Origin: Antrodiella citrinella | Taxonomy: Eukaryota > Basidiomycota > Agaricomycetes > Polyporales > Steccherinaceae | NCBI GenBank assembly: GCA_004802725.1 | Contig: SGPM01000281.1 | Location: forward strand, 1-36,395 | Length of the DNA stretch: 36,395 nt | Reading direction: 5' to 3' | Shown: piece after piece, positions 1 to 36,395 of the stretch | Position numbering within the stretch: position 1 is the stretch's first letter | Layout of the letters: every line of letters starts with the position of its first letter | Made by a program: the position numbers and the translations under genes | The notes under the pieces: model-generated | Databases searched by the model: none | Seen by the model: only the letters and a program-made list of their open reading frames with translations | Told to the model about the DNA's origin: nothing

Positions 1-2136
1 CTGGACAGTTGCCACGAGTCCTTCAAAGCTGCAGATGAGAAGCGAGTGAAAGCGAGCACTCACTACTTTGCAGATACTGGGTTGATGTCCATGGTCTGTC
101 GCCATGACAGGGTCCTCTGGATGGTCAACATGACCTCAGCAGGAGAGAAGCAGTACTATGTGTTGGCACTGATTATAGAACTTCTGAAGCATTTGCCACG
201 GACTGCAAACATCGGGCTCCTCTATGACATTGCGTGTCAACTGGAGCGAAGCTGCAGGAAGTGGGGCTTCTTAGGGGATGATCTCCACCACTTCCTGTTC
301 ACACTCGCAGTATTTCACACTTACGGCCACTAATGGGCTTGTCAACTCCTGTATCATCCCAGGAAATGCATCGGATTTGGGCATACCGATGGCGAAGGAT
401 GCCAGAGAAACTGGTCGTTGATCAAACCCCTTATCTCAGTTCCACGGGTCAGCGGGGTATGTACGTTCGTTATGATGTGATATGTCACTGCTGACTTGGT
501 TTAATAGTATCATCAGTGCAAGATGGTGCTGGACGAACAAATTTTGTTCAACCGAGATCAGTCGCTACTGGGAATGGCCCTCTGGTTAGTGAAGAAATGG
601 GTGAAAGCAGTGGAGAAGAAGGCAGCACTAGAGGCAGATCTGGAGCAGCTGTGAGAAGACTACAGGGTGGGATTGAGTGATGAGGAGCTGCGAGTGGAGT
701 GGAAGAAACAGGTGGAAGCTCAAACTAAATCTTTGGACCGTAAGCACATCAATATTCTGACGGCGGTCCACTGCTGAGTTGAACATCAGGACAAGACAAG
801 AATGCTGGCAAGAAGGCTGTGGAGGTCGTCCTCGAGCTTGGACGATCCATTAGCCATGTCGATGATAACCTTGCAGAATTGGACATGAAGATGGCTACGA
901 CGAATGGCATTGAAGCTTTGACTGAATACAACACTCAGCGCTATGCATTATGGACGACCCGAAAGCGCTTGAGCGAATGTAGAGTTGCCGCAATGAACAA
1001 GTTAGGTGTCGAGGAGCTGGCAGACGTGAAACAGTTCAAGAACAGCAGGTTTTACACACTAAGCGTGAATGCATACGCGCTGCTGGTGCAAATTCGGCAG
1101 AGAATGAAGAACAGGCGCTTCGAATTGGACAGGCTTGAATGAAGCTTTCGTTCAGCGGTGAATGGTACGTACGATACTCTGCCACCATTACATTACGATG
1201 CTGACATGTCATGCAGAACAGAACTTGGAGAAGCATATTGGGGCTGCTATGGCGAAACACCAAGGGACGATCTCGACGTACGCGCGAAAGTACAATGTGA
1301 TGTGTAAGGAGATGCAGAGCCTCATCACGAAGGGGCAGGCCCCTAAGAACGTGATTGCACCGCTGGAAATCAAGCTTGAGGGTCTATTCAAGATGGATAT
1401 CGATCACAGCATCTGGCACGACCTGGGCTTCAACGAAGCTGACATGGAGGTGCCTCGATGGCTGGCGGATGAGAGCATCCGGAATGGGATTCGGTACTGG
1501 TTGGAGTTGGATCGATGCGAGGAGGAGATAGATAGATTGCGATTTGAATGATGCGGTCTTCAAGAATGGTTCATGGCGGATTGGCAAGGTCTGCAATGTG
1601 CGAAGGAGAAAGGTACGCGAATGTGCAAGGTGTTTAATAGCGAAGTCTTACTAACATATATCCCAGTTTCTGAACATTCAATCATGCATCAGCTCGAGCT
1701 TTGCAAGGCTCGGATACTAGATATCCTGATCAAGTGGGGTCCACAGCTCAGGACGATCGAAACAGCATATGATATGCTGGAGGTGTGGGGGCCAGCATGG
1801 GAGGCCGAGTTTGACCGACGACGTGCATTGTATACAAATAGTGTCACAGGGAAGGGCAAGGGAAAAGGGAAAGCAGTAGAGGTGAAAGGTGACAATGTGG
1901 AAGAAGGTCAGAGGGAGATGACTGCGGAGATGTTTGATGATGCTGCAGCGGACAATGAAGATGCTTATGAAGGAGAGGAACATGACGCAGAGGTGATAGA
2001 GATCATTGAGGTTGGCGGTGAACTTGATGGGTATATGGAGAAGAAAGATAGCCTGATGATCCCGTCTATACCGATTGAAAGCTGGTTGTACCCTGAGCGA
2101 GGTGAGGTGCAACCCAAGAGAGTGAGAGCTAGTTAG
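1..2136 (+). pseudogene. KDZ-family transposase, 3' part, with four premature stops
   Basis: The gene enters from beyond the left edge, so the N-terminal part is missing. Exon 1 reads DTGLMSMVCRHDRVLWMVNM, then LLYDIACQLERSC and YHPRKCIGFGHTDGEGC. This is the conserved core of Kyakuja-Dileera-Zisupton transposases, cut-and-paste enzymes common in basidiomycetes. Four introns of 50-54 nt restore one frame: 457-507, 740-789, 1165-1216 and 1613-1666. In that frame exons 1 to 4 each hold one stop: TAA at 331, and TGA at 652, 1140 and 1549. Coding continues in register after each stop (for example WACQLLYHP after 331), so these are point mutations, not gene ends. The C-terminus has a GKGKGKGK stretch, an acidic tract and a basic end. 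The start seen at 46 is only an internal GTG. The family call is firm; inactivity follows from the stops unless the sequence is wrong. Confidence 0.85.
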
Positions 2137-2739
2137 AGATGTATAGTCTTAGTATTTTGTGCATATATATAAGTGCAACACTCAGTACAAGAGCCATGAG
2201 TTGCCTATATGTGGGAGTAGCTATGCACAACTTGAATGCAATGGGTATGTTTGAATTNCAAGTGTGCACTGTGAAGAGTCAGCACTGCAGATAGTAGATG
2301 AAGCCTTCCAGGTGAATAGTGTGGAAGGGTGGACCCTTCCAAGTGGAGAGAGGGGAAGGGTGAGGGCCTGCCCTCCACTCTAGTAGAATGATCTTGAAGA
2401 TGTACCTCTCGTACATATATATAAGAATATCCTCTTCGTCCCTCGAGGAAGCAGCTCTCTTCAATGCTTTCTTTATCACTCTGTGTGAATAAGGACTAAA
2501 GTGCTGTTCTGATTACTGTAAGTTAAAATACTCTTGAGATCCACTTGCCTTCAGCAGCACAGGTTGAAGATCTTATATTTCTGCTTATCTCTCTCTAACT
2601 AAAACTCTAGTGAGATTTCAGATCATATAACAAGCTATGAATTGGTGGGCTATACTATCTCTAAGCTACTTTGCATTCACACTTACGCGATCTTAGCAAG
2701 GTATAGTACTTCACATGTTCACAACATATGTGCACTGTC
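2137..2739. other. Spacer with TATA-rich, LTR-like sequence
   Basis: No gene is supported. Two long TATA runs occur, near 2164-2172 and at 2416-2425. The second is followed by a CT-rich stretch (CTCTTCGTCCCTCGAGG), an arrangement seen in LTR promoters, but I find no matching TG...CA ends. One undetermined base (N) lies at 2258. A purine-rich patch of GGAAGGGTGG type at about 2320-2360 resembles the neighbouring TTCCAC-rich repeat. Confidence 0.35.
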
Positions 2740-3060
2740 AACTGAGTATCTTTTTAACAGATTTTGAGCCAAAGGACCCCTGACACCAGGTTAAGGAGGA
2801 TGGAAGGATGGAAGTGTGTGGAAAAGTATTGTGGACAATGGAAGAGTATATGTGGAGGGGTGTGGAAGTGTGTGGAAGTGTGAAAATGGAAGGGTGGAAG
2901 AGTTTGACAGAAGCCTCTGCAGACCCTTCCACAGGCTTCCTAGACTTCCAGACTGCCTGCACTTCCACTGGAAAACCACCCTCTGAGGTACATCTATTGG
3001 CTGTTATGTTAGACCTAAATGGGTATATTTTGGGTACACTGAAGTGCCTGCCTCACTGCA
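2740..3060 (-). repeat. TTCCAC-rich dispersed repeat, copy 1
   Basis: Read on the minus strand, this stretch contains landmarks in the same order as copy 2 at 6595-6960. These are a CACTTCAGTG block, CCATTTAGGT, a long run of TTCCAC/CTTCCA units, then CCT followed by GTGTCAGGGGTCCTTT and GCTCAAAATCTG. Copy 2 has CACTTCAGTG, CCATTTAGGT, the TTCCAC run, GTGCCAGGGGGGTTTT and GCTTCAAAACCTC. The copies are divergent and in opposite orientation. The open reading frames through it are low-complexity. I do not know the family. Confidence 0.6.
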
Positions 3061-3658
3061 CATTCACGTCGCAGTTGTATACTTTCGTCTTTTCCGCTCT
3101 TCTTTTGATTTCTCATCCTACGCCTCGAACACCTCCTGATATTACTCAGTGTTCCATCTTCAAAGTTCTAGGTTTTTCTCGCTTTTCACATGCGTCTTAA
3201 CAGTAGCTCTAGGCGTATATCATTTTTGTATTTAAACTCCGACTTCGTATGTTTGCGAATTCATCTGTTGATTCCCCCCACTATCGTGTGCTATTCTTGC
3301 CACTTTACAACATTGCATACAAGTTGTAGCTGGCACGTTCAGTATGAGTCACGACAGGCTGAGTATTGAACATCAAACAACTACCAACTTGACCACCAAC
3401 AATGAATGTCAGCGTCTTGTGCGATGGAGTGCGACAGTCCGAATCAGCTAGGAAAGCGCAAACGAGATGTGACCACTGTGTCCAGACTGAGCAACTCGGT
3501 TCTACTGTTACCCAGTCTACCCACTTCTGGTGCTAGACCTGCAGACTCGAGTGTGAACTTATTGGGCCATGGAGCTGTTACTGAGGCTGTTGAACTCCCT
3601 TCATTTGTTTGTACATTTTTTCATTCATTATCTTTCACACAGGAATCACACTTATCGT
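3061..3658. other. Spacer between repeat copy 1 and the left gypsy LTR
   Basis: This is CT-rich sequence without a convincing gene. A 91-codon open frame from 3406 contains GKRKRD, but it runs into the LTR and shows no family resemblance. The stretch ending CTTTCACACAG at about 3642 looks like an intron acceptor, which may mean the LTR landed in an old gene. That is weak. Confidence 0.3.
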
Positions 3659-4757
3659 TGATGCACCAGACGGACCCCTGAACGCAGAAGTAACACACCC
3701 AACAATGGGGGTACTCCAGGAGGAGGACACCACGTAAGGGCGTAAGTAGAGGAGTTGTAAGGGTGGGCCGAGGACCTAGGAATGGAGTAGAGTAGTCCGA
3801 TAATGTTTGTATGTCGTCCGAGATGACTCGCGCAACACCCGATGACCTGCGAAGCCGCACGGGCGAAGTACCGAAATAGCTACGGGGCCTGCGGAGAAGT
3901 ACTAGACCGCACGGAATAGATACGTCGCGACGAGGTGGATGGTAAAACGCGATCGAGAGAGTCCGTGGAAGATACGAGGTTGACAGAAATAGGTCCGAGA
4001 GTGTCCGGACAGATGGACGATAGGGGCCGCGGGCAATATTGCAAAGATAAAGGAGGGGCGGCCGGGACAATAGCGGTATATTGAACAACGAGCAGAGGGG
4101 AAAACACGGCGTCGAGAGGGTCGTAAAAGCAATGGGGTCGCAGTAGAAGGTGAACACAGTAGTAAACACAGTAAAACTCGGGGCTTGTTAGAAACACAAC
4201 GCAACACAGTAAACGCAGGATAACCAAAGAACGCAAAAGGGGGTCGCAATAGAAATATACGCACGCGGTTCGCAAGGGTTCGTGAAATCTTCGCTCTCAC
4301 AGGTATTAAGGGGGAAAAGGGGAGGGGGGTCTTCTTTTTGTTCTAATGTACATAGTGCGCCTACTTATAGTAGGATACGGACTAATCAAACCGGTAGCTA
4401 CGAGAAAGAGTCGAGAAGTAAGAAACGAGATAAACGAAAGTGTCCGAGAAGGTACGAGAAAAGTCCGAGGAGTACTGTACAAAGTCCGAAGGAGATACGA
4501 TATACGAACGAGTGCATGAAAGAAAGTATCGGAGATGGGCGTGTAGCTCTCGCGGGGCTCCGGACAATGCGCGGACGCGAATTCGAAGGTTTCGGAAGTC
4601 GCGGGTGATGCGCAGGTCGATCGTCGGGAGCTTCGAACGTGAGTACGAGTCGAAGTAGCGGGCGGGAAGTCTTAAAAGGTACCGAGGTCGGGGCGGATGG
4701 GTGATAGACGGTGTGTAATAGCGGCGCACGGGTACCAGTGAGAATTGGGGCTCATCA
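3659..4757 (-). mobile_element. Ty3/gypsy-type LTR, minus orientation (left arm of a large inverted repeat)
   Basis: On the minus strand it begins TGATGAGCCCC and ends GGTGCATCA, so the tips are the inverted pair TGATG/CATCA expected of LTRs. It matches the plus-strand LTR at 5220-6310 along its whole length with scattered, mostly transition, differences; the match stops exactly at both tips. Just outside its 5' tip, at 4758-4770, the minus strand reads AGTTGGGGGGAGA, a good polypurine tract. That makes this the 3' LTR of an element whose body lay towards higher coordinates. Open frames inside it are shadows. Confidence 0.8.
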
Positions 4758-4826
4758 TCTCCCCCCAACTGAAATCTAGACCGTCCCCGGTCTCAGCAGC
4801 AGAGGATCCTTGTGGGCGCACGCGCG
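4758..4826 (-). mobile_element. Gypsy internal remnant with polypurine tract
   Basis: The minus strand carries the end of a coding frame reading GDGLDFSWGEM and then the polypurine tract that abuts the LTR. Its 5' side stops where the copia-like LTR begins at 4827. I see no reverse transcriptase, RNase H or integrase motifs anywhere in the window, so only this 69-bp tail of the gypsy body survives. Confidence 0.6.
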
Positions 4827-5193
4827 TGTTACGACGAAGCGTAATAAGCAAGTCGAGGTTCAGTCTGAATAGTGATGTCACTGTCTGGGTCTTGCTTAGG
4901 ACACTTTGTGTATTGAACAAAGGAGGTCAAGCTGAGGATGGTCCACAGCGAGACTGCTAGTTTATATACAAGTACAGATATGATGAGTCAAGAGAAAAGA
5001 TAAGCAAAGAGACTTAGTAATACAGCGGGCATCGATGAGTAAGCCCTACAGCTTATGTTGAATAAGCAAGTCACATGATAAGCAAGTCATGTGTAGATGA
5101 GTCATGACGGATGACGAGACAAAGAATAAGAGTCCGTTAAGGAAAAAGAAAAGAAAAGGAATATAACTACAAGTTACAACGAAAACTGTAACA
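4827..5193 (-). mobile_element. Copia-like solo LTR inside the gypsy pair
   Basis: The 367-bp segment has perfect inverted tips, TGTTAC at one end and GTAACA at the other. On the minus strand a TATATAAA box (plus-strand 4961-4968) sits about 230 bp into it, as expected for an LTR promoter. It also contains several GACTTGCTTAT-type short repeats. The flanking five bases (GCGCG before, CCGTA after) do not match, so there is no target-site duplication. It may have formed by recombination or suffered a flanking deletion. No primer-binding site or coding region is attached. Confidence 0.65.
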
Positions 5194-5219
5194 CCGTACT
5201 CCTTAGTGGATACCTCCGT

Positions 5220-6310
5220 TGATGAGCCCCGATTCTCGCTGGTACCCGCGCGTCGCTATTACGCACCGACTAGCACTCATCCGCCCCTACCTCGGCACCT
5301 TCGAAGACTTCTCGTTCATCTCGTATTCACGTCCGCGCATTCCGACGATCGATCCGCGCATCACCCACGACGTCCGAAACCCTTGAACCCGCGTCCGAGC
5401 ATCGTCCGGAGCCACGCGAGAGCTATACGCCCACCTCCGATACCTCCTTTCGTACACTCGTTCCTATATCGTATCTCCCTCGGACATCATATCGTAGTTT
5501 CCGGACCTTTCTCATACCTTCTCGGACACTTTCGTTTGTCTTATTTCTTACTTCTCGACTCTTTCTCGTAGCTACCAATTAGATTAGTCCGTATCCTACT
5601 ATAAGTAGGCGCACTATGTACATTAGAACAAAAAGAAGATCCCCCTCCCCTTTTCCCCCTTAATACCTGTGAGAGCGAAGATTTCACGAACCCCTGCGAA
5701 CCGCGTGCGTATATTTCTATTGCGACCCCCTTTTGCGTTCTTTGGTTATCCTGTGTTTACTGCGTTGCGTTGCGTTTCTAACGAGCCCCGAGTTCTACTG
5801 CGTTTACTACTGCGTTCACCTTCTACTGCGACCCCATTGCGTTTACGACCCTCTCGACGCCGTGTTTTCACCTCTACTCGCTGTTCGATATACCGCTATC
5901 GTCCCGCGTCCCCTTCCTTTATCTTCGCAATATCGCCCGCGGCCCCTATCGTCCATCGGTCCGGACACTCTCGGACCTATTCCTGTCAGCTTCGTACTTT
6001 CCGCGGACCCTCTCGATCGCGTTTTATCAGTCAGCTAGTCACGCCATAGCCATTCCGCGCGGTCTAGTAATTCTCCGCAGGCTTCGTAGCTATTTCGGTA
6101 CTACGCTCGTACGGCCTCGTAGGTCACCGGGCGTTGCGCGAGTCATCTCGGACGACACACGAACATCACCGGACTACTCTACTCTATTCCTAGGTCCTCG
6201 GCCCACCCTTACGACTCCTCTACTTACGCCCTTGCGTGGTGTCCTCCTCCTGGAGTACCCCCATTGTTGGGTGGGTTACTTCTGCGTTCAGGAGCCCGTC
6301 TGGTGCATCA
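5220..6310 (+). mobile_element. Ty3/gypsy-type LTR, plus orientation (right arm of the inverted repeat)
   Basis: It begins TGATGAGCCCC and ends GGTGCATCA, mirroring the minus-strand LTR at 3659-4757. The two copies keep a conserved hairpin motif CCTACTATAAGTAGG (5595-5609 here) that includes a possible TATA box. No polypurine tract precedes it (upstream is GGATACCTCCGT). The five bases on each side (TCCGT and GCGTA) do not form a target-site duplication. It therefore reads as a solo or truncated LTR, joined to the left one by rearrangement or nested insertion. Confidence 0.75.
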
Positions 6311-6594
6311 GCGTATAAGCGGACAGCAATGTGTCTTGAAAATGTATGTATCAATGCAAACTGAATGTATTGGATCTAGTGAATTGTTTGTTTGCTGATT
6401 ATAACCACCAACTGGGACAGGGTCGATGTTTGTCACATCCAGGATGTGACTCAACGTGTTCGTTAATGTGTTTCCATTGCGTCAACGTGTGTGCCACTTC
6501 AATCCCTTTGTGTCTTTATTTTATCTTTTTGGTTTCCTCGTTTATTGTCTTGCAGAGTGTAGCCCTATGGTAGATAAAACTACAAAAGCAAGTA
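6311..6594. other. Spacer between right gypsy LTR and repeat copy 2
   Basis: AT-rich sequence with a short palindrome CACATCCAGGATGTG at 6434-6448. No gene is supported. Confidence 0.3.
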
Positions 6595-6960
6595 ACTAAC
6601 ACTTCAGTGCACCTACATTATAACCTATAAGGTTGATCCTAACAAACCATAGTTCTACCATTTAGGTATATTGTGAAGGGAGGGTGAGGTGGGGTGGATT
6701 TGTGTGGAAGGGTGGGAGGGTCCACCTGTGAGGCTATATACCCTTCCACCCACCCCACCTCACTCTACCTCACCCTTCCACTTAACACTGCTATATTTTC
6801 CACCATACCCTCACCCACCCCTCCACCCTTCCTAGGGTGCCAGGGGGGTTTTTTGCTTCAAAACCTCAGAATATTGCCTTCTGGACCCTCTCTGGTACTG
6901 CAGTATACATGGCTGATTTTTGGCATATTTTGGGTCTTGTCTACAGCCATCATAGGTCTT
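6595..6960 (+). repeat. TTCCAC-rich dispersed repeat, copy 2
   Basis: This is the plus-strand counterpart of copy 1 at 2740-3060, with the same ordered landmarks (CACTTCAGTG, CCATTTAGGT, a long CCTTCCACC-rich tract, GTGCCAGGGGGGTTTT, GCTTCAAAACCTC). The tract contains a strong purine/pyrimidine inverted section (GGTGGGGTGG against CCACCCCACC around 6689-6757) that could fold into a hairpin. Nothing here codes for a recognisable protein. Confidence 0.6.
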
Positions 6961-7042
6961 CCCACATATTTATATAGTAGTGTACCACACTTTACATACA
7001 CCTTCAGAGTCAGAATAAAAAATAGATGTCCCATACAGACTA

Positions 7043-7430
7043 TGTTAGCCGCTGAACCGAAGGTTTATTGTAGAGAGCGAATCGTCCTACGATGAGCTTG
7101 GAACGCGTATAGAGTTTAGTCGTGCGATACTTAGAACGGCAGACGAAGATATGCAAATCAAGAATAGATTGAATGGGTAAACAGTGAGGTGCTATTCTCA
7201 GTGTCTACTACAGGGTTCTTATATATGCAGAGAGTGGAATCAGATTAGTGAGTACACAGGATATTATAGTGAGGAGTAGTGGAGACTGGAGTAGGAGACA
7301 AAGAGAATTGAATCTGAGTGTGAAGGAATACCATGACCCGTGAATCGTGAAATGTGAAGAGAACCGTGAAGAGTGAAGGAGGTATTAGGTAAGAGTCTAA
7401 TATGAGATGAGTAAGCAAGGATACATAACA
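7043..7430 (-). mobile_element. Copia-like solo LTR
   Basis: The 388-bp segment has inverted tips TGTTA and TAACA. A TATATAAG box lies on the minus strand (plus-strand 7219-7229), followed by a plausible leader. The interior has repeated GTGAAT/GTGAAG units (about 7340-7380). The flanks (GACTA before, TGTAC after) do not match, so a target-site duplication is absent. The next gene relic starts only 85 bp beyond it. Confidence 0.55.
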
Positions 7431-7515
7431 TGTACAGCCTCACGACCCCCACTGGCGTTGTGACAAGACTTTTGCGTCGCCGCATTCATTATCGAGACTC
7501 GACATCTTATAATAC

Positions 7516-8298
7516 ATGGAAAGTTTTACCACGTCGACTTCAGACTCGAAGTGCAGCGAGGCCAAGCTACTACCGCTCTCTGGTCTGGTGGACGCCGACG
7601 AGGTCTACAAAGTCTATTACGACGTCTTTCGCGGTACGTTCTTGCACGTATCACAGACGCCACCGGCAACTCATCTTGACATGCTTTTCGTTCAGGATAT
7701 CGTAGATTATACGACCAAGGCGGTGCGGAACATTTGCATCGCAATATCAACTATGCCGACATCGTGTGTCGTCGACACGACGATGGGAGTGTCTCTGGTG
7801 TTCTCCTCGATCTCGACGTCAGCTCTTCTTCTTCTTCCGCGCAACGCACACCCGCGCCCAATGTCTTCAAGGCTATAGACCTCTTGTGCGCGGACCCTCC
7901 CAAACCTCTACCGGCACGATTTGGAGTCCCTTTTCTACGTCATGGTCTGGCACACTCATCGATATCAAGATGGTAAATTGGTAGATGACCCGCCTTTCGA
8001 AGATTGGGCCCGCGGCAACTTTGCGGTTGTACGCAACAGCAAGACCAGCTTTATTTTGTCGGGTAATATCGACCCTACACCACAACATAAACCCCTCCGC
8101 GCACTCCTCTCTATGCTGAAGCATGCCCTAAGTTCTGGGTACTCTGCTTGTCAGCGCACAATCGCTGACGATGGGACGGACGTTAGCCCCACTCCAGAAG
8201 AGCAAGAGACGCTGTGCGGACACTTTTCGTTCGAGATCTGGGAGAAGCTGTTCGGGAAGTACGATCCCCGGATGTTCCCTGCACCTCCCGCATCTTGA
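7516..8298 (+). pseudogene. Truncated FunK1-type protein kinase relic
   Basis: From ATG 7516 the frame reads DADEVYKVYYDVFRG. It splices over a 62-nt GT-AG intron (7634-7695) to YRRLYDQGGAEHLHRNINYA and SGVLLDLDVS, then a frame change near 7910 leads to RHDLESLFYVMVW. This order (catalytic loop, DxD motif in place of DFG, then the HDLESxFYV block) is that of the C-lobe of FunK1 kinases, a family expanded in mushrooms. The ATP-binding N-lobe is missing. The catalytic HRD has become HRN, so the proton-acceptor aspartate is lost. The reading frame ends at 8298. Truncation, frameshift and lost aspartate make a functional kinase unlikely. A scaffold or dead kinase is the alternative if the frameshift is a sequencing error. 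Confidence 0.65.
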
Positions 8299-8531
8299 TC
8301 AAGCTGTGGAGATTCGCTATATAATTCCACCGGGATTTATATGTTGTGCCAATAGAACCGGTGTTGTTGACTTCTGTGTGTTGGGGGTGTAATAAAAACG
8401 ATGCCCTAGTATTGCACACTTCTAATATGCAGCTGATAGGATACAGAGAGGATCGGTAGCGATACATCCTAGCGTGGTGATAAAACAACCGGACCCAGAC
8501 CTCGCACACTTACACCTTACACACCTATACC

Positions 8532-9460
8532 TTATTTCGCGTCCACATTCTCGACCTTCCGCCTCCACTCCTTGATCATCTCCACGCTGATCATCTTCAC
8601 GCCCCAGCGATCCGCGAACTGCCTGCAATCGTCCCGGCGCATCATGCTCCCTGTCTCGTTGTCGTTCACGAGCTCGCAGAGAAGACCGGCGCGCGGGAGG
8701 CCAGTCAAAGAGCAGAGGTCGACGGCGGATTCGGTGTGTCCGGGACGGGCGAGGACGCCTCCTGGACGGGGGCGCAGGGGGACGAGGTGTCCGGGACGGG
8801 TGAAGGAGGTGCGGGGATGGGTGCGTGCGCGAGTGCACGAGCTGTTAGGGCTCTGTCGTGTGCCGAGATACCCGTTGTAGTACCTGTGAACGGGTGTTAG
8901 AACAAATGTGTGAAAGGAGGTGCGAATGGACGTACCATGTTTGTAGTCCACAGTGATCGTGTACGCCGTCCCCTTTGGATCCTGGTTCTCAGTCACCATC
9001 ATGGGGATATCCAGCTCCTGCAGCCGTTCTCCGGGTACCGCAATGCAGATAAAGCCACTGAGAGGTAATGTTCCTTGAGCATTCCGAAGTAAAATAAATG
9101 ACGCTGCTGCACACACCTCGTATGCCGAATCATCCATGCCATCTTCTGCGTCGAACACTGACTCGCTGCAATGATGAGATCCCCTTCATTCTCTCTGCTC
9201 TCGTCGTCCATGACCACCAAGAACTCGCCCCTCCCGAACGCCGCCAACGCCTCCTCCATATCGTCAAACTGAAACTTTGACCGCGAGGATAGCTCCGAGT
9301 TCGGCCGTTCGGTGGGCCGCGCCGAGGTCGACGGCGCAGGAATGGCCTGCGACGTCATTGATGGAAGGACGGCAGGAGGGCAAGTGAAGAGAGATTTTGT
9401 GGGTCCGGAGACGAGGTTGATGGGTGGTGAAGGGAGCGGATGGACTGCGACCGGAGCCAT
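8532..9460 (-). CDS. RIB3: 3,4-dihydroxy-2-butanone-4-phosphate synthase (riboflavin synthesis), apparent frameshift
   Basis: This enzyme converts ribulose 5-phosphate to the four-carbon precursor of riboflavin plus formate. Exon 1 (from ATG 9460) contains MEEALAAFGRGEFLVVMDDE and SRENEGDL, the acidic metal-binding motif. Introns at 9058-9116 and 8884-8935 join it to SGFICIAV, GTAYTITVDYKHG and TTTGISAHDRA. The last exon carries PGHLVPLR, GGVLARPGHTESAVDLC and WGVKMISVEMI, ending at 8532. Between HDRALTARALA and RPGHLVPL (about 8800-8850) the frame shifts by one base and no intron can explain it. The site contains CCATCCCC on the coding strand. About 75 residues precede the core domain, longer than the usual start. 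A TATA sequence lies near 9594-9603. Identity is certain; integrity is not. Confidence 0.88.
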
Positions 9461-9593
9461 AGGAGCCAAGTATGTGGCGGTAATATTGTTGCGCGGAAAT
9501 TGAAATGACTCAGTCTGGGATTTCAACGTAGAGCTTCAGCGTCGCGTCCTTGTGTCAAGGGGGAAAGAAAGGAGATTTCGCATGTAGGGGGAG

Positions 9594-9603
9594 CTTATAT
9601 GAG
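9594..9603 (-). promoter_or_regulatory. TATA-like element upstream of RIB3
   Basis: The minus strand reads TCATATAAGC about 135 bp upstream of the chosen RIB3 ATG. A pyrimidine-rich leader (TCCTTTCTTTCCCCC) follows. It is positioned like a core promoter; no transcript evidence is available. Confidence 0.4.
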
Positions 9604-10130
9604 ATTCAGTGGAATGATGAGTGAGACTTTCAATTGGCACACGGAGTTCCGGACGATTTCCTTTTTTCCTGTCCTTGTCCTGAGGTGCTTTATGACGATC
9701 TTCTAACGCTCCAAGGACGTACGAAAGGAAATCATACTTCTCATTCGTTCCACTGCTGGACGTGCAGTGGATGAATTGTGCGCTGGATGCTCCGTTTCCC
9801 AATCCAAAGCTTACGGTGTTGAGTACAGTCATGACTATTCCCCAGTCAGCTCGGTTTGATTGAGCACGTCGTTCTCGACAATCGCAAGGTTGAAATTCTA
9901 CATGCTGGTCATCGTCAACTGGCAATCTCACTCAGCAGCTCTTCCGCAATTTCAAGATTGGAGATGACGATGTAAAGAGGAATGTGTCATGAAAAGCATC
10001 TGCCGGTGATGCCGTTGGCGGTGTTTGAATATGCAGCGGCCATTTCCGAATTGAAATTTGATCTCTACCATAGTACCAGTACCACACCTCTCTGTATCTG
10101 AAGTATCAGCTGCATATCAAAGTGTGCAAT
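9604..10130. other. Intergenic region upstream of RIB3
   Basis: A minus-strand open frame of 131 codons (9536-9931) crosses the RIB3 promoter but has no recognisable domain and no intron-supported extension. I see no RNA gene. The interval may hold the decayed continuation of the neighbouring F-box relic, but I could not align it. Confidence 0.3.
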
Positions 10131-10140
10131 AGGGAACCGT

Positions 10141-10613
10141 TTATACATTTAACGCCATATACGTTCTCGGGATCTCCGGTTGCCTGTAATGGATTTCCAA
10201 GATGCCCTTCGCTAGACAACGGGGCAAATATCCCCTCAGCAGGTCTATCTCCACCCTCTCCGAGTCAAGATCTTCCAAATCAGCATCCGTTGTGTTTAGA
10301 TTAGCTAGGTCCTGCACTATCCAGACGATGCGCTTCAGCTCAGTACGCTTGTCCAGATGTGCGTCGAGAGCCTTCCAGTGCAAGCCGAGTTCGCCCAGTA
10401 TAGATGAAGCACCGGCAAGATTCCGCACACACTTGAGATTGATTGTCAAGTGCGACACAGAAGGAGGTGCACCCAACACACTCTCCAAAAGTTTAGAGAA
10501 GTACTGGGAGCGGTGGAGTTTGTCGCTCAGTGAGTTCGTAAATACCACGAACGTCACCATGACGAGGAGGCTCGACAGACGTGTGCAGCACCGTTCATAA
10601 GTGATTCAGCAGG
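10141..10613 (-). pseudogene. F-box family relic A, C-terminal exon only
   Basis: The minus-strand frame reads CCTRLSSLLV, then LLESVLGAPPSVSHLTINL, WKALDAHLDKRTELKRIVWI and LLRGYLPRCLAKGILEI. These blocks match, in order, the last exon of the intact F-box gene at 16922-18455 and of relic B just upstream. The frame opens after a TGA near 10613 with no convincing splice acceptor. The F-box and middle of the protein are absent. It lies tandem to relic B in the same orientation, so it is probably the stump of a tandem duplicate. Confidence 0.65.
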
Positions 10614-10627
10614 TACTGTCAATTATT

Positions 10628-10665
10628 CGTGCACACTCGCTCGCGCTACGCGAGCGTCGTGCACT
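10628..10665. repeat. Short perfect hairpin
   Basis: An 8-bp perfect inverted repeat, CGCTCGCG-CTA-CGCGAGCG, is flanked on both sides by the palindrome GTGCAC. It sits between F-box relics A and B. It could be a cruciform, a protein-binding site or the tip of a small non-autonomous element; nothing in the sequence decides. Confidence 0.55.
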
Positions 10666-10856
10666 TAGGTCGGTAACATCCAAAGTTGAAGGTGAAAGCC
10701 ATCAAGCTCGCTCAGCGACGGACGTTGGATTGGAGTCATAACTTTTTATAAGGGCATCAGTACAAGATCTGTGACAGATAACAAAACTTGTATAGGAAAA
10801 GAGGCAAAAAGTATTATGTATGTGTCTCTGTTACTCAAAGATGCCCTGAAGACCCA

Positions 10857-12265
10857 CTACCAAGGTATCCTCCACCAATCTGGCTCTCCAAGCCTCGTGA
10901 AGAAACCATTTTTCTCATGAGAAATCCTCAAGATGCCCCTAGCTAGACAACGGGGTAAATATCCTCTCAGCAGCTCGACCTCCTGCCCGTACTTCCCTTG
11001 CAACTCAAACTCCGGCATGGTTGTGTGTCCAGACTGCACTGTCCAAACAACGCGCTTCAGCTTGGTGCGCTTGTCCAGATGTACATCAAGAGCCTTCCAG
11101 TCAAAGTCGACTTCGCTCTATCAACATTTGCCCGTGATACTCCATCCAGCACCTAGCCTCCAAATTGATCGTCAAACATGACACGGAGGGCGGTGCGTTG
11201 AAAATGCTGGCCATAAGCTGGGAAAAATATCTCGAGCGGACGACTTTATCCTCCTGTCTGTAGACGTATGTCTCAAATACGCCCACGACGAGGAGGCTGG
11301 ACAGCCGTGTGCAGCATCCTATGTTCAAACTCTAGACGAAACGACGATGTCAGCGGCAAGTTCCTTGTTTGTCCGAAGCATGTATTGTGGAATCGCCACA
11401 CATACCTCATCATGAATTTCAGGATCCTCATACAACACCTTGAGGCGGAGGTCCTCTAAAGTCTCGGAGACTGCGAGCATAAAGTCATTGAGACACTCGA
11501 TGCTGTCACAAATCTCCGCGCTCCGCAGCTCGTCCAGGCAATGCGATCCTCTAAGGATTGCTAGCACATATTGGTGTGTGCGGGACTTGGAAGGGCCTGC
11601 GCAGAGATGTGATATACGGAGGTCGTCCCTTATATTCCGTCCAGCGACATACGCCCCCGATACCCCATCCGTGATTGGGGCTTCCGTACGTCGAACGGGT
11701 CGGAGGGACGTCATGTGCAGCGTTCCGATCGACGTGAATAAATTGAGCACCTCCACGACGCTGAACACCGTATCGACCTTGTCTGGCACCTAAGTCTCGG
11801 GCTCCGTCACAAAGTCTATAACAAAAAGACTGAGTTTGTAGAGATGTACGCGTGGGCCGATCGTACCCGGCGTTAGATAGCCTAACTCGAGGGTCTGTAG
11901 TACAGGGAGTCGAACCAGAAGGTGACCGATGTCGTTGGCGTCCATATTGTTATATATGATGATAAGGTGCTTGATGAGGCCTGAGACGGAGTTGCGCTCG
12001 GACCCTGAGAGGAAGTCGCGGAAAGCGTCGAGATTGCGCGTGACTTCGTCGACGACGATGAGTTTCTTAAAGAGTAGGGCGCGAGCTGAAATGTGCCAGT
12101 GCCAGCAGACCAATGTACACGTCGCCAGCTCTGGCTTGTCCAGATAATCGCATATATTGTCCACGAGCTCTCGTGGTATGTTGTGAATCTCAGGTGGCAT
12201 CCCTATGAGACGTCTTCCACAGATGTTAGAATAAGATACGGTACCAAGGTACACACTTACCTCAT
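10857..12265 (-). pseudogene. F-box family relic B, nearly full length but interrupted
   Basis: A probable 5-nt first exon at ATG 12265 splices over a 47-nt intron (12214-12260). The frame then reads PRELVDNICDYLDKPELATC and TLVCWHWHISARALLFKKLI, a clear F-box, the SKP1-binding motif of ubiquitin-ligase adaptors. An in-frame TAG at 11790-11792 (read ETxVPDKVDT, possibly from CAG) breaks it. The frame continues through HCLDELRSAEICDSIECLND to a 74-nt intron (11332-11405) and GCCTRLSSLLVVGVF. Near 11120 a frame change is needed to reach FDWKALDVHLDKRTKLKRVV and LLRGYLPRCLARGILRI. A start at 12200 is also possible. Two lesions suggest a pseudogene, although both could be sequence errors. Confidence 0.7.
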
Positions 12266-12615
12266 GTCCAGATCGACAATTAAGTGGTCAGTGACCCGAG
12301 GCTCTGTCTGAGATCAAGCAATGGTATCAGCCTGAGTGGAGCGTATCCGTCTACAGTGAACTGGCGAATTGAAATGTTCAATTGGCCTGGGTCTTATTCG
12401 ACTCGTACGGCACCCAAAGAAAGTTTGATGTGAGTGAGACGACCCTTAGGTCTCGGTGGTTCTGTCGCAGGGAGATTTCGAACTGAGACCGTCCAAGCGG
12501 GAGGCATTTGCGGAATAGTACCCCCAAGTTCAACCAGGACCCCGAAGCGCAATACCCCGATCAAGCGCCAGTTTCGCGCACAGCGTGAATTTGAACTCGT
12601 CCAGCTCAAGTCTAG
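12266..12615. other. Spacer between F-box relic B and the cysteine-rich relic
   Basis: Open frames occur on both strands (plus 12434-12865, minus 12394-12609), but none shows a recognised domain. No RNA gene is evident. Confidence 0.3.
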
Positions 12616-13128
12616 CTACTGTTCCTCCTGCTCTCTCCATGTCTTGCTAACGGAAAATAACATTGGCTTTGCCTCGCATTCTTTGCGGTTGGCTTCTGTG
12701 CCCCACAACAGCCTGAGGACGTTGGTCGAAGGGCTACTGGCTGAAGAAACAGCGGCAGAGCCGTACTTGAATCGTCTCGTACCCAGACTGGAACCGCACC
12801 CAGTCACCGCATTCTTGATAGGGTTCGATTCCAGTCTGGTTTCGAGACGATACTTGAAGGTATAGAAGTAACAAAAGTTCGACCGGATATCGAGTCGCTT
12901 TCCGTGAATGATATCAAACACCCATCTATGATCCATGCCACAGAATCCGCACGGGGCATGCCGCATGGTGTACGCCAACCTGTATCGACAAAAATCTAGC
13001 TGAGTCCCTATTACCGATCTGCACGTGAATTTGCTTACCGGCTGCTTGAGTTTACTTTCTTTTATACCAAACTTCGCCCTCAGGATATGCTCACTAGCGT
13101 GATTACGCATGTTCTTTAGCTTGAGCAT
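12616..13128 (-). pseudogene. Cysteine-rich (zinc-finger-like) protein fragment
   Basis: A 170-codon minus frame from ATG 13128 contains YRLAYTMRHAPCGFCGMDHR and, about 25 residues on, SNFCYFYTFKYR. The CxxC pair followed by a second Cys near aromatic residues recalls zinc-binding domains I associate with repetitive basidiomycete proteins. The second CxxC expected there is not clear (GCGSS follows). The C-terminal third is encoded by an imperfect long hairpin (12763-12857), which may have replaced the original end. I do not assign a family. It looks like a decayed or inserted-into gene. Confidence 0.35.
12763..12857. repeat. Imperfect inverted repeat with about 30-bp arms
   Basis: The left arm (12763-12793) contains CGTCTCGTACCCAGACTGGA and the right arm (12828-12857) contains TTCCAGTCTGGTTTCGAGAC. 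They pair over nearly their whole length around a 34-bp loop. The loop edge holds GGTTCGATTCC, which resembles a tRNA B-box, but the surrounding bases do not form a tRNA. It lies inside the cysteine-rich frame. Confidence 0.7.
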
Positions 13129-13758
13129 TTTTCAGCACACGAGACAATTGATGAGAGCGTCCTTCAAGTTGTCCAGCTGTACTAGTCGGATCTTCGCCGG
13201 CACATCGTCGACCATGAAGACCGTGGTGCCTGCGTTTTTCGACGTGAATTTCAGCACAGGTGATATCACTCAAGATTGAATACACGCACCGTTATTCCAG
13301 TACTACGGGAATTGTGCGCTCTGCTATCACTGGCAATTTCTCACTGACTTTCGACATATCCTCAAACTACGACTAATAATTATTCCAGAGATCGGTCGTG
13401 AACTGGGCAATGAAGCATGAGACGTGGCTATGCAAGTTGTACGCAAGTTCAAAAGTTGATTTTGAGTGAAGGAGATCGGAAAAATCACAGCGAGAGCGAG
13501 AGCCGCGCCGTTGCAATCCTTATTTGGACCGTCCGCCTTCAAGTTCGTTGAGTATTCAGTGCAGACAACTCAAAGTAATCAGAGTCACTGACCACCGTGG
13601 CGACAGTGTCAGTGGCAAGCCATCTGTTAATCGCGTGGACGCGTTTCGGGCGCTAAAGCGCGTCTTGTTCTCAGCGCTTTTGAAATGTTCGTCTTGACCG
13701 TGACTCTATTGTTTACTTTCATGTTGTGAAACATATTCTTCCTTGACCATCTACTACC
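13129..13758. other. Intergenic region and NUP85 upstream sequence
   Basis: No gene is supported. About 120 bp upstream of the NUP85 ATG the sequence reads GGACGCGTTTC; the ACGCGT core equals the MluI cell-cycle box of yeasts. An inverted GACGCG...GCGCGTC pattern surrounds it. Whether it works here is unknown. Confidence 0.3.
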
Positions 13759-16478
13759 ATGCCACAGAAAGAATCCTCATCGTTATTGCCTCCACTGTTC
13801 GAACAAGGAAATGCCGGAGAATTTGCAGCGTCAGGGCGGACTTTGGCAACAGCATGCTCTCCTCGGGATGGTTCATGCGCGGTCTATCCTACAAACAATG
13901 TGAGATCTCAGCTCCCATAGACCAACGAAAGTGGCACTGATAATGAGTTGGAAGAAAGCACCTCACCATATGAAAGCTGGCTCTTCAAAGAGGCAGCCCG
14001 TGTACTTTGCAGGGGAGTACCTTGCGCCGGACGCAGAGCGGAGAACTGTACGTACACCGATACTTCAATTTGCACTTGGTATTGACCTCAACAAAGTTTC
14101 TTTCAGATACCTCTGTCATCTTTAACGTTGTCCAGAATCTCGTGAAGACAGCCCGTTCGAAAGAGATTGTCCTGTATGCTATGGTCCCACATACGTCTCG
14201 TCCATTGGCTGATCACTCATTCATGCAGATTCGACAATGGAGAAACCCTTGGAGCGCTGAGAAAGTTGGCACAGGATTATGTGAACTTCTGCAAGGAATG
14301 CTGGATTTTTGCTGCAGTGAGTCTTGCAGCACTTCTGATACGTCGTAAAGCTCTAATACTGTGCGCCACAGGAAACAACTTCAAAGGAGTTGCTACAATT
14401 TCACGAAGATCACTATCGCCAACTGCATACATGTCTGTCGCTCTTCACCGTTCTCTATGTTCCAGAACCGGGCATGGAGGGTGCACCGGTGGGTGAGGAG
14501 CTGTTGGACTGGCTCAATACCCACTTCATCGAGCCGTCTACCGATGAGGGCAAACATCTAGCCACACTCGATCGACCATGGGAGGACGACACGTTCTGGC
14601 CATATCTCACACGGTGAGCACAATAGGGACACAATACGCAAGCAACTTGAGACTGATATTATAGTCCAGAGCTACTCTTCGTGGGCTATCAAAAGCTTGC
14701 GCCTTCTTTCTGGAAACTCTGTCTCAGCATCGATCCACCTATCTTCAAGGCATCTCAAGAGCATTGATACCACTTCTCACGAATCATCCCCGATTGAACC
14801 AATTCTCTGCAGAACGTGATTTTGCAATTGCTTCTCGTCGGTGGCGTGATCGTATAAAAACTCTGCGTTTCGAACTGGACCGCGTGCCAGAGGATGTTCG
14901 GGACGACGGATTCCAGAATTGGTGGGAGCAGCTCAGTGATGTCGTGGGCATTCTAGAGGGAAGGTCCGAGGTCGTGAAGCGAGTATGCGTTGAGCTAGGT
15001 GGTGATTGGAAGGAAGTCTGTGTGGCGTGGTCAATGTTCGTGGACCCCAGACTGAGGCGGCAAGATCTCCCGTGAGTGTTCTCTCTTTCTTTTGCCAGAT
15101 ATAGGATCCTGATTTAGGACTATGCAGAGATGTTGTCGTGGAAATTCTAGACGAGGTACCTCCTGACCCGACGAACCAAGAAGATGTCATACATGCCTCC
15201 CTTTTTCTCGGAAAGCCTGTTCAAGCCTTGCGTGATGCAGCGCATATGGATATATGGTTATCCGCACACCTGGCAGACATGATGGAGGCCCTCGAGCTCA
15301 TTGAGCCGACTCCAACAGATGAGTGAGTACCGGTATCAACTGAAGTATACGTAGCGAAGCTCATTTGTGTGGTCTAGTTCCGATCTTTCTCTGCGCAATT
15401 ACTACGTCATCCAATTCGCCGAATACCTGCACTCCGATTTGAATTGCTGGCGTCACACCGTCGACTATCTTTGCACTTGTGGCGAGATTGGGAAGAAAAT
15501 GGCGGATGAGATCCTCATACGCGTTCCGCTGAGACTTCAAAGTCCCAAAGATTCAGATGCAGCAACGCAGGAGAGCGCGAGGATTCGTGCGGGTGACCTC
15601 GCTGGCATGCTGAAGGAGGTTAACGCGTCTTGTTTCGACCACGGGCGGGAGGAAGTGAGGCGAATGGTTTGCAAGGTGAGAATGGGCAGCTGCGTCTGGG
15701 TGATTCTCCTCGCTCAACTTTAGGTATGCAGATTGCAGCACAAACATTCCTGCGAGAGAAAGAGTACGGGCTTGCTCTGTCGTATTGTGCATCCGCAGAA
15801 GATTGGCCAGGTCTTGGACGCATAGTCGATCGTGTGCTTGAGGAGTACATTACGCAAGGTATGCTGTATCTTTGAGTCTTTCATGTCATCGTGATTGATG
15901 ATCTTTTTAGGACCGTCCAACTTCGCCCGATCCGTGGCCAACGTAGCTCCTTCACTTCACGCACTGCAAGCTCAGTCGCAGGGACGCAATGGCGTGTTCA
16001 TCTACCGCCTGATCTTCGCGGTTCGGTTCGCCGAGTACCACCAAAGAAAGTCCAACAAGGAGTACCTCAGTGCAGCCGGTGACATTGTAGTTATGCTGAA
16101 AGAAGAAGTTGCACCGAGATCGTGGTGGGCTGTGGTCTTGACCGACACGACGGATTTGCTTCGGAATAGTAAGTGAAGCTCGTGCTTTTGACTTCCACTG
16201 TTACTGAGGAGTGACCTCCTGCAGACGAGATTATGCCTTTCACGACAGCGGAAGCTGTGCTGTTGTTGCACAAGCTGGAGGAGATCCTTTCGCGTTCGTC
16301 ACACGGTGCCGGCAAGGATTACTTATCTATCCTCATACAGTGTTCCAAAAACGGGGGTGAAAAGCTCGCACTGCAAAAGCTACAGGACGTCCGTCTTGCA
16401 CTTGCGAAGTACTACGCCAGGTGTGCGGTGATGAATGTTGGTGGCAAGACTACCGTGTCGGGGATGCTGAATATGTAG
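13759..16478 (+). CDS. NUP85: Nucleoporin Nup85 (Y-complex of the nuclear pore)
   Basis: Nup85 is an alpha-solenoid scaffold of the Nup84/Nup107 Y-complex. ATG 13759 begins MPQKESSSLLPPLF. Nine introns of 52-59 nt fit: 14052-14106, 14174-14228, 14317-14371, 14614-14669, 15072-15127, 15323-15377, 15676-15731, 15859-15910 and 16169-16224. The product includes RWRDRIKTLRFELDRVPEDV, LGGDWKEVCVAWSMFVDPRL, NYYVIQFAEYLHSDLNCWRH, TVDYLCTCGEIGKKMADEIL and YGLALSYCASAEDWPGL, ending at 16478. These fit the Nup85 family (frontside-backside helical pairs, DYL..C..G motif). Two oddities lie in the first exon. A TAG at 13918-13920 sits in frame between SQLP and TNESGTDNELEE. Near 14000 the frame must shift by one base to pass from SWLFKEAAR to VYFAGEYLAPDAER. 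The rest is clean, so sequence error is likely. Confidence 0.8.
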
Positions 16479-16921
16479 GTACGATGTATCATGGTTTCGG
16501 AGATTGTCGTTGTCAAGATCTTGTTCACATTGTACTGCCATTACAAGCACACAGAAGACAGCCACCGCGTTGGTACATATGCTCGACTGTCTTTCGTTTC
16601 GTCTTTTTTTCAATCGCAGCAAGAACAATCAAAGCTCCTCATAGACTGGTGGCGTGCGGACAATGAATAAGAGGCTATGCATCAGAGTTTAGGGCCGGCA
16701 GCCATCTGTTGTCGATGTATCATCATTTTGTCCGCCTTTGTTCTGCTGCCCACTCTTACTAGTACAAGACCACCTGCACTCCTGCAATTTTGCAATCGCA
16801 GGTAAGTCTGTATTTTTATGATAATGATGATAACTTGATATTAATCGATCGTTCTCTTTGCAGTGAATTGTGGTGCTGCACTGTATAGACCGGCGGTGCC
16901 CTGCTACTAAACAATCAGACA
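16479..16921. other. Intergenic region between NUP85 and the F-box gene
   Basis: No open frame with family resemblance and no RNA gene. It holds the NUP85 3' end and the promoter of the next gene. Confidence 0.4.
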
Positions 16922-18455
16922 ATGGATCATACGATTCGACGTAAGTCATTTCTACCGAGGACTGTGGCCAGACTCTGACCTGTATCGCAGATCATGCAGG
17001 TACCATAGAGTCCGCTCAACGCCACCTTCCCCACGAAATGGTGGATAACATTTGCGGATATCTGGACGTCAAACACTATCCAGACAAACAAGCATTGGCG
17101 GCGTGCACGTTGGTTTGCCGGCACTGGCACACGTCAGCTCGTGCGGTGCTATTCGAAAGGATCATAGTTCCAGACATCCACAGGGACTTCCGCAATAATA
17201 TCGACACCTTCGGCCCTTTCCTTGAGTCCATTCACATGAATGGACAATCCCGGTCGATCAAACATGTCATTATTGCAGGCAACACATGGGACCCGATCAG
17301 GTTGACCGCCCATGAACTGTCCCATTACTTGGCCAAGTTGCCTGCGCTTCATACCCTCGAATTGTGGTATGTCTTATTGAAGCTTGACAGCGCAAATGGA
17401 TGCGGCTGCCAAGACGTTGGGTCCTCGGTGTCTTTGGAGAAGCTCACCATCTCATCCGTAAAGTTTGAGATATCAAGTACATCCGAGACGTCGAGCACGT
17501 TCGAGCCGAAGGAAAGTTCACTACTGAACCGTGACGACTCAGTTGAAGGAGACGTCATGGAGTGCAGTCTTGTGGAGACACTCGAACTTTTCCGGAACGT
17601 TAAATCGCTGCAGCTTCGCGCCGTGCAACCTGCCGACGACAACGGTGACGGGATGGTTGCCTTCCCTCAAGGAGCTACCGCATTGATAACGGGGCCGATA
17701 AGTCTTCGCATCGCAGAACTCAAAACCATGAGCGGCCCGCAAGGTGCTACGCATACGGTCGTGCTATCCATACTGCAAGAATCGTGCTGTTTGGACGAAC
17801 TGCGTAAGTTGGAGTTCTGGGATACAGCCCAATGCTTCGATGGACTTGCGCCGGCCATCTCAGATACCCTGGAAGATCTGCTGGTGTCTTGTTCCGACAT
17901 GTATGATAATGGCGCTGAGGTCATTCCAGTAAGCACTTGCTCTACGTTCAAGTAAGGGAGCGGAGTCTGACATGATCTTTGTAGAGCCCGTACCTGGGAT
18001 GCTTTACACGACTCTCCCGTCTCACCATCTCGGGGACGTTATACACCATGATGTCCTTCAGCACTGAGCAGGGCAGAAATGTGCGCTCGAGGCGTTTTTC
18101 TAGCCTAATCGATGGTGTATTGGATGCCCCTCCCACGTTGTCGCATTTGAAGATCGACATTGAATGTGACCATTATCTCCCGGAGACCATGATGGACCGG
18201 CTCATGTTTGACTGGGAAGCTCTTGATCAAGCGCTGGAGGATCGTACCCAGCTTGTGCGAGTAATCTTTGGCCTGGAAGCGTTACGAGAGGACAGTGAGG
18301 CGGACGTGGAACTGCTGAGGACATATTTGTCCCGCTGTCAGGCCAAGGGAATATTAGAAATTCGTAAGTGAAGTTTGTATATGGCCTACATAGAACAATC
18401 CTGACATTCCATGCGTACTTACAGAGACAAACATGCGAAAGCCCCGTCAAGCCTA
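16922..18455 (+). CDS. F-box protein, intact family member C
   Basis: Exon 1 (16922-16940, MDHTIR) splices over 16941-16990 to an F-box: RHLPHEMVDNICGYLDVKHY, then ALAACTLVCRHWHTSARAVL. Such proteins bind SKP1 and present substrates to a cullin ubiquitin ligase. The remaining roughly 370 residues have leucine-rich spacing (LPALHTLELW, LSRLTISG) but no defined repeat. A 56-nt intron (17929-17984) leads to the last exon with LIDGVLDAPPTLSHLKIDIE and LRTYLSRCQAKGILEI. Without further splicing the gene stops at 18371. A good GTAAGT (18365) and ACAG (18425) would add QTNMRKPRQA and stop at 18455. It is the only undamaged close member here; relics A and B are its nearest paralogs and lie on the other strand. 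The substrate is unknown. Confidence 0.8.
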
Positions 18456-19210
18456 ATGCGGCTCCATAAGAAGTTTTAGGTTAATACTCGCGCTTGACAA
18501 AGAAGGATATGTCTATGGCGACCTCACTCTGATTGTAAAGCCCGTGGTGATCCATGCTGGTATTCGTATTCCGGTGTCCGACGCACTGCACCTTGCCTTA
18601 CATTGAACGCATATGAAACGAAGATGATGTCGTCAGACGTCTTAGCTAGTAGGAATCACGTATAGTATTCGGTCGATCTACTACCATATATACGAAACAC
18701 GCAATGAATATGGAACATCACAGCGAAGTCAAGAATACGACACGTATGACGGTGATAAGCATCGTGAGGCAGTATGATGAGTAGTGTTTGCAACGACGAC
18801 TACATACGATCACAACGACGTCAACGTAGAAGAAAAAAGAAGACATTAAGACGCATGTTGGTTTCCCCAAGTGGGTACTTATCCCGAGGACCACGAAAAG
18901 GTCTGCGCCAGGACGCGCGCAAGTGCGACGCGCCCTCCCTCGGGGAAAAAGAAACACGCACCTAAGCTGTGAACCGTCGTCCGCGACTCCAGTGCCGTTG
19001 ATCCATATCGTTAATCCGTGTCGAGAGAGCCCAGGATACCTGTGAAAGCACCGCCACCACCGGCCCCAATAAATAGCATAAAGGTCAAAGCCAAGTGGCG
19101 CGCGAAGAGGGTAGAAAGGGGAGGCCACCAAGCCGCAGTGGCGGTGGTCCACCCGTTGTCGAGGCGACCTCCAGGGTGAATGATGAAGTGGTATCCATCC
19201 CCTGAGTATA
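18456..19210. other. Intergenic region
   Basis: No supported gene. Minus-strand frames around 19011-19223 give hydrophobic stretches (LALTFMLFIGAGGGGAFTG), but three frames overlap and none has a clear start or splice pattern. Confidence 0.3.
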
Positions 19211-19508
19211 CTCGAGGGGGCATCCTCCGTCGAGGGACATCCTACTGCCGTCTGTCACCCGGCATGGGCATCCTCCGTCGAGGGAAGAGAAGAAAGGGTC
19301 AGTGAAGCAGCCTCCTCCGCTATGGGAGAGCATCCTCCGTCGAGGGCATCCGAACCGAAAGTGCGCATATGGGCACGGGACATCCTCCGTCGAGGGGGTG
19401 GATAAGAAAGTGGGTAACCATCCTCCTTAAGAGGGCATCCTTCGTCGAGGGCTCCTCTGCCGAGGGACAAGCCAAAAAACAAAAGACACAATGGCCCTCC
19501 GTCGAGGG
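19211..19508. repeat. Interspersed 16-bp repeat array
   Basis: The unit CATCCTCCGTCGAGGG occurs exactly at 19221, 19269, 19331 and 19381. Variants lie at 19419 (TCCTTAAGAGGG), 19436 (TCCTTCGTCGAGGG), 19452 (CTCCTCTGCCGAGGG) and 19495 (CCCTCCGTCGAGGG), plus a half copy at 19211. Spacers of about 32-46 bp between the exact copies are unrelated to each other. Each unit contains CCTC-CGTC-GAGG, a 4-bp stem with a 4-base loop; the variant at 19419 keeps the stem (CCTC...GAGG) while changing the loop. The units fall in different reading frames on the minus strand, so the conserved thing is the DNA or RNA, not a peptide. Confidence 0.75.
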
Positions 19509-19654
19509 AATAAAAACAAGGTAGAAGAAACGACGACAACAGCAAGGGCACAGGGCCGGGGTGGTGCGAAGAACAAGAAGACTTCAGTAAAGAACAAGGG
19601 ACGTTACCGAGCAAGTGTGGCGTGTCCTTGAACGGTCATGATGATGGCCGTCAT

Positions 19655-19785
19655 CGGTATGATGGGCCTTGGTCGTCGGTCCAGGAGCTGAACTTTGAGG
19701 AGAAGAGAGGAGAAGAGGAGAGAGATGGTGGTGGTATGAAGGAAAGAGAGGAGAGGCTCGCTTGAGGCTTATATACGCCTTGGGA
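19655..19785 (-). promoter_or_regulatory. Strong-looking core promoter facing the repeat array
   Basis: The minus strand reads CGTATATAAGCC at about 19768-19779. A long CT-rich leader follows (CCTCTCCTCTCTTTCC and CTCTCTCCTCTTCTCTCC) and then an ATG at 19654. This TATA plus CT-rich layout is typical of highly expressed fungal genes. The ATG opens MTAIIMTVQGHATLAR followed by GTAACG, a possible donor at 19607. I could not build a convincing downstream protein; the transcript would run through the 16-bp repeat array. Confidence 0.45.
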
Positions 19786-19984
19786 GGGCGGTTATATGTG
19801 ATATGTGGGAGAGCGGGGAAAGCCGTGCCTCTGTCCATATCACACAATGGTGAGCTCGAGCGCACAGGATGGCCTCGTGTTGTCCACAGAGGTCAAAGCA
19901 GCGACGGGAAATGTGTTTGTGGCATTGCCTCTGTTCCGGAAAGTCGATTAATGGGGTTGCAGGACCAACAGAGCTTGGTATCTT

Positions 19985-20450
19985 CGAGATGAGCGAGAAT
20001 GGTTGCACGATGCAACCCCATTCCTTATTGTCACTCATCGTCACGTAGGCATCTTCCGAAGGTGAATCAGCTTTTCGCTCAAGCTTGCGTACGAACAAGA
20101 CAGACTCACAATCACGGTGCACCTCCTGCCGATGTGATTCTGTATCCTGCTTGACAAACTTCAAAAGCCGGAATGCTGGAGTATGATACCAACTTTCGGG
20201 ACGTGCCCAGTCCTGGGACGCTCGCTGGCAGACACCCTGGCACGTTGCAATGCGCTGGGACGAGTGCTGGTCATTTGGTTCTGCAGCCTTTTGGCTTGTG
20301 GTATGCCAATACATACGTTACCTCTTCGAGGCCCCATTCAAAACCACCAGAGCTCAATCTGACTCAATCGTACTGTGCTGTTGTACTTGAATTCGGTCAT
20401 ATAGACATGATTGCTGTCAACAATCTGGGCGGCATCCCACCATAAGTACT
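19985..20450 (-). pseudogene. Fragment of an unrecognised protein-coding gene, frameshifted
   Basis: The minus strand reads WWDAAQIVDSNHVYMTEFKY, then TVRLSQIELWW. An extra T in a TTTT run (about 20331) breaks the frame before FEWGLEE. A GT-AG intron (about 20234-20318) leads to GVCQRASQDWARPESWYHTP, AFRLLKFVKQ, CESVLFVRKLERKAD and AYVTMSDNKEWGCIVQPF. The composition, phased intron and evenly dense conserved-type residues say this was a real protein. I do not recognise the family. Both ends are open or undefined (the frame runs on to 19769 with poorer sequence). Confidence 0.5.
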
Positions 20451-22548
20451 TAGGGTAGCTAACAGATTGACGCATAAGCTCTCACTCTGGAGATAAGAGT
20501 GTAAGGAGACCGTACCTCCTGACAGAAATACACAGTGTTTACAGTCACTCTCGACCTCGAAATCCCGCTATGACACCGTAGTGGTGCCGGTGAGATGCTT
20601 TGCACGCGTCACAACGCGTAGACTCGGGACGTTTTGGTAGGAAATGTGTCGTCTGAACACTGGCCAGTGGGCTTAGGCCAAGTTTAGGCCTCAAAGAACA
20701 GCAAGATGTGAATGAAACACTGCCAGTTGTCACGCGAAACAGCACGCGAGTGTAGGAAAACGGTTCTTGGATATTTTGCACGGCATATCTGGTTTACAAC
20801 ACAGCATGTTCCAGAGGGTCAAGGGGGAGGTCTCGCTTTGAAAACGCGTAGAGCGAGTAGGGCCTTACGTAAACGCCTGCTTCAGGACAACTTCAGGGCA
20901 AGTCCCGAAGAGTGTCTACTCTTACGCCTCATCCTGGCCTATTTCCGTAAAATCCGTTGTGCTGTGTTGTAACCATTCCGTACCGTAGTAGGTAGAGAAA
21001 ATGACATTGTATGAGCGAGCCTGAACGAGTGAATGAAGAATGAGAATTGAAAGGACGATACGATCGGTGCAGCGCCCGCTTGCAGTCTACCAGCGGTGCC
21101 TCTCTCAGTCCGCCAACGTACATCATTTTGAATCCCTCGACACTTCAGTTCATGTGCAATATTGTATCTCGACCCACGACGATACTCTTGCAGACGTCCT
21201 CTCCGTCACACAAATCCTCGAATGACGCTCTCCTCTTCGACGCCCGCGATAAGGCCATCTTCCGCCAACAATGTCCTCGCCTATAGGCTATCGCACATGG
21301 CATACAAATGGATTTGGGCAGGAGGATGGGAGGATGGAGCGGAGGGGGACTAGCTTAGGGGACAGAAGTTGCACAGAACATGCATTATCATCAGTACGTC
21401 GTTTAGAGTCTTGAGACTTGGTTTGACGTTGCTGATCACCCGAAAGTCGACCAAAAGAACCTGATGCGGCCATAACTGTGTATATCAATCCAGTCATGAC
21501 AGTAAATGCTGGAAGACATACCGTTTCCCGTCTCCCCGTCTGATCACGTCGTCGCATGACCCTATCGCGCAAAACACTCTTGAGGCGTGTACTATGGCAT
21601 TTCACGTCTTGTGTTTCTTCGGTACTAAGAGATGCATCCTTCAGCAAGTCAAATCGCACGCGTCTTCTTCATCATGTCGACTCGGGGACAACATGTGTGG
21701 ACTTGCATACGCCGCGGGCCTACACAGATGGGTAGACTGCCTCCACGTTCACCAAGGACCCTATCTCCCGTCCAAATACCACTCAAAAACATAGAGCGAG
21801 GACAAGAGTACGACGGACCTCTTACGAAGATGGGCATCACGCTAGGTTGACGCCACCGAACGTACGAGCAATGAATAAGGCAATGCGACCCAAACACAAA
21901 GAAAGGTTTCTGGTCGTCTCGTGTGGCGACGTTGGGGATTCCTCCTGATAATGCGATCAGCAGCGGTTTCCAATGTCGGCGTGGAAGATGTACCAAGAGG
22001 TAGATAAACGTAATCTGTCGTCTTCAGGACCAGTGACCGAGCGTTGGACGATGAGTGAGATCTGGAATGAAGTGAGAGTTGACTCGTGTAGATCATGCTT
22101 AGAACGATGCTTACTACTGCTTTCTTATGATTACCAGGATGCCTACGGATGCGAGAACATTGGAAATACAACAGCAGCTAGTGACCGTCGACCATAGCGG
22201 AGATCCTGGAATGAAATCGCGTAAGCAGAAGGTCATCGTTGATTCACTTGTGAAGTGAAGCACATTTACCCTCTTTAGATGTGCCTTAGTTGCGCACGAA
22301 GATCATAGCTACCACGCGCAACGATTCTCCTCGTCAGGTTGAGAATCATCAGGCAGGGTAGCGTAAGTTGTAACCTGGAAATCGTCGTAGTCAGCTACGA
22401 AGCTGTCTGCACCTACGAAGGTCCTCACATTATACAACACGCCTGTGAGTTACCCAACAACAACCTCGTCGTTGCGAGGAAACGAGGGATGGTCCAAGCC
22501 CGTCGAGCTTTGGTGGCCCTCGGCGCTTTCACCGGTCCGCTCGCTTTG
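20451..22548. other. Two-kilobase region without recognisable genes
   Basis: Only short overlapping frames on both strands, none with a domain, a phased intron chain or a promoter-start combination. No tRNA, snRNA or simple repeat stands out. It may be old decayed sequence. Confidence 0.4.
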
Positions 22549-22785
22549 TGGACCCACATTGCACAAACAACGCCTCAACAACTTCCCTAAAGGTGCTGTC
22601 GGAGGTCAAATACACGTGACGTCGGGCCACCAAATGCCAAGCGCGACAAAACCAAGCTGGCGATCGCGATTACATCCTCTCTTAACGCGTCCACCATAGG
22701 GCTCGTTCCTACCATCACATACCTCTTTGATTGCTTGTTATCTTTGCCAACTCTTTGCATACATCCGCGAGCAATAACACTCAAC
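22549..22785 (+). promoter_or_regulatory. Duplicated upstream region of the paralog pair, copy 1
   Basis: GTGGACCCACA followed by AAACAACGCCTCAACAA (about 22549-22580) is matched at 26582-26615 by GTGGACCCACAAGACC and AAACAACGCGTCAACAA. Both lie roughly 200-235 bp before the ATG of the paralogs. The shared blocks show that the promoter was duplicated along with the gene. Confidence 0.6.
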
Positions 22786-25283
22786 ATGGCTACAATTCAG
22801 CCGCCTTCCTCTGTTCCAATACTCACCCAGTCCGGTCCCGCCCTCCCGTTTTCCGAGGAAGAAAGCATTCCCACTACCCCCACTCAACTCACGAAGGCAA
22901 TGATGATGAGTCTTCCTGAGCGCACAGTCCGTCATCATGCTGCTGTACGTATCCTCTCTTTGTCGCGCTCGACGATGGCCACGGCCACCCTGCCCACTTC
23001 TTCTCCTCTCCCTCTCTTGTTCCCTATCTTCTCCCATTCTGACGCATCCTGAATTCATAGCTCCACCACGTCCCCACCGACCTTTCGAAAGAAGAGATGG
23101 TCGACCAGCTCTACGGTACTCGCGACCGTGACACCATTGTCGACCGATCCCTCAGGCGCCGGCGCAGCCTTCGTGTCCCCGTCATCGAGAAGAAATTTGT
23201 CGAGGAACGCAACATCTACTCTATCTTCTCTTCAGCACTCGACATGCAAGTGCAGAACAGGAACTTCAGACCGAACAAGAGGTTCATCATCCAGGAGGCG
23301 AGAGACGAAGAGATGAGAGCAGAGAAGAAGGCCGCAGAGGACAGGGCGCTCCATGAATCAGGAGATATATCTGCACGGGCGAATACGCATGGTATGTATG
23401 ACTCGTCATTGCAGTGTTGCCAGTGCTTTGACACGTCATTCGCCAGGCATGCAAACTGACAATGCGGCCACTGTCGTGGGCGCTCTCGTTTCCAACACTT
23501 TGACCTTCGCGTCGCCATCTCCCTCCACACTCCACTCAATTTTACCACCGAGCGTCGGACTCTCAGTATCTTCCCAGCCACACACGCGTTCTGGTACATC
23601 TTCCAACGTAGCCTCTCCTCCTACTCCAAACAACTCTTCGTTTTCGAGCGCCACACCTTCGACGGCCACCCATCCCGCGTCTGCTCTCAACGCGTCGCTT
23701 CCTCCGAAGGTCATGTCACACATGAAGACCTTCCAGCCCTTCCAACGTCGTGAACGCTCTCCCTGTCCCGTTCCCATGCCGCGTCTGCACCGGAAGAGGT
23801 TCCTCCCCATCTTCTTCGGGAACCCAGCATCTCCATCTTCCAACGCGCCTTCCCAAATGGGCCACACTTCTACTGCAGTGGACGCGATGACCTCTGGGAT
23901 GCCCTTCGTTGGGTTCAGTCATGTTCAACCTGCGTCTCCTGCATCATCATTTCCTAATGTGCCTGGCATATTCCGGCCTTTAATTTCGTGGTTCACTTCG
24001 ATCCCCTTCCTTCCGCAAGCTACGGGGTCTTCTTCGAGGTCCCAGCCAACCACACCCGCCCCCAGTGCGTTCCCTCCCACCCGTCAACTTGAAGATATGG
24101 AATTTTCCTCTGGGCTGATGGACGATCCGACTGCACTGCCTTGGGTATTCACACCGTCCCGTCCTACTCATTTCCCCGGGCTTGTCATGCCTATACCAGA
24201 CGCTCCTGCTTCGCCGGAACCTCGCCGTCGTGGTTTTTCCCGTCGCATAATCACACCCTTAGGTTTGGGAGGAAGTGGTCCTCTTGGGGCACCGTACTCC
24301 AAGGGCGCGACTCTTCGCAACAAAGAGCAAGGCGATCGGGAGATGGCGAACGAGCAGAATGATGGTAGTGATGGCGTGTCTGGGAATGCTGTTGGCGGTG
24401 ATGACGATGAAGATGAGGCAATGGAAGTGGAGGAGACGCTGAATGAGAACGACAACGTCGATGCTGCGGAATATCCAGACCCAATTTTTCCAGACCCCGC
24501 CATCGTCTCCCCTCTCACCCAAGTCACGCAAGTCGCGCCGCTCGTCGACCCGACCCCTGCAGAGCTCGCATCCAACCCTCTCTGGCACAAACTCATGGCC
24601 ATTTGCGCCGAAGCTGAACGCAGGGAGCTCGTGGTGCTGTTCGACCATGTTCTTAACATACTTCGTGACATCTTCGGAAACGCGGAGACCCCGACGCAGG
24701 CGGTAGACGTACACTGGGAGTTGATATGTGTGCTTGCAGATGACGTGAAGCGCGCTGGTGGCCTTGAGGGCACGGAGGTCTTCTGGAACTTTGTTGAGGA
24801 GTTCAAGAATGGCGGGGTGAAGACCAGAACGTTCGAGGGGCAAGATATCGCGTATGGGGAGTCTAGAAAGAGGAAATATCGAGACGAAGCGTCTAGGGAT
24901 CGGTCCGTCTTCATTTTTACCTATTTTTGACAGCGATCCTGAGACTGGTCTGGTGTAGCACTTCTAGCACCTCTAGCTCAGATGGCCCCTCTGATGGTGC
25001 AGCTATCGGAGCCAACAAACGGTCACGCATGTCCACTGCAGACAATTCCAGCTCTTCTATCGCACGCTCCTCTCCTACCAACGAGAGATCGAGCGCACCA
25101 CCTCCTTCAGTCTTCCGTCCACCTTCCCCGTCTGCTCAGCGACGAACCATCACCGAGAGACGCACACACACCGGCACAACCGAGAGGCCTTTCGAACGCG
25201 CGCGCCGCCAGTTCGATCAGAATAGAGTCCGCCGTCGTGCGGCTCCTCTTGTGCGCACGTATGCCATGACTGCTGCCGAATGA
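22786..25283 (+). CDS. Uncharacterised basic, low-complexity protein (paralog 1, intact)
   Basis: ATG 22786 starts MATIQPPSSVPILTQSG. Introns 22945-23060, 23392-23446 and 24903-24958 keep one open frame to TGA 25281-25283. Exon 2 encodes a charged helical segment (VDRSLRRRRSLRVPVIEKKF and FRPNKRFIIQEARDEEMRAE). Exon 3 is Ser/Pro/Thr-rich with MKTFQPFQRRERSP, then an acidic stretch (GGDDDEDEAMEVEE). A globular part follows (LWHKLMAICAEAERRELVVL). The last exon is arginine/serine-rich and ends APLVRTYAMTAAE. There is no signal peptide or membrane helix. Basic and acidic disordered tracts fit a nuclear or chromatin-associated role, but that is only inference. A long antisense frame (24168-24914) is a shadow. 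Confidence 0.75.
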
Positions 25284-25660
25284 GCTCTTAGCCCGATCTA
25301 TGTCACCTCGCACTCCAGCAATTCCTCCGAGTACGATCCTTTCGATTGAAGAAGACGATGAAAGGGAGAATTTACAGTGAGCAGTCTGTCGATATGGTGA
25401 CCGGACCTGCGTGTTTTGGGTGTCAGCGCTGTCAGTCTGAGTAATTTTGTGGACATTGTATTGTATTCAATTTGTTCGAGTGTATCTAGTGTATCGGTCC
25501 TCTGCGGTGATCTTTAAACCGAAATGTTGTCAGTCGTTGCTTTGAATGTTGTTGTGTATGCGTCTGAGAACTTGCAATTGGAAATCTAATTTTCAATCCC
25601 GAGGTAGGAGTCTACCGGCACATGAGTACTCAGATACGAAGGCTTCCCTATCGCATTCTA
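25284..25660. other. 3' region of paralog 1, shared with paralog 2
   Basis: GAGAACTTG, CACATGAG and TACGAAG in order near 25566-25642 recur at 28492-28537 at nearly the same distance from the stop codon (about 280 bp). It is the downstream flank of the duplicated unit. Confidence 0.5.
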
Positions 25661-26575
25661 TCTTTTCATATTTACTAGAGATACAGTAAAATTGCTCATA
25701 GCGTATGGGCTCATAATGTATAAATGTGATAACGTATCAACTTGAGGTCGGAACGAGCTCGGGGAGCAGGGCAAATGCAAATTTTGTGTATAATGTATAA
25801 TGTATACAGTTGCGGACAATCAAACTCAACCAATTTCTTGCCACCGAACGAGAGCCTCCAGAGCCAAACGGAGACCGGATTTGAACTCAGAAAGGCTGAA
25901 AGCTTCAGAAAACATGTCTCCGGGATTTTCCCCACGCGTTTTCACAATGGCCAAATTTTTTGCGATTTTTTGCGACTCATCTACAGTAGAAAATCGAGCA
26001 TGTATACTCAAGAATTGTTAACCACAGCGTCAATAGACATCATGGCTCGCGAGGAGACCTGTCGGTGTTGCTTTTGCTTGCGAACAGCCCATGCTGCGGC
26101 TCTCCCAGTCAGTCCCATACGATATGCGCAGACTCATGAAGGTCAAAACATCAGTCTATTTGTGAGGATCTGCATGATCTTTTGCGCAGGTCCGGTGGGA
26201 GAACAGAACCTTGGTGTCCCTATGAGATATGAACACCCAAACAAGATCGGCTGATGATTCTGTGAGCCCAACTTCTTCTATTAATGACTCGTGGAATGAA
26301 GTCTACTCACATGTTTCATTTCTGGAACTAGTAGGATTCCGTGCACAGCTGTGGCCATTCATATGCCACCTCAGTCTCAGTCGGCAACTTGAGAGCGCAT
26401 TGTCAGCAGGGTGGCATACCCTGCAAGTCATCATGTGAGGTTTTACATTGTTCTTGTATACATTATTCTCATGTTTCCCATATTGGCTGTAGTATGTCAA
26501 GGACGTGAGGGTCGCTGGTAAGGAACACAAGCCCACTCGCGGTGGCAACAAACACAGGCGCTTATAGCGGACCGT
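25661..26575. other. Spacer between the two duplicated units
   Basis: AT-rich, with small TATAATGTATA repeats near 25787-25806. A 170-codon plus frame (25742-26254) has no domain and is AT-rich unlike its neighbours, so I do not call it. No RNA gene. Confidence 0.35.
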
Positions 26576-26781
26576 GACCCGGTGGACCCACAAGACCAAA
26601 ACAACGCGTCAACAAATACCAAAGGTGGTCAAAGTCACGAGACGCTGGCCACGGGGTTGTCCAGTCGGTCTCAAGCCCTTTGTCTCTCTTCTCCCTCTCC
26701 TACCTACTCGTGACCACTGCCACACAATCTGCATTTTCATCTACCACTTCACTGTATTGCACACGTTGTCGGGCAATCATT

Positions 26782-28205
26782 ATGGCTATTCCAGTCACGC
26801 AACCTCCTCAACAACTCGTCGGACCCCGTCCCAGTCGCGAGGTCTTGATGACACGATATCTTAATACTTTCTCTCGTCTGACAAAGGATATGATGATGTT
26901 ATACCCAGCTTACAAGGTTCGCTACTACGCTATGGTACGTGCTTGCTTCCAATCTCGTTGTTGTTCAAGTTGGTGATCATCATTGGCCGCCCTGGCCACC
27001 ACTCGTGCTTCACGTCTCTCTTCTACTACTCTTCACATTCTGACGTGTCCTGAAGTGACAGATGTTTCAAGTACCCCTTTCCTCATCCAAAGAAAATGTA
27101 GGATGATCGTGAACTCATCCAGCGGAACGTCAACCGCGAGCGTAGCCTCAGTCTTCCTGTCTTGGAGAAGACGATTATGAAGAGACAATACATTCGCCTT
27201 AGCTACGAGAAGCTCAGCGCTCAGATGTTGAACGAGAATATATGAGGCCAAACAAGCCACGTATGCTCGAGGAAGCGATACGCGACGAGGAGTCGAGGGG
27301 TGTGTACAAGGCTTGGATGGACAGTGGATGTGTGGGTAAGCTTTCATTACCTCTCGGTCGATATCGTACGTATACTTGGTTATACACTGGGTTCCCTGTT
27401 CTCATGTTTTGTCTGTCAGCGTTGGATGTGTCCCTTGACGACATAATGATGGAACTGAACGAGTCCGTCTTTCGCTCTGCCGATCCTCTCCTTTCCTTCG
27501 CCCAGTCGCCACCTTCATCTACTCTCGGAAGCATGGTTTCAGGCCAGCCCACACTTGTATCTTCCCCTACATACGTTCAACAGACATCGCCCCAGGCGAC
27601 CACCGTAAACGGCATCGCTGTCACTGTACCTCCGGCGCCTGTCTCTGCACCGAGGATGAACCCCCACACGAAGGCGTTCCAGCCCCTCAAGCACCGTACT
27701 CGTTACATGATGAGCAAACCTATTCCACGCCGGACGCCTGCAGTCAAAAAAGAGATGGACAAGCGCGAAAAGCGCAGAAAGGAGATTGAGAAGTGTCGCC
27801 ACGAAGCTGCAGCTGCAGCTGCTGCCTCAGGGTCCACCACAGCCAACAACAACACGCCTGTTCAATCTCTCTCATCCTTCGAACACGCGCACTAGGACAG
27901 CGCAGGCAGAACCGCCCAACTCTCCTCTCGCTTTATATCTCTACGTACCCAACATGACCGTCCGCCCTCCTCCGAACGCCTGGGTACCCGTCTTGACCGA
28001 GGCCCAGCGCGCCGCCATGCTCCACGACCAGAAACTCCTCGCCATCGAGATGGGCTTCGCCCCCAGGTCGCGCCGCCCCACATTCGAGGAAATGACTGCG
28101 GCTTTCCGCAATATCAATGGGACGTACCCCTTCGCGCAGGTGGGGAACGCGCCTCGTGCGGCGCCTCCGCTAAAGAGGACGTATGCTTTCTGCATACACC
28201 CATGA
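26782..28205 (+). pseudogene. Shortened, frameshifted paralog 2 of the uncharacterised gene
   Basis: ATG 26782 starts MAIPVTQPPQQLVGPRPSRE, and exon 1 ends at 26934, matching exon 1 of paralog 1 in length (51 against 53 codons) and intron phase. Exon 2 (from 27062) has the related DDRELIQRNVNRERSLSLPV and RPNKPRMLEEAIRDEE. Frame changes occur near 27100 and at 27240. A third exon after 27336-27419 holds NPHTKAFQPLKHRTRYM, equivalent to MKTFQPFQRRERSP. That frame stops at 27895. The final block in another frame (to 28205) ends RAAPPLKRTYAF, matching RAAPLVRTYAM of paralog 1, so a further frame change lies near 27850-27890. The acidic and globular middle of paralog 1 (about 300 residues) is absent. 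Confidence 0.65.
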
Positions 28206-28648
28206 GGAAGCGGAGGCGAAGTAGGACCAGCATCGTCTTATGTGGACACTATGACGTGGAGAGAGACAATGGGAACGAATTTTATGGACGATCATCGTCT
28301 GCAATTATAAAGTGAAGGAACTGGGAATGTCAGTGTCGATTCGTTGGTAGGTATTGTATCATTAGCGTATTGTTAGTGTTTTTCAATGGCGTTTTGCCAC
28401 TGGCAGTCCACATTGTGGCGCGTTTGTAAGTTTTAATGTTGTCCGTAGCGTGAAAAGTTTCCGACTTTACTTATGCTATCGTGAATGCGGATGAGAACTT
28501 GACTTTCAAGCACATGAGCACTTATGTACGAAGCCTGTTGATACATGAAGTTCGGTCACAGCAGTCTAAAAAATGTTGCTTCAAGTTGACTTGAATCGAG
28601 GGAAGCTGAAAGACAAGGATACCATCTTGTGCACATATGTCGAATCAC
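28206..28648. other. 3' region of paralog 2 and spacer
   Basis: It contains the downstream blocks shared with paralog 1. The following F-box gene converges on it from the right. No further gene. Confidence 0.4.
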
Positions 28649-30101
28649 TCAAAATTTGAGTAAACCCATCCTATGCATCCCAGGCAAATGCTGCCTGAAT
28701 GCCACCACCACCTCGCCAAACGTCCTCTCTGGATCCAGACAATCCGTGAATACGACCACCATCGCTCCCACGTTCGCGCGTCGACTGAATGACATATCCA
28801 CGTCTTTCCACTGCTTCATTTCAAACGACCACATAATATCGCCGCGATGACTGTATTGGTCCCAGGTCATTTCGATGGTGATCTGAGGGGATGTGTGCGA
28901 GGAGATAGTCAAGAGGGATGACAGGAGGACAGTGACTTGGTCAATGATGAGTTCGGCTGTACTCGCCAATGGGAGAATGAGTTGTAAACGGGTTAGTGCC
29001 ATGCAGCGTGTTAGGTCGTACTAGAGAACAGTTGGGATAAGTTTCACTGGAAAGGACCAGATCAATGACATGCCTTCTCGTCCGGTTTCAGTTCAGGCCA
29101 TAGTGTCAAAGATAGACGTTGCAAGCTTGAGCTCCCTGTTCCCTGCAGCATCGCGTTAGAGATGGACTCGGAGGTCGGGTCCCCGAGCTCCAAGTCCCGC
29201 AATGTGCTTAATGCGCCATGCCATTGGTTGACGAGACCCAGTGCATCGACATGGTGCATCGAGTGCCTCGTCACGGGATGCCTCACCGACACGAGCTTTT
29301 CGATGCGGAGATGTCCTCCTGCGATGGAGTGCTGCGACGAGTCTGTCCTGGAGAAGTTGAAGCGCAGAAAGACACGGGGTACGTGATCAAGATGCAACGT
29401 CCCAACCACGCCGAACAGTCTAAGGAGTTCTTCTAAGCCACACGGTGCTTCCCAACTGCCACGCCTTTTATCTGCCAGCACAAAACCCGTGTTCTGAAGC
29501 CGGAGCTCGGTGAGAGGTCGCGGTGTTGACCATCCCTTAGGGTCAGTAAGGCTCGGTGCGAGCAATACACCCTCCAACTTTAATTCCATTAGTGCAGGCA
29601 ATTTAGAAAGAACCCCGTCCACCGTCGCCGCCGTGATCATAGTGAAATAGTCATCCGGACGAGTCTGACGCGACATCGGTACATGTCGACCACCCACGAC
29701 CGTTAAATTTCGGACGTGCCACGCAACTCCGGGACAGACGGAGAGGAATCTGCGGAACGTGTCGATGTTGCGGGCGTGTTGCCCGCCGTGGAAGATGAGG
29801 ACAGCGCGGAAGAGGTGGGATTGGGACACGGCGTGCCAGGCGCGGCAGACTGAGAGGCAGGATATGAGGGCGGGCCTGTCTATGAGGCGGAATATGTCTT
29901 CGAGAAGGTCTGCGTGTAGGCGATCTGTTGTGTTGACTTTGTGCTATGGGAGACCGAGAGATAGAGGTCAGGGGAAGGTCGAATCTTAAGCGCGTAATGA
30001 GACTCAACTGAGACGGTATCGGGCTGATCGTTGATTTTGGGTAAAGACTTCATCGTCTTCGTAGTAGAAAGAGAAGCAACGAAAAGTCGAAGACGACACA
30101 T
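28649..30101 (-). CDS. F-box protein, diverged family member D
   Basis: ATG 30101 (or the internal 30053) opens a short exon. Intron 29944-30008 leads to an F-box: RLHADLLEDIFRLIDRPALI and SCLSVCRAWHAVSQSHLFRA. About 250 residues of leucine-rich sequence follow (LPALMELKLEGVLL, PRPLTELRLQNTGF, LEELLRLFGVVGTLHL, ALSTLRDLELG). A 53-nt intron at 29021-29073 appears to use a GC donor (AAG/GCATGT) with a TAG acceptor. It joins DEK to YDLTRCMALTRLQLIL and a last exon ending FRQHLPGMHRMGLLKF at 28649. The ending resembles LRGYLPRCLAKGILEI of family members A-C, so this is an older member of the same expansion. Presumed SKP1-binding ubiquitin-ligase adaptor, substrate unknown. If the GC donor is wrong, the frame stops at 29062. 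Confidence 0.75.
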
Positions 30102-30417
30102 TGCGAGGACGTAGTTGCGCTGTGGATCCTTGTGATGATGGCTTATGTCAAGACCATCGCCATCATCGTCCCGCGTTTATGTGTTCGCAGCACGTGATAT
30201 TCAGTGGTGTCCTGTGAATCGTGATCATTCCAAGAATCCAAGCGACTAGTCAAACGGACGAGATGCATAGACACATGGAAGCGCGTTGAACATCGTGCTT
30301 GAAAATTGCAGCGCTGCTCGTGCCTCTCAGCGTTCTAAAATGACCTGTCGTTCAAACGATTGAATAGATGAGCAGGGAGGAATATGTTAACCAAAAGATA
30401 TAGTATACGACAACCGA
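30102..30417. other. Spacer between F-box gene D and PCP1
   Basis: It holds a 9-bp inverted repeat GATGATGGC...GCCATCATC near 30134-30167. This is the promoter side of F-box gene D and the 3' side of PCP1. No gene. Confidence 0.35.
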
Positions 30418-32039
30418 TCACGCTTCCGCCTTCTTCTCTACCACAGGCCCAAGGTTGGCTATCCGGAACATGTCCCACATACGCATCCCGTAGTAGTGAT
30501 ACCATATACCGAACGCAGCTCCTCCCAAGTGTGCCCAGTGGTCGAACACCCTGAATTAATACGGCCGTCAGTTGGCCTGTTTGTTCGAAAGATGGAGTAT
30601 TTGGAAAGCTCACCTCCACCCTCTCAGAGCACCCACGATATCTAAGAGAATCAGTCCTCCAACACCATACTGCACCGGAATGGAAAGCATTGGCAGGAAA
30701 ATCAGTGCGACTTCCGTATCAGGGAATGCAAGTGCAGTCAACGTTGCAGCAGCGTAAATTGCACCTGACGCGCCGAAGGAATGAAGAATTCTTCGCGCGG
30801 ACCCACTTGTTGACTCGGAGGCAGCTGCTTTGAACGCTACTGCTGCTGATGGTGACCGTCCGGCATTGATTGAGCTTGAGACTGCTGCGCGCAGTTGGGA
30901 GACCATTCGAGGAAATTGGATGCGAGCTATGACTACGTGAGAGACGAGGCCAGAAAATAGACCAGCTATACAAGGGGAACATGAGTTAAGAAAGAAAGTG
31001 AGAAGTGCTCTTGACGTACCGGATATATAGAATGCGAGGAAATGCCATTTGGGACTGGCTTCAGTCAATCCTGTAGGACTGAGGCCTTGCTCTTTCGTCA
31101 TCCACAGCGCAGCAGCCGAACCTGTGGGTCCGCTCTAAGTACGTCTAAGACACATATTTACACGCGGTACGTACCGAAACCGGCCAAAGCCATGGAGTTG
31201 AAGACTAAATGAAAGAATGATGAATGACTGAGAACGGAAACGTGAGTATTTTCCTTTCGCAACGTCGTGGCTGGACTTACCTACCTGAAAGTGCTTGTCA
31301 ACAGTGTATACGAAAGCCCAGATAGTGGCGTATGCGTAAAGCTTCGCATCATCTTGGGTGCAAAGCGAGGGATTTGCCACGCTACCCATACGGACGTGTT
31401 CACGAGACCAATCGTCCACGCCATCCGCTTGCCGTCTGAAGAATCTAGGATGGGCTGAAACACTTGAACGTACGACCATGTCACGATGTTCTTGACAGCT
31501 ATTGGCCACCGCTCCACTACGGCTCGTACTTTGACGAGCCCAGCTTTCAGCTCCTACAAATTACCGTGAGCCATCAGACGTTGACACGGATATCATACTG
31601 CGTACCTTTCCAAACTCGAAGTTCCTCGCTCTCCGTATCTCCTCGCTGGTCGGCGGTCTAAACTTCCCAATCACCCCAGACTCTGACATCCGCTTCGACC
31701 ATTCCAAGGTGTCCATGTTCGTTGTCCTTGCTGCTATACTAAACGCCACGAAGGAGCCGACTACAAAGAACTAATGAGACCAACATGAACACAGCACAAC
31801 AATGGTGAGAAAGGGAGACTCGCCATGATTTGATTTCGTATTGAGGGCATTTTCACGCCATCTCGGAAGGAAGGTTCCGGCGCTGCTCGTGCAACCTCGT
31901 GTTGGAATGACGGGAGTGGGGGTGGCTTTGTGTCTATTCGAGGTAGTCTGTGGTTCGGCGTGAAAGAAAACGTTCTACATGGTGGTCGCGTGGCGTAGCT
32001 CAGCGATCTCCTTGAAAGGAGAGATATGTTCCAAAGCAT
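30418..32039 (-). CDS. PCP1: Mitochondrial rhomboid protease (PARL/Pcp1 type)
   Basis: Rhomboid serine protease of the inner mitochondrial membrane, which in yeast processes the fusion GTPase Mgm1 and cytochrome c peroxidase. ATG 32039 starts MLWNISLLSRRSLSYATRPP, an Arg/Ser-rich, acid-free targeting sequence. Six introns fit: 31771-31823, 31554-31605, 31228-31284, 31122-31174, 30966-31019 and 30551-30613. Membrane segments include FFVVGSFVAFSIAA after the presequence and FHLVFNSMALAGFG. The catalytic serine is in SFGASGAIYAAATL and the catalytic histidine in VFDHWAHLGGAAFGIWYHYY. The first intron appears to be GC-AG (ATG/GCGAGT). The gene ends KKAEA at 30418, is complete, and its start lies 330 bp from the divergent LRR gene. 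Confidence 0.88.
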
Positions 32040-32368
32040 GTCCGACCGACACAAAAGCCAATCACTCAATGAAGAGGTCAGCTGAATCTCTGAAAAGTCC
32101 AATGTTCTGTTCAGAGTCATGAAGCCCTCGATACATCCCAAACTCACGAAATGATTTGATAGTATTCTGAGAAAGCAGGTTTACTAGTTCAATAATCTCC
32201 GAGAGAAGTGTTCAAGACGACTGCTGTCGCGTTGCCGTCGGCTGGTCTTTGGCGATAAACCACGTGCACAATCACCGAGATGCGGTCACATGCGAGTCAA
32301 CAATCGAGATCTGAGATCGTCTTCCTCCGCCTAAAGGTGCTTTGACTTTCTCTCTAAATCTCATAAAC
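32040..32368. promoter_or_regulatory. Divergent promoter region between PCP1 and the LRR gene
   Basis: Both genes start outward from this 329-bp interval, so it must contain both promoters unless upstream non-coding exons exist. I see no clear TATA box. Confidence 0.5.
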
Positions 32369-34498
32369 ATGAACGTGAACACAAGCATGTCGTACTCGTC
32401 GTCGTCGTCGATTCCGTCGTCTTCAGCGTCGTCGCCGTCGTTGGGTCCTGTTGATTCATCACCCCTCTCGTCCCCGCATCCAGGCCCCATTTCACTCAGC
32501 GACGACCTCGACTCACCGCCGGCTTCACCAGGCGTCGTCCATCCGTTCGCTGGGAACACTAAGGCCGTCAAGAGAATCAGACTCTATGAGAAGAGTGCAG
32601 ATAGATGGGGCGCGGAGTTGAACGACGCGATAGAAGACGATCGCAGCTTCGCGACGTTGAACTTAGACGGGTCCATGTGCGCGTCGTCGGAGCCTTCGGA
32701 CACGGAGGGAGGTGATTTCTTTGCCTGTGACGACGATATGGACGAGAGTACCCTTGCGGATGAGGTCGATCCATGGGCAAAAGCGATATCGAACGCGATT
32801 GACCAAGGCAACGGGCTTATTGACCTCAGGTGAGTCAGTCACACGACCTCCATGTAGTCCCCAGCTAACGTGTAATGTCATGAAGCTCCACATCTTTCGG
32901 TGGTTCTATAACTTCAATTCCGCCCTCTATTTCGGACCTTGATAAACTGGTCGTGTTGCTTGGTCCCAATCAACACACACAGCAACGACGCATCTCTCCT
33001 ATACCTATCTCCGCCACGTCCTCTCCGACGAAATCATCGTCATCGCGGAGATTTATGCGAGCCGAAACCGCGCCCATCTTGTTTGGAGCGCGTCACACCA
33101 ACGACTCTCTGTTTCCTACGTCGCGTTTGGCAAGCGCAAAGGCGATCTCTAGTCATAGTGTACTCCCTCTGAAGGCGCAGGCTTCCAACGAAGTTCAACT
33201 CTACATCGCGAATCACTCAATCAGGGCACTTCCAACAGAATTATTCTGGATAACCAACTTGACCGTGTTAAGTTTGCGTTAGTAATCTCACAACCTCATG
33301 AGTGATATTGTTGCTAATAAGCTAGTGATCATAGGCGGCAATAAACTGACCTCACTTCCATCTCAAATCGTGTCTCTGCCTCATTTGCGCGAACTCAACG
33401 TCTCGCTGAACGAACTGTCGTATCTTCCTGCCGAGATCCTTTCCCTGCAGCTCGAATCACTGTCCATTGCAGGTAACCCTTGGATGTCATCACCGCCGAA
33501 AACACATACAGGAATACACGATGAAATAAATAAGCGACCACATCAAGGTATATATTAAGTTTTGATTCTCTGCATATCGGCACTCATGACCTCCATCAGG
33601 ATTTCCGACTTTCAGATGGCCCCGCCACATAGGCGAGAAGACGCGACATATGACAGTCGTCCCTCTCACAGAGCTCTGCCTACGCGTGCTCATGTCGCCA
33701 GCTCAGCCCACCATTCATACTACATGCATAGCCACGAGTGAACACATTCTTCCCAAGAAACGGGAACCTACGATGCTGGAGAGCATATATGAGCTCCCGC
33801 TCAGCCGTACGAACGTTCCAGCTCACATCATTGACATCGTGTATGGGTGTATTCCGCGTTCTTTCACGGACGAACCCAAGGACGATGCTGCCAATGCCAA
33901 TGATAGAATACAGGCGTCGCCTTCCAAAAGGGCACGAACAGCTTCTTCTTCGACCCTCGGGCTGGATGGCGACGACCCGTTCGATATGCCCAAGCCTTTC
34001 CTTCCACCGCCCATGTCGACGTATCCACCCTCGAGCACACGAACACGCTCTTTCACCTCCCGCACACGCTCACACACGTCCGTCTTCTCCACTCGCTCCC
34101 GCGCATCCGGATCCACCGCCTTCTCCCTCCCCGACCCGCCGAAACCAGCGCACCCAGGTATAAGCGTATGTCCGTCACCGGCTCACTTGCATAGAATGGG
34201 GAAGCCAGTATACGTTCGGCATGCGGTGGAGCGGTTTACGTGGGAGGACGAGATTGCTGGGGTGAATATGGGGAGGGACTGTGTGCCGGTGCTTTGGAGG
34301 GGGTGTGGACCGGCTTGTTTGGATTTCTTGGATCAGAAGGAGGAGGTCGAGGACAAAGAAGAGGGCGTGGTGAAGGAGGTCGGTCAGAGCAGCACTTTGA
34401 CTGCGGGGAGTGATCAGGATGAGGAGCACGTCGTGGAGTTCCAACCTGCGGATTTGAGCGGAGGGTTTGCGGACGCGTTCTTTGAAGAGGACGGATGA
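32369..34498 (+). CDS. Leucine-rich-repeat protein with Ser-rich, disordered flanks
   Basis: ATG 32369 starts MNVNTSMSYSSSSS, a long serine/proline-rich region. Introns at 32830-32885, 33278-33334 and 33548-33599 keep one frame to 34498. The middle holds typical leucine-rich repeats: STSFGGSITSIPPSISDLDK, NHSIRALPTELFWITNLTVL, GNKLTSLPSQIVSLPHLREL and NVSLNELSYLPAEIL. A region with ELCLRVLMSPA follows, then a Ser/Arg-rich stretch. The conserved-looking C-terminal block is PVYVRHAVERFTWEDEIAGV and DCVPVLWRGCGPACLDFL. The end is acidic. There is no signal peptide, so it should be intracellular, and LRRs of this type are protein-binding surfaces. The C-terminal block suggests a specific conserved fungal family that I cannot name. 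Confidence 0.82.
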
Positions 34499-35158
34499 GA
34501 GGTTCGATCGTGGTGGGTGGGTGTCGGGGCGCTGTATTGACTACGGATATGTACTTCCTATCTTTCTTGAGCGATGGTCACGCCGTGGACGCTGGTTCTA
34601 TGTAAATGTATGATATGGTACCATTCTAGCATTGCACATCTGTTACGGCACGAACAACTCGATATATAAAGCGGTGTGCTGTACTCACGTGAAGCTTTCT
34701 ACCTTACACACGAAGTCACTCTTGACGAATCTCAAGTTGAACGGCGCGCAGCAGACTGACTGACATCTATCCCATAGGAGAAAGAAGGCCTCGAGCTCGG
34801 GGAGTTCGCTCGAAATTTGAAGCTAACGTCAGAACACATATATTGGCTATCAATCTTCTCCCTTTCCTTCAACTCTTCAACGACACAGAAGCCCAAAGAA
34901 AGATTCGAAGAAGACACAGTTAAGAGTCATAAGTTAGTCGGCGGAATACATCGACGCCGAGTCTCAAAAATCAAAGGGGGCGGGACAACGTCAACGCAAA
35001 ATCGAAAGTGAAAGTGAAAGGGGATGCGACGCAGAACCGAAGGTAAGTAGCGCGAATTGTGAAGGAGTGAATGGTGACGTGGATAAACGGTTCGGGAACA
35101 ACGACGATCGTGGGTGGTAGGGTGCGTGTATGATCTATCGCGGTGTGTGCACGACACT
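34499..35158. other. Spacer between the LRR gene and the pheromone gene
   Basis: It holds the LRR 3' end and, from the right, the 3' untranslated part of the pheromone transcript. A minus frame at 34732-34917 contains CVVE, but internally, so it is not a second pheromone. No gene is called. Confidence 0.4.
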
Positions 35159-35220
35159 CTGTCAAAATGATACAACTCATCAGTCACGTCGCAGCCCTGA
35201 GAACAAGCAAAAAGACATAC
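35159..35220 (-). other. Predicted intron in the 3' untranslated region of the pheromone gene
   Basis: Seven bases after the pheromone stop codon, the minus strand reads GAG/GTATGT. It continues through a branch-like TGACTGAT and ends TTTTGACAG at 35159, giving a 62-nt intron. It is purely a splice-signal prediction. Confidence 0.45.
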
Positions 35221-35227
35221 CTCACAT

Positions 35228-35347
35228 CTAAGCAACGACACAGCCGTTCGAGCCTCCGGGATTGCCGTCCTCGAAGTCAGAGGGGATCTCAACCTCCTGG
35301 GTGGTGGTGGTGGTAACGGGGGCGATGGTGAATTCGAAGGCGTCCAT
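35228..35347 (-). CDS. Mating pheromone precursor (farnesylated CaaX type)
   Basis: A 39-codon frame from ATG 35347 to TAG 35228 encodes a peptide beginning MDAFEFTIAPVTTTTT and ending SDFEDGNPGGSNGCVVA. Mushroom pheromone precursors are 35-70 residues, often start MDxF, have a variable middle and end in a CaaX box, very often CVVA or CVIA. The cysteine would be farnesylated and carboxymethylated after loss of VVA. N-terminal cleavage usually follows a charged pair, here possibly within DFED. The mature lipopeptide activates a STE3-type receptor on a compatible partner. A TATAAAA box on the minus strand (35448-35454) lies about 100 bp upstream with a CT-rich leader between. No receptor gene is visible, so it may be a mating-type B-locus gene near the edge or a dispersed, non-mating-type copy. 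Confidence 0.85.
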   Translation of the reverse strand: MDAFEFTIAPVTTTTTQEVEIPSDFEDGNPGGSNGCVVA

Positions 35348-35447
35348 TGTAAAATGAGGTTGAGAGCGAGGTTCAGGAGATAAAGCTGCTTGGATTGGGT
35401 GGGTAGAAAGCTGGCAGTGAGGTTTCTTTCGTCGCGAATAGACCGCC

Positions 35448-35454
35448 TTTTATA
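35448..35454 (-). promoter_or_regulatory. TATA box of the pheromone gene
   Basis: The minus strand reads CATATAAAAGGCGG about 100 bp before the pheromone ATG, followed by a pyrimidine-rich leader. On the plus strand further upstream, ACAAAAGGG (35587-35595) resembles, with one extra A, the pheromone-response element ACAAAGGGA known from Ustilago; that part is speculative. Confidence 0.5.
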
Positions 35455-35595
35455 TGTTGGCGTCGCAATTGTCCCAAGGCATCGAGACTGAGCAGTGAGG
35501 CTTAGTGAGGGCGCAATACCAATAGGCTAGGTAGTAGCCCAAACCAGCCACTACTCCGCTAACGAATCTCGATCACCGATTGGGAGACAAAAGGG

Positions 35596-36395
35596 CCCTG
35601 ATCGCTTTGAATCATGAGTAGCACTTTAGCGAATTTCCGAAAGTCTGCTCCTATGGGCAAGACAATAAGCTGGCGTCGGCGACATCGCGGCCGCTCATCT
35701 AGGACAGATTTCTTATTGTCTGCGTGGACCTGAGCAGACATATTGTAAATCAAAAGCCAATAATCCTCTTGTCATTTCCGGCTGCTGACTTGGAAGTAGA
35801 AGCGAACTTCATTAGGCTCCAGCTCAAATGGTCGATAGCTTCAAGTTCCAGTTCGTTGTAGTACACACTGGCACTTGTACCTGGTGATTGAGCGGGTGAT
35901 CACGCGGTATCCATGCTTTAGTCTAACTCCAGTACTCACCTTTTTGTTCTTGACACCCACAGTAGTTTCAGTCCATTCACATCGTATTTGTAGATGGAAT
36001 ACTGAGCAACTTGTCGTGATGTCTAGAATTATTGGCACGACAGTGACTTACTCGGACTCAGTCTGGAACTCGACCAACGACGATGATCCACCTGAGATGC
36101 TTAGCAGCTTGTATATCACGCACTTTTCTGAACACAGAATCCCGCTTGGGGCTTTCATGAAACAACATTTCGAGGTTGTTGACGGGCCGTAACGAACAAG
36201 TTGAATTCGAACTTGAGACCTACGGCATTTGCCGTGATCGTGATTTGTCAGAGTTCCCTCATCATGATCTTCTTGGCCGTCGTCCGAGTCTTTTCACTCC
36301 GAATGCGTGTGCAGTGATATCCTGGACAGCCGATACAGAAATCTCATAATTGCTTTCCGCATTCAGGTTCACGAAATGGGTTTACTGTGTTCGTA
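35596..36395. other. Right-hand region upstream of the pheromone gene
   Basis: A plus frame at 35875-36192 (105 codons) and fragments on the minus strand show no family resemblance. No seven-helix receptor sequence and no second CaaX-ending small frame were found. A gene may begin beyond the window. Confidence 0.35.

Follow-up and report, generated by a model that had tools for sequence, protein, structure and literature searches.

The short reading frame near one end of the window very probably encodes a basidiomycete pheromone precursor. We consider it likely, from its sequence and from its relatives in the same genome, that the gene encodes the precursor of an a-factor-type lipopeptide, and that it is one of four dispersed paralogs which group apart from the pheromone genes of the receptor clusters. 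The window is 36,395 nt long and comprises the entire contig C203 of an assembly of 30.0 Mb in 602 contigs. The other three members of the group are located on contigs C395, C453 and C155.

Translation of the window bears out the original prediction of a 39-codon frame that begins MDAF and carries a CaaX terminus exactly at its stop. The coordinates proposed for it are correct; the frame is read on the minus strand from 35347 to 35228, and CVVA is followed directly by TAG (Table 1). The encoded protein of 39 aa is MDAFEFTIAPVTTTTTQEVEIPSDFEDGNPGGSNGCVVA. When this protein is aligned with 14 pheromone precursors from the receptor clusters of the same genome, the cysteine of its CaaX box is Cys36, and an aspartate is found two residues past the proline that lies 14 residues N-terminal of this cysteine. 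Within the probable mature region, PSDFEDGNPGGSNGC, the stretch PGGSNGC is identical in the C395 paralog. Two further points that had been noted from the sequence also hold: glycine stands directly N-terminal of Cys36, and there is no aromatic residue nearby, the closest being Phe25 at a distance of 11 residues. The protein therefore has the features of precursors of STE3-ligand pheromones, being short, with CaaX at the stop, an MDxF start, and the spacing of proline and an acidic residue.

Table 1. Positions in the window of the pheromone-like gene and of the sequences associated with it
Feature	Position	Strand	Details and basis
Pheromone-like precursor CDS, MDAF start, end ...IPSDFEDGNPGGSNG-CVVA	35228..35347	-	39 codons + TAG; translation, alignment with locus genes, protein search
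CaaX box CVVA and stop	35228..35242	-	Translation; predicted farnesylation, -aaX removal and carboxymethylation
Probable mature region PSDFEDGNPGGSNGC, Pro 14 residues N-terminal of Cys	35240..35284	-	Alignment; putative cleavage site
TATA box TATAAAAG	35447..35454	-	107 nt upstream of ATG
Candidate 3'UTR intron, 62 nt, GTATGT...CTGAT...CAG	35159..35220	-	Begins 7 nt past stop; sequence rule
Upstream stretch resembling sequence that precedes the C395 paralog (C395:7374-7480)	35563..35678	-	80.5% over 118 aligned bp
3' flank alignable with 3' flank of the C453 paralog	34923..35105	-	69%, 186 aligned bp
Contig end, possible contig junction	36207..36395	+	Last 189 bp 99.5% identical to C395:435-623

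The genome carries receptor and pheromone clusters of its own with which this gene can be compared. A profile search of contigs for STE3 receptors (PF02076) gave at least 25 matches on C502, C581, C86 and C107, and among the matches listed these group by position into eight genes: two on C502, four on C581, and one each on C86 and C107. We scanned 162 kb around the STE3 genes for CaaX frames and chose by eye 14 locus pheromone genes, five on C502 and nine on C581; for three of these an inner MD was used as the start. Their products are 37-59 aa long and have ends of the CVIA, CTIA or CVVA type. Four of the ten DNA matches between the two contigs place C502 collinear with the 130-148 kb region of C581, at 90% identity at one end, 76% inside, and 71% and 88% at the other end; the remaining six lie off this line, and at least some of these are between paralogous receptor genes. 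Thus C502:1-11892 and C581:130-148 kb are apparently two diverged haplotypes of one receptor/pheromone cluster, the source being perhaps a dikaryon; alternatively, the cluster could have been duplicated, or the sample could have been mixed.

Much of the plan of the gene in the window is common to these locus genes. The MDxF start is found in 17 of the 18 pheromone-like genes (13 of 14 at the loci, where one gene begins MDPQ), and a proline 13-15 residues before the CaaX cysteine likewise in 17, the exception being a different locus gene from the one with MDPQ. The TATA box that had been seen about 100 bp upstream is TATAAAAG, and TATAWA or TATAAG occurs at -97 to -154 in all 18 genes (14/14 locus, 4/4 dispersed), compared with 6.6% of 4,000 genomic windows of 166 nt. 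When the motif was narrowed to TATAWA and the search taken to 260 nt upstream, it was present in 16 of 17 genes, in one of them at -203 only; it was not found within 260 nt upstream of the C395 gene. The start motif, the proline spacing and the TATA position that the gene has in common with the locus genes support the earlier assignment to the pheromone-precursor type.

The leader and the region past the stop codon had also been singled out. The 80 nt before the ATG are 65% C+T, which is within the range of 59-69% seen in the other pheromone-like genes and is a modest enrichment over the genomic background (mean 50%, SD 8%), as 4.7% of background 80-mers reach this value. The possible 3'UTR intron corresponds to the 62-nt candidate in Table 1. 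Our strict rule for such introns called for GTRNGT in the first 60 nt past the stop, YAG 45-71 nt on, and CTRAY before the YAG. Seven of the 18 genes pass this rule (3/4 dispersed, 4/14 locus) and nine pass a looser one (4/4 dispersed, 5/14 locus), counts that describe the rules only. Both rules were devised after inspection of the flanks, and the strict one passes over several locus genes whose 3' flank looks intron-like by eye. In 200 rounds of shuffled flanks the mean was 0.135 of 18 genes for the strict rule and 0.41 for the loose rule, with maxima of 2 and 3, respectively; the two rules are passed by 2.3% and 4.3% of 5,000 genomic windows. The candidate introns of the dispersed genes are 59-64 nt long in their first listed form, and they begin 3-12 nt past the stop.

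The four dispersed genes were connected by protein searches of the genome. The C203 protein as query returned itself, C395:7788-7907 (69% identity, E 2.1e-12) and C453:1710-1823 (55%, E 1.6e-7), with C155 not listed, and the C453 query returned the same three. The C395 query added C155:42480-42605 (50% identity, E 0.037), and the C155 query, whose product is 36% identical to the C203 protein, returned only itself and C395 (E 0.049). By score, C155 thus appears tied to the group weakly. All four proteins terminate in SNGC[VIT][VI]A, and the residue before the cysteine is glycine in each, compared with none of the 14 locus proteins, which have tyrosine (8), phenylalanine (1), glutamine (3) or serine (2) at this position. 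The four queries retrieve only each other in the genome, and the two locus pheromones of the 14 that were run as queries retrieve locus members only. The group accordingly consists of paralogs that match over their full length and have a common end and gene plan.

The existence of these paralogs bears on whether the frame could be a chance occurrence or a relic. We screened for frames of 30-80 aa that start with MDxF and terminate in an aliphatic CaaX box. One was obtained from 300 dinucleotide-shuffled copies of the window (10.9 Mb), none from those 300 copies when proline at -14 was added, and none from 12 background loci of the same genome (120 kb in total). Scaled to 30 Mb, the shuffle rate gives about three such frames expected by chance, and hence the MDxF...CaaX motif alone is merely suggestive. 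For the C203 frame a chance origin is very unlikely because full-length paralogs of it exist. The three frames expected from the motif alone would nonetheless be in keeping with a chance frame, and a functionless, drifting duplicate of a pheromone gene would suit the pairs C395-C453 and C203-C155, two of the six, in which dN/dS is near 0.8 and so not far under 1. A relic of either kind is very improbable, however, given four intact frames with their TATA and intron candidates, and given that most of the differences between the C203 and C395 coding sequences (15 of 27) fall at third codon positions. dN is lower than dS in all six pairs, clearly for C203-C395 (dN 0.18, dS 0.72) and slightly for C395-C453 (0.28 and 0.36) and C203-C155 (0.69 and 0.81).

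Profile searches separate the dispersed proteins from the locus proteins. The Pfam Pheromone profile (PF08015) has no match in any of the four dispersed proteins at E values up to 10, and matches 11 of the 14 locus proteins. Only one of the 14 (22.6 bits) reaches the cut-off of 22 bits, and the cut-off is therefore a poor test in this genome. The absence of even a weak match sets the dispersed four apart and argues somewhat against filing them with the locus pheromones. The 18 pheromone-like proteins had no match at E values up to 1 in a PDB profile search, and Rfam gave none in the window at gathering scores.

This difference in PF08015 matches is also what would be expected if the gene, with the same plan, encoded a small prenylated protein other than a secreted pheromone, for instance a CaaX peptide that stays inside the cell or a different kind of signal. 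The retention of the SNGC end with no aromatic residues near it, and a contig on which no STE3 match was listed, also fit such a protein. We nevertheless regard it as quite improbable, as the MDxF start, the proline spacing and the TATA position are those of pheromone genes that lie beside STE3 genes.

With regard to genomic location, the original prediction offered two readings, namely that the gene is at or near a mating-type B locus, or that it is one of the dispersed pheromone genes found outside it. The search of the contig for STE3 receptors that had been proposed as a check was run, and there were none on C203 (36.4 kb) among the matches listed; linkage to STE3, the mark of a B-locus gene, was thus not found on this contig, of which no more than 1,048 bp precede the ATG. 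There were also none among the matches listed on the paralog contigs C395 (17.8 kb, with the gene mid-contig), C453 (14.9 kb) and C155 (43.7 kb). The STE3 genes among the matches listed and the pheromone clusters are instead on other contigs. The first reading is consequently not upheld, and the second gains support from the paralogs on three contigs that likewise have no STE3 match listed.

The gene could still belong to a B locus if a subregion bearing a receptor had been cut off from it by the fragmented assembly. Three of the four dispersed genes have a contig end less than 1.8 kb away (1,048 bp for C203, about 1.07 kb for C155 and 1.7 kb for C453), so that their surroundings on one side are almost unseen, and in its plan the gene is similar to the locus pheromone genes. 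Against these points, the STE3 matches listed fall on four other contigs and on none of the contigs that carry the paralogs, and the residue before the cysteine distinguishes the dispersed four from the 14 locus pheromones. Membership in a truncated B locus is therefore improbable, and we favour a dispersed gene. The placement of the three genes beside contig ends might be due to chance or to an adjacent feature that breaks the assembly.

The end of the contig gives some indication of what may lie beyond it. No place other than C395:435-623 that matches the last 189 bp of C203 was found in the genome. C395 may follow C203, with an overlap that is not clean, as C395:1-434 matches nothing in the window. 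With such a junction the two genes would be separated by about 8 kb and would point away from each other. We also considered that the C203 and C395 genes are alleles of one gene. This was rejected, because the genes flank the shared 189 bp on either side, one at a distance of 860 bp and the other of 7.2 kb. A query of 401 bp that includes the C203 gene has one match in the genome, a result that collapsed haplotypes could give as well.

No link to mating type was seen among the neighbouring genes on C203 and C395. The window encodes a DHBP synthase (3,4-dihydroxy-2-butanone 4-phosphate synthase, a riboflavin-pathway enzyme) in at least two exons at 8532-9535 on the minus strand, and three frames with F-box matches above the Pfam cut-off, at 11793-12287 (-), 16945-17955 (+) and 29062-29943 (-). 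On C395 there are an Aip3/Bud6 homolog and a frame (C395:871-2121) with a weak F-box-like match below the cut-off. The window also contains an inverted pair of 1.1 kb sequences (3651-4757 and 5220-6319) with 88% identity. A piece of this pair, about 120 bp at 78-80%, is also found at C453:25-147, at a distance of 1.6 kb from the paralog on that contig, and these sequences are perhaps parts of a mobile element.

Products of the CaaX pathway are farnesylated, lose their -aaX residues, and are carboxymethylated and exported. By this route Cys36 of the C203 protein would be farnesylated, the last three residues would then be removed and the cysteine carboxymethylated, while the N-terminal part would be cut off near the Pro-x-Asp motif. 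The exported peptide would have approximately 11-14 residues and end in ...GGSNGC(farnesyl)-OMe.

The SNGC end is found in four copies on contigs with no STE3 match listed, and the C203 gene has a single match in the genome despite the two apparent haplotypes of the cluster. For these reasons the peptide is perhaps a signal common to all strains and not one that discriminates mates, a question on which we would lean neither way. Its receptor would then be an STE3 protein that is not tied to a pheromone cluster. No MDxF...CaaX frame is found around the STE3 genes at C86:48033-49100, C107:6035-6949 and C581:165052-166055 (flanks C86:25001-54500, C107:1-19500 and C581:148501-197000), which makes their products possible partners, although the absence of a pheromone gene near them is unproven, because MDxF is missing from one of the 14 locus genes and these flanks contain a few further CaaX frames. 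We tentatively suggest, as a possibility that we rate as rather unlikely, that the four SNGC-CaaX genes provide a strain-invariant farnesylated ligand for such a receptor, and thereby a second lipopeptide channel apart from mate choice. If it exists, this channel might serve, for example, self or developmental signalling. We know of no identified ligands for the STE3-like receptors that mushroom genomes carry outside the mating-type locus, and intact pheromone-like genes without linked receptors provide candidate ligands that can be directly synthesized and tested. The combination of TATA position, proline spacing and a post-stop intron candidate also provides a practical route to genes of this type, which Pfam left unreported in this genome.

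Among known systems, the closest comparison within this genome is with the B-locus pheromone precursors (PF08015; the 14 genes on C581 and C502). The gene in the window resembles these in its MDxF start, proline spacing, TATA box, post-stop intron candidate and CaaX-type end, whereas it differs in the glycine before the cysteine, the SNGC end common to its paralogs, the contig with no STE3 match and the lack of a PF08015 match. Some mushrooms, such as Laccaria and Flammulina, are reported to have dispersed pheromone-like genes that are not of mating type, which lie outside receptor clusters and encode intact CaaX precursors. The four genes studied here are alike in both respects. The product may also be compared with yeast a-factor, in that it would work in a similar manner as a farnesylated, carboxymethylated and exported peptide, although the yeast precursor is expected to differ in its sequence and in its processing sites.
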